DNA of 64,000 nt from Microbulbifer sediminum (GTDB lineage Bacteria; Pseudomonadota; Gammaproteobacteria; Pseudomonadales; Cellvibrionaceae). Under the pieces are notes generated by a model. The model ran no database searches. It saw only the letters and a list, made by a program, of their open reading frames with translations, and had not been told where the DNA came from. This document shows positions 1 to 64,000 of the stretch, one piece after another. Positions within the stretch are counted from its first letter, which is position 1, and the number at the start of each line of letters is the position of its first letter. The stretch is taken from assembly GCF_021729035.1 (NCBI RefSeq), contig NZ_JAJSAP010000003.1:186001-250000 (forward strand), given 5' to 3'. Made by a program: the position numbers and the translations under genes.

Positions 1-864
1 CACATCGCTCTCGGAGCTCTCCGGCAACCGTCGCAAAAGCTCCTCATCCACTGTGCGCAGATGCGAAGCGCGCACCTGCTGCAGGCGGGCTTCCGGCTGC
101 AGGGCCAGGAAATGGCGCGACAGGTCGTTCACCGTAAACGGCCAGCGGCGCTCCAGGCTCGCCAGGTCCTCAGCCAGTGCCTCCCCCATCAGCCGGGTAA
201 GCTCCCGCCGGCGGTTTGCGGCCAGGGCCTCGGGCTCCTCGCCGCCGGAGGCGGCCTGGAACTGGTCCGCAGAGCGTTCACTGGTCGGGCCCCAGAGCAT
301 GATTTCCAGGGCGTGGAAGCCAGTGCTGGCCTCCTCGTGCGCGGTCAGGCGGTGTTGCCGGCGCAGGTTCGCCAGGGTGAGCTCCACTGCGGTGTCGTTG
401 ACGATACCGCTCTCGGAATAGCCGGGCACAGTGTCCAGGTAGCCTGGTTGCACCGGCCAGCTGTCCATGGCCAGCAACAGCTCACGCCCCTGGTCTCGCA
501 ATTCCGCCGGCGCGAATGCCAGCTGGATATAGGGCAATACGGCGGCAAACTCCCGGTGGGCATCCAGCCAGGCCAGCTTGGCGGACTCCAGGTGGTCGGC
601 GCTGGGCTTGTCGAGCAGGGTGGTGAGAGCCCGGTTCAGTGCCTCCACCGCCGCGCGGGCATCGATCAGCTGGGCCTCCCCCGCCTGCCAGATAGTGTGC
701 GAGAAGCGCTCGGCAACCTTGCGGTCCACCGCCGGTGGCGCCTTCACGGCCGGGGTATCCTCCCGCGGCGCCCTATCCTCGCGGCTCTCGCAGCCCACAA
801 GCCCCAGTCCCAGCAGGATGGCCAGGGCCACTGAAATACGCTTGAAAACGATTGATCCAGTCAC
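1..864 (-). CDS. Imelysin-family (peptidase M75-like) lipoprotein, 3' end cut by window
   Basis: Reading the minus strand from a GTG at 864 gives an open frame to the window edge (288 codons, no stop). The N-terminus has a basic residue pair, a hydrophobic run and a lipobox ending LGLVGC with Cys25, so this is a predicted lipoprotein. Around residue 180 is GFHALEIMLWG, matching the GxHxxE motif of imelysin/ICMP proteins. Known imelysins are periplasmic or outer-membrane-attached, often iron-linked; peptidase activity is doubtful for the family. A GTGGGG Shine-Dalgarno-like stretch lies just before the GTG. The C-terminus lies outside the window. The downstream context is unknown, so an iron role is only an inference. 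Confidence 0.8.
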   Translation of the reverse strand, partial: MTGSIVFKRISVALAILLGLGLVGCESREDRAPREDTPAVKAPPAVDRKVAERFSHTIWQAGEAQLIDARAAVEALNRALTTLLDKPSADHLESAKLAWLDAHREFAAVLPYIQLAFAPAELRDQGRELLLAMDSWPVQPGYLDTVPGYSESGIVNDTAVELTLANLRRQHRLTAHEEASTGFHALEIMLWGPTSERSADQFQAASGGEEPEALAANRRRELTRLMGEALAEDLASLERRWPFTVNDLSRHFLALQPEARLQQVRASHLRTVDEELLRRLPESSESDV

Positions 865-947
865 ACAAATCCCCACGTCAAGCAATTACAAACCTTCTGT
901 TCCCGGGCCCCAGGGCCCGGGTACTCACTATTTGTCTGCGGCCCTGT

Positions 948-1616
948 TTACCGCAACGGTTCCCGCAGACTGATGATCGGCCAGCCGCGCTGTTCAGCCT
1001 CGGCGCGCAGCCTATCGTCCGGGTCCACCGCCACCGGGTGTTCGACCCGCTGCAAGAGCGGCAGGTCATTGATCGAATCGCTGTAAAACCACTTTTCCCC
1101 CCGACGGTAGTCAGGATTGCCCGCCAACCATTGCTCGAGGCGCAATACCTTGCCGCTCCGGTAGCAGGGCTCGCCCATTACCTTGCCGGTAAAGCGCCCT
1201 TCAACTTCCTCGGGCTCGGTGGCCAGCAGGGTGTCCACCCCCAGCCGCGCGGCGATCGGTTCCACTACAAAGCGGTTGGTCGCGGTGATGATCATGATGT
1301 GGTGCCCCTCGCGGCGGTGCCGGGCTATCAACTCCTCGGCCTGGGGCAGCCAGATCTCGCTGACCACCTCCTCCATAAACTGCCGCTGCAGGTTGCCCAG
1401 CTGTGCCCGCGAAATCTGCGCCAGGGGCTCAAGCGCAAACTCGAGGTAGGCAAAGATATCCAGTTCACCACGCTGGTAATCCCGGTAGAAACGGTCATTG
1501 GCGGAGCGGTAGCGGTCACCGTCGACATGCTCCCGCTCTACCAGGAACTCGCCCCAGGCGTAGTCACTGTCCCCCCCGATCAGGGTGTTATCCAGGTCAA
1601 AAATTGCCAGGTGCAC
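948..1616 (-). CDS. HAD-superfamily subfamily IB phosphatase
   Basis: A 222-residue HAD hydrolase. Motif I is FDLDNTL near the N-terminus, giving nucleophile Asp7 and acid/base Asp9. Motif II is IITATN and motif IV is YSDSINDLPLL, as in SerB-like subfamily IB enzymes. The natural substrate cannot be told from sequence; phosphoserine-like or other small phosphomonoesters are typical. The frame is open further upstream, but the GTG at 1616 preceded by GGGAG places the start directly before the conserved strand, which fits the family. It is divergent from rppH, separated by about 200 bases. Confidence 0.85.
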   Translation of the reverse strand: MHLAIFDLDNTLIGGDSDYAWGEFLVEREHVDGDRYRSANDRFYRDYQRGELDIFAYLEFALEPLAQISRAQLGNLQRQFMEEVVSEIWLPQAEELIARHRREGHHIMIITATNRFVVEPIAARLGVDTLLATEPEEVEGRFTGKVMGEPCYRSGKVLRLEQWLAGNPDYRRGEKWFYSDSINDLPLLQRVEHPVAVDPDDRLRAEAEQRGWPIISLREPLR

Positions 1617-1828
1617 CGCACACTCCCTTCTCAAAATATAGTCAACGCAGATCAATAAGCCGGCAGCCACCCCCACTTCAGGGCATTGCGGCGGACAATT
1701 TTACCCTTCCCGGGAGCGGTTCACAGGATACGTTTCACTGAATTGCAGTAATGTCCCCCGCTGTGGAACAATGCTGGGCAAGGTTGCGCGGCGGTCGGCC
1801 GTGCAGACACAGTTTAGAGGACGGGAAT

Positions 1829-2473
1829 TTGGGCGACGGCAAGCCAAAGCAAGCCGGGCGAAAGAATCGCCGCAGATCCGCCAAGTCCAACCGCCCCAAC
1901 AACCCCACAACCGGCAACCGCGCCGGCAACAGGCAGGGGCGAGCTTCGGGCGGCGACAACAGCAGTAATATCGACGCGGAGGGTTTCCGCCCCAACGTCG
2001 GCATCATTGTGCTGAACGATCGCGGCCAGGCTCTCTGGGCGCGGCGGGTTGGCGGCAAGGACGCCTGGCAGTTTCCGCAGGGCGGCATCAATCCGGGCGA
2101 GTCTGCGGAACAGGCGCTGTACCGGGAGCTGTACGAGGAGATCGGACTTACCCGTGACCAGGTGAGTATGATTGCCTGTACCCGGGGCTGGCTGAGATAT
2201 CGCCTGCCGAAACGCCTGGTTCGCCGGCGGTCTGAACCGCTGTGTATAGGCCAGAAGCAGAAGTGGTACCTGCTGCGGCTACAGGCTCCGGAAAGCGTCA
2301 TCAGCTTCAACAACGGCTACAAGCCCGAGTTCGATCACTGGCGCTGGGTCAGTTACTGGCACCCGCTCGACAAGGTGGTGGCATTCAAGCGCGAGGTCTA
2401 TCGCCGCGCACTTACCGAATTGGCGCCACAGCAAATACAATTGGAGAAACGTTGGCTGGGCGAGCGGGGCTAG
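1829..2473 (+). CDS. rppH: RNA pyrophosphohydrolase RppH (Nudix), with N-terminal extension
   Basis: The protein removes pyrophosphate from 5'-triphosphorylated mRNA and so starts RNase E-dependent decay. The Nudix box is clear (GGINPGE then REL.EEIGL), and the flanking GFRPNVG, WQFPQGG, NWLRY-like [12 protein letters not shown] and [10 protein letters not shown] segments align with E. coli RppH throughout. The start is uncertain: E. coli RppH begins right at the conserved block, but here no ATG/GTG/TTG exists there. I chose the TTG at 1829 because GAGG precedes it at good distance; ATG 1751 is in frame but lacks a visible ribosome site. Either choice leaves a basic, Asn/Arg/Gly-rich N-terminal extension. 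ptsP follows immediately, as in many gammaproteobacteria. Confidence 0.93.
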
Positions 2474-2549
2474 TCCTGCCCGCATGGTCATAATCGACCC
2501 GGCCCGGGATGGCCGGCCGACACTTCCGCTTCACGGCGAGGAAAGGCCT

Positions 2550-4805
2550 TTGCTCGGATCTCTGCGCAGTATCGTTCAGGAAGTCAACGCGGCACGCGAC
2601 CTGCCCGCGGTGCTGGATATTATCGTGCACCGCGTGCGCGAGGTAATGCACACCAAGGTCTGCTCCGTTTACCTGCGCGACAATCACTCAGACACCTATG
2701 TGCTGATGGCGACCCGGGGCCTGAACCCCGACGCCGTGGGCCATGTACACCTGGCCCCGGGCGAGGGCCTGGTGGGCAATGTGGTCACGCGCGAGGAACC
2801 GATCAACCTCGAGCGCGCTGAGGCCCACCCCGCATATCATTATTTTCCCGCCACCGGGGAAGAGCGATTCAGTGCCTTCCTCGGCACCCCCATCATCCAC
2901 CACCGGCAGGTTCTCGGTGTGCTGGTGGTACAGCAGGCAGAACAGCGGCGTTTTGACGAGGGCGAGGAGGCATTTCTGGTCACGCTGTCAGCACAGCTGG
3001 CCGGGGTCATCGCCCACGCCGAGGCCACCGGTGCCCTGGCTGCCATTGGCCAGCAGCGGCGGGAAGCCAAATTCTCCGGCCTGGCCGCCTCCCCCGGGGT
3101 CGCCATCGGCCGCGCGCACATCGTCGCCCCACCTGCCAACCTGGCCACCGTGCCTTTCGCCTGCTGCATGGATGTGGACGCCGAGCTGGAGCTCTTCAAC
3201 CAGGCACTGGCCAATGCCCGCACCGAAATCCGCGAGGTGGGCGAGCGGCTCAAGGGAGATCTGAACCGCGAGGAGCGGGCGCTGTTCGACGCCTACATCA
3301 GCATGCTCGATGACAGCTCCATCGCCGTCGAGGTCTCCGACCGCATCCGCCAGCAGCTCACAGCCAGCCGCGCATGGGCCGAAGTCATGCTGGAGCACGT
3401 GCGTCGCTTTGAAGCCATGTCCGATTCCTATTTCCGCGACCGCGCCGCCGATGTGCGGGACCTGGGCGCCCGCGTGCTGATGCACCTGCGCCAGCAACAG
3501 CAGATCGAGCGCGACTACCCGGAGAAGACCATTCTGGTGGGTGAGGAGCTCACCGCCGCGGCCCTGGCACAGGTCCCCCGCGAGAAGCTGGTGGGCCTGG
3601 TGTCCGTCAAGGGTTCTGCCAACAGCCACGTGGCCATCATCGCCCGCGCCATGGGCCTGCCTGCCGTCATGGGTGCCCAGGAACTGCCGTTCGAGCGCAT
3701 CGACGGCGAGGACCTGGTCGTTGACGGCTACCGCGGCGAGCTGTTCGTACACCCCAGCCCGGAACTGCGGCGCCGCTATGACAGCATCGTCGAGGAAGAG
3801 CGCGAACTCGCCCGCAACCTGGATCACCTGGCCAGTCTTCCCGGGGAGACCGCCGACGGCCACCGGGTGCGGCTGTGGGTCAATACCGGCCTGATGGCGG
3901 ACGTGGTGCGCTCGCTGGAGCGCGGCGCCGAGGGCGTGGGACTCTACCGCACCGAGGTTCCCTTCCTGCTGCGCGACCGCTTCCCGTCCGAGGAAGAGCA
4001 GCGGGAAATCTACCGCGAACAGCTGGAGGCTTTCGCGCCGCGGCCGGTCACCATGCGCACCCTGGATATCGGCGGCGACAAGGCACTGGCCTATTTCCCC
4101 ATCGAGGAAACCAACCCCTTTCTTGGCTGGCGCGGCATCCGCGTAACTCTCGACCACCCGGAGATTTTCCTCGGCCAGGTGCGCGCAATGATGAAGGCCA
4201 GCGAGGGGCTGGATAACCTGCGAATCATGCTGCCCATGATCAGCGGAGTGGCCGAACTGGAAGCAGCCCGCAAGCTGGTGGAGCGGGCCTATGCAGAGCT
4301 GGTGGACGAGGGCTTCAAGATCACCATGCCGCCGCTGGGCATCATGATCGAGGTGCCATCGGCGGTATACCAGGCGCGCGAGCTCGCCGAGCGGGTCGAC
4401 TTCATGTCCGTGGGCAGCAATGACCTGACCCAGTACCTGCTCGCCGTCGACCGCAACAACAGTCGCGTGGCGGGGAACTATCACGCCCTGCACCCGGCGG
4501 TACTGCGGGCCCTCAGCGAGGTGGTCAGGGCCGGCCATGAGGGGCACACCAAGGTCGGCATCTGCGGCGAACTGGCCGGGGATCCGGGCGGCGCCCTGCT
4601 GCTGCTCGCCATGGGCTACGACGTGCTGTCCATGAACGCCACCAACCTGCCGCGGGTCAAGGCCACCCTCCGCGCCGTATCCCGGGCCGATACACAACGC
4701 CTGCTGGAGCGGGTACTCCACATGCAGTGCCCGGAGGAGATCGAAACCACCCTGCAGGACTACCTCAAGGGGCTGGGACTGAAAGCGCTGCTGCAGCCAC
4801 AGTGA
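2550..4805 (+). CDS. ptsP: Phosphoenolpyruvate-protein phosphotransferase PtsP (EI-Ntr)
   Basis: First enzyme of the nitrogen PTS: it takes phosphate from PEP and passes it to NPr, linking carbon/nitrogen state to regulation. An N-terminal GAF domain (about residues 10-150) is followed by the PEP-utilising domains. GSANSHVAIIARAMG carries the phospho-histidine, LYRTEVPF and SVGSNDLTQYLLAVDRNN are PEP-site blocks, and VGICGELAGDP holds the C-terminal active-site Cys. I chose TTG 2550, preceded by GAGGAAAGG, because the protein then starts LLGSLRSIVQEVNAA as in Pseudomonas PtsP; ATG 2484 is an in-frame alternative. It probably shares a transcript with rppH and is closed by the hairpin at 4852-4885. 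Confidence 0.96.
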   Translation: MLGSLRSIVQEVNAARDLPAVLDIIVHRVREVMHTKVCSVYLRDNHSDTYVLMATRGLNPDAVGHVHLAPGEGLVGNVVTREEPINLERAEAHPAYHYFPATGEERFSAFLGTPIIHHRQVLGVLVVQQAEQRRFDEGEEAFLVTLSAQLAGVIAHAEATGALAAIGQQRREAKFSGLAASPGVAIGRAHIVAPPANLATVPFACCMDVDAELELFNQALANARTEIREVGERLKGDLNREERALFDAYISMLDDSSIAVEVSDRIRQQLTASRAWAEVMLEHVRRFEAMSDSYFRDRAADVRDLGARVLMHLRQQQQIERDYPEKTILVGEELTAAALAQVPREKLVGLVSVKGSANSHVAIIARAMGLPAVMGAQELPFERIDGEDLVVDGYRGELFVHPSPELRRRYDSIVEEERELARNLDHLASLPGETADGHRVRLWVNTGLMADVVRSLERGAEGVGLYRTEVPFLLRDRFPSEEEQREIYREQLEAFAPRPVTMRTLDIGGDKALAYFPIEETNPFLGWRGIRVTLDHPEIFLGQVRAMMKASEGLDNLRIMLPMISGVAELEAARKLVERAYAELVDEGFKITMPPLGIMIEVPSAVYQARELAERVDFMSVGSNDLTQYLLAVDRNNSRVAGNYHALHPAVLRALSEVVRAGHEGHTKVGICGELAGDPGGALLLLAMGYDVLSMNATNLPRVKATLRAVSRADTQRLLERVLHMQCPEEIETTLQDYLKGLGLKALLQPQ

Positions 4806-4851
4806 CCCTGTCACCGGCCGCGCGGGAATGACAGCCAAAAAGCAGCCACAA

Positions 4852-4885
4852 AAAAAGCCGCACCGGTTTCCCGCTGCGGCTTTTT
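4852..4885. terminator. Bidirectional intrinsic terminator between ptsP and gcvH
   Basis: Perfect 11-bp inverted repeat: AAAAAGCCGCA at 4852-4862 and TGCGGCTTTTT at 4875-4885, with a 12-base loop. The A and T runs on the two arms give a U-tract in both directions, fitting the convergent ptsP and gcvH genes. Confidence 0.88.
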
Positions 4886-4901
4886 CATGCCCGGATGGCG
4901 A

Positions 4902-5291
4902 TCAGCCCTCTTCGGACTCGGCCCGGTAGGCGTCGGCATCCAGCATGTTGTCCAGCTCGCTGGTGTCGCTGGGCTTGACCCGGAAGAACCAGCCCTCGTC
5001 GTAAGGGGAGGAGTTCACGGTCTCCGGGGCGTCTTCCAGCGCCTCGTTCACCTCGATCACTTCACCGGACACCGGCGCATAGATATCGCTGGCGGCCTTC
5101 ACGGACTCAACCACACCCGCCTCATCGCCGGCAGCGAGATTGGTGCCCACTTCCGGGGTCTCGACGTATACGACGTCGCCCAGCGCGTCCTGGGCGTGGT
5201 CACTGATACCGATGGTTACGGTGCCGTCTTCCTCCAGGCGCGCCCATTCGTGGCTGGAGAGGTATTTCAGTTCGTTGCGGATTTCGCTCAT
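4902..5291 (-). CDS. gcvH: Glycine cleavage system H protein
   Basis: Lipoyl carrier of the glycine cleavage complex; it shuttles the aminomethyl group between the P, T and L proteins. At 129 residues it has the family length. The N-terminus [10 protein letters not shown] and the lipoylation segment [15 protein letters not shown] are typical, with Lys65 the expected lipoyl attachment site. It lies about 100 bases downstream of gcvT on the same strand, so they are likely co-transcribed. gcvP is not next to it; the convergent ptsP follows instead, so the decarboxylase must be encoded elsewhere. Confidence 0.97.
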
Positions 5292-5389
5292 GCTGTGATC
5301 CCTCGATTAAGGATTTCTGATTCGGTAAACCCGGCACGGAACGCCTGCCTGGCGCCGTGCCCGGTCGCATTACTGGTTCCGGCGCGGCC

Positions 5390-6478
5390 TCAGATAACCG
5401 ACTTGCCGTTGCGCACAAAGCTGGGCTTGACCACTTTCACCGGCACCAGCTTTTTGCGGATTTCCACCTGGGCCCGGTCACCGACGCTCACTGGCACGCG
5501 CGCCATGGCGATGGAGTGGCCCAGGGTCGGCGAAAACGTTCCGCTGGTGATGATACCGACCTCGTCGCTGCCGTCCACTTTTACCACCTGGCCGGCACGC
5601 AGCACACCGCGCTCTTCCAGCACCAGCCCCACCAGTTTCTGCTTCCTGCCCGCTGCCTTCTCCGCCTCAAGTGCTTCGCGGCCGACAAACTTGCGCTCCT
5701 CCGGCTCCCAGGCAACGGTCCAGCCCATGTTCGCCGCCAGCGGCGAGGTGTCGTCGTCCATTTCGTGGCCATAGAGATTCATGCCCGCCTCGAGACGCAG
5801 GGTGTCACGGGCACCAAGGCCACAGGGGGCCACGCCGGCTTTCTCCAGCGCACGCCAGAAGCCGTCCGCGTCATCGGCAGCCAGCATGATTTCCAGCCCG
5901 TCCTCACCGGTATAGCCGGTGCGGGCCACAAACCACTCGCCGCGTGCGACACTTTCAAACGGCTTGAGAGCGTCGATGGCTGCGGTCCACTCGATGCCCA
6001 GTACTTCCTTGGCCTTGTCCAGGGCTTCGGGCCCCTGCACGGCCACCATGGCCAGCTCGGGGCGCTCGGTCAGGGTGACATCAAACTGCTTCGCCTGCTC
6101 CTGCATCCAGGCCATGTCCTTCTCTCGGGTGGCACAATTGACCACCACCCGGTAGCCGGGATCGCGCAAATATACGATCAGGTCGTCAATTACCCCACCG
6201 CGCTCGTTCAGCATCCCGGTATACAGCGCCTTGCCCGGCTTGCCGTCCAGCTTGGCCACATCGTTTGCCAGCAGGTAGCGCAGGTAGTCACGGGCACCGT
6301 CACCATCGACATCCACGACGGTCATGTGGGAGACATCGAACATGCCCGCCGCGGTACGCACCTTGTTGTGCTCTTCCAGCTGCGAGCCATAGTGCAGCGG
6401 CATATCCCAGCCGCCGAAGTCGACCATTTTGCCGCCCATGGCGACATGCGCGTCATACAGAGGCGTTCTGTTTCCCAT
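5390..6478 (-). CDS. gcvT: Glycine cleavage system T protein (aminomethyltransferase)
   Basis: Transfers the methylene group from the aminomethyl-lipoyl H protein to tetrahydrofolate, releasing ammonia. The 362-residue length matches the family. Visible landmarks are [20 protein letters not shown] at the N-terminus, the folate-site region MFDVSHM, and [13 protein letters not shown] in the middle. First gene of a gcvT-gcvH unit. I looked for a glycine riboswitch in the 267-base upstream region and found none of its conserved sequence. Confidence 0.97.
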
Positions 6479-6671
6479 CTTTTGTTCTCGAATCTGTCTG
6501 TTAGAAAGCCGCGTATTCTACCGGCCGCGCCACCGCCCTTACCAGATGGCGATCTTCTGCAAGCCTAGCAGGCAACGGGACTTAAACCTGTCCGGCGCCC
6601 TGCTGGCCGACAAAGATTCCGCGGGGCCGGGCGTCGCGGGAGAGACAGCGGGCACAGGCCGTCGTAACACT

Positions 6672-6699
6672 TTGCAACCGGCGGGTTTGGGTGTATAAG
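6672..6699 (+). promoter_or_regulatory. Predicted sigma-70 promoter for the 2OG oxygenase gene
   Basis: TTGCAA at 6672-6677 and TATAAG at 6694-6699 are separated by 16 bases and lie about 47 bases before the TTG start at 6746. The match is 4/6 and 5/6 to the sigma-70 boxes. The rest of the 267-base gap to gcvT shows no further feature. Confidence 0.5.
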
Positions 6700-6745
6700 T
6701 CACTCGCGGCGACGACCGGTCGCCTCCAGCCCGGAGCCTCCTCCT

Positions 6746-7438
6746 TTGAACACAGCTTTGCGCGCCACCAGCGACCGCCCCTGCGGCCCGCGGGACGGCG
6801 ACCCCATTGACCAGATCGCCGCGGCGCTGCGCACCGACGGCTATATCGTGCTGCCCGCGCCGCTGCCTCCCGCCGCGCTGGGCGGATTACTGCGGCACTT
6901 CCGCTCCATCGACCGCGAGCAGTTCCGCCGTGCGGGTATTGGCCGGGAGGATGAGCACCAGCTGAATCGCTTCGTGCGCAGCGACAAGATTTTCTGGCTC
7001 GACAACACCAACCTGTCAGTGAATGCCTACCTCTCCTGGATGGAGGCCCTGCGGGTGGGGCTCAACCGGCGGCTCTTCCTGGGCCTGTTCGATTACGAGT
7101 GCCACTACGCGTATTACGATCGCGGCACCTTCTATAAAAAACACCTCGACTGCTTCCAGGGCAGCACCAACAGGGTGCTGAGCACCGTGCTCTACCTGAC
7201 CCCGAACTGGCAGCCCCGCGATGGTGGCGAGCTGGCGATCTACCCCCCGGGCGAGGAAGCGGCTGCGCCGGACGCGCTGCCCCTGCTGAAGGTGGCACCG
7301 CGTTTCGGGCAGATGGTGATTTTCCTGAGCGAGGAATTCCCCCACGAGGTCCTTACCGTCAACCGGCCACGCTACAGCGTCACCGGCTGGTACCGGGTCA
7401 ACAACAGCCTCGGCGACATTGTCGACCCGGCTTCCTGA
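6746..7438 (+). CDS. 2-oxoglutarate/Fe(II) oxygenase, prolyl-hydroxylase (PPHD-like)
   Basis: A 230-residue Fe(II)/2-oxoglutarate dioxygenase. The iron triad is visible: KKHLDCF (His and Asp near residues 131-133) and EFPHEVL (distal His near 199). The 2OG-binding Arg is probably the one in RYSVTGWYR. The blocks ALNRRLFLGL-like LNRRLFLGLFDYE, LSTVLYL, RDGGELAIY and VIFLSEEFPHEVL resemble, from memory, the Pseudomonas prolyl hydroxylase PPHD that modifies elongation factor Tu. That substrate is an inference only. The start is TTG at 6746 with GGAG upstream. It is transcribed divergently from gcvT. Confidence 0.85.
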   Translation: MNTALRATSDRPCGPRDGDPIDQIAAALRTDGYIVLPAPLPPAALGGLLRHFRSIDREQFRRAGIGREDEHQLNRFVRSDKIFWLDNTNLSVNAYLSWMEALRVGLNRRLFLGLFDYECHYAYYDRGTFYKKHLDCFQGSTNRVLSTVLYLTPNWQPRDGGELAIYPPGEEAAAPDALPLLKVAPRFGQMVIFLSEEFPHEVLTVNRPRYSVTGWYRVNNSLGDIVDPAS

Positions 7439-7479
7439 CGCGGGCCCGGGGCTGGCGGTCACGCCCCTTCGCCATGGTT

Positions 7480-8046
7480 TCAGCAGACGGCTGCTGCCTT
7501 GCGCAGCATGCCCGCCACGGTTGGGACCGCATCAATATGGATATCGGCGTGCAGGCGACGCGCCACATCCGCCGCACTGATCAGGCCACGCACATGATGC
7601 AGGTCGCGGTCCACCACCAGGCAGCTATGCTGGCCCTCCCGGCGCATGGCCTGGAGAACCTCCCGAATACTGGAGCGCTGGACCTGCGGATAGCTGAGCA
7701 GCTGCAGCTCCCGCCGAGGGCGCATCAGGTCACCAACGGTGAGTTCCTGACGCGACTGGCCCGCAGCCACACGCTGCATGACCCGCTGGTAGGAAATATC
7801 GTCAGCGCTCAGGAGGCCGATAAAGTCTCCGTGGCGATCCAGTACCAGGACAGCGCCCAGGTGGCCGGCACGCATCAGCCGTGAGGCCTCCTGTGCCGGT
7901 ACCGACGGCGTGAGGATGGCCGGGTGGTGGTCCTTGAAGTCAGTGATAAAGCTGAGTGCCGGCGAATCCAGGTGCAGATCACTGAACTCTTCCGGGAATA
8001 CAAGCTTGTCCACGCTCTCAAGCGGGACGAAATCCAGGTTTTTCAT
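7480..8046 (-). CDS. CBS-domain pair protein
   Basis: A 188-residue soluble protein made almost entirely of two CBS domains: the first around residues 40-95 (ILTPSVPAQEASRLM ... GAVLVLDRHGDFIGLLS), the second around 110-175 (VQRSSIREVLQAMRR ... CLVVDRDLHHVRGLIS). CBS pairs usually bind adenine nucleotides and regulate a partner, but no partner domain is fused here. It is convergent with the oxygenase gene. There is no sign of a catalytic domain; target unknown. Confidence 0.85.
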   Translation of the reverse strand: MKNLDFVPLESVDKLVFPEEFSDLHLDSPALSFITDFKDHHPAILTPSVPAQEASRLMRAGHLGAVLVLDRHGDFIGLLSADDISYQRVMQRVAAGQSRQELTVGDLMRPRRELQLLSYPQVQRSSIREVLQAMRREGQHSCLVVDRDLHHVRGLISAADVARRLHADIHIDAVPTVAGMLRKAAAVC

Positions 8047-8139
8047 GGCATTAACTCTCCTGCACGGGCCGCAGCCGCGACTCGTGCCTGTGGTTACGTT
8101 CGGAAGGCCTCGGTGGCCCCGGGTAATTGAATGGCGGAG

Positions 8140-8439
8140 TTATGCCTGGAGAGGAGGGGCGCGGATCGCGTTACCGGCTCGCGCCCGGGGGAGTGCCCGG
8201 CCGATCTTCCGCGCGATGGTACCGGCCCGGGAAATGGGAGTTGCGGTAACCGGGCCGATACTGCGCGGCGGCAGCGAATCGGTATCGCTGTCGGGGTTGG
8301 AGACCGGTGCGCTCTGGCTGTCGTCCTGGGGCTGGTCCGACAGGTCGGCACGTTCAAATCCTGGCGAAAACGGCTCTGCCAGCACCGCCGAACACAGCAG
8401 TACCGATTGCAGCAGAATTAACGCCAGGTTTTTACGCAC
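8140..8439 (-). CDS. Small secreted protein of unknown function
   Basis: A 99-residue frame with a convincing signal peptide (basic start, hydrophobic run, cleavage near SAVLAEP at about residue 21). The mature part is Ser/Asp/Pro-rich and then basic, with no recognised domain. It lies between two CBS-containing genes on the same strand. Length and low complexity leave room for a false frame, but the signal peptide argues for a real gene. Confidence 0.5.
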   Translation of the reverse strand: MRKNLALILLQSVLLCSAVLAEPFSPGFERADLSDQPQDDSQSAPVSNPDSDTDSLPPRSIGPVTATPISRAGTIARKIGRALPRARAGNAIRAPPLQA

Positions 8440-8575
8440 GCTTACCCACCTTCACACCTCTGTCTCTGTCGAGTGGACCTTCGACTGGCAAGGGCCACAG
8501 CACCGGTGGCCGGATTGCTGCAGACAGTATATTTTGACCCGACCCGGGGTGGCGGGCTCCGGGGGAACTGCCCGC

Positions 8576-9742
8576 TCACTCCCGTGACTGCCGGTCCGGG
8601 TTGTCGTCCTGCCGGGGTTCCCCGTCATCGCGGCTGGCGTCACTGGCCGTTTCACGATCCGTATCCAGGCCGGCATCCCGGTCCGCATCTTCATCCACTT
8701 TAAGCCCGTATCGCTTGGAGCGCCAGCGCCACAGTCGCTTGGCCACTTCCTGGCGATCGGCAGTCTTGTCCGCCTCGTCGACAATTTCCTCACCCAGCAG
8801 GGTCTCGAGGATGTCCTCCAGTGTCACCAGCCCCTCGAGACTGCCGTATTCATCCACCACCGCGCTGATCTGGACGCGACGGCGCATCATTTTCTGGAAT
8901 ACCTGATAGATGGTGGCAGTCTCCGGCAACATCAACATGTCACGGCGATAAACCGAAAGTTTTTCATTCCCCCCGTTGCGGGCATAGGCCAGGAGCAGGT
9001 CCTGTTTCAGCACAAAGCCCACGACACAATCCGGGTCCTGCTGCTCGTAAATTGGGATACGCGAGAAACGGCTCTTTTCCACTTCCTCGTAGGATTCCCC
9101 AACGGTGGCGTCCTGGGAAAGGGAAAAAACCACGGTGCGCGGCGTCATCACCTCGCGCACCGAATGGTCGCGCAGGGTGAAGAACAGGTTGCGCAGGATA
9201 CTGGACTCCTGGCGCTCCAGCTGGCCCTCAGCCTCACCCAGCTCCGCCATCACCGCAAACTCCTCTCGGCTGAAACCGGTCAGTGTGGGCCCATGGGAAA
9301 GCCCGCGGGTCAGCCATTCGGACATTTTTACAAACGGATAGAGCACCCATACCAGTCCGCGCAGGGCGTAGGCTGTGGCCGGGGCGAGCTGGCGCCAGTA
9401 AAAGGCGCCCAGTGTTTTCGGGATAATCTCGGAAAATACCAGGATCAGCAGGGTAAGGATGGCCGACGCAATCCCCAGGTACTGGTTGCCGAACACCGCA
9501 GCAGCCTGGGCACCGGCACCGGCAGCACCGGCGGTATGTGCAATGGTGTTCAGGGTCAGGATGGCCGCCAGTGGCGCATTGATATCCTGTTTCAATTCCC
9601 GCAGCACCTTCCCCGAGCGATGCCCCTCACGTTCCATCAGGCTGACATAGGGCGTGGTGACACTGAGAATTACAGATTCGGCGATCGAGCACAGGAAAGA
9701 AAAACCCAACGCGATCAGCACGTAGACGATCAATAAAATCAT
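8576..9742 (-). CDS. CNNM/CorC-type membrane protein with CBS domains (DUF21)
   Basis: A 388-residue CNNM-family protein, associated in other organisms with magnesium or cobalt efflux. Residues 1-170 form the DUF21 membrane domain (MILLIVYVLIALGF, ILTLLILVFSEIIPKTLG with the conserved SEIIPK). A CBS pair follows at about 195-320 (VREVMTPRTVVFSL and ISAVVDEYGSLEGLVTLED). There is no CorC_HlyC C-terminal domain; the tail is instead Asp/Arg-rich and probably disordered. The rhomboid gene ends 6 bases upstream, so the two are likely one transcript. Confidence 0.9.
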   Translation of the reverse strand: MILLIVYVLIALGFSFLCSIAESVILSVTTPYVSLMEREGHRSGKVLRELKQDINAPLAAILTLNTIAHTAGAAGAGAQAAAVFGNQYLGIASAILTLLILVFSEIIPKTLGAFYWRQLAPATAYALRGLVWVLYPFVKMSEWLTRGLSHGPTLTGFSREEFAVMAELGEAEGQLERQESSILRNLFFTLRDHSVREVMTPRTVVFSLSQDATVGESYEEVEKSRFSRIPIYEQQDPDCVVGFVLKQDLLLAYARNGGNEKLSVYRRDMLMLPETATIYQVFQKMMRRRVQISAVVDEYGSLEGLVTLEDILETLLGEEIVDEADKTADRQEVAKRLWRWRSKRYGLKVDEDADRDAGLDTDRETASDASRDDGEPRQDDNPDRQSRE

Positions 9743-9748
9743 TCTGGA

Positions 9749-10678
9749 TCAGGCAGCCCCGTCGTCATTGGTAAAGTGGCGGTCCCCACCGGCAAGGCAA
9801 TAGACTCCTGCCAGCAGCACGCCGCAGGCAAACCCACCCAAATGGGCGGCATTGGCCACGCCGACCCCGACCAGCATGGTCACCAGTCCGGTGGCGCAAA
9901 CTAACAGCCAGCCCACCGCCACTGCAACGATGCCGCGGGGCACGTCCAGCCAGCCGGGATGCCGTCGCTGCAGTACAAACACGCAGCCCACCAGCGCATA
10001 CACAACACCAGACATACCGCCAAACAAGGTTCCCGGCGACGACCAGTACTGAGCCAGGTTCGCCCCGGCCGCACTCACCAGCACTGCGACAAGAAATACC
10101 GGGCTGCCGGCACGCGCTTCCAGGGGCCGGCCGACGATCCAGATTCCAAGCGCATTGAACAGGGCATGGGGCAACGAAAAATGCAGGACGGCCGGTGTCC
10201 ACAAGCGCCAGTATTCGCCACTGGCGAAATGCCAGGCGAGCGTGGATGTGGCGAGGGAAAAGTCGGCGCCGCGATCGGGCATGATGATAAGCTGCCGCGC
10301 CACGCTGCCACTGGCCAGGAACCAGCCGGCGAAACAAAGCAGGATCAGCGCCAGGCTCACCGGCGTGCGATCCAGCGGCCAGCTGGGAAGCCCCGGGGCC
10401 ATTGCCTGGTATTCCCGTTCGTTTTCGCCGGCCCCATCCGCTTCGGTGCCACCGGGCTGCGCGGTGACCTGGACCTGGGACAGGTCGATCTCACCGTTAC
10501 TCCAGCGTTCCAGCAGGGGCTGCATGATTTCCGCGAGGTGCGGGTCCGGAGTGGCCAGGCGCTGGCCGTTGCGCTCTTCACTAATGCGCAACGGCAGGCC
10601 GGAACGCCGGATAAACTGCGCCAGCTCAGTGAGATCCTGTTGCGGGGGAAATTCCCGGACGGTAATCCAGTCGCTCAA
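9749..10678 (-). CDS. Rhomboid-family intramembrane serine protease
   Basis: A 309-residue membrane protease. The catalytic Ser is in GGMSGVVYA (near residue 220) and the catalytic His in ANAAHLGG (near 277), the dyad of rhomboids. The HxxxN-type segment LHFSLPHALFNALG precedes them. An N-terminal cytoplasmic domain of about 100 residues resembles the GlpG N-domain, followed by at least six hydrophobic segments. Substrates are unknown. It is adjacent to the CNNM gene on the same strand. Confidence 0.9.
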   Translation of the reverse strand: MSDWITVREFPPQQDLTELAQFIRRSGLPLRISEERNGQRLATPDPHLAEIMQPLLERWSNGEIDLSQVQVTAQPGGTEADGAGENEREYQAMAPGLPSWPLDRTPVSLALILLCFAGWFLASGSVARQLIIMPDRGADFSLATSTLAWHFASGEYWRLWTPAVLHFSLPHALFNALGIWIVGRPLEARAGSPVFLVAVLVSAAGANLAQYWSSPGTLFGGMSGVVYALVGCVFVLQRRHPGWLDVPRGIVAVAVGWLLVCATGLVTMLVGVGVANAAHLGGFACGVLLAGVYCLAGGDRHFTNDDGAA

Positions 10679-10722
10679 GTTGTGCCTGTGTCTTCCCTAA
10701 AGACCCGCGTGCGAGTAACCGG

Positions 10723-11955
10723 TCAAACCGCCATCGCACGCAGGATAATACGTTTTTTCAGTAGCGGGCTGGCGTCCACCATACTCAATCCGGTATTGCG
10801 CAGCCAGCGCCAGTGCAGGTCCCCCGCACCGAACAGGGACTTGAAGGCACTCATCGCCTTGAGGGTGGCCGCGTTGTCGCCGCGTCGGCGGCGCTGGTAG
10901 CGCGCCAGCACCGAGTTATCAGCGGGTTCCAGGTCACGTTTCAATGCGCGCGCAATTTCCTCGCTCAGTACGCGCACATCCTGCAACCCCAGGTTGGCCC
11001 CCTGTCCCGCCAGCGGATGGATACTATGTGCCGCATCGCCGATCAGCACTGCGCCGGGACCAAAATAGGATTCCGCATGGCGCGCGCGCAGCGGGAATGC
11101 AAAGCGCTCACCGACGGCCTCCACTTCGCCGAGGCGGCTCTCGAACGCCTTTTCCATATTCAGGGCGAAGGCCGCATCATCCAGTTCAATCAGCTCCCGC
11201 GCCAGGGCGTCATCTGCCGACCACACCACTGCGCAGTGATTTTCATCGCCGAGGCCGCTGAGCGGCAGGAAGGCCAGCGGCCCCTCCCTGAGGAAACGCT
11301 GCCAGGCGGTGTGGCGATGGGGCTCGCTGCAGCGGGCCACGCACACCATGGCAGTCTGGTGGTAATTGGTCTCGGTGCACCGGATATGCAACAGGTCGCG
11401 CACCCGCGAGCGCACGCCGTCGGCACCGATCAACAGGCGCGCGTGCAGGGTCTCGGGATTGCGTTCGATACCCTCCACATCCGCAAGTCGGTCCGAACGC
11501 GGCTGCAGATGCCATAGCCCGCAGTCCCGCCACCAGCTTTCCAGGCGAAAGCCGGTAATCAATTCCGCATTGGGGAGTTCCTCGATACGCTGCCGCAGCG
11601 CATTCACAACCACATTGTTTTCGACAATGTGGCCAAGGTTCGGCAGCTGTACGTCGCGGCTATTGAAACACACGGAACCGGTGCCCTCCGCGTCCCATAC
11701 CCGCATCTCGCCGTACGGGCAGGCGCGCTTCCCCATCAGCGCCCACGCCCCCACTTCCTCGAGCAATTCGTGGGATGCCTGTGTCAGGGCCACCACACGG
11801 GGGTCGTAAGTATCCGCTGACACCGATGGCAGTTCCGGGGACGCTTCCAGCACCGCCACCTGCAGCTGCGGGTGACGCACTGCCAGGAGTGCCGCCTGCG
11901 CGAGCCCGACCATACCGGCGCCGACCACCGCAATATCGAGACGTTGTCTGTTCAT
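10723..11955 (-). CDS. ubiI: UbiI/VisC-type FAD-dependent ubiquinone hydroxylase
   Basis: Flavin monooxygenase of aerobic ubiquinone synthesis. N-terminal FAD motif VVGAGMVGLAQA, middle DG-motif LLIGADGVRSRVRD, and C-terminal GDAAHSIHPLAGQGANLG all belong to the UbiH/UbiF/UbiI/COQ6 family. LGHIVENNVVVNALRQR and LAFLPLSG align best with E. coli UbiI (C5 hydroxylation). It sits downstream of ubiH in the ygfB-pepP-ubiH-ubiI order known from E. coli, which supports this over UbiF. A UbiF-like role cannot be excluded from sequence alone. Confidence 0.88.
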   Translation of the reverse strand: MNRQRLDIAVVGAGMVGLAQAALLAVRHPQLQVAVLEASPELPSVSADTYDPRVVALTQASHELLEEVGAWALMGKRACPYGEMRVWDAEGTGSVCFNSRDVQLPNLGHIVENNVVVNALRQRIEELPNAELITGFRLESWWRDCGLWHLQPRSDRLADVEGIERNPETLHARLLIGADGVRSRVRDLLHIRCTETNYHQTAMVCVARCSEPHRHTAWQRFLREGPLAFLPLSGLGDENHCAVVWSADDALARELIELDDAAFALNMEKAFESRLGEVEAVGERFAFPLRARHAESYFGPGAVLIGDAAHSIHPLAGQGANLGLQDVRVLSEEIARALKRDLEPADNSVLARYQRRRRGDNAATLKAMSAFKSLFGAGDLHWRWLRNTGLSMVDASPLLKKRIILRAMAV

Positions 11956-12008
11956 AGGTGCCTTTCCAGCTATTGCCCCACCGGCGCTTGCCGGGTGAGT
12001 GCGCTCAA

Positions 12009-13250
12009 TTAAAGCCCAAATCCGGCCGCCTGGCCGGCAAATTCTGACCGCAGGGGCGGTGCCAGCGCCAGGCCCAGCAACCCGAACTGGCGCACTCCCT
12101 GGGCCAGCAGGCCGGGGGCGGCAAAGAGTGCCGGCACACGATCGCTGAAACCAATGGTCAGCTGCTGGTCCAGCTGCCGAGATCGTGCATATTCCTGTAA
12201 CAAGTCTAGCCGCTCAGATGAATTTTGCGCCAACCCACCCCGGGCGAGCACCTGAGCCAGGCCGTGGCAGTCCCGCAGGGTCAGGTTGAAGCCCTGACCC
12301 GCCACCGGGTGCAGGAAATGGGCGCAGTTGCCCACCAACACCAGGTCACGGCGCCATTGCTCCCGCGCCAGCGACAGGCTCAGTGGGTAACTGCTTACTT
12401 CCCCCGCGCATTCGATCCGCCCGGCCCGCCAACCAAACGCCTGCTGTAATCGCCGCACAAACTCCCCGCTCGCCAGTGATTCGATTTCCGGCGCACGCTC
12501 TTCGGGGCAGGTCCAGACCAGAGCCATGCGATGCCGGCCCTGGCGGCGAGGCAGGGGCAACAGGGCCATGGGACCATCCGGGGTGAACCGCTCGTAAGCC
12601 ACGCCACCGTGATCGCGCTGCAATCCCAGCGTCGTCACCAGGGCGCGCTGGTTGTAGGCAACCCGCTCAGTCTCGATGCCCAGGCTCCGGCACAGCGGCG
12701 AGTCCACCCCGTCCGCCACCACCAGCAGGCCGGCGCGCAATGACTGCCCGGCCTCGTTCTCACCGGCACACCACTGCAATTGCGGACCGTCCGCTGACAT
12801 CTGCAGGTCAGTAACCCGGGCCGGCGCCAGCAGGCGCACGTCCGTCTCTGCCAGGGCAGCGTGCAACACCGGGCCCAGCGCAGCGTTTTCCACCACAGCG
12901 CCCAGCATGCCGTCATAACTCGCTCGCGGCTCGCTGCGCGACCGCAGGGAAACCCCCACCGAGTGGCCCCGGTCGCTGACCTGCACCCGCCCGATGGGGG
13001 CAGCGTATTCCCGCAACTGTGACCAGACCCCAAGCTCGTCGAACAACTGCAGGCTACCCGCGGCCAGTGCGGTGGCGCGGGCATCAAAACTGGGCAACCG
13101 GATACTGGCAGCTGCCCCGGGCAGCGCATGCTGTTCCAGCAGAGCCACGGACAACTGCGGGCAGGATTGTTGCAGCATTAGCGCCAGGCTGACGCCGGCC
13201 ATGCCACCGCCGACAATGGCAACATCAACGAACTCTTGCGGCTGGCTCAC
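12009..13250 (-). CDS. ubiH: 2-octaprenyl-6-methoxyphenol hydroxylase UbiH
   Basis: FAD-dependent hydroxylase of ubiquinone biosynthesis. VAIVGGGMAGVSLAL is the dinucleotide fold, LLVVADGVDSPLCR the DG motif, and VGNCAHFLHPVAGQGFNLTLRD the second FAD motif; NCAHxLHPVAGQGFNL is characteristic of UbiH. I place the start at GTG 13250: GGAGG lies 7 bases before it, and it overlaps the pepP stop by four bases (GTGA), implying translational coupling. An in-frame ATG 27 bases upstream is less likely. Confidence 0.93.
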   Translation of the reverse strand: MSQPQEFVDVAIVGGGMAGVSLALMLQQSCPQLSVALLEQHALPGAAASIRLPSFDARATALAAGSLQLFDELGVWSQLREYAAPIGRVQVSDRGHSVGVSLRSRSEPRASYDGMLGAVVENAALGPVLHAALAETDVRLLAPARVTDLQMSADGPQLQWCAGENEAGQSLRAGLLVVADGVDSPLCRSLGIETERVAYNQRALVTTLGLQRDHGGVAYERFTPDGPMALLPLPRRQGRHRMALVWTCPEERAPEIESLASGEFVRRLQQAFGWRAGRIECAGEVSSYPLSLSLAREQWRRDLVLVGNCAHFLHPVAGQGFNLTLRDCHGLAQVLARGGLAQNSSERLDLLQEYARSRQLDQQLTIGFSDRVPALFAAPGLLAQGVRQFGLLGLALAPPLRSEFAGQAAGFGL

Positions 13251-14578
13251 AGCAACGCCTCCTGTACATCCCCACAACGAATCAGATATTCCACGTCGGC
13301 CACCCCTCTGGGCGCATCCGCCGACAATACCTCGGGCCCATCTTTAAGCAGTGCGACATCGTCCTCGATACGGATACCGATACCACGGAATTTTTCCGGC
13401 ACCTGGTTATCATCGGCGGCGATATAGATACCCGGCTCAACGGTCATCGCCATTCCCGCCTCCAGCAGGCGCCACTGCCCATGCACGCGATAGTCACCCA
13501 CATCATGTACGTCCATTCCCAGCCAGTGGCCCGCACGGTGCATATAAAAACGACGGTAGGCACCGGACTCGATAATCCCGCTCAACTCGCCGTGCAACAA
13601 ACCGAGATCCACCAGGCCCTGCGCGATCACTTCTACGCTGGCCAGGTGCGGGGCATTCCAGTCATTGCCAACCTGAAGCTTGCCAATCGCCGCCTCCTGG
13701 GCTGCCAGCACAATTTCGTACAGCGCTTTCTGTGCGCCGCTGAACCGGCCATTGACCGGATAGGTGCGGGTCACATCCGCGGCGTAACCGCGGTATTCAC
13801 ATCCTGCATCCACAAGTACAAGGTCGCCGTTTTTCAGCGGCGCGCTGTTTTCGCAGTAGTGCATCACCAGTGCGTTGCGGCCCGCAGCCACAATACTCGG
13901 GTAGGCGGGCTCGCGCGCGCCGGCGGCGACAAAACCGTGCAGCAACTCCGCCTCCAGGTGGTGTTCACACAGTCCCGGGCGGCATGCAGCCATGGCCCGC
14001 TTGTGCGCCGCGGCGGTAATTTCTGCCGCACGGCGCATCAGCCGAACCTCCTGGGCACTCTTGTAAAGGCGCAGGTCGTGCAGGTGGCGGTCCAGATCCA
14101 CCAGTTCCGGCGCCCCGTCACTGCCGGGTGCGGCGTCGAGTGTGCGCAGGTATCCATGCAGGCGCCGATCCAGCTGGGGAAAGCGACCCAGGGTGTAATA
14201 AATACGGCTGCGCCCCTCAAGCAGACCGGGCAGGATGTCATCCAGGTCGCCAATCGGAAACGCGTCGCAGAGGCCACACGCCTCCGCCGCCCGCTCCGGG
14301 CCCAGCCGGGGACCGTCCCACAGTTCCTTTTCCGCATCGCGCTCGCGGCAAAACAGGATGGATTCTCCCTGCGCCCTTCCTGGAACCAGCACCAGCAATG
14401 CTTCCGGCTCGCGAAAACCGGTCAGGTAGAGGAAGTCACTGTCCTGCCGGAAAGGGAAATAAGTATCACGCGAACGCAACTGCTCCCGGGCTGCAGGCAC
14501 AATCGCCAGGCCATCCCGATCCAGGGCCGCCACCAGGCGCGCTCGGCGCCGGGCATATTCCGCCTTGCCAATAGCCAT
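13247..14578 (-). CDS. pepP: Xaa-Pro aminopeptidase
   Basis: A pita-bread metallopeptidase that removes N-terminal residues preceding proline. Dimetal ligands are visible: Asp residues in LVDAGCEYRGYAADVTRTYP, His in HRAGHWLGMDVHDVG, Glu in MTVEPGIY and Glu in GIGIRIEDDV. The N-terminal regulatory domain begins EYARRRARLVAALD. The ATG at 14578 shares its A with the ygfB stop codon (TGATG). At 443 residues it matches E. coli PepP. Part of the ygfB-pepP-ubiH-ubiI operon. Confidence 0.96.
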   Translation of the reverse strand: MAIGKAEYARRRARLVAALDRDGLAIVPAAREQLRSRDTYFPFRQDSDFLYLTGFREPEALLVLVPGRAQGESILFCRERDAEKELWDGPRLGPERAAEACGLCDAFPIGDLDDILPGLLEGRSRIYYTLGRFPQLDRRLHGYLRTLDAAPGSDGAPELVDLDRHLHDLRLYKSAQEVRLMRRAAEITAAAHKRAMAACRPGLCEHHLEAELLHGFVAAGAREPAYPSIVAAGRNALVMHYCENSAPLKNGDLVLVDAGCEYRGYAADVTRTYPVNGRFSGAQKALYEIVLAAQEAAIGKLQVGNDWNAPHLASVEVIAQGLVDLGLLHGELSGIIESGAYRRFYMHRAGHWLGMDVHDVGDYRVHGQWRLLEAGMAMTVEPGIYIAADDNQVPEKFRGIGIRIEDDVALLKDGPEVLSADAPRGVADVEYLIRCGDVQEALL

Positions 14579-15159
14579 CAATGTACCGTGGGACCGCCCG
14601 CGCTTCCGTTACCGCCGGGGCGGCTGGCCGCTTGCGCGGCCGCCACCTCGGTGAAGATATTCATCACGGCCACGCGCACATATTCCTCCACCTGCAACAG
14701 CTGGTTTTCGGTTTCCTCCGAGTCATCCAGCTCGGTCTCGTCCACCTGGGCCACGGCACCCAGGTCGCGCAACGCCTCATCGCTGGTTTCCTGCAGCTTG
14801 CCCCTGAACTGGCCGATACCGAAACCGTGCAGGAACCCCTGGCACCAGTGCCCCAGGGTCAGGGTACGTGCCGCGAGGTCCGGGTCATCGGTCAGTAACA
14901 GCTGGAAATCGAAATTACTGTCTTCCAGCTGCGCCTGGCTCTCCCGGGCCAACTCGACAAAAGCACGGCTGAGGTCAGCAGGGACCGCCTCCAGGTCGAG
15001 CTGCTCCGCCAGCTCGGACTGCCAGCGCTTTTTGTCCGGGCGTGCGCCCGCCGACAAAATACCGCAGACAAACCCGTGCAGCTCGCTGGGATCGGCCCGG
15101 CCACCGGCAGCCATGATGGCGTTGGCGAGGGAATGAAAATCGGTAGCGGGTCTTGTCAT
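14578..15159 (-). CDS. ygfB: UPF0149 (YgfB/YecA) family protein
   Basis: A 193-residue, mostly helical acidic protein of the UPF0149 family. SLANAIMAAGGRADPSELHG and LGHWCQGFLHGFGIG are the conserved blocks. In Pseudomonas, YgfB is linked to control of peptidoglycan-recycling/beta-lactam responses; its role here is not shown. I chose ATG 15159 to match family length; an upstream in-frame ATG would add 40 residues of unlikely sequence. First gene of the pepP-ubiH-ubiI operon, divergent from the zapA unit across 278 bases in which I see no confident promoter. Confidence 0.9.
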   Translation of the reverse strand: MTRPATDFHSLANAIMAAGGRADPSELHGFVCGILSAGARPDKKRWQSELAEQLDLEAVPADLSRAFVELARESQAQLEDSNFDFQLLLTDDPDLAARTLTLGHWCQGFLHGFGIGQFRGKLQETSDEALRDLGAVAQVDETELDDSEETENQLLQVEEYVRVAVMNIFTEVAAAQAASRPGGNGSAGGPTVH

Positions 15160-15437
15160 ATCGACGGCTCGGTACATTATTGATTTACAGTTTTGCTGAT
15201 TATCGGCGACAACAGCGGATCCGGTGCCCGAAGTGCTCAGAGTTTGCGCACTTCGTCGCTTTATGCCGCAAGTGTGCATACTTCACGGCCAGCAGTGGCA
15301 GGCAGGATGTAAATTTGTGATTGCCTGCTCGGGCGGGATAATTGACCCACCATGACACCGGCAATATAGTAGCGGAATCCCGCGCGGTCTGTCGTGGTGG
15401 GAGTCTATTCAGGGCGCACGCCTGTAACGCAGGACTT

Positions 15438-15641
15438 ATGGACAGAATTGAAGCGTTAGAAAGCACGGTGGACTCGCTGATCGCCCGCTGCCAACAGCTG
15501 GCCGAGCAAAATCGCGAGCTGCGTCAGCTGGAAGCTGAATGGCAACGCGAGCGCCAGCGCCTGGTAAAGAATAATGAAGCCGCCCGCTCCCGGGTGGAAG
15601 CCATGATCAACCGCCTCAAGGGGCTAGCACAAGAATCCTAA
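15438..15641 (+). CDS. Small coiled-coil protein upstream of zapA (TIGR02449-like)
   Basis: A 67-residue protein that is almost one coiled coil: MDRIEALESTVDSLIARC, then a Glu/Gln/Arg-rich heptad pattern to the C-terminus NRLKGLAQES. AGGA stands five bases before ATG 15438. Its stop overlaps the zapA start (TAATG), so the two are translationally coupled. Proteins of this kind precede zapA in many gammaproteobacteria and look like a ZapB-type partner, but a division role is inference. Confidence 0.8.
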   Translation: MDRIEALESTVDSLIARCQQLAEQNRELRQLEAEWQRERQRLVKNNEAARSRVEAMINRLKGLAQES

Positions 15642-15961
15642 TGGGTGATTCAGCAGCAACGCAGGAAACGGTAACGGTAACCATCCTCGACAAGGAGTAC
15701 CGCGTTGCCTGCACAGAAGACGAGAGCGCAGAACTGCAGGCGTCCGCGCGCCTGTTGAACGAGCGCATGTCGCGTATTCGCGCCAGCGGCTCTGTGATCG
15801 GTCTCGAACGCATCGCCGTGATGGCCGCACTGAATATCGCCCACGAACTGATCCAGGCCAAGGCGGACCTGACCCGTGTCCCCCTGGAGCAGGAGATGCT
15901 CGACCGCCTGCAGGATAAGGTCCAGTCCGCGCTCAGCAAGATCGATACCCGGGACTCCTGA
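15641..15961 (+). CDS. zapA: Cell division protein ZapA
   Basis: A 106-residue FtsZ-ring stabilising protein. VTVTILDKEYRVACTEDE is the N-terminal FtsZ-binding head, RIAVMAALNIAHELIQAK the start of the coiled-coil tail. The ATG overlaps the stop of the preceding coiled-coil gene. 6S RNA and fau follow directly, the standard gammaproteobacterial order. Confidence 0.94.
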   Translation: MGDSAATQETVTVTILDKEYRVACTEDESAELQASARLLNERMSRIRASGSVIGLERIAVMAALNIAHELIQAKADLTRVPLEQEMLDRLQDKVQSALSKIDTRDS

Positions 15962-16008
15962 GCGACCTTGACTTTTGCCGCCGCAACCATCTGTCGCGCG
16001 ACACGCAC

Positions 16009-16038
16009 TTAGCCTTTTCACCCCGCCATTGTTATAAT
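16009..16038 (+). promoter_or_regulatory. Promoter of 6S RNA
   Basis: A perfect -10 box TATAAT at 16033-16038 lies six bases before the inferred 5' end of 6S RNA. The best -35 candidate, TTAGCC at 16009-16014, is weak (3/6, 18-base spacer). Confidence 0.6.
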
Positions 16039-16043
16039 TCCCT

Positions 16044-16222
16044 TACCCTGGAGTGTTGGCCAGTTGACTATGTCCTCGAGCCGATAATCTGACCCGGGTG
16101 GTTGCCAGAGGGTGTTGTTGAGCAAGTCCGCCACGCAGCGGAAAGCCTGATACATCCCGGGAACCGCCACCTTGAACTTTACGGTTCAAGGCTACGTCAT
16201 CAGCCGCACTTTGGGGCTCTTA
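16044..16222 (+). ncRNA. ssrS: 6S RNA
   Basis: Located between zapA and fau, the conserved ssrS position. The ends close by a 10-bp helix, CCCTGGAGTG at 16046-16055 with CACTTTGGGG at 16207-16216 (three G-U pairs). The internal stretch CCACCTTGAACTTTACGGTT with the small hairpin CTTGAAC (16171-16177)/GTTCAAG (16184-16190), and the CTCGAGCCGATA segment, match remembered E. coli/Pseudomonas 6S sequence. 6S RNA binds sigma-70 RNA polymerase in stationary phase and imitates an open promoter. Exact ends are estimates to within several bases. Confidence 0.92.
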
Positions 16223-16247
16223 ATTTCCCTCCCGGTCGCGAGTAACG

Positions 16248-16826
16248 ATGAGCGAAAGCAAAGCGGAATTGCGCCGCAGGATGCGCAGGGCCCGTCGTGG
16301 CCTGTCTACCTACCGCCAGCGGCTCGCAGCACGTACCGCACTAATCCGTTTGAGCCGCACCCCCGAGTTCCGCGTTGCCACGCGCGTGGGGATTTATTGG
16401 CCGATGGACGGCGAACTGGACCTGCTGGGACTGCCCCGCCGTTTTCCCGACAAGCGATTTTACCTGCCGCGACTACCGGCAGAGCCACGCCCGCACCTGC
16501 GCTTCTGCCGCTGGCGCGGGACGCGATTGACCTACCGCAACCGCTACGGCATTCCCGAACCCGTGCGGGGGGACAGCCACGCCCCCATGCACCTGGACCT
16601 CGTGCTGGTACCACTGGTGGCATTCGACCCCAGTGGCGCGCGACTGGGTATGGGGGCAGGCTTCTATGACCGAACGTTCGCCTTCAAGCGAAAGCTGGCC
16701 GGGGCCGGGCCGAAGATGATTGGCGCGGCGCACCAGCTGCAGTGCGTCGACCAGCTTCCCACCGACAGCTGGGACATCCCGCTGGATGCGGTGATCACCG
16801 ACCGGCAGCTGTACCGCTGTCACTGA
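16248..16826 (+). CDS. fau: 5-formyltetrahydrofolate cyclo-ligase
   Basis: Converts 5-formyl-THF to 5,10-methenyl-THF with ATP; also called YgfA. The N-terminal KAELRRRMRRARRGL helix, VGIYWPMDGELD and the nucleotide-site block RLGMGAGFYDRTF are family signatures, and 192 residues is normal. The ATG follows 6S RNA by about 25 bases, so the gene is probably read from the 6S transcript, as in E. coli. An intrinsic terminator follows at 16844-16877. Confidence 0.93.
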   Translation: MSESKAELRRRMRRARRGLSTYRQRLAARTALIRLSRTPEFRVATRVGIYWPMDGELDLLGLPRRFPDKRFYLPRLPAEPRPHLRFCRWRGTRLTYRNRYGIPEPVRGDSHAPMHLDLVLVPLVAFDPSGARLGMGAGFYDRTFAFKRKLAGAGPKMIGAAHQLQCVDQLPTDSWDIPLDAVITDRQLYRCH

Positions 16827-16843
16827 CCCGACCGCCATCAACG

Positions 16844-16877
16844 AAAAAGGCCGGACGCTTTCGCGTCCGGCCTTTTT
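16844..16877. terminator. Intrinsic terminator downstream of fau
   Basis: A 14-bp inverted repeat, AAAAAGGCCGGACG at 16844-16857 and CGTCCGGCCTTTTT at 16864-16877, with a six-base loop. U-tracts exist on both strands, so it can also stop the convergent small gene at 16910. Confidence 0.9.
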
Positions 16878-16909
16878 CGTGTTTTGCGTGCGGGCAGAAA
16901 GGAGCGAGC

Positions 16910-17053
16910 TCAGCGCGTTACCACTCCTTGCTGCAATGCCGCCGGCGGCTCCGGCTCCTCTTCCGAGGCAAACACCTCGGTAAGGCCGGTGCTGCTCAGC
17001 AACACGCCCGCAACAAAGACAACCACTGCGATTGTCAGTGCATCGGGTTTCAT
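16910..17053 (-). CDS. Small single-pass membrane protein, 47 residues
   Basis: Read from the minus strand: an ATG at 17053, TGA at 16910-16912. The product starts MKPDALTIAVVVFVAGVLLS, a clear membrane segment, then an acidic/proline stretch EEEPEPPA. AGGA lies about nine bases before the ATG, and the downstream terminator at 16844-16877 would serve it. No family is recognised. The 249 bases between it and ilvA are AT-rich compared with the surroundings and may hold its promoter, though I see no convincing boxes. Confidence 0.65.
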   Translation of the reverse strand: MKPDALTIAVVVFVAGVLLSSTGLTEVFASEEEPEPPAALQQGVVTR

Positions 17054-17302
17054 GGGGACCATCCTGTACGTTCGACTGTTCTTGTTATGAGCACTTCACC
17101 CCGCGTTAGACTCAGTTCAACGCAGAAGTTCCACGGGTGAGAAGATACTTTAATAGCGGACAAATAGTAACCGATTGCCGTACAAATTTTGAGATAAATG
17201 TCCCATTTTTAACCTTTCGTGATGGACAACGGCACATTTCTGGCCTATCGCAGTGCCAAACCACCCTGTCTCGACTGACATAACGGCCTGACCTGTCGCG
17301 AT

Positions 17303-18817
17303 TCAGCTTGACAGGAAGAAGCGATAGGCGGGGTTCTCGGTTTCCTCCCAGTAGGGAAACTGCAACTGATTCAGAAGCTCCCGCAGCTCCTCCCGCTCGG
17401 CCGGGGCAACCTGCATGCCCACCAGTACCCGCCCGTAGGCGGCCCCGTGATTGCGGTAGTGGAACAGGGTGATGTTCCAGCGCCCCGCCAGTTGCTCGAG
17501 GAATTTGCGCAGTGCGCCGGGACGCTCGGGGAATTCGAAGCGGTAGACCACTTCATCCCGCAGCCCCTGGGCCCGCCCGCCCACCAGGTGGCGAATATGC
17601 AGCTTGGCCATCTCGTTGTCAGTCAGGTCGGTGACCTGGTAGCCACCGCCCTGCAAGTCATCCACCAACTGGTGGCGGTCCGCATCCGCCGCCACCTGCA
17701 GGCCGACGAAGATATGGGCCTCACCGCTGTTGGCGTAGCGGTAGTTGAACTCGGTGATCGCGCGGTCGCCCAGGTCACGACAGAACTGCAGGTAGCTGCC
17801 GGGCCGCTCGGGGATGGTGACGGCCAGCACCGCCTCGCGCTTCTCACCGATCTCGGTGCGCTCGCTGATATAGCGCAGGCGGTCGAAATTGGTATTGGCA
17901 CCGCTGCAGACAGTGGCCAGGGCGGCGTTGCGGCTGCCGCTCTGCTCGATGTACTTCTTCAGCCCCGCCAACCCGACGGCTCCGGCGGGCTCGGCGATGG
18001 AGCGGGTATCCTCGAAGATATCCTTGATGGCGGCGCAGACCTCGTCGGTGGACACAGTGATCACACCATCGACGGTCTCACGCAGCACCCGAAAGGTCTC
18101 CTCCCCTATCTGTGCCACCGCCACCCCGTCGGCAAACAGCCCCACCTGCGGCAGGCAGACCCGCTTACCCGCAGCGAGGGCCGCCTGCAGGCAGGCGGCC
18201 TCTTCCGGCTCGACCGCATAGACCTTGATCTCAGGCCGCACATACTTGATGTAGGCGGCCATGCCTGCCGCCAGGCCGCCACCGCCCACCGGAATAAACA
18301 CGGCATCGAGGTTGGCGGAATGCTGGCGCAGCAGCTCCATCGCCACTGTACCCTGACCGGCAATCACATCGGGGTCATCGTAGGGGTGCACAAAGACCAG
18401 GCCGCGCTCCTCAACCAGCTGCTGGGCGCGGGTCTTGGCCTCGTCAAAAGTATCGCCGTGCAGCACCACCTCGGCGCCACGCATGCGCACTGCATTCACC
18501 TTGATCTGCGGTGTCGTGGTGGGCATCACGATGGTGGCGCGCACCCCCAGCTGGGCCGCGCCCATGGCCAGGCCCTGGGCATGGTTGCCCGCGGAAGCTG
18601 CAATCACTCCCCGGGCCCGCTGGTCTGCCGGCAGCTGCAGCAACTTGTTGTAGGCCCCGCGGATCTTGAACGAGAAGACTGGCTGCAGGTCCTCCCGCTT
18701 CAGCAGGATACGGTTGTTGAAGCGGTGCGACAGCTGCCGCATCCCCTCGAGCGGCGTCTCGGTAGCGACATCGTAAATCCGCGCGTCTAAAATGCGCTTG
18801 ATATAGGAGTGGGGCAT
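17303..18817 (-). CDS. ilvA: Threonine dehydratase (biosynthetic, two ACT domains)
   Basis: Deaminates threonine to 2-oxobutanoate, the first step to isoleucine. The PLP lysine is Lys51 in VFSFKIRGAYNK; the glycine-rich phosphate loop is VGGGGLAAGMA. Residues 330-504 hold two ACT-like regulatory domains (RPGSYLQFCRDLGDRAITEF and RPGALRKFLEQL), the arrangement of the isoleucine-inhibited enzyme. Full length at 504 residues. It occupies the spot where E. coli has serA, between fau and rpiA, and is divergent from rpiA. Confidence 0.96.
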   Translation of the reverse strand: MPHSYIKRILDARIYDVATETPLEGMRQLSHRFNNRILLKREDLQPVFSFKIRGAYNKLLQLPADQRARGVIAASAGNHAQGLAMGAAQLGVRATIVMPTTTPQIKVNAVRMRGAEVVLHGDTFDEAKTRAQQLVEERGLVFVHPYDDPDVIAGQGTVAMELLRQHSANLDAVFIPVGGGGLAAGMAAYIKYVRPEIKVYAVEPEEAACLQAALAAGKRVCLPQVGLFADGVAVAQIGEETFRVLRETVDGVITVSTDEVCAAIKDIFEDTRSIAEPAGAVGLAGLKKYIEQSGSRNAALATVCSGANTNFDRLRYISERTEIGEKREAVLAVTIPERPGSYLQFCRDLGDRAITEFNYRYANSGEAHIFVGLQVAADADRHQLVDDLQGGGYQVTDLTDNEMAKLHIRHLVGGRAQGLRDEVVYRFEFPERPGALRKFLEQLAGRWNITLFHYRNHGAAYGRVLVGMQVAPAEREELRELLNQLQFPYWEETENPAYRFFLSS

Positions 18818-19048
18818 GATGGAATCGGGCAGCTGTAGCGGTTGAAACTCTCAGTTCAGGTACATCACATCCTGCGGATCCCGCGACCGACCACCGGTAT
18901 TCCGGAAAGCGACGCGGGAATCCCATGACAGGCAGGCCAGTCTATACGCCGTAAGGCATATTTGCCACCATAAAGACGATTAGGCGCGAATATTTAGCTT
19001 CACAATACCAAAACCTTAAAAATCATTGCAAAGGATGTCCCGAGCACT

Positions 19049-19723
19049 ATGAATCAGGATGAACTCAAGCAGGCCACCGCCCGTGCTGCCGTCGAGCATA
19101 TCGCCCCCAAGCTGGAAGCGGACTCGATAGTCGGCGTCGGCACCGGCTCCACGGCGAATTTCTTTATCGACTACCTGGCGGAGATCAAGGGGCAGTTCGA
19201 CGGCGCCGTGGCCAGCTCCGAGGCTTCTGCCGAGCGCCTGAAGAGCCACGGCATCCCCGTTTACGACCTGAATGCGGTGGATGGGATGCAGGTGTACGTG
19301 GACGGCGCCGACGAGGCCAACGCCGCATTACAACTGGTGAAGGGCGGTGGCGCCGCCCTCACGCGGGAGAAAATCGTCGCCGCCTGTGCGGACGAATTCG
19401 TCTGTATCGCCGATGAGAGCAAGTGGGTACCGGTGCTGGGCAACTTTCCCCTGCCGGTGGAGGTCATCCCCATGGCCCGTTCACTGGTGGCCCGCGAGCT
19501 GGTGAAACTGGGCGGTGATCCCGTTTACCGCCAGGGTGTGACCACCGACAACGGCAACGTGATCCTGGACGTGCACAATCTGGAGATCGCCCAGCCGGTG
19601 GCGCTGGAACAGGCGATCAACAATATTACCGGTGTGGTAACCAACGGCATTTTCGCCATGCGTCCCGCCGATATCCTGCTGCTGGGCACTGCCGCAGGCG
19701 TCAAGACCTACACCGCCGAATAA
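19049..19723 (+). CDS. rpiA: Ribose-5-phosphate isomerase A
   Basis: Interconverts ribose-5-phosphate and ribulose-5-phosphate in the pentose phosphate pathway. [27 protein letters not shown] and [13 protein letters not shown] are the substrate-binding and catalytic blocks; 224 residues is typical. The 231-base gap to the divergent ilvA should contain both promoters, but I could not assign boxes. The downstream lipoprotein gene starts 23 bases later and may share its transcript. Confidence 0.97.
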
Positions 19724-19746
19724 CCGCCAGAGTGCAATTGATTGCC

Positions 19747-20385
19747 ATGCTGAATAAGAACAACACGCTCCCCCGCGCCCGGCAGCGCCTGGGCCTGCTG
19801 CTCCTGCCACTGCTGTCGGCGGGCTGCGCCACCACCCCGCCCAACAACACCGAGGATATCTGCAGCATCTTCCGGGAAAAGGACGGCTGGTATGCGGATG
19901 CCAAGGACGCCGAGGAAAAATGGGGCTCACCGGTGGCCACCATGATGGCTTTCCTGCACCAGGAGTCCCGCTTCGTGCACGACGCCCGGCCACCGCGCAC
20001 CAGGATCCTGTGGATCTTCCCCGGCCCGCGCCCCTCAGACGCCTTCGGCTACTCCCAGGCGCTCGGCACCACCTGGCGGACCTACCAGCGCTCCTCTTTC
20101 AACTACGGTGCCGACCGTGACGACTTTGCCGATGCCATCGACTTCGTCGGCTGGTACAACAACAACAGCCAGGCCCAGTGCCGTATCCGCCCGGACGACA
20201 CCTATCACCTTTACCTCGCCTACCACGAGGGGCATGGCGGCTTTAACCGGCGCTCCTTCAACCGCAAGCCCTGGCTGAAGAACGTGGCCAAGAAGGTGTC
20301 AGCCCAGGCCCGCACCTACCAGCGCCAGCTCAACAGCTGTGAGAAATCGCTGCAGCGGCGCAAGAAGTTCCTCGGGATCTTCTAG
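19747..20385 (+). CDS. Lytic-transglycosylase-like lipoprotein
   Basis: A predicted lipoprotein: LLLLPLLSAGC forms the lipobox. The mature part carries FLHQESRF, with Glu in the position of the SLT catalytic acid, then DAFGYSQAL and LAYHEGHGGF, all suggestive of the soluble-lytic-transglycosylase fold. Peptidoglycan cleavage is therefore likely but not proven. The ATG at 19747 was chosen because it begins the signal peptide; GTG 19732 is in frame and neither has a strong ribosome site. It lies directly after rpiA. Confidence 0.75.
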   Translation: MLNKNNTLPRARQRLGLLLLPLLSAGCATTPPNNTEDICSIFREKDGWYADAKDAEEKWGSPVATMMAFLHQESRFVHDARPPRTRILWIFPGPRPSDAFGYSQALGTTWRTYQRSSFNYGADRDDFADAIDFVGWYNNNSQAQCRIRPDDTYHLYLAYHEGHGGFNRRSFNRKPWLKNVAKKVSAQARTYQRQLNSCEKSLQRRKKFLGIF

Positions 20386-20464
20386 CAGAATCATTCCCCC
20401 GACCAGTGAGACAGCCGGAACTGGCCCTGCCAACCACTGTCACAGCCCCCTACAGGTGCAGTGC

Positions 20465-20498
20465 CCATCCGCGGCGGTGTAAAAAACCGCGCGGATGG
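20465..20498 (+). other. Stable hairpin in the gap before the DUF4168 gene
   Basis: CCATCCGCG at 20465-20473 pairs perfectly with CGCGGATGG at 20490-20498, with an inner CGGT/ACCG helix and an A-rich loop. No T-run follows, so an intrinsic terminator is unlikely; it may be a leader structure or a Rho-independent stop of weak type. The rest of the 269-base gap shows nothing else. Confidence 0.35.
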
Positions 20499-20654
20499 CG
20501 GCAGATTTGACAAGAGACTGGCGACAGCGACTAAGCTGAGCGAACAGCTCCACTCTTTTGCCGCCGCGAGAGAACGGCACCTGTAGCCCCACTGCGACGC
20601 TGGGCGCACGACACAAAGCAAAAGCGTCCCTCTCTAACCCATTAGAGGTGTTCA

Positions 20655-21032
20655 ATGAAAATTCCTGCCATCTGTATTGCCGCGCTGTCCCTTCTCCTCG
20701 CCCTGCCCGTCGCCCAGGCACAAAACGGGGAAGCCGCCGCAGCTACAGCGCAGAAGGTTTCCTACTCGGAACCCCAGCTGCAGAGCTTTGCTGACGCCTA
20801 CCGCGCCATCGTGCTCCTCAGCCGGGAATACGCCCCCAAGCTGAAGGCCGCGGAGAACATCGAGCAGGCGGAAGCGCTGAACAAGGAAGCCCAGGGCAAG
20901 ATGGTCGCGGCCATCCAGCAGGCGGGACTGACCAAGGACGAATACCAGCAGATCGCCACCAGCCTGAAGAACGACCCGGAGCTGGTGCAGCGCATCAACG
21001 GCATGCTGCAGAAACACGCCGGCAGCGAATAA
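20655..21032 (+). CDS. DUF4168 secreted protein
   Basis: A 125-residue exported protein with signal peptide (cleavage near PVAQAQ). The mature helical part LQSFADAYRAIVLLS, AIQQAGLTKDEYQQIA and NDPELVQRINGML matches the DUF4168 pattern. The function of the family is not known. GAGGTG stands a few bases before the ATG. Confidence 0.85.
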   Translation: MKIPAICIAALSLLLALPVAQAQNGEAAAATAQKVSYSEPQLQSFADAYRAIVLLSREYAPKLKAAENIEQAEALNKEAQGKMVAAIQQAGLTKDEYQQIATSLKNDPELVQRINGMLQKHAGSE

Positions 21033-21066
21033 CCTTCCCGGGGCGGCCCCACGGGGGCCGCTCCCA

Positions 21067-21378
21067 TCAGTCCAGTGACACCCCCAGCGTCGCGCAGATC
21101 TGCGACAGGTGCCGCTGGACCCATTCCCGGTCAATCGACCCCCAGTCGTGCAACAGGTAGTGCCCGTCGTTGTTGCGCACCCCCTCCTGGACGAACTCCA
21201 CCCGGGTACCGTGCCCCGGCAGCCCCTTCGCGATAATGTCCTGCACCGTGCGCCGGGGCCATCCGGTAGCCGCCTCCAGCGCGGGGTTGTTCGGTTTTTC
21301 CAGCGACTCGATCAGGTAGGCGATCAACAGGCGCCGGCAGATGGTGGGATTGAGCTTCAGCTCGGGGTCATTGGGCAT
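21067..21378 (-). CDS. Small helix-turn-helix protein
   Basis: A 103-residue protein. NPTICRRLLIAYLIESL followed by PALEAATGWPRRTVQDIIAKG reads as a winged helix-turn-helix with recognition helix WPRRTVQDII; the C-terminal part ends HDWGSIDREWVQRHL. Similar small proteins occur in Pseudomonas and relatives without a known target. I chose ATG 21378; the frame extends upstream but the added residues are arginine/glycine-rich and unlikely. It is convergent with the DUF4168 gene, with 34 bases between the stops. Confidence 0.7.
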   Translation of the reverse strand: MPNDPELKLNPTICRRLLIAYLIESLEKPNNPALEAATGWPRRTVQDIIAKGLPGHGTRVEFVQEGVRNNDGHYLLHDWGSIDREWVQRHLSQICATLGVSLD

Positions 21379-21573
21379 GGTGAGTATCCGTGACTGTACA
21401 GACCGTGTTTGTACCACAGCTGCCGGGCCGGCGCCGCGAATCCGGCGGCGCCCAGAGCCGGACATGCCCAATCATAGCCAGAACCAATAAGAACCAAAGA
21501 ATCATTCAGCTTCAACAATCACAGACCCCGCACAATACTGCGTACCAAGCGCATTTATGTCGGTGATTGCCTT

Positions 21574-21768
21574 ATGAAGAAGACCCTCAGCTTCGCCGCA
21601 GTACACATGCTGGTAGCCTTCTCGGTGGGATTCCTGATGACCGGCAGCCTGTGGGTAGGCGGTGCGCTGGCCATGGTGGAGCCGCTGGTAAACACCGTGG
21701 CCTATTACCTCCACGAGAAGCTATGGAAACGTATCGAGGCAACCGGTGAGAACGCTCTTCACGCCTGA
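21574..21768 (+). CDS. DUF2061 membrane protein
   Basis: A 64-residue protein with two hydrophobic segments and the DUF2061 signature: KTLSFAAVHMLVAFSVGFL, then ALAMVEPLVNTVAYYLHEKLW. Family function unknown. Stand-alone gene between the HTH and AraC genes. Confidence 0.88.
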   Translation: MKKTLSFAAVHMLVAFSVGFLMTGSLWVGGALAMVEPLVNTVAYYLHEKLWKRIEATGENALHA

Positions 21769-21963
21769 GGGCGTGTACCGGCTGCCCTGGGCCTCCCCGA
21801 GGACCCCGCCTGCCGCCGCCCATACCTGACCGCCTGAATCAAAAACACGGACATTGCCGACCAAGTTCCCGCGCAAACCTGACTTTCCACCGCGGTTTGC
21901 GCATAATCCCTGCTCCACACCTGCGATGCACGCGGAAAAATCAATAACGCCGAGGGTGACTGA

Positions 21964-22998
21964 GTGGACAGCGAGAACCCCAACCTCCCCGGAGAGGATA
22001 CCGGTATCCCTGCCGCGGCCATTCGTGCCCAGCTGGCGGGCGCCCGGGCTGCAGGGCTCGACTGCGATCGCCTGCTGCTGGACTGCGGCCTGGCGCCGGC
22101 ACTGCTGGAAGAACCGGATGCGCGGCTGGGACGCGACCAGGTGGCCGGACTGCTGCGGCGAGAGTGGGACCTGCTCAGCGACGAATCCGGTGGCTTCCTG
22201 GCCCGGCCGTGGATCCCCGGCACTTTCGCCATGATGGGCCACGCCTGTATCCACTGCCCCAACCTGCGGCGGGCGCTGCTGCGCTCAGCCCGCTTTGTGG
22301 CCATGGTCAGTGACGACCTGCATCTCAGGCTGGTGGAAGACGGCGAGGAGGCGCGCCTGATCTTCCACCACGGCAACGACCGGCAGCTGCCCAACCAGAT
22401 CTTCGTGGAGTCGCTGGCGCTGATCTGGCTACGATTCTTCAGCTGGTTGATCGACCGCACCATCCTGCTGGAACGGGTCAACCTGGCGTTCCCGCCGCCG
22501 GACTATAACGAGGACTACAGCGATATGTTCCCGTGCCGGCACTACTTCCACCAGCGCGAGACCTGCCTGGTCTTCAATACCCGCTTCCTGCAAATGCCGC
22601 TGGTACGGGACCCACAGCAACTGAGCGAATTCCTGGCGCGCGCGCCCGAGTGCCTGCTGGCACAGTACAAGTCTGACAACAGCTTCACCGGCCGCATCCG
22701 GCGCATGCTGCAGGCCCAGAACGCCATCGAGAACCTCTCCCTCGACGACGTCGCTGCGCGCCTCTACATCTCGCCACAGACCCTGCGCCGCCGCCTGAAG
22801 GACGAGGGCAACAGCTGGCAGGACATCAAGGATTCCGTGCGCCGGGACATGGCGGTATACCAGCTCAAACAGCAGGAGACCGCCGTGGCGGAAATCGCCG
22901 AGCGGCTCGGTTTCTCAGAACCCAGCGCCTTCAATCGTGCCTTCAAGAAATGGACCGGCCTGGCGCCGGGCGCCTACCGGGACAAGTTCCGCAGCTGA
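21964..22998 (+). CDS. AraC-family transcriptional regulator
   Basis: A 344-residue regulator. The N-terminal two thirds resemble the 'arabinose-binding' domain typical of OruR/ArgR-type AraC proteins (AMMGHACIHCPNLRRALL). The C-terminal HTH_18 region (about 240-340) shows LSLDDVAARLYISPQTLRRR and the second helix AVAEIAERLGFSEPSAFNRA, ending FKKWTGLAPGAYR. The effector and target are unknown; neighbours are an envelope protein of unknown role and, farther on, the acyl-CoA operon. The start is GTG 21964. Confidence 0.9.
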   Translation: MDSENPNLPGEDTGIPAAAIRAQLAGARAAGLDCDRLLLDCGLAPALLEEPDARLGRDQVAGLLRREWDLLSDESGGFLARPWIPGTFAMMGHACIHCPNLRRALLRSARFVAMVSDDLHLRLVEDGEEARLIFHHGNDRQLPNQIFVESLALIWLRFFSWLIDRTILLERVNLAFPPPDYNEDYSDMFPCRHYFHQRETCLVFNTRFLQMPLVRDPQQLSEFLARAPECLLAQYKSDNSFTGRIRRMLQAQNAIENLSLDDVAARLYISPQTLRRRLKDEGNSWQDIKDSVRRDMAVYQLKQQETAVAEIAERLGFSEPSAFNRAFKKWTGLAPGAYRDKFRS

Positions 22999-23150
22999 TC
23001 AGCTGTAGCGTCCTTTCTGCCACCACCTCCCGGGTCCCTCTCCCCCGGCTGCTGCCTTTACAGGCTGCTCGGGGAGGCGCCATAATCGAACCGGCATAAA
23101 GTTTCATAAAGCTTTAGCAGAGAAAAACAATAAGTCACAGGAAGTGCCAA

Positions 23151-25172
23151 ATGAAAAACAATGTGGCGATAGCTGCGGCCGCGGTTATCGGGCTCAACCT
23201 CGTTATTTACCTGGCCACGCCCTACTACAGTGCCTGGCGCATCATGCAGTCGGTTTCATCCGGCTCACCTGCGCAAATGGAACGCTATATCGATTTTCCC
23301 AGCGTCCAATCTTCCCTCCGCCAACAGGTAGATAGCGCCTTTACCGCGCAGGCGGAAAAGGATCCGATGGTGGCCGCCTTCGCGCCGATGATTCGCCAGG
23401 CGCTGGACTCGATGATCGATGAGCTGGTGCAGCCGGATAAACTGGCCGAGCTGATCCATTCCGGCAAGCTCCAGCCCGCACCGGCACGCCCCGACAAAAC
23501 CGGCACCGCCCGACCGGGTGGCGTCGGGAACGGCGCAGCCGAACTCGACTGGTACGCCTTTTTCGATCGTCCCGACCGCTTCCGTATTTCGGCCGGGGAC
23601 CTGTCGCTGTACATGGAGATGCGCCAGTGGCGCTGGCAGCTGACAGCCATCGGTATTGACGGCCTGCTGGATATGGACGCCCCACGCGGGCAGCCCGTGG
23701 CAAGCGCGGACGCGGCTAGTGCAGAACCCGTGGCCGAGGAAATCGACACCCACAGCCCGCCACCACCCCGGAGCAACATCGACCGGGAGGCACTCAGGGA
23801 GCGCCTGGCGAAGTCTTTTTTCATCACCGGCGACTTCTCCGACAAGGCAATGGTGGAAGGCGATTTCCACTACACGCCGGTGCCCCCCGGCACGGAGATC
23901 GAAGTGACCTGGCTGGATGCCCGCGATGCCGACGGCAATCCGGTACTGGGAAGTTTCACCGAGCAGGAGCTGAAGGAACGCGAGAAATTCAGGAGCGGTA
24001 AAGGCATATTCCAGGGGCAGTGGCAGGACAAGCTGCCCAAAAGCTCCGCCGACGCCAGCGTCGCCACCGCCAGCGGGCAACTGAAGCTACAGCTGCCCGC
24101 ACGAATCGAGCATATTTCCCTGGATGGCAGTCAACTGAATCAATTACAGGTGCAGGGCGATGTCGCCGCGAACCTGACCCAGATGGAAAATGGCAGCCTG
24201 AGCCTGAGCCTGTACCAGCCCCACGATCAAGCCGAAGTGGAGCCGCTGGTTTACATTCGCAACGCCCAGGGCCAGCCATTGCGCAAGCCAAGCGCATCCT
24301 CAGTCACCCCTACTGAACCCGTCGAGAAGGACGAGTTCCCCCGTCCCATGCGCTCGACCCGGATCAGCTACTCCGTCGCCGGCACGCCAGCCAGTGTCGA
24401 TATCTATTTCCCTCTGGGAATGGAGGAAGTGGAGGTTGAGTTCACAGCCACCCAAAAGCCAGAGGTCCTTTTCGGCGAGCTGAAAGCCCCCATACTGCAG
24501 ACCCGCTATGCGGCGCCACGCCCGGAGCAGGAGCTGTCCCCGGTTGACGCAGGCGTGCTGGACGGTATCGAGGTTGAACTGGTGGAGGAAACCACCTGGG
24601 ACAACAAGTCGCACACCTCCCTGCAGTTCACCCTGCCCGAGCTCAGCAACAGCGTATTTGCCCGGGTGGAATACGGCAATCTCCAGGTTTTCAAGGATGG
24701 CCAGGCCGTGGAGTTCACGCCCTCGCAGAGTCGCTCTGGCACTACCGAATACAGCGTTTCCTTCCAGGAGGACACAGACAGCTTCAACTCCGCGTACCTG
24801 GTGCCCGACCGCATCACCGGCAGTATCACGCTCAGCTACCCGGCCAGGGCCGAGACCGTGCGCGTCAACCAGGGCGAAACCTTCCGCGGGGCAACGCTGG
24901 ACGGCGCCCAGTTAAGCTACCCGAAAGACGGCGAGTTCCCGCGCTATAGTTCCGTATTCAATCCCCGATCCGCCAGTGCATTCGACAGCGACGGCCGCCG
25001 GATCGCCTATCTCCCCGGCGGCGATTACTGGGACGATGATTCGTACTCTCTCTATTTCTGGGGAGAGCCCGACCATGTGGAACTGAAAGCGATCACGGAG
25101 TGGGTTGAGAAGGAAATCCCGGTGGACCTGTCCCTGGATGACCTGCAGAGCACCGGCGATTCACGCGGCTAG
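23151..25172 (+). CDS. DUF2939 protein with large beta-rich C-terminal region
   Basis: A 673-residue exported or membrane-anchored protein. The hydrophobic N-terminus and the first 180 residues fit DUF2939 (YYSAWRIMQSVSSGSP, ERYIDFPSVQSSLRQQ, FRISAGDLSLYMEMRQW). The remaining ~450 residues are beta-rich, hydrophilic and unrecognised. They seem to hold a diverged duplication: ASVDIYFPLGMEEVEVEFTA around 420 and YSLYFWGEPDHVELKAITEW near 640. Family DUF2939 proteins are normally about 180-200 residues, so the extension is unusual. The gene ends in a terminator shared with the convergent OmpA-type gene. Confidence 0.75.
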   Translation: MKNNVAIAAAAVIGLNLVIYLATPYYSAWRIMQSVSSGSPAQMERYIDFPSVQSSLRQQVDSAFTAQAEKDPMVAAFAPMIRQALDSMIDELVQPDKLAELIHSGKLQPAPARPDKTGTARPGGVGNGAAELDWYAFFDRPDRFRISAGDLSLYMEMRQWRWQLTAIGIDGLLDMDAPRGQPVASADAASAEPVAEEIDTHSPPPPRSNIDREALRERLAKSFFITGDFSDKAMVEGDFHYTPVPPGTEIEVTWLDARDADGNPVLGSFTEQELKEREKFRSGKGIFQGQWQDKLPKSSADASVATASGQLKLQLPARIEHISLDGSQLNQLQVQGDVAANLTQMENGSLSLSLYQPHDQAEVEPLVYIRNAQGQPLRKPSASSVTPTEPVEKDEFPRPMRSTRISYSVAGTPASVDIYFPLGMEEVEVEFTATQKPEVLFGELKAPILQTRYAAPRPEQELSPVDAGVLDGIEVELVEETTWDNKSHTSLQFTLPELSNSVFARVEYGNLQVFKDGQAVEFTPSQSRSGTTEYSVSFQEDTDSFNSAYLVPDRITGSITLSYPARAETVRVNQGETFRGATLDGAQLSYPKDGEFPRYSSVFNPRSASAFDSDGRRIAYLPGGDYWDDDSYSLYFWGEPDHVELKAITEWVEKEIPVDLSLDDLQSTGDSRG

Positions 25173-25202
25173 CGGCTGCCCACCCCTGTCAAATAATGAC
25201 CC

Positions 25203-25230
25203 AAAAATCCCCGCCGTAGCGGGGATTTTT
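25203..25230. terminator. Bidirectional intrinsic terminator
   Basis: AAAAATCCCCG at 25203-25213 pairs with CGGGGATTTTT at 25220-25230 around a six-base loop. U-tracts occur on both strands, serving the converging DUF2939 and OmpA-type genes. Confidence 0.9.
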
Positions 25231-25262
25231 CTTGGCGCTCGCGCTGAGGCACAGGGGGAAGA

Positions 25263-26510
25263 TTACTCGAATTTCACCACTCGCACGCTGATACGGCGGT
25301 TCTGCTGTTTTCCTGCGTCAGTGGCATTGTCAGCCAGCGGCTTGGCAGAGCCCATGCCCATACTGGTAATGCGCTCGCCCTCGATCCCCTTTTCCACCAG
25401 CATCTGCTTAACTGCATCGGCGCGCTCTTGTGACAGTGCCTTGTTGCGGTTCTCGTCGCCCTCGCTGGAAGTGTGTCCCTCGATGGCGATGGTGAGCCCG
25501 GGATTATTGCTGAGAATCGTCGCCAGCGCCTGCACATCTGGAACCGAGGCACTGGCGACCTCGGCGCTGTCCTGTTGGAACTCAATCTTCAGGCGGAACT
25601 CCCGGTTCGGGTCACGGGAGGTATTGTCCAGGTACTGCTGCATGCTGGAGCCGAGATCCTCATCGCCACCGGTACCTGCAGTGCCCTGCTGCGGGGCTGC
25701 ACCGGGGGGCGTCGAGTCCGGCTCCGCGTCCGGTTGGCCGGAAGTGCCAGGTTCCTCAGTGATGATTTCCTCATCCAGCACCCCCTCACCGGGGGACTCC
25801 TCCATCTGCTCTTTCCTGGCGCACATATTCAACGCATACAGCACTGCCAGGGCAATCAGCAGTGGCCAGAACCACTTGGCAAATCCGGCACGCTTTCTCT
25901 CGACCTTGTGATGGGTGCGCGGCGTCTGGGGCTCGGAGTGGCCGTGACTCTCGAGGTGCTGGCCCAGGTCTTCAAAATCGTGCACACCGATGGTCTTCAG
26001 CAGGCCATTCGGCAGGTGCCCCTTGATATGGGGCTTCTGCGCAAACAGCAGCCCTCCCAGGCCACCGGCATCCAGGCCCTTGCCCTTCACTACCCTGCTC
26101 ACCAGTGCCATCACAATCGGGGCGGCAGTTTTGAGCAGGCGGCCGCCCTTGTCGCCATCGAGCCCCAGCGCACTGCCCAGCAGGCCGCCCACGTCACCGG
26201 CCTTGGACCCGAAAAGGGATTCCGCCAGTTTGCCACCGGTCTGCTGCAGGCTGTCCAGCTGCGACGAGTCCTGGAGAATGTCCGGTAGCGCCGACAGGTC
26301 CAGTCCCGGGCCATCGGTCGCCATGTTGAACATACTGACCCGCCCGGTCTTGCTTTCCCCCTTGTTCAGCATGCCTGCCAGTACCGAGGAGACCCCGGTA
26401 TTGACCGCCGCCTCCCCCTGGTCCTCCGGTAGCCCCAGGGCACCCTTGAGCGCATCAATCCCGGAAGTGCCCAACTGGCGCACGGCCATCTCCAGAAGAT
26501 TTTCAGCCAT
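25263..26510 (-). CDS. DUF937-TM-OmpA C-domain protein
   Basis: A 415-residue protein in three parts. Residues 1-200 are Gly/Leu-rich and match DUF937 (GGLLGSALGLDGDKGGRLL, APIVMALVSRVVKGKG). One membrane segment, WPLLIALAVLYALNMC, lies near 213-230. After an acidic/proline linker, residues 305-415 form an OmpA-like peptidoglycan-binding domain (LTIAIEGHTSSEGDENRNKA, LSQERADAVKQML, NRRISVRV). This predicts an inner-membrane protein with its OmpA domain in the periplasm bound to the cell wall. ATG 26510 has GAGG upstream. Confidence 0.85.
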   Translation of the reverse strand: MAENLLEMAVRQLGTSGIDALKGALGLPEDQGEAAVNTGVSSVLAGMLNKGESKTGRVSMFNMATDGPGLDLSALPDILQDSSQLDSLQQTGGKLAESLFGSKAGDVGGLLGSALGLDGDKGGRLLKTAAPIVMALVSRVVKGKGLDAGGLGGLLFAQKPHIKGHLPNGLLKTIGVHDFEDLGQHLESHGHSEPQTPRTHHKVERKRAGFAKWFWPLLIALAVLYALNMCARKEQMEESPGEGVLDEEIITEEPGTSGQPDAEPDSTPPGAAPQQGTAGTGGDEDLGSSMQQYLDNTSRDPNREFRLKIEFQQDSAEVASASVPDVQALATILSNNPGLTIAIEGHTSSEGDENRNKALSQERADAVKQMLVEKGIEGERITSMGMGSAKPLADNATDAGKQQNRRISVRVVKFE

Positions 26511-26768
26511 AGCAGAACCTCGTCGCCAAAAACAACTCAACGTCTCCCATGAGTGTAAAGCAGCGGGCGTTCCACATTAGTTCGATTCTGAATAACAAAA
26601 TGCCTGGGGCGCCGGGCCGGTGCATGACCTGCGGACTGCCGTTACCGGTCCCGGACGGAAAAAGGTGCCGCTGTCGTGCCAGTCACGCCTTGCGGCGCAT
26701 TTTGTCATTGCACGCCAACGGGATGAGGCTAATGTAAGGAGCAGTCCAATAATAAAGAGGCACCCACT

Positions 26769-27989
26769 ATGCCCAGCGAAACGATGAACGACGCCTTTAT
26801 CTACGATGCCATCCGCACCCCCCGCGGCAAGGGCAAGCCCGGCGGCGCCCTGTACGAGGTGAAGCCGGTGACCCTGCTTTCCGACCTGTTGCGCGAACTG
26901 CAGCAGCGCACCGACCTGGACACCGCCGCCGTTGATGACGTGGTCATGGGTTGTGTCACCCCGGTCGGCGACCAGGGCGCCGACATTGCCAAGACCGCCG
27001 CCCTGGCCGCCGGCTGGGACTGGAATACCGGCGGGGTGACCCTGAACCGCTTCTGTGCTTCCGGCGCCGAGGCAGTCAACCTGGCCGGGGCCAAGGTGCG
27101 CTCCGGATGGGAGCAACTGGTGGTGGCCGGCGGGGTGGAATCCATGTCGCGGGTGCCCATGGGTAGCGACGGCGGTGCCTGGGCGGCAGATCCGCGCACG
27201 GCGCTGGATACCGGTTTTGCGCCACAGGGTATCGGTGCCGACCTGATCGCCACCCTGGGGGGTTTCAGCCGCGAGGATGTGGACGCCTTCGCCCTGCATT
27301 CCCAGCAAAAGGCCGCTGCCGCCTGGGAGCGCGGTGCCTTCAGCAAATCCGTGATCCCGGTGCGGGACCAGAACGGCCTCACCCTCCTCGACCGCGACCA
27401 GCTGGTGCGTCCCGATACGTCCATGGAGGGGCTGGGGCAGCTCAACCCCTCCTTCGCCGGCATAGGCGAGTTTGGCTTCGACACGGTGGCAAAGGCCCGC
27501 TACCCGGAAGTGGAATCCATCAACCATGTACACACCGCTGGTAATTCCTCCGGCATCGTGGACGGCGCCACCGCCATCCTGGTGGGCAGCGAGCAGGCTG
27601 GCAAAAACCTGGGGCTCAAGCCACGCGCGCGCATCGTCTCCGCCGCGGTGGTTGGCACCGACCCCACCATCATGCTCACCGGCCCGGCACCGGCCACCGT
27701 CAAGGCCCTGCAGGTAGCCGGGCTGTCGGCGGGGGATATCGACCTGTTCGAGGTGAACGAGGCCTTCGCCGCGGTGGTGATGCGCTTCCAGCGCGAACTG
27801 GATATCGACCCGGAGAAAATCAACGTCAACGGCGGTTCCATCGCCATGGGCCACCCGCTGGGCGCTACCGGCGCCATGCTCATCGGCACCCTGCTCGACG
27901 AGCTGGAACAGCGCCAGCTGCGTTACGGCCTCACCACACTGTGCGTGGGTGGCGGCATGGGCGTGGCTACCATCATCGAGCGCGTTTAA
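26769..27989 (+). CDS. Acetyl-CoA C-acyltransferase (thiolase)
   Basis: A 406-residue thiolase that cleaves 3-ketoacyl-CoA or makes acetoacetyl-CoA. The nucleophile Cys is in [14 protein letters not shown], the catalytic His in [14 protein letters not shown] and the second Cys in [10 protein letters not shown]. First gene of an operon with the hydratase/dehydrogenase 26 bases downstream. ATG 26769 has AGAGG upstream; ATG 26784 is also possible. Degradative rather than biosynthetic direction is inferred from the operon. The 258-base region upstream contains no assignable gene. Confidence 0.93.
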
Positions 27990-28015
27990 GCGGAACAAGG
28001 CGAGGGAGAACAACA

Positions 28016-30169
28016 ATGAAATCCATCCGCATCGAAAAAGACAGCGACAATATTGTCCACCTGGTACTCGATAACCCGAACGCGTCCGCAAACGTGATGG
28101 ACAGCGACTTTACCGACTCCCTGCACGAAGCCGTGCAGCAACTCGACGGCGGCGACTACGCCGGCATTATCCTGCGCTCGGCGAAGAAAACCTTTTTTGC
28201 CGGTGGCGACCTCAACGGCCTCTACGCCGCCAGGCGCGATGATGCACGGGAATTTTTCGACAGCTGCCAGCAACTGAAAGCCGACCTGCGCTGGCTGGAA
28301 ACCCAGGGCAGGCCGGTGGTGGCCGCCATCAACGGCGCCGCCCTGGGCGGTGGCTGGGAACTGGCTCTGGCCTGCCACCACCGCATAGCCCTGAATGAGC
28401 GGGCGGTAAAAATCGGCCTGCCCGAAGTGACCCTGGGCCTGCTGCCCGGCGGCGGTGGCTGCGTACGCATGCCGCGCCTGCTCGGCATGCAGGCGTCCCT
28501 GCCATTCCTGATGGAGGGCAAGCAGGTGGGTCCGCAGCAGGCACTGGATGCCGGCCTGGTACACCAACTGGCGGAAAACCCCGACCAGCTACTGGCTCAC
28601 GCCCGCGACTTTATCCTCGCCAACCGGGACGAACAGGTGCTGCAGCCCTGGGACCAGCCCGGCTACCGCATGCCCGGTGGTGACGCAAAAAACCCGAAGA
28701 ACGCGCAACTGCTGGTGGTGGCACCGGCGATGCTCAAGGAAAAAACCAAGGGCGTTTTTCCCGCACCCGAGGCAATTCTTTCGGTGGTGGTGGAAGGCTC
28801 ACAGGTGGACTTCGACACCGCCACCCGAATCGAGTCACGCTACTTTGTGGAGCTCACCTGCGGCCAGGTAGCCAAGAACATGATCGGCACCTTCTGGTTC
28901 GGCCTCAATGCGGTCAAGGCCGGCGCCTCCCTACCGCAGGCGGCGCGCGACATCAAAACCGAACCGGTGAAAAAAGTCGGCATCCTCGGCGCCGGCATGA
29001 TGGGCGCTGGTATCGCCTACGCCTGTGCTATGAAGGGCGTCGAGGTGGTGCTGAAAGATGTTTCGACCGAGGCCGCCGACAAGGGCAAGGGCTACGCGGA
29101 GAAATCCCTGCGCAAGCGCGTCGAGCGCGGCCGTATGGATGAACAACGCATGGCGGATACCCTCGGGCGCATCCACCCCACCGACAGCGCCGCCGACCTG
29201 GAAGGCTGCGAGCTGGTGATCGAAGCAGTGTTCGAAAACCGCGAGCTGAAGGCCAGGGTCACCGCCGAGGCAGAAGCCGTATTGTCGGACAGCGCCGTCT
29301 TCGCTTCCAATACCTCCACCCTGCCCATCACCGGGCTGGCAGAGGCCTCCGCGCGGCCGAAAAACTTTATCGGCCTGCACTTCTTCTCTCCCGCCGACAA
29401 GATGCCACTGGTGGAAATCATCTGCGGCGAGCAGACTGGTGACGAAACCCTGGCCCGTGCCTTTGCGTTCGTGCTACAGATCGGCAAGACGCCCATCGTG
29501 GTGAACGACAGCCGTGGCTTTTTCACCTCGCGGGTATTCGGCTGCTTCACCAATGAGGGCATAGCCATGCTGGGCGAGGGTGTGAACCCGGCCACTATCG
29601 AGAACGCCGCCGCCTTTTCCGGATTCCCGGTGGGGCCGCTGGCGGTCAGCGACGAGGTCTCCCTGACCCTGATGGGCAAGATCCGCCAGCAGACCATTGC
29701 CGACCTGGAGCGCGAGGGCAAGGCACCGCCGTCGCACCCCGCGGACAAGGTGATCGACCACATGCTGGAACTGGGACGCGCCGGCAAGGCAGCGGGCAAG
29801 GGCTTTTACACCTATCCCGACGAGGGCAAAAAGCACCTGTGGGCCGGCCTTGCCGAGGAATACCCGCAGGCGGAACAGCCGCCCTACAAGGATGTAAGGG
29901 AGCGCCTTCTATTCATCATGGCCATCGAGACCCTGCGCTGTTTCGAAGAGGAAGTGCTGCGTAGCGTGCGCGACGCCAATATCGGTTCCATTTTTGGCAT
30001 CGGCTTCCCACCCTGGACCGGCGGCGCGCTGCAGTACATCAACCAGTACGGTCCGGCGGAATTCTGCCAGCGGGCCGACGAGCTGGCGGAAAAGTATGGT
30101 GACCGCTTTGCGCCGCCCGCCACGCTGCGGGACATGGCGCAATCCAACCGGACCATCACAGACGAATAA
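28016..30169 (+). CDS. Bifunctional enoyl-CoA hydratase / 3-hydroxyacyl-CoA dehydrogenase (FadB/FadJ-like)
   Basis: A 717-residue multifunctional beta-oxidation enzyme. The crotonase domain comes first (FFAGGDLNGLYAA and GAALGGGWELALACHHRIA, the CoA oxyanion-hole blocks). The NAD-binding domain starts KVGILGAGMMGAGIAY near 320; FIGLHFFSPADKMPLVEII carries the dehydrogenase His. The C-terminal domain pair contains GFFTSRVFGCF and GIGFPPWTGGALQYI. GAGGGAG precedes ATG 28016. Being with thiolase and acyl-CoA dehydrogenase, it completes a beta-oxidation cycle. Confidence 0.93.
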   Translation: MKSIRIEKDSDNIVHLVLDNPNASANVMDSDFTDSLHEAVQQLDGGDYAGIILRSAKKTFFAGGDLNGLYAARRDDAREFFDSCQQLKADLRWLETQGRPVVAAINGAALGGGWELALACHHRIALNERAVKIGLPEVTLGLLPGGGGCVRMPRLLGMQASLPFLMEGKQVGPQQALDAGLVHQLAENPDQLLAHARDFILANRDEQVLQPWDQPGYRMPGGDAKNPKNAQLLVVAPAMLKEKTKGVFPAPEAILSVVVEGSQVDFDTATRIESRYFVELTCGQVAKNMIGTFWFGLNAVKAGASLPQAARDIKTEPVKKVGILGAGMMGAGIAYACAMKGVEVVLKDVSTEAADKGKGYAEKSLRKRVERGRMDEQRMADTLGRIHPTDSAADLEGCELVIEAVFENRELKARVTAEAEAVLSDSAVFASNTSTLPITGLAEASARPKNFIGLHFFSPADKMPLVEIICGEQTGDETLARAFAFVLQIGKTPIVVNDSRGFFTSRVFGCFTNEGIAMLGEGVNPATIENAAAFSGFPVGPLAVSDEVSLTLMGKIRQQTIADLEREGKAPPSHPADKVIDHMLELGRAGKAAGKGFYTYPDEGKKHLWAGLAEEYPQAEQPPYKDVRERLLFIMAIETLRCFEEEVLRSVRDANIGSIFGIGFPPWTGGALQYINQYGPAEFCQRADELAEKYGDRFAPPATLRDMAQSNRTITDE

Positions 30170-30254
30170 AGCAGACAACAGTGTCCCGTTTTATAAAAGC
30201 GGCCCATGGCCGCGCCTACGGGGACCACTCGCAGAACAAAGGCGGAGAAATCAC

Positions 30255-31403
30255 ATGATCCCAAGAACAGTCTTCAACACAGAGCACGAGCAGTTCCGCG
30301 ATACCGTGCGCAAATTCCTCGAGAACGAGGCGGCACCCCACCACGCCCAGTGGGAAAAGGATGGGCAGGTGGACCGGGGCCTGTGGAACAAAGCCGGCGA
30401 GATGGGGTTCCTGTGCCCGCAGGTGCCGGAAGCCTACGGCGGCCTGGAGCTGGATTTCGGCTACAACGCCATTATCGACGAGGAAATCTCCCGCCTGGGC
30501 CTCACCGGCATCGGCTGGGGCCTGCACTCAGATATCGCCGTGCCCTATATCGTCAATTACGGCACCGAGGAACAGAAACAGAAGTACCTGCCCAAGTGTA
30601 TCAGTGGTGAGATTGTCACCGCCATCGCCATGACCGAGCCGGGCACCGGTTCTGACCTGCAGAATGTGCGCACCACTGCCATCCGCGATGGCGACCACTA
30701 TGTGCTGAACGGCTCCAAGACTTTTATCACCAACGGCCAGCATGCCGATCTTGTGATTGTGGTGGCCAAGACCAATCCCGGCGAGGGCGCCAGCGGTGTC
30801 AGCCTGTTACTGGTGGATACCAGCCTGCCGGGCTTCAAAAAGGGTACCAACCTGGAAAAGATCGGCATGAAGGCCCAGGACACGTCCGAGCTGTTTTTCG
30901 ACGATGTGCGCGTGCCCGCCGAGGACCTGCTGGGCGGCGAGGGCCAGGGCTTTATCTACCTGATGCAGGAGTTGCCGCAGGAGCGCCTGGGCGTGGCCAT
31001 CGGCGCTATCGCCAACGCCGAGGCGGGGCTGCAGTGGACCATCGACTATGTGCGCGAGCGCAAGGCCTTCGGCAGGCCCATCGCCAGCTTCCAGAACACC
31101 CAGTTCAAACTCGCCGAACTGTCCAGCGAACTCACCGCGCTGCGCGTGTTCGTGGACCGCTGCCTGGAACTGCACTACGAGAAAAAACTCGACGTGCCCA
31201 CCGCCGCCAAGGCCAAGCTGCTGGCGACGGATTTCCAGTGCAAGCTGCTGGATGAGTGCGTGCAACTGCACGGTGGCTACGGCTACATGTGGGAATACCC
31301 CATTGCCCGCGCCTGGGCCGACGCGCGCGTGCAGCGCATCTACGCCGGTACCAATGAGATCATGAAACTGATTATCGGCCGCGACCTGGTCAAGGATCAC
31401 TGA
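30255..31403 (+). CDS. Acyl-CoA dehydrogenase
   Basis: A 382-residue flavoprotein that introduces the alpha-beta double bond into acyl-CoA. AMTEPGTGSDLQNVRTTA is the FAD/substrate signature; QLHGGYGYMWEYP and RIYAGTNEIMKLIIGR contain the C-terminal signature with the likely catalytic Glu in TNEIMK, as in short/medium-chain types. The frame is open well upstream, but ATG 30255 with AGGCGGAG before it fits the family. Chain-length preference cannot be read. Third gene of the acyl-CoA operon. Confidence 0.94.
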   Translation: MIPRTVFNTEHEQFRDTVRKFLENEAAPHHAQWEKDGQVDRGLWNKAGEMGFLCPQVPEAYGGLELDFGYNAIIDEEISRLGLTGIGWGLHSDIAVPYIVNYGTEEQKQKYLPKCISGEIVTAIAMTEPGTGSDLQNVRTTAIRDGDHYVLNGSKTFITNGQHADLVIVVAKTNPGEGASGVSLLLVDTSLPGFKKGTNLEKIGMKAQDTSELFFDDVRVPAEDLLGGEGQGFIYLMQELPQERLGVAIGAIANAEAGLQWTIDYVRERKAFGRPIASFQNTQFKLAELSSELTALRVFVDRCLELHYEKKLDVPTAAKAKLLATDFQCKLLDECVQLHGGYGYMWEYPIARAWADARVQRIYAGTNEIMKLIIGRDLVKDH

Positions 31404-31516
31404 CGCCACGCAACCAGTAGCGGGTACCGACCGCGCCGGCCGGTATCCGGGCTGCGCCGCTGCTCCATTGAGTAATGCAGGCGCACCAGCCCCCAACCAC
31501 TGCCGAGGGGAAACCC

Positions 31517-32722
31517 ATGCAACAAATCGACGGTCCGCTGAACGGCCTCAAAGTCCTGGACTTCTCCACCCTGCTGCCGGGTCCCTACGCCAGCATGTTG
31601 CTGGCGGATATGGGGGCCGATGTGCTGCGCATCGAATCCCCCTCCCGCCCGGATATGCTGCGCGGCCTGCCCCCCATGGTGGGCGGCAGGGAAACCGGGC
31701 AGGAGCAGGTCTCCGCCGCCCACGCCAGCATCAACCGCAACAAGCAGTCCCTGGCCCTGGACCTGAAAAGCGAACACGCCGGAGAAATTGTGCGGCGCCT
31801 GCTCACCGAGTACGACGTGGTACTGGAGCAGTTCCGTCCCGGCGTGATGGATCGGCTCGGCCTGGGTTATAGCGCCCTGCGCAAGGCACGCGAGGACCTG
31901 ATCTACTGTTCCATCACCGGCTACGGCCAGAGTGGCCCGATGAAGGACCGCGCCGGGCACGATATCAATTACCTGGCCCTGTCCGGGCTCGCCAGCTACT
32001 CCGGTCGCGTCGGCAGCGGGCCGGCGCTCGCCGGCACCCAGCTGGCGGATATTGCCGGCGGCTCACACCACGCGGTAATGGGGATCCTTGCCGCCGTCTA
32101 CCAGCGGGAGAAGACCGGCAAGGGCAGTCATGTGGATATCAGCATGACTGACTGTGCCTTCGCCCTCAACGCCATCAGCGGCGCCAATGCGCTGGCGGGT
32201 GCCGGTGAGCCGCAACTGGAGGGCGAGCTGCTAAATGGCGGCAGCTACTACGATTACTATCGCACCGCCGACGACCGCTACCTGTCCGTGGGCAGCCTGG
32301 AACCGCAGTTTGCCGAGCAGCTGTTCCGGGGCATCGGCCACCCGGAATGGGCGGAACGGGTGCTGCAGGCAGACCAGCAGCATGCGCTGAAACGGGATAT
32401 CGGCGAAGTGATTGCCAGCCGTCCACTGGAGCACTGGCTGCGCGTGTTCGAGGACTGCGATGCCTGTGTGGAACCGGTGCTGGGATTCCTTGAGGCCGCC
32501 CAGAGCCCCCTGATGCAGGAGCGGGAGATGCTGTGCGAGGCAGAGCTGCCGAACGGCGACACCCTGCAGCAGGTCAACACGCCGCTGGCGTTTGGCGCCG
32601 CCAAGCCCCGGCGGCACCGGGCCGGCACCGCGCTGGGCATCGATACCCGGGAACTGCTGCGCTCCCTGGGTTACGCGGGCGAGGAAATCGAGGCACTGCG
32701 CAACGAGGGCGTGATCAGGTAA
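31517..32722 (+). CDS. Family III CoA-transferase (CaiB/BaiF)
   Basis: A 401-residue CoA-transferase. [20 protein letters not shown] is the N-terminal block, [13 protein letters not shown] the next, and [11 protein letters not shown] holds the Asp that forms the acyl anhydride in this family. GAGGGG lies six bases before ATG 31517. Following the beta-oxidation genes, it probably activates a carboxylic acid by CoA exchange; alpha-methylacyl-CoA racemase, a relative, is the other possibility. Fourth gene of the operon. Confidence 0.9.
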
Positions 32723-32738
32723 GCGAGCACACACCGAC

Positions 32739-32921
32739 ATGGTCCACCGCAAGCGGCACCTGCCCGAAAAAACCTGCCCGGTGTGCGGCCTGCCGTTCCG
32801 CTGGCGGAAGAAGTGGGCCAACTGCTGGGAGCAGGTGAAATACTGCAGCGAACGCTGCCGCCGCCAGCGCCAAACGACAGGCGAGTCGGGCAAGCACAGG
32901 GAGGAGGGCACACCGGAATGA
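32739..32921 (+). CDS. DUF2256 zinc-ribbon-like small protein
   Basis: A 60-residue protein with two Cys pairs, [15 protein letters not shown] and [10 protein letters not shown], the DUF2256 pattern, probably a zinc site. Its stop overlaps the start of the DASH cryptochrome by four bases (ATGA), so they are coupled. DUF2256 genes are often beside photolyase/cryptochrome genes; the function is not known. Confidence 0.88.
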
Positions 32922-34219
32922 ACCTGGTCTGGTTCCGCAACGACCTGCGCACCACGGACAATACCGCGCTCTGCGCCGCCTGTGACGACGCACGCAGGCG
33001 GGGCCGGCAGGTGCGTGCCCTCTACTGCCTCGACCCGCGCCAGTTCCGGCGGGACCAGTATGGCTTCCGCCGCACCGGGAAATTCCGCGCGCGCTTTCTC
33101 TTGCAGACCCTGGCGGAACTGCGCGCACAACTGGCCTCGCTCAACATCACCCTGATGGTGCGCCACGACTACCCGGAAACCGTGATCCCGGCACTGGTAC
33201 GCAAGGCCGGCATCACCGACCTGTACCTTCAGCACGAATGGACCCGCGACGACCGGCGGGTGGAAACCGCAGTGATGCGGGCCGAGGGCATGGCGCTGGT
33301 CACCCCGCACCGCAGCTTCGACCAGTTCCTGCTGCACCCGGACGACCTGCCCTTCGACCCGGACCAGCTGCCGCGCGTCTTCACCCAATTCCGCAAGGCC
33401 TGTGAGACGGACTGGCAGGTGCGCGACACACTGCCCCGCCCGCCGCCAATGCCGCGAGAAAACCAGGCCGCTGTCTGTGCCCTGCTGCCCACGCTGGCGG
33501 ACCTGGGCCTGGAGGAATTCACCCCCGACCCGCGCAGCGCCTTTCCCTTCGACGGCGGCGAGTTGGCCGCACGCCAGCGCATCCAGGAATACTTCTGGGA
33601 TACGGAAAACCTGGCCCGCTACAAGCATACCCGCAACGGTCTGATCGGCACCGAGTACAGCTCCAAGCTGTCCCCCTGGCTGGCCAACGGCAGCCTGTCT
33701 GCGCGACAGGTATACCAACAGGTCCAAGAGTTCGAGCGCGACGTAATAGCCAACGAAGATACCTACTGGCTGGTGTTCGAGCTGCTGTGGCGGGACTTCT
33801 TCCGCTACGTGAGCCTGAAACACGGGGACCGCATCTTCCAGCAGGACGGCATCCTGCAGAAACAATACGACTGGCACCGCGACCCGCAGGAGCTGCAGCG
33901 CTGGATAAGCGGCAAGACGGAGTACGACTTCGTCAATGCCAATATGCGCGAGATTGCCGCCACCGGCTGGATGAGCAACCGCGGCCGGCAAAACGTGGCC
34001 AGCTACTTTGCCCGGGAGCGCCAGCAGGACTGGCGCATCGGCGCCGCCTACTTCGAGAGCGTGTTACTCGACTACGACGTGCACAGCAATTACGGCAACT
34101 GGATGTACTGCAGCGGCGTCGGCAACGACCCGCGTGACCGCCACTTCAATATCGACAGCCAGGCGGAGCGCTACGACCCGGACGGCACCTACCGCAGGTT
34201 GTGGCTGACGGACAGGTGA
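32918..34219 (+). CDS. DASH-type cryptochrome / photolyase
   Basis: A 433-residue flavoprotein. The N-terminal Rossmann domain begins [18 protein letters not shown]-site and DASH landmarks follow: [54 protein letters not shown] and [19 protein letters not shown] proteins repair cyclobutane dimers mainly in single-stranded DNA or act as blue-light sensors. ATG 32918 overlaps the DUF2256 stop. A separate (6-4) photolyase lies 2 kb downstream. Confidence 0.93.
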
Positions 34220-34482
34220 CCGCAATCCGCGAAACCTGCCCGGCCCGATTGTCCACCCGATTGCGTCCGTGCCGCCGCTCCGTTAAGCTTTCCCCATTAC
34301 CTCCCGCACTATTTTCCCGGAGCCCAGATACGCCAATGAATTAAGACCTGCACACACCGGATACCGATCGGCCTCCCGCTGCGTGGCCGGCAAATTCCTG
34401 TGCAGGTGGCGTAAAATATTTCCGGCTCACCAGATCCCGGCTGACAAGACTGCGCCACCCGCTCCGACACCCGGAGGGGCCC

Positions 34483-36042
34483 ATGCCGACAGCCAGTACC
34501 ATCACCAATGTTTTCCTCACCCTGGACGGCCGCCCGATCCTCGACGATCTCACTGCCGTCCTGCCCGCCGGTACCAGCGGCCTGGTAGCGCCCAACGGGC
34601 GCGGCAAGTCGGTGTTGCTGGATGTGCTGGCCGGGCGCCGGATACCCGATCGGGGCGCTGTCGACTGGCGCCACCCCGTGTACAAGCTGGACCAGCTGGC
34701 ACGCGTCGATGGTCATCGCGCAGTGGACACGCTGGATCGCGCAGGTCTGTTCGACTGTTTCCAGCGTATCGAACAGGGTGCTCGCGGAGAGCACGACCTG
34801 GCGGCCGTCGACGGCCACTGGCACCTGCCGGCGCTCTGGCGCCAGTCGCTGGACGACGCCGGTCTGCACTGCGCGCCGGAAACCCCGGCGGCCAAACTGA
34901 GTGGTGGCCAGCGCCGACGGCTGGCACTGGCAGCTGCATTCCTGCTGCGGGATCACTTCCTGCTACTGGACGAGCCCAGCAACCACCTGGACCGGCAGGG
35001 TCGCCAGTGGCTGCAGGAGCGGCTCGACCGTCACCCCGGCGGCGCCCTGGTTGCCAGCCATGACCGGGAACTGCTGGAGGCCACCGGACATATCTTCGAG
35101 CTGGGCCGGGCGGGGCTGCGCCACTACGGCGGCAACTACAGTTTCTACCGGCGGCTTCGCGAGGGTGAGCTGGCCGGCGTCGGCAAACGGGTGGAGACTG
35201 CCCGCCGGCAGCTACAGCAGGCAGCGCGCGGACAGCAGCAGGCGATGGAGCGTGCGGTGAAGCGCGGCCGGCAGGGCGAGCGCAATCGCGGCTCGCAGAG
35301 CAAACTGCTGCTCAATGCGCGCAAAGAGTCCGCCCAGCAGAGCCGCGGCAAGGTGAGCCAGCAGTTCGCCCAGCAGCAGCAACGCCTGCGGCGCCAGCTG
35401 GACACTGCGCGGAAGGGCCTCGAGCAACAGTGCGCCCAGCGGCTGCAACTGGCCCGCGCCGGCCTGCGCGGTGGCCCGCGGTTGCACCTGCAGGAGCTGG
35501 TCCTGCCCCGCGGTCCGCGACGCGAGCCTATTTCGCTCACCCTGCCCGGCGGCGCGCGCTGGCATGTCAGCGGGAGCAACGGCTGTGGCAAGTCCACCCT
35601 GCTGAAAGTGATCGCCGGCGAGCTACCGCCGGCCGCCGGCATCTGCCGCAGGTCGGGCAGCTGCCTCTACCTGGACCAGGAGTTCAGCCTGCTGGACCGA
35701 GAGGCTTCGGCGCTGGCTAACCTCCGCCGCCTGCACGCGGACCTGGACGATAATTACTGGAGGACCGCCCTGGGGAATATGGGCCTGCGCCGCGAGCGCG
35801 CACTGCGCCCCCTGCACACGCTGAGCGGCGGCGAGCGGCTCAAGGTGGCCCTGCTCGCGACGACCCGCGGCAGCCGCGCGCCGGACCTGCTGTTGCTGGA
35901 CGAGCCGGACAACCACCTGGACCTGGACAGCCGCCGACTGTTGGAAAGCGCCCTGCGCGAGTACCCCGGCGCCTTCCTGCTGGTATCCCACGACCCGGTG
36001 TTCGTCGGGGCGGTCGGTATCGATGGCGAGCTGGCACTGTGA
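34483..36042 (+). CDS. ABC-F family ATPase
   Basis: A 519-residue protein with two ABC domains and no membrane segments. The first Walker A is APNGRGKSVLL, with signature LSGGQRRRLALA and Walker B FLLLDEPSNHLD. The second is GSNGCGKSTLL, LSGGERLKVALL and LLLLDEPDNHLD. Between them lies a long Gln/Arg/Lys-rich linker (about 225-340), the ABC-F P-site-tRNA-interacting region. ABC-F proteins act on the ribosome. This one is not EttA, Uup or YbiT by sequence; the closest resemblance is to the uncharacterised Uup-like group. The 263 bases before it hold no gene. Confidence 0.9.
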   Translation: MPTASTITNVFLTLDGRPILDDLTAVLPAGTSGLVAPNGRGKSVLLDVLAGRRIPDRGAVDWRHPVYKLDQLARVDGHRAVDTLDRAGLFDCFQRIEQGARGEHDLAAVDGHWHLPALWRQSLDDAGLHCAPETPAAKLSGGQRRRLALAAAFLLRDHFLLLDEPSNHLDRQGRQWLQERLDRHPGGALVASHDRELLEATGHIFELGRAGLRHYGGNYSFYRRLREGELAGVGKRVETARRQLQQAARGQQQAMERAVKRGRQGERNRGSQSKLLLNARKESAQQSRGKVSQQFAQQQQRLRRQLDTARKGLEQQCAQRLQLARAGLRGGPRLHLQELVLPRGPRREPISLTLPGGARWHVSGSNGCGKSTLLKVIAGELPPAAGICRRSGSCLYLDQEFSLLDREASALANLRRLHADLDDNYWRTALGNMGLRRERALRPLHTLSGGERLKVALLATTRGSRAPDLLLLDEPDNHLDLDSRRLLESALREYPGAFLLVSHDPVFVGAVGIDGELAL

Positions 36043-36092
36043 GCGCGCACCCGCCGGAGGTGAAAAGCCGCGTCAGGCCCCCAGCGGGCTGC

Positions 36093-36114
36093 TAACTTAA
36101 TGGAGGCAAAGTTA
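36093..36114 (+). promoter_or_regulatory. Inverted repeat upstream of the (6-4) photolyase gene
   Basis: TAACTT at 36093-36098 and AAGTTA at 36109-36114 form a perfect 6-bp inverted repeat with a 10-base spacer, about 55 bases before the photolyase start in an otherwise GC-rich gap. This could be an operator; the regulator is unknown. Confidence 0.35.
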
Positions 36115-36168
36115 ATGTCTGCGAGGATAACGATGCGCGGCCGGCCGAGCGGAAAACGGAGCACTTGA

Positions 36169-37704
36169 GTGAAGACCCTGCGACTGATCCTGGGCGACCA
36201 GCTAAACCACAAGCACAGCTGGTACAGGAACGATGATGACGACACCCTCTACTTCATCGCCGAGATGCGCCAAGAGACCGACTACGTGAAGCACCACATC
36301 CAGAAAGTGGTGGCCTTCTTCGAGGCCATGGAGGCCTTCGTGGCGTGGCTGCGGGACAAGGGCAAGAAGGTGGTGTATTACAAGCTGGATGGCAGGAACA
36401 ACACCCAGAAACTGGGAACCAACATCGCCGCGCTGGTAAAAGAGCGCGGTATCGAGAAGTTCGAGTACCAGCTGCCGGACGAGTACCGGCTGGACCAGCA
36501 GCTCAGGCAGCTGGCGGACGACCTGAGCATCCCCAGCGAGGCCTTCGATACGGAGCACTTCCTCACCACCCGCAACGAGCTGGCGGAATTTTTCGAGGGC
36601 AAAAAGTCCCTGCTGATGGAGAGCTTCTACCGGCATATGCGCAGGAAGCACAATGTGCTCATGACCAAGAATGGTAAACCCGAGGGCGGCAAGTGGAACT
36701 TCGACCTGTCCAACCGCAACAAATGGAAGGGCCAGCCGCAGATTCCCCACGAGAAAGGCTTCCGCAAGGATGTGCGCAAGACAGTCAAGCGTATCGAGGA
36801 TGCCGGCGTAAAGACCTTCGGCAATATCGACTCTCAGAATTTCAGCTGGCCCACCACCAGGGCAGACTGCCTCAAGGTACTGCGCTACTTCTGCGACCAC
36901 CTTTTAGTCCACTTCGGTGACTACCAGGATGCCATGGACCCGGAGCAGGTCTACCTGTTCCACAGTCGCCTGAGCTTCGCCATGAACAGCAAGCTGCTGC
37001 ACCCCATGGAGGTGATCCGGGCGGTGATCCATCACTGGGAAAGTAACAAATCGGCCATTTCCCTGAACGAGGTGGAGGGCTTCGTACGGCAGATCCTGGG
37101 CTGGCGGGAGTACATGCGCGGTATCTACTGGAAGGAGATGCCCGGCTACGCCCGCTGCAACCGGCTGGACAATCAAAAGGACCTGCCTGACTTCTACTGG
37201 ACGGCAGAGACAGACATGAACTGCCTCCATCACGCCATCAGGAACAGCCTGGACCACGCCTACGCTCACCATATCCAGCGCCTGATGATCACCGGCAACT
37301 TCGCCCTGCTGCTGGGCGTACACCCGGACCAGGTGGATGCCTGGTACCTGGGCATCTATATCGATGCCATCGAGTGGGTGGAGATGCCCAACACCCGCGG
37401 CATGAGCCAGTTCGCCGACGGCGGCCTCGTGGCCACCAAGCCCTATGTCAGCAGCGGCAGCTATATCCACAAGATGAGCAACTACTGCGAGGGCTGCCGC
37501 TACAACGTGAAGGGGAAGACCGGCGAGGATGCCTGCCCGTTCAACAGCTTGTACTGGAACTTCCTGGCGGAGAAGCGGGAATTTCTTGAGGCCAACCAGC
37601 GCATGGCGATGATGCTGAGTACGCTGGGCAGGATCGAAGAGCGCGACCTTGAAAAGCTTCGCGAGCGGGCCCGCCAGGTCATCCGCAGCCCGCAGGACTA
37701 CTGA
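36169..37704 (+). CDS. FeS bacterial (6-4) photolyase / cryptochrome (PhrB-like)
   Basis: A 511-residue member of the FeS-BCP group. It starts [17 protein letters not shown], the typical beginning. Four cysteines expected to hold the 4Fe-4S cluster are seen in [17 protein letters not shown] and [27 protein letters not shown] and [20 protein letters not shown] are FAD/substrate-site blocks. Known members repair (6-4) photoproducts with light. The start is GTG 36169 with a CGGAG upstream. It forms a repair cluster with the DASH gene. Confidence 0.94.
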
Positions 37705-37802
37705 CAGGTGCCTTTCGCTTCACGGGAACAGCCCGCTATACTGGGGATTCCAGCAGTCCGACCGCACCCCACCTGACAGGCCAAGACCGGCACCGAACCA
37801 CT

Positions 37803-38045
37803 ATGCAGCAATCCCAGCCCAACAACCCGCTCCACGGCATCAAACTCGCCACTATCGTCGAGGAGCTGCAGGAACATTATGGCTGGGAAGGACTGGCTGA
37901 ACGGATTGATATCAATTGCTTCAAGAGCAATCCATCGGTGAAATCCAGCCTAAAATTCCTGCGCAGGACGCCCTGGGCGCGAAGCAAGGTCGAGGAGCTT
38001 TATCTGGCCACTTTCAGACGCAATAACCCCTGGGGAAAAAGCTGA
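37803..38045 (+). CDS. VF530-family (DUF2132) DNA-binding-like protein
   Basis: An 80-residue protein. [39 protein letters not shown] and [13 protein letters not shown] are the VF530 signature; the family has a DNA-binding-like fold known from a structural-genomics structure. Placement after the photolyase may be chance. Stand-alone reading is possible; no promoter was assigned. Confidence 0.88.
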
Positions 38046-38274
38046 GAGCAATACCGGAAAAGATTTATGCACTGGAATCAAAGGGGAGACCCTGGCCGGA
38101 ACAGTTGCAGGACCGGTGCGACTATTCGTTCAAAAAAGTCCGCCTCAATGCCCCTGAGCCCATTGACGCTATTGATGCAAATAAGCCAGGGCAATTCTTG
38201 CCATATTGACGCTGCTTACCAAACCGGTGCAGCTGGGCATCACTGATTATTCCTTGTACACGGAGGGGATACTA

Positions 38275-38814
38275 ATGAGCCAGGGCTTTGACCCGAAACC
38301 CTTTATTCGTACCATTCCGGACTGGCCCGAACCCGGCGTGCAGTTTCGGGATATTACCACCCTGCTGGAAAATGCCCGGGCTTTCCGCTGTGTGATCGAT
38401 ACCCTGGTGCAACGTTATTTTGAAGCGGATATCAGCGCGGTGGTCGGTGTCGATGCCAGGGGTTTTATCCTGGGCGCACCTTTGGCCTACGAGTTAAAGA
38501 CCGGCTTCGTTCCTGTCCGCAAAAAAGGCAAGCTGCCCTTTGACACCATTACCGAAAGCTATCAACTGGAATACGGCACCGCCGAAGTTGAATTGCATGC
38601 CGACGCCCTGCAAGCGGGGGATAGGGTGGTACTGGTAGATGACCTGATTGCCACCGGAGGCACCCTGCTGGCAGCCAGCAGCCTGATCAAGAGACTGGGG
38701 GCGGAAGTAGTTGAAGCTTGCGCGATTATTGACTTGCCAGACCTGGGCGGCAGTAAAAAACTAAGGCAACAAGGGCTTAAAGTATTTTCTCTCTGCGGAT
38801 ACCAAGGTGAATAA
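38275..38814 (+). CDS. apt: Adenine phosphoribosyltransferase
   Basis: Converts adenine and PRPP to [23 protein letters not shown] is the N-terminal hood and [16 protein letters not shown] the PRPP loop; [18 protein letters not shown] is also conserved. 179 residues is normal. GGAGGGG precedes ATG 38275. Gene and flanks (38046-39196) are visibly less GC-rich than the neighbours, which may point to a different origin. Confidence 0.96.
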
Positions 38815-39196
38815 CAAACCTATTTAGGTTCGGCATGAGTAGAGGATTCTCTGTACTGCGCTAACCGAGCTGCCTCACAGACTGAAGCATTTTTTCTGGT
38901 GCACTTGATAGCGAGCATTTCCGGCTTAATTGACGAAATGCCCCAGCGCACTCATTGGCATATTGCGATAACTTGGGTCACGGTAGTTGAGGCCAGAGTT
39001 AAATTATGGCGCGAAATGCTTTCGATCGACACTTTTAAAGGCCAATTTCCAACTAACTATCTAATTACCACCGGGGCGGGTCCATACCGACCAACATCCT
39101 GCGGACACTCAGGTAATCACTCCCTGTGGGTTTCACAAATGGCGGGACAGGCCTACCTAAAACTGCGCAGCAGGTAGGCCCCGAGAACGGTTCGAC
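38815..39196. other. Gene-free stretch of lower GC
   Basis: No convincing coding frame. A 92-codon plus-strand frame exists (38899-39177), but it lacks a ribosome site and any family feature. Only the inverted repeat at 39150-39180 stands out. Confidence 0.5.
39150..39180 (-). terminator. Hairpin just past the last DGPF gene
   Basis: GGCCTACC at 39150-39157 and GGTAGGCC at 39173-39180 form a perfect 8-bp inverted repeat with a 15-base loop, 17 bases beyond the stop of the YCII gene at 39197. There is no T-run, so terminator function is uncertain. Confidence 0.4.
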
Positions 39197-39547
39197 TCAC
39201 AGCGTCGGTATTGGCATACACTCCATCACTTCCACGCAATCCCCGGGGAAGATGCTGAAGTGCGGATGTCTTTCAAAGAGCTTTGCGGCCGCCTCGTGGG
39301 TTTCCGCCTTGATGATGACGTAGCCGGTCATGTTGTTGCTGGTGTCGCGGACACCGGCGGGATCAATCCGCTTGGTTTTGCCAAGCGGTCCCCCGGCTTC
39401 CACCAGGATATCCTTATTGGTTTCCATCCAGTCGCCCCAGGCGGCCATGCCTTCCTGGATGCGCTCCTGACGCTCTTCTTCGGACAGGTGTTCCCACCCT
39501 TTCATTGATCCGGGGGTGCCGAGATACATGGCGAGGAAGTTTTTCAC
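39197..39547 (-). CDS. YCII/DGPF-domain protein (second copy)
   Basis: A 116-residue YCII-like protein: KNFLAMYLGTPGSMKGW at the start and GYVIIKAETHEAAAKLFE near the end fit the DGPF/YCII fold (dimeric ferredoxin-like). The biochemical role is unknown. Last gene of the ECF sigma-linked group (sigma factor, DGPF, SRPBCC, DGPF), 50 bases after the SRPBCC gene on the same strand. It probably shares the ECF-type promoter at 40640-40666. Confidence 0.85.
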   Translation of the reverse strand: MKNFLAMYLGTPGSMKGWEHLSEEERQERIQEGMAAWGDWMETNKDILVEAGGPLGKTKRIDPAGVRDTSNNMTGYVIIKAETHEAAAKLFERHPHFSIFPGDCVEVMECMPIPTL

Positions 39548-39597
39548 GGTTGCTCCTTACATTGCTGATGTCGATTGCTTGTTTATCTGCACAGATA

Positions 39598-40041
39598 TCA
39601 CTCACTGGTTTCCGGCTCGACCAGGCGAGCCAGTCCCTCCAGGGAGTCCTGCCAGCCCAGGTAGCACATTTCCACGGGGATCATTTCGGGAAGGCCCTCG
39701 GCGACGATGGTGAGCTCGGTACCACAGGACACGGCCTCCAAAGTGACCGTTACCTGCATGGTGCCGGGGAGGTTCGGGTCGTCGAAGCTGTCGGAGTAGC
39801 GGATCCGTTCGTTCTCGACCAGCTCCAGGTATTCGCCGCCGAACGAGTGGCTCTGGCCATTGCTGAAATTGATAAATGATGCCCTGAAGGTACCGCCCAC
39901 TTCCGGCTCCAGGCAGTCGAAATTGGCGTAGAAGCCATCTGGCGGCAGCCACTTGGCCATGGCCTGGGGATTCAGGAAGGCGCGGTAAACGCGCTCTGCC
40001 GGGGCCCGAAGGATGCGATGTAGATGCACGGTGCCGGTCAT
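39598..40041 (-). CDS. SRPBCC (AHSA1-like) protein
   Basis: A 147-residue START-like protein. HRILRAPAERVYRAFLNPQ, AMAKWLPPDGFYA and GGTFRASFINF are typical of the AHSA1/CalC-type SRPBCC group, which binds hydrophobic ligands or partner proteins. ATG 40041 overlaps the stop of the upstream DGPF gene (ATGA), so the two are coupled. Membership of the ECF module suggests a joint stress or detoxification role, not shown. Confidence 0.87.
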   Translation of the reverse strand: MTGTVHLHRILRAPAERVYRAFLNPQAMAKWLPPDGFYANFDCLEPEVGGTFRASFINFSNGQSHSFGGEYLELVENERIRYSDSFDDPNLPGTMQVTVTLEAVSCGTELTIVAEGLPEMIPVEMCYLGWQDSLEGLARLVEPETSE

Positions 40042-40454
40042 GGTGCCTCTCCTGTTTCTTCTTCCACTGGTTCGGCCGCATTGCCGCCGGCCTGGTTTCC
40101 GGTTTCCACCAGCTCCCGCGCCGGGCGGACTTCCACCGAGCCGTAACGTGCCGGCGGGATCTTGCCGGCCAGGGCAATGGCTTCGTTGAGGTCCCTGGCT
40201 TCGAGCATGTAAAAGCCGGCCAGCTGCTCCTTGGTCTCGGCAAAGGGGCCGTCGGTAACCGTCACGCGGTTGTCGCGCACCCGCACGGTGGTCGCTGCGC
40301 TGGTGGGCAGCAGTGGGCTGCCGGTAATGTAGTGGCCGTCTTTGCTGAGGCCCTCGACACAGGCAATACATTCCCGGTTGAGGGCATCCCATTCCTGCTG
40401 GGACTTCTGCTCCATAAGCTTTTCGTCGTAATAGACTAGTGCCAGGTATTTCAT
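40038..40454 (-). CDS. DGPF/YCII-domain protein (first copy)
   Basis: A 138-residue YCII-related protein with KYLALVYYDEKLMEQ at the start, VTDGPFAETKEQLAGFYML (the DGPF motif itself) and ARDLNEAIALAGKIP. This is the form usually encoded beside ECF42 sigma factors. It is preceded by the ECF-type promoter at 40640-40666, a 185-base leader, and a GAGGAG ribosome site close to the ATG. Function unknown. Confidence 0.92.
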   Translation of the reverse strand: MKYLALVYYDEKLMEQKSQQEWDALNRECIACVEGLSKDGHYITGSPLLPTSAATTVRVRDNRVTVTDGPFAETKEQLAGFYMLEARDLNEAIALAGKIPPARYGSVEVRPARELVETGNQAGGNAAEPVEEETGEAP

Positions 40455-40639
40455 TCTGTGCTCCTCATTTTTTGCTAGCCGCTGTTTCGGTACGGTTGTT
40501 CTATTCCATGCAGCTCTCTAGCAGGCCAAGCTCCCGCTTCAGTGCCCATTGTTTTGTGCCCCCATAGTGCCCAAACAGGCAGAAGGCCACTGTGATCCAC
40601 TGTGGGCTGCATTGTTAAATTTGTGCGCCTTGATAAATA

Positions 40640-40666
40640 GTCGAACAGGATTGGTGGAATTCGACA
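40640..40666 (-). promoter_or_regulatory. ECF42-type promoter of the DGPF-SRPBCC-DGPF operon
   Basis: On the minus strand, TGTCGA (40666-40661) is followed after exactly 17 bases by CGAC (40643-40640). From memory, ECF42 target promoters have TGTCGA at -35 and CGA plus T or C at -10. The site lies in the 248-base gap between the sigma gene and its DGPF neighbour, pointing toward the latter. I saw no second copy before the sigma gene. Confidence 0.72.
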
Positions 40667-40702
40667 GGGGGGTGAAATTTTTCTGGATTTTTTCGGAATT
40701 GG

Positions 40703-41956
40703 TTAGCCGACATCCAGCTCGGCCAGGCGGCGCGCAAGGAATCGCTGTTCCGGTCCCTGCTGTACCAGCTCCAGTGCGCGCCGGTAGGCGGCGCGCGCTT
40801 CATCTTTTCGGTCCAGGCGGCGGTGGAGGTCGGCACGGGCGGCGTGGGACAGGTGATAGTCGATGAGCTCTCCCCGGGCGAGCAGGCTATCTATCAGGTG
40901 CAGACCCTGTGCGGGGCCATCTCGCATCGCCACCGCCACCGCACGGTTGAGCTCGATGACTGGTGACGGGGTCAATGTGAGCAGGGCATCATACAGGCCG
41001 ACGATCTGTGGCCAATCGGTGGCCTCCACGGAGTCGGCTTCAGCATGCAGCGCGGCAATAGCGGCCTGCAGGGTGTAGGGGCCGAAACGACGGCTGGCCA
41101 GTGCACGCACTACCAGGTTGCTGCCCTCGCTGATCTGTTGCCGGTCCCAGAGGGCGCGGTCCTGCTGTTCCAGCAGGACAAGGTCGCCATCGGCGGTGAC
41201 GCGGGCGGCGCGGCGCGAGTCCTGCAGCAGCAACAGCGCCAGCAGGCCCATGGCCTCAGGTTCCGGCAACAACGTGCACAGCAGGCGCGCCAGGCGAATG
41301 GCCTCCGCCGCCAGGTCATGGCGGAGCAGGGTGTCACCAACGGAGGCGGAATAGCCTTCATTGAAGATCAGGTAGATGACCTGCAACACACTCTCAAGGC
41401 GCTCGGCTAGCTGGTCCGCTTCCGGCACCTCGTAGGGAATCCCGGCATCGCGGATCTTCGCCTTGGCGCGCACGATGCGCTGGGCCAGGGTCGGGGTGGC
41501 GGTAATAAAAGCGCGGGCGATTTCTTCGGTGGTCAGGCCGCACACTTCGCGCAGGGTCAGGGCCAGCCGCGCCTCCGGAGCGAGGCCAGGGTGGCAGCAG
41601 GTAAAGATCAGGCGCAGGCGGTCGTCCTCTATACCGTGCTCCTCTTCCTCCCCGGCCACCAGTTCTGCTTCCAGCCGTTCGGCGACATCCTCGTAGGATA
41701 CGTCAAAGCGGGCCTTGCGACGCAGCTGGTCGATCGCCTTGAAGCGCCCGGTGGAAACCAGCCAGGCACGGGGGTTATCGGGTATGCCGCCACCTGGCCA
41801 TTGCGTGAGCGCTGCGGCGAAGGCATCGTGCAGGGCTTCCTCGGCCAGGTCAAAATCACCAAGCAGGCGAATCAGGGTGGAGAGCACACGACTTGATTCT
41901 TTCTGGTAGAGCTCGTTAAGCCAGGCTTGGGATACCGGGGGCATAGGCGTAATCAC
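40703..41956 (-). CDS. ECF RNA polymerase sigma factor, ECF42 type, with long C-terminal extension
   Basis: A 417-residue sigma factor. Region 2 reads LIRLLGDFDLAEEALHDAFA and AWLVSTGRFKAIDQLRR; region 4 is LTLREVCGLTTEEIARAF followed by ITATPTLAQRIVRAKAKIR. After about residue 190 comes the long helical, TPR-like extension (DUF6596) with LYDALLTLTPSPVIELNRAV. ECF42 proteins lack an anti-sigma factor and are thought to be controlled through this extension. Genes for DGPF proteins follow on the same strand, the classic ECF42 partner. GTG 41956 is the longest start; ATG 41944 is equally possible. Confidence 0.93.
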   Translation of the reverse strand: MITPMPPVSQAWLNELYQKESSRVLSTLIRLLGDFDLAEEALHDAFAAALTQWPGGGIPDNPRAWLVSTGRFKAIDQLRRKARFDVSYEDVAERLEAELVAGEEEEHGIEDDRLRLIFTCCHPGLAPEARLALTLREVCGLTTEEIARAFITATPTLAQRIVRAKAKIRDAGIPYEVPEADQLAERLESVLQVIYLIFNEGYSASVGDTLLRHDLAAEAIRLARLLCTLLPEPEAMGLLALLLLQDSRRAARVTADGDLVLLEQQDRALWDRQQISEGSNLVVRALASRRFGPYTLQAAIAALHAEADSVEATDWPQIVGLYDALLTLTPSPVIELNRAVAVAMRDGPAQGLHLIDSLLARGELIDYHLSHAARADLHRRLDRKDEARAAYRRALELVQQGPEQRFLARRLAELDVG

Positions 41957-42160
41957 TGATGTGGGGTGCTCTATTGAGCCTGCACACAGACTTTGTTGTA
42001 GGTTTCCAGGAACTGTGAATTAGCCACCTCTGGAGCCTGAACCTGATTACAGCATTATGTAAACCGGGTGTTAAGTAGTATATGGCGCAAAGAATGGATT
42101 TTTGATATTCATGTTTCCACATTCGAACATTGTCCATCTGTAAAAGTAGCGAAAAGCCTC

Positions 42161-42529
42161 ATGATCGACTTCGATAACAAGACCATCTTCAAGCTCAAGC
42201 AAAAACAGGCCTACGCCGAAAAGGTAGCCGACCTGTTGATGGACGGCGAGGAAGTACTGGACGCCTTCAAGTCCATGCGCGACGGCGTGGTGTTTACCAG
42301 TAAGCGCATTATTGCGGTCAATATCCAGGGCATTACCGGCAGCAAGAAGGCCTTTACCTCCCTGCCTTACAAGAACATCGTGGCCTTCTCCATCGAGACT
42401 TCCGGTACGCTCGACATAGACAGTGAGCTGGAACTCTACTTCTCCGAGGTGGGCAGGGTAAGGTTTGAGTTCAGCGGCAAGGCCCGCATCAAGGATATTG
42501 CCCACTATATCGGACGTTATGCCCTTTAA
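42161..42529 (+). CDS. Bacterial PH-domain protein
   Basis: A 122-residue protein matching the small bacterial PH domain family (DUF1696/YvbH-like): VLDAFKSMRDGVVFTSKRI, then TSLPYKNIVAFSIETSGTLD and FEFSGKARIKDIAHYIG. Function unknown. ATG 42161 matches family length; the frame runs farther upstream but into AT-rich sequence unlike coding DNA. It precedes the DUF6624 gene by 44 bases. Confidence 0.85.
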   Translation: MIDFDNKTIFKLKQKQAYAEKVADLLMDGEEVLDAFKSMRDGVVFTSKRIIAVNIQGITGSKKAFTSLPYKNIVAFSIETSGTLDIDSELELYFSEVGRVRFEFSGKARIKDIAHYIGRYAL

Positions 42530-42573
42530 ACCGGACGGGCAAGCCCGGACCACCCTTCCAATAAGGAAAGACC

Positions 42574-43179
42574 ATGAAAGCAATAAAAATAATCGCTATC
42601 GCACTGGGATTGTCGGTCAGTGTATTTACGCTGGCCACTGACAAAAGTGCGATTCAGGCTGAGCTGGAAGCCATGCTTGATTCAGACCAGAAACATCGCG
42701 CGGCAATCATCGCGGCCATCAGGGAGCACGGAAATGACCACCCTTCGGTCAAGGCCCTGTGGGAAAAACAGATTCCCATCGATAAGCACAACGCTGCCAG
42801 GCTGGAAGAGATCGTATCCGAATATGGCTGGCCCCGGAAAACTGATATGGGCGAGAAAGCCGCCAAGTCCGCGTTCCTGATCGTGCAGCATGCACCGGCC
42901 GAGACCCAGAAAAAGTACCTGCCAGAAATGCGGAAGGCCGCAAAGGAAGGCGAGGCCGACCTGAGGAACCTGGCCATGCTGGAAGACAGGGTGCTGGTCT
43001 TCGATGGCAAGGAGCAGCTGTATGGCACCCAGGTGGCCAGGAGTGATTCCGGCGCGTTCAACTTCCTCCCGATTCAGGATATCGAGGAGCTGGATGCGAG
43101 AAGGGAGAAAATGAACCTGGGTCCCATCGCCGAGTATGCAGAGCGTTTCGGCATCCCCAGCCCGGTTAAAGACAAGTAA
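42574..43179 (+). CDS. DUF6624 secreted protein
   Basis: A 201-residue protein with a signal peptide (hydrophobic residues 5-20). The mature part shows DQKHRAAI, YGWPRKTDMGEKAAKSAF, LIVQHAPAE, NLAMLEDRVLVFDGKEQLYG, the DUF6624 pattern with a conserved YGTQ. No enzymatic activity is known. AAGGAAAG stands before the ATG. Confidence 0.85.
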   Translation: MKAIKIIAIALGLSVSVFTLATDKSAIQAELEAMLDSDQKHRAAIIAAIREHGNDHPSVKALWEKQIPIDKHNAARLEEIVSEYGWPRKTDMGEKAAKSAFLIVQHAPAETQKKYLPEMRKAAKEGEADLRNLAMLEDRVLVFDGKEQLYGTQVARSDSGAFNFLPIQDIEELDARREKMNLGPIAEYAERFGIPSPVKDK

Positions 43180-43394
43180 CCTGTATCACCAGCGGCCAGT
43201 GATTTTCCGTTATGGCTGGCCGCCCTGCCACAACGTAGCGAACCCGGGCGACAGGCTGCGAGCCCGCCGGCCAACTCCGGTCCAGGGCTATCGGGTACCA
43301 TGGTGGTCGTAACGGGGCCCGGGCACGATATAGAATATTGGGTTACAGCCCCAAGCCAGCCAAGGCCCACCAAACACTTCAGGAACGATCCCGC

Positions 43395-44120
43395 ATGTCC
43401 CTCCTATTCGAAGAAATCGACAGCCAGCCCTCTCCCCTGGGAGAAATTTCCCTGCGCCGGCGACGCATCCCTGCGCTGGGCGACAGGGACATTTACGAGG
43501 TGAAGCTGGGTGAAGAATTCCTGATGTCCAGCATGTTTGTGGAGGCCGAGGAGGCCCTGTCAACGCTCGGGCTGGCTGGTGTGCAGGGCGACAGGCTCGA
43601 TGTTGTCGTGGGCGGGCTGGGGCTGGGCTATACCGCCGTGGCGGCGTTAAAGGACGAGCGGATTTCCGAGCTGCTGGTGGTAGAGGCGCTGGATACGGTC
43701 ATCGGCTGGCATAAAGACGAGCTGGTACCACTGGGAGAAGTCCTCAACGCGGACAAGCGCAACCGCTATGTGCAAGGCAGCTTCTTCGACCTTGCCACAG
43801 CCCCGGCTACGGGCTTTGACCCGGAGAACCCGGGCAAAAAGTTCGATGCCATCCTGCTGGATATCGACCACTCCCCTACCGAATACCTGAATGCCGCCAA
43901 CGCCGGCTTCTATACCACCGGGAACCTGGCGCTGATGGCAGAGCAGCTGAAGCCCGGCGGCGTGTTTGCCATGTGGTCGCAGAACCTGCCGGAAGAGAAC
44001 TTTGAGGCATTGCTGCGGACGGTGTTCGAGACGGTGGATTCCCATGTGGTGTCTTTCTATAACCCGTTCCTGAGTGGCGAATCGACCAACTCGGTCTATG
44101 TCTGCGTGAAGGGCGCCTGA
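43395..44120 (+). CDS. Spermidine-synthase-like protein
   Basis: A 241-residue protein with the Rossmann methyltransferase fold. VVVGGLGLGYTAVAAL is the nucleotide-binding loop; ELLVVEALDTVIGWH and FDAILLDIDHSPTEYLN follow as in spermidine synthases, with LKPGGVFAMWSQN later. The usual polyamine-site residues are not all clear, so an aminopropyltransferase role is uncertain and a methyltransferase role possible. ATG 43395 was preferred over an in-frame upstream ATG, which adds sequence outside the family. Confidence 0.8.
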   Translation: MSLLFEEIDSQPSPLGEISLRRRRIPALGDRDIYEVKLGEEFLMSSMFVEAEEALSTLGLAGVQGDRLDVVVGGLGLGYTAVAALKDERISELLVVEALDTVIGWHKDELVPLGEVLNADKRNRYVQGSFFDLATAPATGFDPENPGKKFDAILLDIDHSPTEYLNAANAGFYTTGNLALMAEQLKPGGVFAMWSQNLPEENFEALLRTVFETVDSHVVSFYNPFLSGESTNSVYVCVKGA

Positions 44121-44330
44121 AGCGCCGGACCGCGAGAGAGCCCCGAGAGCTGGTGGCTAATGGCTGATGACCGGCCGGTGCCAGCCACGCTCCGCCAGCA
44201 GCTGTACACGTTTTAGCCACAATCCTCGACAAGCAGCGCCCCGCACCCTATAGTGCGCGGCCCGCCGTACGCATCCGCGATGGCGAATCGCACTGATACC
44301 GCCCACCTCGAAGTCCCCGGGAATACGCTC

Positions 44331-45938
44331 TTGATCACCACCGCCAATATCACCATGCAGTTTGGTGCCCAGCCGCTGTTTGAAAACATCTCTGCCAAGT
44401 TCGGCAACGGCAACCGCTATGGCCTGATCGGGGCCAATGGCTGTGGCAAGTCCACCTTTATGAAGATCCTGAGTGGTGCCCTGGCGCCCACCGCGGGCAA
44501 TGTGTCCATGGAGCCCGGCTGCACCCTGGGTATCCTGAGCCAGGACCAGTTTGCGTTCGAGGAGCATACCGTCGTCGATGCGGTCATCATGGGCGATGCC
44601 CGCCTGTGGGCAATCAAGCAGGAGCGGGACCGAATCTACTCGCTGCCGGAAATGAGCGAGGAAGACGGCATGCGCGTGGCGGAGCTGGAGGTGCAGTTCG
44701 CGGAGCTGGACGGTTACAGTGCCGAGAGTCGCGCGGGCGAGATCCTGCTGGAGGCGGGAATCGAGGAGTCGCTGCACTTCGGCCTGATGAAACAGGTAGC
44801 GCCGGGCCGCAAGCTGCGGGTGCTGCTGGCGCAGGCGCTGTTTGCGGATCCCGACATCCTGCTGCTGGACGAGCCCACCAACAACCTGGACATCCACACC
44901 ATCCACTGGCTGGCGGAAGTGCTGAACCAGCGCCGCAGCACCATGATCATCATTTCCCACGACCGCCATTTCCTCAATTCGGTCTGCACCCATATGGCGG
45001 ATATCGATTACGGCGAGCTGCGCATCTTCCCCGGCAACTACGAGGACTTCGTCGCGGCTTCCACACTGATCCAGGAGCAGCTGCACGCGGAGAACGCCAA
45101 GAAGACTGCGGAGCTGGAAGAACTGCAGAGTTTTGTAAACCGCTTCTCCGCCAACGCGTCCAAGGCCAAGCAGGCCAGTTCGCGGGCCAAGAAGATGGAA
45201 AAGATCAAGCTGGACGAGATCAAGCCCTCCAGCCGGGTAAAGCCCTATATCACCTTCCAGCAGTGCAGGAAGCTGCACCGGCAGGCACTGACGCTGGAAA
45301 ACCTCTCCCACGGCTTTGACGGCGAACCGCTGTTTGCCGGCGGTGAGATGATCCTGGAAGCCGGCGCGCGCCTGGCGGTGATCGGCGAGAACGGCGTGGG
45401 CAAGACCACCCTGTTGCGCTGCCTGGTGGACGAGCTGCAGGCCAACAGCGGCGTGGTGAAATGGTCGGAGAATGCCGCCATCGGCTACTGCCCGCAGGAC
45501 AGCAGTGCGGACTTCGACAACGACCTCACCATCTTCGAGTGGATGTCCCAGTGGCGCACCCCCAAACACGACGACCTGGCGGTGCGCGGCATGCTCGGCC
45601 GCCTGCTGTTTACCGCGGACGACGCCAACAAGAAGGCGCGGGTCTGCTCCGGTGGCGAGAAGAACCGCCTGCTTTTCGGCAAGCTGATGATGATGGACAC
45701 CAATGTGCTGATCATGGACGAGCCCACCAACCACCTGGATATGGAATCCATCGAGGCACTGAACCGCGCGCTGGCCCAGTACGAGGGTACCCTGATCTTC
45801 GTCAGTCACGACCGCCAGTTTGTGTCCTCACTGGCTACGCGGGTGCTGGAGATCAAGGATCAACGGCTGTATGACTTCCAGGGCACCTACGACGAGTACC
45901 TGGTGGACCGGGCGCGAGCGGAAGCCCGCGCGGCCTGA
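44331..45938 (+). CDS. ybiT: ABC-F ATPase YbiT
   Basis: A ribosome-associated ABC-F ATPase. [46 protein letters not shown]-like [18 protein letters not shown] and [20 protein letters not shown] align with E. coli YbiT through both ABC domains; the second has [12 protein letters not shown] and [22 protein letters not shown] 44331 makes the start coincide with that of E. coli YbiT; ATG 44280 would add 17 residues. Neither start has a strong ribosome site. The roughly 210 bases before it hold no gene. Confidence 0.92.
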
Positions 45939-45961
45939 CGGCGTGCGGGGCCAGCCGGCGA

Positions 45962-45989
45962 TGACGCAGCTCACCGGCGAGCTGCGTCA
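45962..45989 (+). terminator. Perfect inverted repeat after ybiT
   Basis: TGACGCAGCTC at 45962-45972 pairs with GAGCTGCGTCA at 45979-45989, loop six bases, 23 bases beyond the ybiT stop. No T-run follows (GAAACAATTG). A terminator or a processing/protein-binding site is possible. Confidence 0.45.
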
Positions 45990-46186
45990 GAAACAATTGA
46001 ACAATATATAGACAATCCGGCCATTTGCCGGTAGTGTGTCCACTGCTAGAAAGAAAGTCCTCTATTGATACCGCTACTTCGCTGTTTTACTCGTAATACC
46101 TCGTCCTGCAGTTTTCAAGAGTCTTTACCTCCAAGCAACACCCGCCTCCCGTAGGCAATACTCTGTTTAAATTTCAGGAATTAGTT
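45990..46186 (+). promoter_or_regulatory. Probable leader region of the cold-shock gene
   Basis: About 190 bases without a gene, AT-richer than the surroundings, as expected for a long cold-shock 5' leader. A short hairpin CCGGC/GCCGG lies at 46017-46031. I found no exact cold-box or Y-box sequence and no convincing promoter boxes. Confidence 0.35.
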
Positions 46187-46396
46187 ATGTCTAATACAGT
46201 TACCGGCACCGTCAAGTGGTTCAACGAATCCAAGGGCTTTGGCTTTATCGAGCAGCAGTCCGGCCCGGACGTTTTCGCCCACTTCAGCGCGATCTCCAGC
46301 TCCGGCTTCCGCACCCTGCTGGAAGGCCAGAAAGTTGAGTTCACCGTAACTCAAGGCCAGAAAGGCCCGCAGGCTGAAAACATCGTAGTGCTGTAA
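46187..46396 (+). CDS. Cold-shock protein (CspA family)
   Basis: A 69-residue single cold-shock domain. [17 protein letters not shown] carries RNP-1 (KGFGFI) and VFAHFSAI the RNP-2-like VFAHF. It binds single-stranded RNA/DNA, probably as an RNA chaperone. TTAGTTATG shows no strong ribosome site close to the start, as in some csp genes. An intrinsic terminator follows. Confidence 0.96.
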
Positions 46397-46411
46397 GCCA
46401 CCTGCAGATGT

Positions 46412-46439
46412 AAAAACGGGCCCTTCGGGGCCCGTTTTT
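46412..46439. terminator. Intrinsic terminator after the csp gene
   Basis: AAAAACGGGCCC at 46412-46423, TTCG loop, GGGCCCGTTTTT at 46428-46439: a 12-bp perfect stem with U-tracts in both directions. Confidence 0.93.
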
Positions 46440-46483
46440 GTTTGTGGGTTTCAAGCTCGAAGCCCTGCCGTTACTCCACCGCC

Positions 46484-46780
46484 TCACTGTCCTGCTAACC
46501 CATCACCCGCTTCCACCCGCTTCTTCCTCTCCGAAGCCTGAAGTTGCACCTGCGCCCACCGTATATATAACAGCGACATCTTAATCAGTCCTGCGTACTG
46601 ACTATGCCCCTCCAGCTGTCCCATCAGATAACCCGATACTGCCCGCACCCGGAATGCCTCGCCAACCGATGCGCGACGATATTTGGTAATAACTTCTTGC
46701 CCCACGCTGAAGGAGTCTGCGCAGGCGCAATGGCTTCCCGGACCCCAGTCGTCACTGAGCACTTTATAGGCATGTTGCAC
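46484..46780 (-). CDS. Possible unknown protein of about 98 residues
   Basis: Read on the minus strand from GTG 46780: AYKVLSDDWGPGSHCAC, then SVGQEVITKYRRASVGEAF and LIKMSLLYIRWAQVQLQ. The composition looks more like a real protein than the usual antisense frame, and no other gene fills 46440-46833. No family is recognised, and the ribosome site (AGGGAA about 10 bases upstream) is weak. The frame continues open upstream, so the start is uncertain. Confidence 0.35.
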   Translation of the reverse strand: MQHAYKVLSDDWGPGSHCACADSFSVGQEVITKYRRASVGEAFRVRAVSGYLMGQLEGHSQYAGLIKMSLLYIRWAQVQLQASERKKRVEAGDGLAGQ

Positions 46781-46833
46781 GTTAACCAGCGTTCCCTGAC
46801 CCGGCAGCGGCCCCGGACTACATGAATGACAGG

Positions 46834-46861
46834 TTGAAGAATAGTAAACGCAACCTATAAT
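46834..46861 (+). promoter_or_regulatory. Sigma-70 promoter of the cupredoxin-FTR1 operon
   Basis: TTGAAG at 46834-46839, 16-base spacer, perfect TATAAT at 46856-46861. The predicted start near 46868 leaves a 30-base leader ending in AAAAGGAG before the ATG. Confidence 0.7.
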
Positions 46862-46882
46862 GCGAAGCGTTCTTATTCGTAT
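46860..46882 (+). promoter_or_regulatory. Palindromic operator candidate over the transcription start
   Basis: ATGCGAA at 46860-46866 and TTCGTAT at 46876-46882 form a 7-bp inverted repeat (six of seven pairs) with a nine-base spacer, covering the predicted start site. It does not match the classic Fur box pattern; a repressor site is inferred from position. Confidence 0.45.
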
Positions 46883-46897
46883 AAAAGGAGAAGCCCC

Positions 46898-47227
46898 ATG
46901 CGCGGACTGTTCGCCTCTTTGACCCTGGCCCTGGCGGCCGCCGCCTCTACCGCAATGGCAGAGGTGCAGGAATTCAAGATCACCATCAAGGATCACAAGT
47001 TCGAGCCGGCCCAGCTGACGGTGCCCGCCGGGCAGAAGGTGAAGCTGCTGGTGGTGAACCAGGACCCGACCCCGGAAGAGTTCGAGAGCTACGACCTGTA
47101 CCGGGAGAAGATTGTCGCCGGCAACAGCAAGGTAGTGATCTTCCTGGACCCGATGGAGCCGGGTGAATACAGCTACTTCGGTGAATTCAACCCTGCCACT
47201 GCCCAGGGCACCATCGTCGCCCAGTAA
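46898..47227 (+). CDS. Periplasmic cupredoxin-domain protein of an FTR1 operon
   Basis: A 109-residue exported protein (signal cleavage near STAMAEV). FKITIKDHKFEPAQLTVPAG and KVKLLVVNQD are the cupredoxin core. Where blue-copper proteins have the C..H...M loop, this one reads EYSYFGEFNPATAQGTI, so the usual Cys, His and Met ligands are missing; acidic residues and Met are nearby. Related domains occur with FTR1/Efe iron permeases. A role in presenting ferrous iron or copper is inferred. FTR1 starts 19 bases downstream. Confidence 0.85.
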   Translation: MRGLFASLTLALAAAASTAMAEVQEFKITIKDHKFEPAQLTVPAGQKVKLLVVNQDPTPEEFESYDLYREKIVAGNSKVVIFLDPMEPGEYSYFGEFNPATAQGTIVAQ

Positions 47228-47246
47228 CCCAGCCGCAGGCCATTTC

Positions 47247-48080
47247 ATGTTTAGTTCAGCGATTATTGTTTTTCGTGAGGTGCTCGAGGCGGCCCTGGTG
47301 ATTACCATCGTGCTGGCCGCCACCCAGGGGGTGCTGAAGCGGCACCTGTGGATCGGTGGCGGCGTGGCTGCGGGCGTGGCCGGCGCGGTAGTGGTGGCCA
47401 GCATTGCAGAGGGAATCGCCATGTCCTTCGAGGGCATCGGCCAGGAGCTGTTCAACGCAGCGGTGCTGTTCAGCGCGGTGGCCATGCTGGCATGGCACAA
47501 CCTCTGGATGTCGCGCCATGCCCGCACCCTGGTGGCCCACCTGAAGCGGGTGGGCAGCAGCGTGTCCTCCGGCGAGCTGCCCATGTATTTCCTGTCCACC
47601 GCGGTGGGCCTGGCGGTACTACGCGAGGGCTCGGAAATCGTGCTGTTTATGCACGGCTTTGCGGCCGGCGGCAGCAATGGGGTCTCCATGCTCACCGGTG
47701 GCCTGCTGGGCCTGGCCGGCGGCTGCGCCCTGGGCGCGCTGATCTATTTCGGCCTATTGCGCATCCCCACCACGCAGCTGTTCCGCATTACCGGCTGGCT
47801 AATCCTTTTCCTGGCGGCTGGCATGGCGGCCAGCGCCGCGGGCTACCTGATGCAGGCCGGGGTGATCTCCGGCAGCCGCCCACTGTGGAATACCTCGGAC
47901 GTGGTTTCCCAGCACTCTTTTGCCGGACAGGTATTGCATGTGCTGGTGGGATACCAGGATCGCCCGACGGCGGTTCACCTGAGCTTCTACCTGGCCACGC
48001 TGGTGCTGATAGGCCTCGGCATGCACCTGACCAAACAGAAGGATCTGGCAGAGCCGGATCCCTCAACCATGAAAAATTGA
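47247..48080 (+). CDS. FTR1-family iron permease
   Basis: A 277-residue inner-membrane protein with about seven hydrophobic segments. The two iron-binding RExxE motifs are present: VFREVLEAALV near the N-terminus and VLREGSEIVLF in the middle. FTR1/EfeU proteins import iron after oxidation. No EfeO or EfeB gene follows, in contrast to efeUOB; the partners here are the cupredoxin and the predicted outer-membrane protein. ATG 47247 was chosen because the frame upstream overlaps the cupredoxin gene. Confidence 0.93.
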   Translation: MFSSAIIVFREVLEAALVITIVLAATQGVLKRHLWIGGGVAAGVAGAVVVASIAEGIAMSFEGIGQELFNAAVLFSAVAMLAWHNLWMSRHARTLVAHLKRVGSSVSSGELPMYFLSTAVGLAVLREGSEIVLFMHGFAAGGSNGVSMLTGGLLGLAGGCALGALIYFGLLRIPTTQLFRITGWLILFLAAGMAASAAGYLMQAGVISGSRPLWNTSDVVSQHSFAGQVLHVLVGYQDRPTAVHLSFYLATLVLIGLGMHLTKQKDLAEPDPSTMKN

Positions 48081-48111
48081 TACAACTCTCAGATTACAGG
48101 ACGCTTCCCTG

Positions 48112-48804
48112 ATGACTACTTCCAGATTTATCCCACTGGCCGCGCTCGCCATGGCAATATCTTCCTCCGCTGCGTTCGCCGGTATCGACAAGGTGTACGG
48201 CCCCCAGGTGGAAATGCACGAGCTGGAGCTGGAGATGCGTGGCACCCACGGTCTCGAGTCCTCCGACGCGCACGAGGTCAAGCTGGGCCTGGGCTACGGC
48301 GTGAACCAGACCTGGTTTGTCGAAGGCTACCTGATTGGCGAGAAAGAGGACGGCAGCTTCGAGGTTGAAGAGGCGGAAATCGAGAGTAAGTTCCAGCTGA
48401 GCGAGGCCGGCGAGTACTGGGCCGACTTCGGTGCGCTGGTAGAGCTGGAGAAGAAGCTGGAGTACGACGCATGGGAAGTGAAGGCCGGCCCGATTGTGCA
48501 GAAGCGCGTAGGCAAGTTCGTGACCACCGCCAACGTGTTCCTGGAACAGCAATTTGGCGATGAGAAAACCGAGGACGAACTGGAGGCCGTGGGCGCATTC
48601 CAGGTGAAGTACCGCATGGGCCCGAGCCTGGAGCCTGCGATGGAGTACTATGTAGACGAGTATACCCAGGCCCTCGGCCCGGTACTGCTGGGCAACAACC
48701 GCTTTGGCAACAGCAAAATGAAGTGGGAGCTGGGCGTGATGTTCGGCCTGAACGACGAAACCGAGGATGCCACCCTGCGCTGGCAGACCGAGTTCGAGTT
48801 CTGA
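48112..48804 (+). CDS. Predicted outer-membrane beta-barrel protein of the iron operon
   Basis: A 230-residue exported protein (signal cleavage near SAAFAGI). The rest is alternating, acidic, and ends in Phe (WQTEFEF), typical of outer-membrane barrels. Blocks such as VKLGLGYGVNQTWFVEGYL and MKWELGVMFGLNDETEDATL look like barrel strands. No named family is recognised. It starts 31 bases after FTR1 and precedes a terminator, so it belongs to the same operon; it may admit metal or sense the envelope. Confidence 0.78.
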   Translation: MTTSRFIPLAALAMAISSSAAFAGIDKVYGPQVEMHELELEMRGTHGLESSDAHEVKLGLGYGVNQTWFVEGYLIGEKEDGSFEVEEAEIESKFQLSEAGEYWADFGALVELEKKLEYDAWEVKAGPIVQKRVGKFVTTANVFLEQQFGDEKTEDELEAVGAFQVKYRMGPSLEPAMEYYVDEYTQALGPVLLGNNRFGNSKMKWELGVMFGLNDETEDATLRWQTEFEF

Positions 48805-48827
48805 TACGCCTGCCGTATTCAGTCGAG

Positions 48828-48851
48828 AAGCCGCCTTCGGGCGGCTTTTTT
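48828..48851 (+). terminator. Intrinsic terminator of the iron operon
   Basis: AAGCCGCC at 48828-48835, TTCG loop, GGCGGCTT at 48840-48847, followed by more T residues. Confidence 0.9.
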
Positions 48852-49218
48852 ATGCGTGTCGAACTTGTCCCTTAGCAACACCCAGGGTAAGCGTTGCAGA
48901 CCAGAGTAAATGTTCAAGGAGCCATAACCCGGGGCAATCGCGCGGAAACCTTGCTGTGGCCCAAGAATTGACTGCCGGGGTTATCCCGCCTGTCTCGGTA
49001 AGCCAGGCGATTCTCCAGGCGCTATCGCGGTATTCGCCCGCAACTTCCTCTGCCACTTATTCACGCGGGTGTTCACATGGCCCAGGAGTGGCAATATCGT
49101 GACATCCCCAGCCGGGCGACTGGTCTAGAATGGCCTGAGGGCCCGGGCCATGAGCTGACGCCCGTGCCGGTACTCTCTTGAATGTCCTGACGGCTAAGCT
49201 TCGCTTGAGGATAATGGG
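48852..49218. other. Gene-free stretch
   Basis: No frame with a ribosome site or family feature; short frames on both strands look like noise. It probably carries the promoter of the ABM gene, not identifiable by eye. Confidence 0.45.
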
Positions 49219-49521
49219 ATGGATGGCTACACCGTTACTGTGATTTTTGAGGCCAATAACGACAAAGTCGAAGAGATGGAAGAAGTAGTGAAAGAGGTCT
49301 ACTTGCCCAGCATCCGCGAATCCGGCATGCGGGAATATCGCTGGTATCGTTCACGACAGAACCCGGGTACTTTCCTGCTTTTCATGACCTGGGACTCGGA
49401 GGCGGCCTTCCAGGCTCACGTCAACACAACACATATACAGAAAGCAGAGGCCGATTTCGTCGCAAAAGGTATCCTGGTAAAACCGGCACCCGAAAGTTAC
49501 TGGCAATATATCAAACCATAA
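49219..49521 (+). CDS. Antibiotic biosynthesis monooxygenase (ABM)-like protein
   Basis: A 100-residue dimeric alpha/beta-barrel type protein. YTVTVIFEANNDKVEEMEE, YRWYRSRQNPGTFLLFMTWD and AFQAHVNTTHIQ follow the ABM/YgiN pattern. Family members act on quinols or as cofactor-free monooxygenases; the substrate is unknown. GAGGATAATGG precedes the ATG. Confidence 0.82.
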   Translation: MDGYTVTVIFEANNDKVEEMEEVVKEVYLPSIRESGMREYRWYRSRQNPGTFLLFMTWDSEAAFQAHVNTTHIQKAEADFVAKGILVKPAPESYWQYIKP

Positions 49522-49544
49522 CAATATCCTCTGGCACCCAGAGG

Positions 49545-51371
49545 CTAGACCCTGGAGTCCTGGAACTGCAGTTCCGCCAGGCGCCTGTATAGCGGCGATT
49601 TGTCGATAAGCTCCAGGTGCTTACCCTGTGCCACCACCTGCCCCCGGTCCAATACAGCAATCCTGTCCGCATGCAGTATTGTCGCCAGGCGGTGGGCGAT
49701 GATGATTGTGGTGCGGCCCTTCATCAGTTCCTGCAGCGCCTGCTGCACGTGGTGTTCGCTCTCGGCATCCAGCGCACTGGTGGCCTCGTCCAGCAGCAGG
49801 ATTTTCGGGTCCTTTAAAATCGCCCGGGCAATAGCCAGGCGCTGCTTTTGCCCGCCGGACAGGCGGGTCCCCTGCTCTCCCAGGTGGCTGTCGTACCCCT
49901 CCGGCAGCTGCTGGATAAAGTCATGGGCATGGGCCGCCTTCGCCGCCGCAATCACCTCCTCATCGGTGGCACCGGGCCGGCCGTAGCGGATGTTGTACCA
50001 GACATCGGCGGTAAACAGGGCCGGCTGCTGCGGCACCACCGCCATTTGCTGGCGCAATGAGCTGGTGCCCAGCTCGCGGATATCAACGCCGTCCAGGGTA
50101 ATGCGCCCGCGCTGGGGGTCGTAGAAGCGCTGCAGCAGCTCCAGCAGGGTGGACTTGCCGGCGCCTGACGGGCCCACCAGGGCCAGGCTCTTGCCTTCTT
50201 CCACCACCAGGCTCAGCTCGCTGATCGCCGGCTGGTCCGGCCGGGAGGGGTAACTGAAATCCACCGCTTCGAAGGCCACCCGGCCTGGAGCGACAGCGCG
50301 CGCTTCTTCCTTCTCGTCGCCGCCCACGCTCGCGGGGATCTCCGCTTCCACCTGCAACAGGTCCATCAGCCGCTCGGTGGCGCCGGTGGCGCGCTGCAGC
50401 TCGCCGTAGACCTCGGAGATGGTGGCGACCGCCGACCCCATCAGCATGGCGTAAAACACAAAGGCGGCCAGGTCACCGGCGCTCATGCGTCCGGCGATCA
50501 TGTCGTTGCCGCCCACCCACAGCAGGCCGCTGACGGCGCCAAACATCAGCAGTATCACCACCGCCATCAACAGTGCGCGCTGGCGAATGCGCCGCTTGGC
50601 TACGCGGAATGCGGTTTCCACTTCCCCAGCGAAGGCTTTTTTCTCGTCGCTCTCACGCGTATAACTCTGCACGGTCTTGATGTGCTGGATGATTTCCCCG
50701 GCATAACTGCCCACATCGGCAATGGAATCCTGGCTGGCCCGGGACAGCTTGCGCACCCGGCGACCGTAGAGCACGATGGGCAGCAGCACCAGTGGCACCC
50801 CCACCAGCACCATCAGGCTCAGCTTGAGGTTGGTGAACAGCAGCAACACCAGCGCACCCACAAACATCAGCGCACTGCGCAGCGCCATCGAAAAAGACGT
50901 ACCAATAATGTGCTGCAGCAGGGTGGTATCGGTGGTGAGGCGGGACATGATCTCGCCGCTGCGATTGGTCTCGAAATAGCTGGGGTGCAGGGTCACGATA
51001 TGGTCGAACACCGCCGTGCGCAGGTCCGCCACCACCCGCTCACCCAACCAGGACACCAGGTAATGGCGCGCGTAAGTTCCTACTGCCATCAACAGGGCCA
51101 GGGCCATCAGCACCAGTACCGCAGTTCGCAGGGCGGCACCGGAGCTTTCCACCAGTCCCTCATCCACCAGCAGGCGGATTCCCTGACCTATGGAGAGGGT
51201 AACCCCCGCGGTAAACACCAGCGCCACCCCGGCAGCCACCAGCACCATCTTGTAGGGCCGCATGAACTTCCAGAGCGCCGCCATCATCTCGCGGAAGCTC
51301 ATCGCTGATGAGTTCTGCTCAGGCGTTTTCGCAACTGGGGCGGTGACACTGGGTTCTGCTGTATTCGGCAT
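49545..51371 (-). CDS. ABC exporter, fused permease and ATPase (MsbA-related)
   Basis: A 608-residue half-transporter. Residues 30-340 hold six membrane segments; the ATPase domain has Walker A GPSGAGKSTLLELL, signature LSGGQKQRLAIARAI and Walker B ILLLDEATSALD. It belongs to the MsbA-related exporter group rather than MsbA itself by context. The substrate (lipid or drug) is unknown. AGGAG lies five bases before ATG 51371; the open frame continues upstream but is not coding-like. Confidence 0.92.
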   Translation of the reverse strand: MPNTAEPSVTAPVAKTPEQNSSAMSFREMMAALWKFMRPYKMVLVAAGVALVFTAGVTLSIGQGIRLLVDEGLVESSGAALRTAVLVLMALALLMAVGTYARHYLVSWLGERVVADLRTAVFDHIVTLHPSYFETNRSGEIMSRLTTDTTLLQHIIGTSFSMALRSALMFVGALVLLLFTNLKLSLMVLVGVPLVLLPIVLYGRRVRKLSRASQDSIADVGSYAGEIIQHIKTVQSYTRESDEKKAFAGEVETAFRVAKRRIRQRALLMAVVILLMFGAVSGLLWVGGNDMIAGRMSAGDLAAFVFYAMLMGSAVATISEVYGELQRATGATERLMDLLQVEAEIPASVGGDEKEEARAVAPGRVAFEAVDFSYPSRPDQPAISELSLVVEEGKSLALVGPSGAGKSTLLELLQRFYDPQRGRITLDGVDIRELGTSSLRQQMAVVPQQPALFTADVWYNIRYGRPGATDEEVIAAAKAAHAHDFIQQLPEGYDSHLGEQGTRLSGGQKQRLAIARAILKDPKILLLDEATSALDAESEHHVQQALQELMKGRTTIIIAHRLATILHADRIAVLDRGQVVAQGKHLELIDKSPLYRRLAELQFQDSRV

Positions 51372-51573
51372 AGGCTCCTGCTGGCTGGTGTACGGGAGAA
51401 AAGTAAATCGCAGACTGGCCGGGCAACGCCGGTATTGACTTTGATCTTCTTGTGGGGGATCAATGGCCCGACACAAAATGCAGGTTACTGCTTGCTGAGT
51501 CAATTTCCGAACCGGTGAGGCAACTCCGCTCACCGGGCGTCGAAGGATAAGACTTTCCCAGAGGAGACTGGAA

Positions 51574-52035
51574 ATGAACCCATTGCGTGGTGGTTGTGCC
51601 TGCGGCCAGGTTCGGTATGAATCCACAGCGAAACCCCTGGTGCAGTTTATCTGCCACTGCCGCGATTGCCAGCGCGCCAGCGGCAGCGCCTTTTCGGCCT
51701 CTGTATTCGTCCCGCGGGACAGGGTCACCTACCTCTCCGGGCAAATGCATCACTATGATGTAAAGGCGGAGAGCGGGCGGGAGTTGCGCCGGCAGTTCTG
51801 CAGTACGTGCGGTTCGCCGATTTCGGCCTATTGGCCGGAATCCCCGGTGGTGGAAATGCTGACCGTGGCCAGCCTGGATGATCAGGGTATCTTCACCCCC
51901 ACCCATGAACTTTGGGTTTCCCGTGCGGAGGCCTGGCATCCGTTCCACCCGGATACCATCAAGGTGCCGGAAGGGCCGGCGGAGGAGGTGGTACGCGCCC
52001 CTATTCGCGCTTACTTTGCCGCGCGCCAGGGTTAA
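51574..52035 (+). CDS. GFA-family zinc protein
   Basis: A 153-residue protein of the glutathione-dependent formaldehyde-activating family. The zinc-binding cysteines are in GGCACGQVRY, CHCRDCQRASG and CSTCGSPISA. Enzyme activity toward S-hydroxymethylglutathione is known for the founding member; most relatives are uncharacterised. GAGGAG lies upstream of the ATG. It is divergent from the ABC exporter. Confidence 0.92.
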   Translation: MNPLRGGCACGQVRYESTAKPLVQFICHCRDCQRASGSAFSASVFVPRDRVTYLSGQMHHYDVKAESGRELRRQFCSTCGSPISAYWPESPVVEMLTVASLDDQGIFTPTHELWVSRAEAWHPFHPDTIKVPEGPAEEVVRAPIRAYFAARQG

Positions 52036-52084
52036 CCCCCCATTGCCAGTGGAGTTGAAACCCGATGCCGGCCGGAATGAAGAA

Positions 52085-52555
52085 ATGACGTCTATTGACC
52101 TTGTGGGCAGCCCTGAACCGGGGCTGGCGCTGTACCTCCCCAATCGGCCCCATGGCCTGGCACAACTTGTCGAGTCTCCCAGCAGCCAGCGGTTAATCGA
52201 CGCCAATTCCAATCACTGGCGCAAGATTGTAACCCTGCTGGCCAAGGTTGTGAGCCCGGACGCCGCAGACTGGCGTCGCTTCAGGGATGAAGAACTGTTT
52301 CGGCACGCCGCACTGTGCTTCACTCCCAAACTTTGTGACGCCGCCTGCTGGCACTGGATCGGGGGCAAGGACAACCTGCAGCGCTTTGGCGCACTGGGGA
52401 ACACCGCGCTGCCGCTGCCGGAGTGTCCTGCTGTATCTATCGACCCTGACAGGCGGCTGCTGCTGACACCTTACCCGGATTACCGGCAGCTCAGTAACGA
52501 GGTGGTAAGTCACATCCGCGCGGCGCTCGGACGTTACCGTTTTTATCAATTCTGA
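52085..52555 (+). CDS. Unknown conserved protein (DUF6942-like)
   Basis: A 156-residue soluble protein. GLALYLPNRPHGLAQLVE, ANSNHWRKIVTLLAKV, ACWHWIGGKDN and TPYPDYRQLSNEVVSHI are distinctive and resemble, from memory, the uncharacterised gammaproteobacterial family DUF6942. No catalytic motif is recognised. ATG 52085 is used because the upstream part of the frame overlaps the GFA gene. It is 50 bases after that gene and may be co-transcribed. Confidence 0.7.
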   Translation: MTSIDLVGSPEPGLALYLPNRPHGLAQLVESPSSQRLIDANSNHWRKIVTLLAKVVSPDAADWRRFRDEELFRHAALCFTPKLCDAACWHWIGGKDNLQRFGALGNTALPLPECPAVSIDPDRRLLLTPYPDYRQLSNEVVSHIRAALGRYRFYQF

Positions 52556-52753
52556 ACCTGCCTTCGAAACGCCAGAAATACCGCCCCCCCTGCTGGCAAC
52601 GATAACGACTGCCGCGGTTTCTCTACGCCCCAACTTCCACGTGTGTAAGCAGGGGGCAGGGAGAGCTGCGGCTCGCCGTTGCTAATCGTCCTGAGCCGTA
52701 ACCGGAGCCGGCGACTAGACTTGCTTTCTACCTCCCTGAATCCATACACGTGT

Positions 52754-53965
52754 ATGCCAAGGCCCGCGCCGATAGGTTTGAAGCGCTCTCTGTCCTTGCC
52801 CGTAGTGAGCTTCTACGGCATAGGCACCATTATCGGCGCCGGAATCTATGTGCTGGTGGGCAAGGTGGGGGGGGCGGCAGGCATGGCGCTTCCCTATGCG
52901 TTCCTGCTGGCGGGTATTATCGCGGGGTTTACGGCCCTGTCTTACGCGGAACTGGCGTCGCGGTTTCCTGTGAGCGCGGGTTCCGCTGCCTATATCCGGG
53001 CGGCATGGCAACGGCGCTGGCCAGCCCAGGTGGTCGGCACGCTGGTAGCCCTCACCGGCATTGTATCCGCGGCCACCATCGCCAACGGCTTTGTCGGCTA
53101 CCTGGCACTTTTTATCCAGATACCGGATGCGCTGGCCATCACCCTGCTGGTTGTACTGCTGACCCTGATTGCCCTGTGGGGCATCAATGAATCTGCCCTC
53201 ACCGTTATGCTGGTAACACTGATCGAAGTCGGCGGCCTGCTGTTCGTGATCTATGCCAGTCGCCAAGCCATTCCCGCCAATACGTGGGGTGAGATTATTG
53301 CCCCACCCGAATGGGGTGCCGTGCCCGGCCTACTCGTAGGCAGCTTCCTGGCCTTCTATGCGTTTATCGGTTTCGAGGATATGGTCAACACCGCCGAGGA
53401 AGTAAAAGAACCACGCAAAACCCTGCCGCAGGCGATACTGCTGGCGATCAGTACATCGACAGTGCTGTATATGATGATTGCCGCCCTGGCGGTGCGCACC
53501 CTACCGGTAGCGGAGCTGGCGCAAAGCGAGGCGCCGCTGGCTACCATGGTAACCAGCGCGGGTTATTCCCCCACGTTTATCGGCGTTATCAGCCTGTTCG
53601 CCGTGGTCAACGGTGCATTGGTACAGATCATTATGGCGTCAAGGTTGGCGTACGGCATGGCAAAACAAAAGATGGCACCCCGCATCCTGGCACACATCAA
53701 TGCAAGGACGCGTACACCGGTAATAGCCACCCTGCTCATCGGCGCGCTGATCCTCACCTTCGCGCTGTGGCTGCCACTGACGGCACTGGCGAAGATCACC
53801 AGCTTTATCATGCTGCTGGTATTCTGCCTGGTAAACAGCGCACTGCTCACCATCAAGGTCGGAGGGGCCGCCCGCGAGGAAGGCGTAATCTGTTACCCCG
53901 CCTGGATACCCGCGACAGGCCTGCTCTCCTGCCTGGGCCTGATGAGCTTCTCGGCATTCGGCTGA
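52754..53965 (+). CDS. APC-family amino-acid permease
   Basis: A 403-residue transporter with about eleven hydrophobic segments. SFYGIGTIIGAGIYVLVG is the first-helix glycine signature and YAFIGFEDMVNTAEEVK the helix-6 region with the conserved Glu-rich turn, as in APC transporters of the cationic/small amino-acid type. The protein is somewhat short at the C-terminus. Substrate unknown. ATG 52754 was chosen; the frame extends upstream. Confidence 0.9.
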   Translation: MPRPAPIGLKRSLSLPVVSFYGIGTIIGAGIYVLVGKVGGAAGMALPYAFLLAGIIAGFTALSYAELASRFPVSAGSAAYIRAAWQRRWPAQVVGTLVALTGIVSAATIANGFVGYLALFIQIPDALAITLLVVLLTLIALWGINESALTVMLVTLIEVGGLLFVIYASRQAIPANTWGEIIAPPEWGAVPGLLVGSFLAFYAFIGFEDMVNTAEEVKEPRKTLPQAILLAISTSTVLYMMIAALAVRTLPVAELAQSEAPLATMVTSAGYSPTFIGVISLFAVVNGALVQIIMASRLAYGMAKQKMAPRILAHINARTRTPVIATLLIGALILTFALWLPLTALAKITSFIMLLVFCLVNSALLTIKVGGAAREEGVICYPAWIPATGLLSCLGLMSFSAFG

Positions 53966-54135
53966 GCAGGTTCCAGTTACGCTTTCCCGCAGGCAATCAG
54001 CCCTGTTGCCTTACATCCCGATGAGGCCCAGGTCACACACCAGTGAATAAACAGACGCTACGGTATTCCGGTTGCAAGCTGCCTCCATATACTGAATACA
54101 CTTGCCTGAGACCTCTCACTGCCGGGGTACCTTTC

Positions 54136-54726
54136 GTGACGAAAAAGAATCCTCACGTCGATCGTTTCTTCATTTCTGCCAGATCATGGCAGGATGAGTT
54201 TAATGCGCTCCGCGCTTTGCTACTGCAGAGTGAACTGGACGAACAGCTGAAGTGGGGCAAGCCCTGTTACACACTGGGAGACAGTAATGTCGTCATCATG
54301 CAGGGCTTCAAGGAGTTCTGCGCCCTCCTGTTCACCAAGGGCGCCCTGCTACAGGACCCGGACTGGATACTCGAAAAGCCCGGCGAAAACACACAATCGG
54401 CACGCCGCATACCTTTCACCAGCGCACAGCAAATTAACGAGTTAAAAGGCAGCCTCGGTCGTTACATTGCCGATGCCATCGATGTTGAAAGGTCTGGAAG
54501 GAAGGTGGCCTTCAGGCAGACAGAAGACTTTGCCGTGCCGGAGGAATTCCAGCGCAGACTGGATGCCATGCCCGAATTGAAAGCCGCTTTTGCTGCCTTA
54601 ACACCAGGACGGCAGCGTGGCTACCTGCTTCACTTTGGTGGCGCCAGGCAATCGAAGACGCGGGCATCCCGGGTGGAGAAATGCATCCAGGATATACTCG
54701 ACGGAAGGGGATTGAACGATCGGTAA
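54136..54726 (+). CDS. YdeI-like protein (DUF1801 plus C-terminal YdeI domain)
   Basis: A 196-residue protein. ELDEQLKWGKPCYTL and GFKEFCALLFTKGALL form the DUF1801 part; PEEFQRRLDAMPELKAAFAA, TPGRQRGYLLHF and SKTRASRVEKC the C-terminal domain, as in Bacillus YdeI-type proteins. The function is unsettled, sometimes linked to antimicrobial tolerance. GTG 54136 gives the family start; the frame extends 31 codons upstream. Confidence 0.85.
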   Translation: MTKKNPHVDRFFISARSWQDEFNALRALLLQSELDEQLKWGKPCYTLGDSNVVIMQGFKEFCALLFTKGALLQDPDWILEKPGENTQSARRIPFTSAQQINELKGSLGRYIADAIDVERSGRKVAFRQTEDFAVPEEFQRRLDAMPELKAAFAALTPGRQRGYLLHFGGARQSKTRASRVEKCIQDILDGRGLNDR

Positions 54727-54803
54727 CCGGATCCGGCGCAGCGCGGCGCAATGGTAAGTGAGGGGGCCTGTTCAGACAGCCCCCTGGCATTGGCAATAAA
54801 CAG

Positions 54804-55220
54804 TTACCGGAACATCAATTCCGGGTTCACCATCGATTTCATCTCCAGCACATTGCCATTCGGGTCCTTGATAAAAAAGGTTTCCTGCTCGTACTCATCC
54901 CCGACGAAGCGACGATAGGGCTTGTCGAGGTACTCGAGGCCGGCCTCTTCGATACGACCTTTCAGCGCCTGGAACTCATCGTCCGGCAGGTGGATACCAA
55001 AGTGCGGGACGGCGACGGCACCCATATCCACTTCATGGCGCACATTGGGCAATTGCTCCTCGCTCTGGTGCAGGGTCAGCTCGTTGCCCCAGAAGTCGAT
55101 ATCCACCCAGCGACCTTCCTCGCTGTTGCCGGTCTTGCATCCCAGCACATCGCAGTAAAACGCCTTGGCTTTTTCCAGGTCACCGGCGGGAATGGCCAGG
55201 TGCAGACAGTTGGATTTCAT
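54804..55220 (-). CDS. VOC-family (glyoxalase/dioxygenase-fold) protein
   Basis: A 138-residue VOC protein: CLHLAIPAGDLEKAKAFYCD begins the first beta-alpha-beta unit and PHFGIHLPDDEFQALKGRIE the second, ending FFIKDPNGNVLEMKSM. His and Glu in metal-ligand positions are present (LHLAIP, PHFGIH, LEMKS), so a metal enzyme is possible. Substrate unknown. Convergent with the YdeI gene, divergent from katG. Confidence 0.88.
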   Translation of the reverse strand: MKSNCLHLAIPAGDLEKAKAFYCDVLGCKTGNSEEGRWVDIDFWGNELTLHQSEEQLPNVRHEVDMGAVAVPHFGIHLPDDEFQALKGRIEEAGLEYLDKPYRRFVGDEYEQETFFIKDPNGNVLEMKSMVNPELMFR

Positions 55221-55527
55221 GGTGCCTCCATCACGTTATTCTTTTTAGAAAGACTTGGCGAAAGAAATATGGTCACGCCAATCTTTATCACAATGTTATG
55301 AACATCCTAATAATATCTTTGCCGGCGCAAGAATCATAGTTAACGCCGATATAAACGGCTCATAGTGATTTAAGCGTCATGCTCGATTCCGGATAGGATT
55401 CAATCCATGCACATCGCGCGCAGGGAACCCTCCGGTGGTGGCCGGGCAGTCGGGCGGGCGGTGAAGTATTTTCCAATGCTTCCCGAAGTGGGAGGCGCGG
55501 CTGTTTATAGTAAGCATCAATGAGCCA

Positions 55528-55567
55528 GATATAATTTTTCTATCACATTAGATTGGTCTCCTCTATT
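55528..55567 (+). promoter_or_regulatory. OxyR-like binding site upstream of katG
   Basis: GATAT-N7-CTATC at 55528-55544 and GATTG-N7-CTATT at 55551-55567 match the OxyR half-site pair GATAG-N7-CTATC in 9/10 and 8/10 positions. The two pairs are offset by 23 bases instead of the usual 22. The site is in the AT-rich 438-base gap between the VOC gene and katG, 91 bases before the katG start. Confidence 0.6.
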
Positions 55568-55577
55568 AAAGCGATAA

Positions 55578-57878
<2,301 letters not shown>

Positions 57879-57917
57879 TCCAGGCGATGGTGAACCGCTG
57901 ATACAATGCGGGAAACC

Positions 57918-57945
57918 AAAAGGGCGGCCATCGGGTCGCCCTTTT
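57918..57945. terminator. Bidirectional intrinsic terminator after katG
   Basis: AAAAGGGCG at 57918-57926 and CGCCCTTTT at 57937-57945, followed by more T. It also serves the convergent GST gene. Confidence 0.88.
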
Positions 57946-57987
57946 TTTATGGCTTTTGTCAGGCATCTATGTGCCGCGATGACCCTG

Positions 57988-58689
57988 CTAGCCAATCATC
58001 TTGCGCAGCGAGTCCTCGATCCGGCCGCCGCAATAGCCCCGGCCCATTTCCTCCCGCTGCTTCTCCAGGAAATACCTGATTTGCGGGCGAGCCTCCACCC
58101 GCTGGCACAGGCCGGCAATATGCGGCGCGTTCTCCAGCAGGTCCCCTTCCAGCTCCGGGAACGAATAAATCATGGTCCCGAACAGGGCGGTGATGGCGAT
58201 ATCGGCTACCGTCAGCCGTGCCCCCAGCAGGAAGCCCGCGCCATTGCTGCCGCCGCCTTTCAGCCCGTGCTGCAGGCCCGTGTTCTCGAATACCTGCATC
58301 CACTCGGGCAGGCGCGCGTAGCGGAATGCGTCCCAGCTGTCCCGGGTCCACATCAGCTGCCCGTTGCTGTTGGTGATTTCCATCAGCACGTCGTTACAGT
58401 CCAGGATTGCCTTCAGCGCCAGCGTATGGGTTTCGGCACGCCTGGGCAGGTAATCGTATTCGCGCCCCAGGTGCATCAGGCAGGCCGGCATCTGGGCAAA
58501 GTAGGTTTTGCTCTTGCATTCGTAGAGATAGGGCGGTGCCATGCCAGGGTTATGGAGTCCCCGGCTGCGTTCCGGGTAAATTTCCCCGGCGTCGTGCCGT
58601 TCATACTGCGCCCCAACCTCCTCCAGGAACAGCTGGATAAAGTTGCCACGAAACGGCAGGTCCCAGTAAAACAGTTTGTAATCCAGCAA
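57988..58689 (-). CDS. Glutathione S-transferase family protein
   Basis: A 233-residue two-domain protein. KLFYWDLPFRGNFIQLFLEE opens the thioredoxin-like N-domain, which then runs MAPPYLYECKSKTYFAQMPA in place of the usual proline-loop/SNAIL region; LGARLTVADIAITALFGTM is the C-domain N-cap box. Detoxification conjugation is likely; the exact class is not clear. Convergent with katG across a shared terminator. Confidence 0.85.
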   Translation of the reverse strand: MLDYKLFYWDLPFRGNFIQLFLEEVGAQYERHDAGEIYPERSRGLHNPGMAPPYLYECKSKTYFAQMPACLMHLGREYDYLPRRAETHTLALKAILDCNDVLMEITNSNGQLMWTRDSWDAFRYARLPEWMQVFENTGLQHGLKGGGSNGAGFLLGARLTVADIAITALFGTMIYSFPELEGDLLENAPHIAGLCQRVEARPQIRYFLEKQREEMGRGYCGGRIEDSLRKMIG

Positions 58690-58964
58690 GGCTTCCCCCC
58701 TGGCTTGGCGGGTTCAGGTATGGAATCACCGGCCCGGGGCAATCGATGCGGCCGGGCGCCTAAAGCTTAGCAAAGCGCCGGGAGACGCCATAACGCCGCT
58801 ATTTTGGCGCATAAAGCCTTCGTATAAATTTACGCCGGCTGAAATACTTGCCATGATGTTGTCTGCTGCGATTTAAAAAAGCCTGATAGCGCGCAGCTGC
58901 CACTGCGACAACACCACCGGCACGTTGTACCGCCAGCCCTCCTGACTGAACGGGATTCCTGCCT

Positions 58965-60359
58965 ATGCCCGAACGCTGTGCCGCCGCCGAGACCCTCGGC
59001 CTGGATAGCCATACATTCAAGGACCTGGAGATTTTTGAAGCCGGCACCGGCCAGGCCAGCCTGTTCGACTTCTGTAACCAGTCGCGCACCGAGGGCGGTG
59101 CCGCTGTGCTCCGCCAACGCATGAAGCACCCCTGGTCCACTGCCGCGCGGATTCGCAGCACGCAGGAATCCCTTACCTTTATTGCCGCCCATCCACAGGC
59201 ATTCAGAAAATTGCCTTCGGCCTATGTCATCGACAGTACAGAGGCCTATATACGTGAGATCCTGCCTGCAGTGGATTACCGCAACCCTATCGAGTTCGCG
59301 CTGGGTGCGCTGCAGATGTGGAGCAACCAGGACAGTCACTATTTCAGCATCGTGCGAGGTGTGCAGGCTACCGCCAGGATGATTCGGGCACTGCGCACCT
59401 TCTTACGCCAGCCCGAGCTCACGTCGCTCAGCGGTGAGCTGGTTCCCCTCATCCGGGAAATGCGGTCACTACTGAAGCGCCCGCTCATATCGCGCGCTCC
59501 CGACCACGAGATCGGCCACTGGGGCATGTGGCGCATCCTGCGGCTGGACCAGGTCCTGCGGACGCTGGAAAAGATGACTGTCACACGCCTGCTGGAACTT
59601 ACCTACGAAATCGATGCACTGTTCGCAATGGCGGAGGCCACGCGCAGGCATGGATTCAGTATGCCGGTGATTGAAGGGGGGCTACCGCAGGTGCGGGTAG
59701 AGGGCCTGGTACATCCCTACCTGGAGCGACCGGTGGCAAACCCGGTTGACCTCAACCAGGACCAACGGGTGCTCTTCCTCACCGGCCCCAATATGGCCGG
59801 TAAAACCACTTACCTGCGCGCATTCGCAACCGCCGTTTACCTGGCCCACCTGGGCATGGGCGTGCCCGCGACCAGTTTCCGCTTCGTGCCTGTGCAGTGG
59901 CTGTTCAGCTCCATCTCCCTCTCCGATGACCTGCGCGCAGGCGTCAGCTATTTCCGTGCCGAGGCGCTGCGCGTCAAGGCGGTGGCGCAGGCAGTGGCAG
60001 GGGGGCAGAATGTTGTGGCCCTGATGGACGAGCCGTTCAAGGGGACCAACGTCAAGGACGCCTTTGATGCTTCCCTGGCGATCCTGCAGCGCCTGTCCGC
60101 GAGGGAGAACTGCCTGTTCATGTTCTCATCCCACCATATTGAACTCGGTGATCACCTGCACGTCGCCAACGGCCAGGTCGACTGCCGTTACTTCGAGGCG
60201 GAAGAGACCGGTGGACGCTTGCGCTTCAATTACCGGCTGCGCAGCGGCATTTCAGAACAGCGACTGGGTATGCGGGTGCTACGGGAAGAAGGGATTTTCG
60301 AACTCCTCGACGATCACTCAACCGCAGTCCAACCCGGGCGCGCCGCGATAGGGAGCTGA
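58965..60359 (+). CDS. MutS-like ATPase lacking the mismatch-recognition domain
   Basis: A 464-residue MutS relative. The N-terminal half resembles the MutS core/lever (ASLFDFCNQSRTEGGAAVLR, MKHPWSTAARIRSTQ); the ATPase domain has Walker A TGPNMAGKTTYLRAFA (near 273), the LSDDLRAGVSYFRAE region and Walker B VALMDEPFKGTN. There is no N-terminal mismatch-recognition domain with its Phe-X-Glu, no connector domain and no MutS2 Smr endonuclease. Role in DNA repair or recombination uncertain. Stand-alone between GST and the purine operon. Confidence 0.88.
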   Translation: MPERCAAAETLGLDSHTFKDLEIFEAGTGQASLFDFCNQSRTEGGAAVLRQRMKHPWSTAARIRSTQESLTFIAAHPQAFRKLPSAYVIDSTEAYIREILPAVDYRNPIEFALGALQMWSNQDSHYFSIVRGVQATARMIRALRTFLRQPELTSLSGELVPLIREMRSLLKRPLISRAPDHEIGHWGMWRILRLDQVLRTLEKMTVTRLLELTYEIDALFAMAEATRRHGFSMPVIEGGLPQVRVEGLVHPYLERPVANPVDLNQDQRVLFLTGPNMAGKTTYLRAFATAVYLAHLGMGVPATSFRFVPVQWLFSSISLSDDLRAGVSYFRAEALRVKAVAQAVAGGQNVVALMDEPFKGTNVKDAFDASLAILQRLSARENCLFMFSSHHIELGDHLHVANGQVDCRYFEAEETGGRLRFNYRLRSGISEQRLGMRVLREEGIFELLDDHSTAVQPGRAAIGS

Positions 60360-60611
60360 ACACTCCACCAGGCCGGTGCCGGACCTACTGCCCATCTCGA
60401 AACCGGAATAATTTCCCCCGAACTCTGCATAATTGCGAACCACTATTTCGGCAGCATGACCAGACGGGCAATCCGCACGGTAAAAAGTTGGAAATTCAGT
60501 CATAAATCCGGTAAATTCCGCGCTCATTTTTTAACCAGCCGCCAAGTGGAGCGGCTGTAGACGCCAGCGCGGGGCCCGCATGATCCGCGTATTGCCGACT
60601 CAGAGGTACCG

Positions 60612-61409
60612 ATGAAGCTGTCCAAGTCCCTGTCCCTGTTGGCCGCAGGCCTTGCCTCCCTCTCCCTGACCTTTGTCGCCCACGCAGAAATGCAGTGGCA
60701 GGACAACAGCCTGAGCTTCCTGTATGGCAATGGCTACAAGGTCGACTACAGCCTGGACACGGACGATGCCAGTCGCAGCGTGGTGACCTTTGAGCACGCC
60801 AGCGGCCACAGCTGGGGCGACCTGTTTATATTCTCCGACTACCTGGCCTCAGACGCGGGCTCTGACGAACTGTATACCGAAGTGTCACCGCGCCTGAGCC
60901 TGGGCAAGCTGGGCGGACGGGACCTTTCATTCGGGCCGGTGAAGGATGTGCTGGCAGCGGGGACGCTGGAATTCGGCAATATGGATGACCCGCACCGCCT
61001 CACTGCCACCGGCCCCCACTTCACCAACAAGCTGGCCGGCGTCGGCTTTGACCTGGCGGTGCCGGGCTTCAATTATGTGCAGGCCAATTTCTACCACCGC
61101 AACAATGATGACAGGGCCGATAACGAGCAGCTGACCCTCGTGTGGGCATTGCCGTTTGCCCTGGCTGGGGCGGACTTCCTCTACGACGGTTTTATCGATT
61201 GGACCAGCGCTTCAGCGGACGCGCACCCCAGTATGAATTTTGCATCCCAGCTGAAATGGGATGTCGGCGCCCACTGGGGCCAGCCGAAATCCCTGTATGC
61301 AGGCATAGAGTACGTGCATTGGAACGATAAATTCGGTATCAAGGACGGTTCCTTTGGTATCGACTCCAATGAGCGCAATGTGAACCTGCTGCTCAAGTAT
61401 CACTTTTAA
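60612..61409 (+). CDS. Tsx/OmpK-like nucleoside channel protein
   Basis: A 265-residue outer-membrane protein with signal peptide (cleavage near VAHAEM). The barrel has YGNGYKVDYSLDTD, VTFEHASGHSWGDLFIFSDY and the C-terminal LLLKYHF ending in Phe, matching Tsx/OmpK proteins that pass nucleosides. It precedes a purine permease by 27 bases, supporting a role in nucleoside or base uptake. The 252 bases upstream hold no gene. Confidence 0.9.
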   Translation: MKLSKSLSLLAAGLASLSLTFVAHAEMQWQDNSLSFLYGNGYKVDYSLDTDDASRSVVTFEHASGHSWGDLFIFSDYLASDAGSDELYTEVSPRLSLGKLGGRDLSFGPVKDVLAAGTLEFGNMDDPHRLTATGPHFTNKLAGVGFDLAVPGFNYVQANFYHRNNDDRADNEQLTLVWALPFALAGADFLYDGFIDWTSASADAHPSMNFASQLKWDVGAHWGQPKSLYAGIEYVHWNDKFGIKDGSFGIDSNERNVNLLLKYHF

Positions 61410-61436
61410 GTATTACCTCCGGGATTTAACCAGACC

Positions 61437-62792
61437 ATGAACCAGACTCCTGCTTCCGCGACCGACAAGTCCGCAGTTCCCCAGTCGATCGGGAAACCCC
61501 CACTGCTGGAACGCCTCTTCAAGCTGTCCGAGCGCCAGTCCAGCGTGCGCCAGGAAGTGATCGCCGGCGTAACCACGTTCCTGACGATGGCTTACATCAT
61601 CTTTGTAAACCCGAATATCATGGCTGCTGCAGGCATGGACAAGGGCGCCGTGTTCACGGCAACCTGCCTGGCGGCCGCCGTCGGCTGCCTCATTATGGGG
61701 CTCTACGCCAATTACCCGTTCGCCCTGGCGCCGGGCATGGGCCTGAATGCCTTCTTCAGTTTCGTGGTCGTCGGCGAGATGGGCTATAGCTGGCAGGTGG
61801 CCCTGGGCGCGGTGTTTATCTCCGGCGTGGTATTCCTGCTGCTGAGCATCTTCAAGGTGCGGCAGTGGATCATCGACAGTATACCCATGTCGCTGCGGCA
61901 GGCGCTGGCGGCGGGTGTGGGCCTGTTCCTGGCGATTATCGCCCTGAAGAGCGCGGGTATCGTGGTCGCCAGCCCGGCCACCCTGGTGACCCTGGGCGAC
62001 ATGACTTCCAGCAATGCCATCCTCGCCGCGCTGAGTTTCTTCCTGATTACCGCACTGGCATTCCGGCGCATGCTGGGCGCTGTGATGATCGGCATTCTTG
62101 TCACCACTGCAATCTCGCTGGTACTTGGCAAGGTGGAGTACGCCGGCCTGGTCTCCGCCCCGCCAAGCATGGCGGCCACCTTTATGCAGCTGGATATCGC
62201 CGGCGCCTTTGAAGTGGGCATGATCAGCGTGATCTTCGCCTTCCTGTTCGTGGACCTTTTCGACACCGCCGGTACCCTGCTGAGCACCGCCGACCGCGCC
62301 AAGCTACTGGATAAAGCGGGCAAGCTGCCGGGCATGGGCAAGGCCCTGATGGCAGACAGCTCCGCTTCGGCCGTGGGCTCACTGCTGGGCTCCTCCACCA
62401 CGACCACCTATGTGGAAAGCACAGCGGGCGTCGCCGCCGGCGGCCGCACCGGACTGACTGCCGTGGTCTGTGCAGGCCTGTTCCTGCTGGCCCTGTTCTT
62501 CTCGCCGCTGGTGGGCATGGTGCCCGCCTATGCTACCGCCGGAGCCCTGATGTACGTGGCAGTGCTGATGACTTCCGGCCTGTCCTCCATCGACTGGGAT
62601 GACATCACCGAAGCCGCACCGGCGGTCATCGCCGCGGTGATGATGCCGCTGTCGTTCTCCATCGCCAACGGCATTGCACTGGGCTTTATCGCCTACGCGG
62701 TGATCAAGACCTTGAGCGGCCGCAGCCGGGATGTCAGCATCAGCGTTTACTTCCTGGCGGCCCTGTTCATCGCCAAGTTCATGTTTTTCTAA
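61437..62792 (+). CDS. NCS2 purine permease (AzgA type)
   Basis: A 451-residue inner-membrane transporter with about 12-14 hydrophobic segments. TFLTMAYIIFVNPNIMAAAG, YPFALAPGMGLNAFFSF and the signature TYVESTAGVAAGGRTGLTAV are those of adenine/guanine/hypoxanthine permeases. It probably works by proton symport. It follows the Tsx-like channel and precedes the phosphoribosyltransferase by 12 bases, so uptake and salvage are coupled. Confidence 0.95.
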   Translation: MNQTPASATDKSAVPQSIGKPPLLERLFKLSERQSSVRQEVIAGVTTFLTMAYIIFVNPNIMAAAGMDKGAVFTATCLAAAVGCLIMGLYANYPFALAPGMGLNAFFSFVVVGEMGYSWQVALGAVFISGVVFLLLSIFKVRQWIIDSIPMSLRQALAAGVGLFLAIIALKSAGIVVASPATLVTLGDMTSSNAILAALSFFLITALAFRRMLGAVMIGILVTTAISLVLGKVEYAGLVSAPPSMAATFMQLDIAGAFEVGMISVIFAFLFVDLFDTAGTLLSTADRAKLLDKAGKLPGMGKALMADSSASAVGSLLGSSTTTTYVESTAGVAAGGRTGLTAVVCAGLFLLALFFSPLVGMVPAYATAGALMYVAVLMTSGLSSIDWDDITEAAPAVIAAVMMPLSFSIANGIALGFIAYAVIKTLSGRSRDVSISVYFLAALFIAKFMFF

Positions 62793-62804
62793 GGGGTCCT
62801 TCCA

Positions 62805-63380
62805 ATGAGCAACAACGTGAAGAAGCATTTTATCAGCGCGCATCAACTGCTGACCGACTCCTATGCACTGGCGGAACAGGTCTTCCAGAGCGGCTTTCGC
62901 CCCAACTATATCGTCGGCGTGTGGCGCGGCGGCGCGCCCGTGGGCATCGCCGTGCAGGAGTTGCTGCACGTGATGGGCGTGGATGCGGACCATATCGCCA
63001 TCCGCACCTCGTCCTACACCGGCATCGGCCAGCGGGACAAGCACGTGCGCGTGCACGGCCTGACCTACCTGATCAAGCGCCTGGAGTCCCACGACAACCT
63101 GCTGATTGTGGATGACGTACACGATTCCGGCCTGAGCATCGACCAGACCATCAAGGACCTGCACAAGGCCTGCAAGAAAAACACGCCGGAAATCCGCGTG
63201 GCCACCCCTTACTACAAGCCGGCAAACAACAAGACCGAGCGCGAGCCTGATTACTACATTCACAAAACCAGTGAATGGCTGGTATTCCCGCACGAGATTG
63301 ACGGCCTGTCCCGCGAGGAAATCCTCGAGTACAAACCGGAGCTGGCCCCCTATATCGACCGTATTGCCACACCGGCCTGA
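62805..63380 (+). CDS. Purine phosphoribosyltransferase (hypoxanthine/guanine/xanthine type)
   Basis: A 191-residue type I phosphoribosyltransferase. IVGVWRGGAPVGIAVQELL holds the PPi loop; LLIVDDVHDSGLSIDQTI is the PRPP motif. The C-terminal hood WLVFPHEIDG differs from E. coli Hpt and Gpt, so which base it prefers is open; the linked permease argues for a purine base. Last gene of the uptake-salvage operon; a hairpin follows. Confidence 0.85.
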   Translation: MSNNVKKHFISAHQLLTDSYALAEQVFQSGFRPNYIVGVWRGGAPVGIAVQELLHVMGVDADHIAIRTSSYTGIGQRDKHVRVHGLTYLIKRLESHDNLLIVDDVHDSGLSIDQTIKDLHKACKKNTPEIRVATPYYKPANNKTEREPDYYIHKTSEWLVFPHEIDGLSREEILEYKPELAPYIDRIATPA

Positions 63381-63389
63381 TAATGCCAG

Positions 63390-63415
63390 GCCCGGGGCGC
63401 ACCCGCGCCCCGGGC
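63390..63415 (+). terminator. GC-rich hairpin after the phosphoribosyltransferase gene
   Basis: GCCCGGGGCGC at 63390-63400, ACCC loop, GCGCCCCGGGC at 63405-63415: perfect 11-bp stem, but followed by ACTTGCG without a T-run. Confidence 0.5.
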
Positions 63416-63617
63416 ACTTGCGCTGATACTCTGCGCAACCCTCGCCCCACGCCACGCCCCATACCAGAAAGCATCCCTCCCCCATCCGGCGGCAGAGGAC
63501 CAGCAAGCTCACTACAGCCGCGGGCAAAAATATCGGGTGTGTCGACTACAAATGAATTACCCGCCCAACCAAATTGCACTATCGTACCCGAAAGAATTAC
63601 AGGGGCTTACATCGGCT

Positions 63618-63632
63618 CGTACCACTTGTACG
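63618..63632 (+). promoter_or_regulatory. Short inverted repeat upstream of the last small gene
   Basis: CGTAC at 63618-63622 and GTACG at 63628-63632 around CACTT, eight bases before a TATAAA (63640-63645). It may be an operator near a promoter; the -35 match is poor. The remainder of 63416-63736 shows no gene. Confidence 0.3.
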
Positions 63633-63736
63633 TGAATGCTATAAAACATGCCAGAGAGGAACACACGTGGCACAGCGGCCGTCACAGCGTGCCGGAAACC
63701 TGACCGGTCGCCTCCGCCGGGGAAAAGGATTTACGG

Positions 63737-63997
63737 ATGAAAGCACTGCTTATCAATGTCACGGGACTGGTCGGCTCCTGGCACCTGATCGACGTCGCGT
63801 CGGATAACGTCATGCGATCGGGAATTGCCCCGGTCATTTTTTCATTCTTCCTGATATCGAGCCTGCTCTGGCTGATCGTTGCCTTTGGCCGGAATCAGCG
63901 CGTGACCGTTAGCCACTACTCCTCTGCCGACTCCCCGGGTATTTCCCATGGAGAACATGCGGGGGGCGGGGACGGTGGCGGCGATGGGGGGGCCTAG
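63737..63997 (+). CDS. Small membrane protein with glycine-rich tail
   Basis: An 86-residue protein with one or two hydrophobic segments (MKALLINVTGLVGSWHL; IFSFFLISSLLWLIVAFG) and a C-terminal run HAGGGDGGGDGGA. AAGGA lies upstream of the ATG. No family recognised; similar Gly/Asp-rich tails occur in small membrane proteins of unknown role. It ends three bases before the window edge. Confidence 0.6.
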   Translation: MKALLINVTGLVGSWHLIDVASDNVMRSGIAPVIFSFFLISSLLWLIVAFGRNQRVTVSHYSSADSPGISHGEHAGGGDGGGDGGA

Positions 63998-64000
63998 CCG

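Follow-up and report, generated by a model that had tools for sequence, protein, structure and literature searches.

An ECF42-type sigma factor leads a compact four-gene module

The locus studied here raises the question of whether an ECF sigma factor with a long C-terminal extension controls the three genes that follow it, and whether its targets end there. The locus lies in a 64,000-nt stretch of the Microbulbifer sediminum genome (hereafter the window), to which all coordinates refer. The four open reading frames occupy the minus strand of 39197-41956 in the order, orientation and positions originally predicted. The sigma gene (40703..41956) is followed, after a gap of 248 nt, by a YCII (DGPF) gene (40038..40454; 138 aa), whose stop codon overlaps the start codon of an AHSA1/SRPBCC gene (39598..40041; 147 aa) as ATGA, the coupling predicted for two of the genes. 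A spacing of 50 nt separates the AHSA1 gene from the third gene (39197..39547; 116 aa). Pfam names among the flanking genes are phosphoribosyltransferase (38206-38814) and bacterial PH domain (42068-42529), which border the module, and DUF6624. In the 16 loci of the genus with a window-type sigma factor, YCII lies downstream in all 16, AHSA1 in 10 and the third gene in 14, and this recurrent order indicates that the module is more than chance.

Matches to Sigma70_r2 (3.5e-9), Sigma70_r4_2 (1.4e-9) and TIGR02937 exceeded their cut-offs and identify an ECF type with regions 2 and 4 only. The C-terminal extension starts at about residue 186 and is about 200 residues long; solved structures matched the protein in the sigma core only. 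The long extension that had been predicted is thus present and contains DUF6596 (2.3e-37), but its TPR-like character is weak, with TPR_2 and TPR_8 falling under curated cut-offs. The predicted length of about 417 residues corresponds to a start at GTG 41956, and a start at ATG 41944 gives 413 aa; the shorter form is likelier because orthologues start at the position matching ATG 41944, the nearest (L176/L041) being 413 aa long. Among named relatives, Microbulbifer yueqingensis is the closest, with 92% in sigma. The predicted ECF42 type is supported by the architecture, the YCII neighbor and the promoter described below.

The operon encodes YCII, AHSA1 and a distant YCII relative

The first protein behind sigma matched Pfam YCII (1.8e-20), contains the DGPF motif and has 1s7i (PA1349) as its nearest solved structure. 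The second matched Pfam AHSA1 over the entire profile (1.9e-28; 99.7 bits against a cut-off of 22.1; positions 1-125 of 125), and its nearest solved structure is 1z94. These two members of the predicted DGPF-SRPBCC-DGPF trio hold. The third gene had been read as a second DGPF copy, and that reading is ruled out: the DGPF motif is absent, and a BLASTP comparison with the first YCII protein gave E = 0.34. A domain search had been proposed to characterize the module; it recovered the sigma regions, DUF6596, YCII and AHSA1, with no Pfam match for the third protein at 0.001. Against Pfam YCII the third protein scored just outside that limit (E 0.0014; 19.5 bits, curated cut-off 24). All seven aligned orthologues matched YCII when E values up to 10 were considered (best, 8.1e-7), and the iterated profiles of the third gene and the first YCII gene converged. 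A search of solved structures with the third-gene profile gave nothing significant (best E, 0.43). By these profile comparisons, the third gene is a distant YCII relative. Its predicted membership in the regulon now derives from its position in the operon.

A promoter lies between the sigma gene and YCII

The original prediction lacked one clear feature of the locus, a promoter between sigma and YCII. The sequence TGTCGA-N17-CGA occurs on the coding strand at 40666..40641, and its extension to CGACTA reaches 40638. The element as a whole (40638..40666, minus strand) has its -35 box at 40666..40661 and its -10 box from 40643. ECF42 promoters have a TGTCGA-type -35 and a CGA/CGT-type -10, a pattern that this element fits. 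Because it lies between sigma and YCII, it would serve the three downstream genes and not sigma itself. The motif was found directly ahead of sigma at 1/65 loci and not in the window; with the sigma gene not part of the transcript and lacking such a promoter upstream, there is no sign of a positive loop. An A/T tract is visible by eye near 40675-40682, preceding the promoter. The leader between promoter and YCII (40455..40637, minus strand) is 91% identical in M. yueqingensis. It gave no Rfam match or unusual fold (z-score, +1.07) as a structured RNA and, as a candidate genome repeat, proved to be single copy in the genome.

To place this element in a wider comparison, 160 de-duplicated sigma loci were classed by the position of YCII and AHSA1, and the exact motif was sought from -20 to +200 relative to where the sigma match ends. 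It followed sigma in 54/65 loci with YCII/AHSA1 downstream only, in 1/68 with YCII upstream only, in 2/24 with neither nearby and in 1/3 with these genes on both sides; pooling the loci with no downstream YCII/AHSA1 (68 plus 24) gave 3/92. The same-strand background was 51 motifs in 1,709,657 bases, which corresponds to 0.0066 per 220 nt and includes genuine promoters elsewhere. Among the 11/65 downstream-class loci without the exact motif, some have it farther downstream (for example, L121, L134, L140, and L061), and one is that of M. yueqingensis, where the -35 is AGTCGA, not TGTCGA. At YCII-upstream loci, a relaxed motif preceded YCII in 19/68. In the genus, the exact motif follows sigma at 15 of the 16 window-type loci, and across loci the boxes are conserved while the spacers have diverged. 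By eye, the window-type loci share an A/T tract ahead of the motif and a -10 of CGACTA or near form.

Operon genes and their promoter follow the presence of sigma

Co-occurrence was scored in 48 genomes of the genus (sigma, E <= 1e-40; YCII, E <= 1e-20; AHSA1, E <= 1e-15; third gene, E <= 1e-10). Sigma was present in 26/48, one of which (G095) has a truncated gene, leaving 25 genomes with full-length sigma; in G087 the match crosses one stop, and the reading frame still spans 443 aa. YCII was found in all 25 genomes with full-length sigma and in none of the other 23 (Fisher p = 8e-13, ancestry ignored, as for the p values below). This perfect co-occurrence holds even where YCII is unlinked from sigma or the sigma is of another lineage. 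It may mean that YCII serves mainly as the controlling partner of sigma, binding its extension rather than acting as an enzyme, so that the operon would be chiefly a feedback device, a role compatible with activation of the operon by sigma. PMC8999054 proposes regulatory participation of YCII and notes fusions of YCII domains with other ECF sigma factors. In two relatives, however, YCII and glyoxalase domains are joined in one protein, an arrangement that favors an enzymatic role, and we consider a mainly regulatory YCII possible but rather unlikely.

The other two genes followed sigma less strictly. AHSA1 occurred in 18/26 sigma genomes versus 1/22 without sigma (p = 4e-6), with sigma present and AHSA1 absent in 8/48 genomes, and the third gene occurred in 19/26 versus 2/22 (p = 8e-6). 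Because only YCII tracks full-length sigma perfectly, and because AHSA1 is not adjacent to sigma in 6/16 window-type loci, sigma could be thought to exert meaningful control over YCII only, with AHSA1 and the third gene as passengers on the transcript. For AHSA1, operons away from sigma argue otherwise. In genomes with full-length sigma, intact YCII/AHSA1 operons unlinked from sigma had the motif in 8/8 cases (L207, L208, L209, L210, L213, L214, L215, and L243), in the N17 form, on the same strand and 61-200 nt upstream of the first start codon. Five of these loci (L207, L209, L210, L213, and L215) have AHSA1 in first position after a separate copy of the motif. AHSA1-related genes also lie on the same strand within 3 kb of sigma at 20/160 loci, of which 11 belong to the genus and 9 do not. 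Control restricted to YCII is thus improbable.

In genomes without intact sigma, the motif accompanied 0/3 copies of AHSA1 or the third gene (G100 L211, G080 L212, and G095 L156), with the qualification that G100 is only 88% complete, so that a sigma gene may have been overlooked there. In G098 (L216), AHSA1 is truncated and the motif is absent. The SRPBCC gene had been proposed as a regulon member, and this proposal gains from the comparison: since AHSA1 genes distant from sigma bear their own promoter copy in sigma genomes, the designation of this gene as a predicted sigma target is well supported. A coincidental motif, with the operon transcribed from a housekeeping promoter instead, is very unlikely: although loose matches in the window numbered 4 versus 1.63 expected (6/100 shuffles reached 4), the motif has a fixed place and spacing at many loci, conserved boxes amid diverged spacers and a presence that depends on sigma, and the sole sigma-70-like site detected falls within the sigma gene, at a level seen in shuffled sequence.

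The promoter precedes scattered detoxification-type genes across the genus

The extended motif TGTCGA-N17-CGACYA was scanned genus-wide, with the reversed pattern as a control. The 25 genomes with full-length sigma had 89 matches (control, 17), the 22 sigma-less genomes had 9 (control, 35), and G095, with its truncated sigma, had 1 (control, 1). Motif counts differed between sigma and sigma-less genomes (Mann-Whitney p = 7.6e-8); the control also differed (17 versus 35; p = 0.004), in the direction opposite to that of the matches, indicating that composition differs between the two groups. Loci were examined for 98/99 matches, with one in G078 left out. A gene of the reference set lay 30-330 nt behind the match in 72/88 cases in sigma genomes, 0/9 in sigma-less genomes and 1/1 in G095. 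This split is partly circular, since the reference set was built from genes behind sigma-genome matches; the raw counts are not.

Families behind the motif were named by the Pfam names of representatives. YCII genes were the most widespread (18 and 9 genomes for the two nearest references), followed by the glyoxalase-like gene (16 genomes, G095 included), ABC (5 genomes), RND membrane-fusion and DUF1428 (4 each), AHSA1 and MATE (3 each) and two types of GST (2 and 2); two hydrolases and DsbA-like, DoxX-like and DUF4287 genes were each found behind the motif in one genome. The glyoxalase-like gene (at least 67% identity) occurs in 17 genomes and in none of the 22 sigma-less ones. An exact motif lies 69-87 nt ahead of its ATG in 16 of the 17, and the last, G081, has AGTCGA. 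In G093, a 55% relative of this gene lacks the motif. G095 retains the motif ahead of its glyoxalase-like gene despite the truncated sigma.

Three sigma lineages may share one promoter

The 25 full-length-sigma genomes contain three ECF42-type lineages, represented by 16, 8 and 1 genomes. A tree of 69 sigma proteins, a set of relatives that contains no classified ECF42 references, places the 16 window-type sequences of the genus in one well-supported clade and 8 others in a second, while the sigma of G110 groups with a sequence from a different genus of the family. The YCII/AHSA1 operon genes, preceded by the motif, also have orthologues in genomes with the second and third kinds of sigma. In G110, the AHSA1 promoter adjoins what is left of a window-like sigma, a decayed C-terminal piece (residues 354-417), and a different ECF42-type sigma is encoded elsewhere in the genome. 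Operon orthologues that bear the motif under other sigma lineages suggest that sigma genes were exchanged and that the targets kept their promoters.

We tentatively extend this reading, with slightly less than even confidence, to a view of ECF42 in the genus as a swappable master switch for chemical detoxification. Three lineages would read one promoter code before scattered glyoxalase-like, YCII, SRPBCC, GST, DUF1428, hydrolase and efflux genes; the sigma gene would have been lost or replaced while targets kept the promoter; YCII would be an obligate partner throughout; and in the window species the regulon would have shrunk to one operon.

The window genome retains one operon

The window genome has one extended promoter, and the glyoxalase-like gene is absent from it at E <= 1e-35. 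The unextended motif showed no excess in this genome, with 138 matches versus 123 at N16-18 and 27 versus 23 in the control at N17, and the contexts of the 27 N17 matches contained no second convincing target. One N17 site lies 168 nt ahead of a gene that we take to encode phosphoglycerate mutase (L229). Two identical N17 matches fall within a short tandem duplication on contig C8 that reads like tRNA-Cys remnants. With one mismatch allowed, the extended motif had 20 matches versus 29 in the control. One of these 20, AGTCGA...CGACTA, was viewed closely and falls within a long reading frame, presumably a type I modification gene. The original prediction had called the module self-contained; this description suits the window genome, with its single extended promoter, but fails for the genus at large, with its scattered targets.

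Proposed mechanism and significance

We consider it quite probable, from the genome comparisons, that the ECF42-type sigma switches on a YCII-AHSA1-third gene transcript from TGTCGA-N17-CGACTA and has scattered detoxification targets across the genus. Sigma would be activated, probably via its DUF6596/TPR-like extension, and would direct RNA polymerase to the element at 40666..40638. A single transcript would then yield YCII, the AHSA1/SRPBCC protein and the distant YCII-like protein, and sigma, encoded outside this transcript, would not amplify its own synthesis. Elsewhere in the genus, the same putative promoter would drive glyoxalase-like, YCII, AHSA1, GST, DUF1428, hydrolase and efflux genes; the window genome appears to retain the sigma-linked operon only. 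Judging by the families behind the scattered promoters, the regulon most likely serves to handle reactive or hydrophobic toxic chemicals, with both the chemistry and the signal proposed on that basis.

At the level of DNA comparison, these data demonstrate the predicted promoter and show that it is conserved and depends on sigma being present. A detoxification role, part of the stress or detoxification unit originally envisaged, is plausible given the families behind the other promoters. The module itself is of a known type; greater interest attaches to the scattered detoxification-type regulon. Among the matches listed from the open-licence literature, no paper concerned an ECF42 regulon in Microbulbifer. 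The comparative map links an ECF42-type sigma with a single promoter and with glyoxalase-like, GST, SRPBCC and efflux genes, and it points to a testable signal class, reactive or hydrophobic toxic chemicals. It also yields promoters for reporters and, in related sigma-less genomes, natural controls.

Comparison with known ECF42 systems

Sven_0747, Sven_4377 and Sven_7131 of Streptomyces venezuelae and ECF-10 of Pseudomonas putida are ECF42 members (PMC8999054). According to that paper, the extension is essential, its interaction partners remain to be identified and YCII is a likely participant. The present system shares with these an ECF core, a C-terminal extension of about 200 residues and a nearby YCII gene. 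ECF42 sigma factors lack anti-sigma factors, and no anti-sigma gene was seen here among the flanking genes named by Pfam. It differs in that sigma precedes the operon promoter and lies outside the transcript, and in that the operon includes AHSA1 and a distant YCII gene. ECF41 sigma factors likewise have a regulatory C-terminal extension; theirs is SnoaL-like in the same account (PMC8999054), whereas the one described here is DUF6596/TPR-like. When ECF-10 was inactivated in P. putida, antibiotic resistance rose two- to four-fold and biofilm formation increased (PMC4613276); this result does not simply fit a protective role for efflux.

An independent experimental precedent is RpoE10 of Sinorhizobium meliloti, an ECF42 sigma factor whose overexpression raised four genes at least two-fold, including one encoding a hydrophobic-ligand-binding domain and two encoding glyoxalase-like proteins (PMC6180224). 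RpoE10 apparently did not activate its own operon from upstream, and its promoters, of the TGTCGG-N17-CGT kind, resemble the window motif. Both systems combine hydrophobic-ligand-binding and glyoxalase-like proteins in a small regulon with no sign of self-activation. They differ in arrangement: YCII precedes sigma in one operon with rpoE10 (PMC6180224), whereas in the window YCII has its own promoter and comes after sigma.

Conservation of the YCII leader

The leader of YCII (40455-40637, minus strand), which lies between the promoter and YCII, is conserved at about the level of coding sequence. In sequence comparisons, conservation of this leader reached 91% in M. yueqingensis, the closest named relative, and was partial in the genomes G110, G099, and G077. 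The leader had no RNA family match in Rfam and no unusual fold (fold z-score, +1.07), and the window genome carries no second copy of it.

Near the module, Pfam identified a gene for a DUF6624 protein (42574-43179). Elsewhere in the window genome, contig C8 contains a short tandem duplication (L223:1450-1720), the units of which read like repeated 3′ parts of tRNA-Cys. The unextended promoter motif (TGTCGA-N17-CGA) is present in each unit by happenstance.

Variants of the module in related genomes

In G110, a decayed C-terminal part of a window-like sigma gene (L207:4618-4426) adjoins the AHSA1 promoter, and a PH-domain gene lies nearby, as in the window. AHSA1 and the third gene stand behind a truncated sigma gene in G095 (L156), where the sigma C terminus, promoter, and YCII seem to have been lost through a deletion. 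Two relatives share the order sigma, YCII-glyoxalase fusion, YCII, with the fusion gene located between sigma and YCII at L042:2654-3487 and L046:7322-8212.
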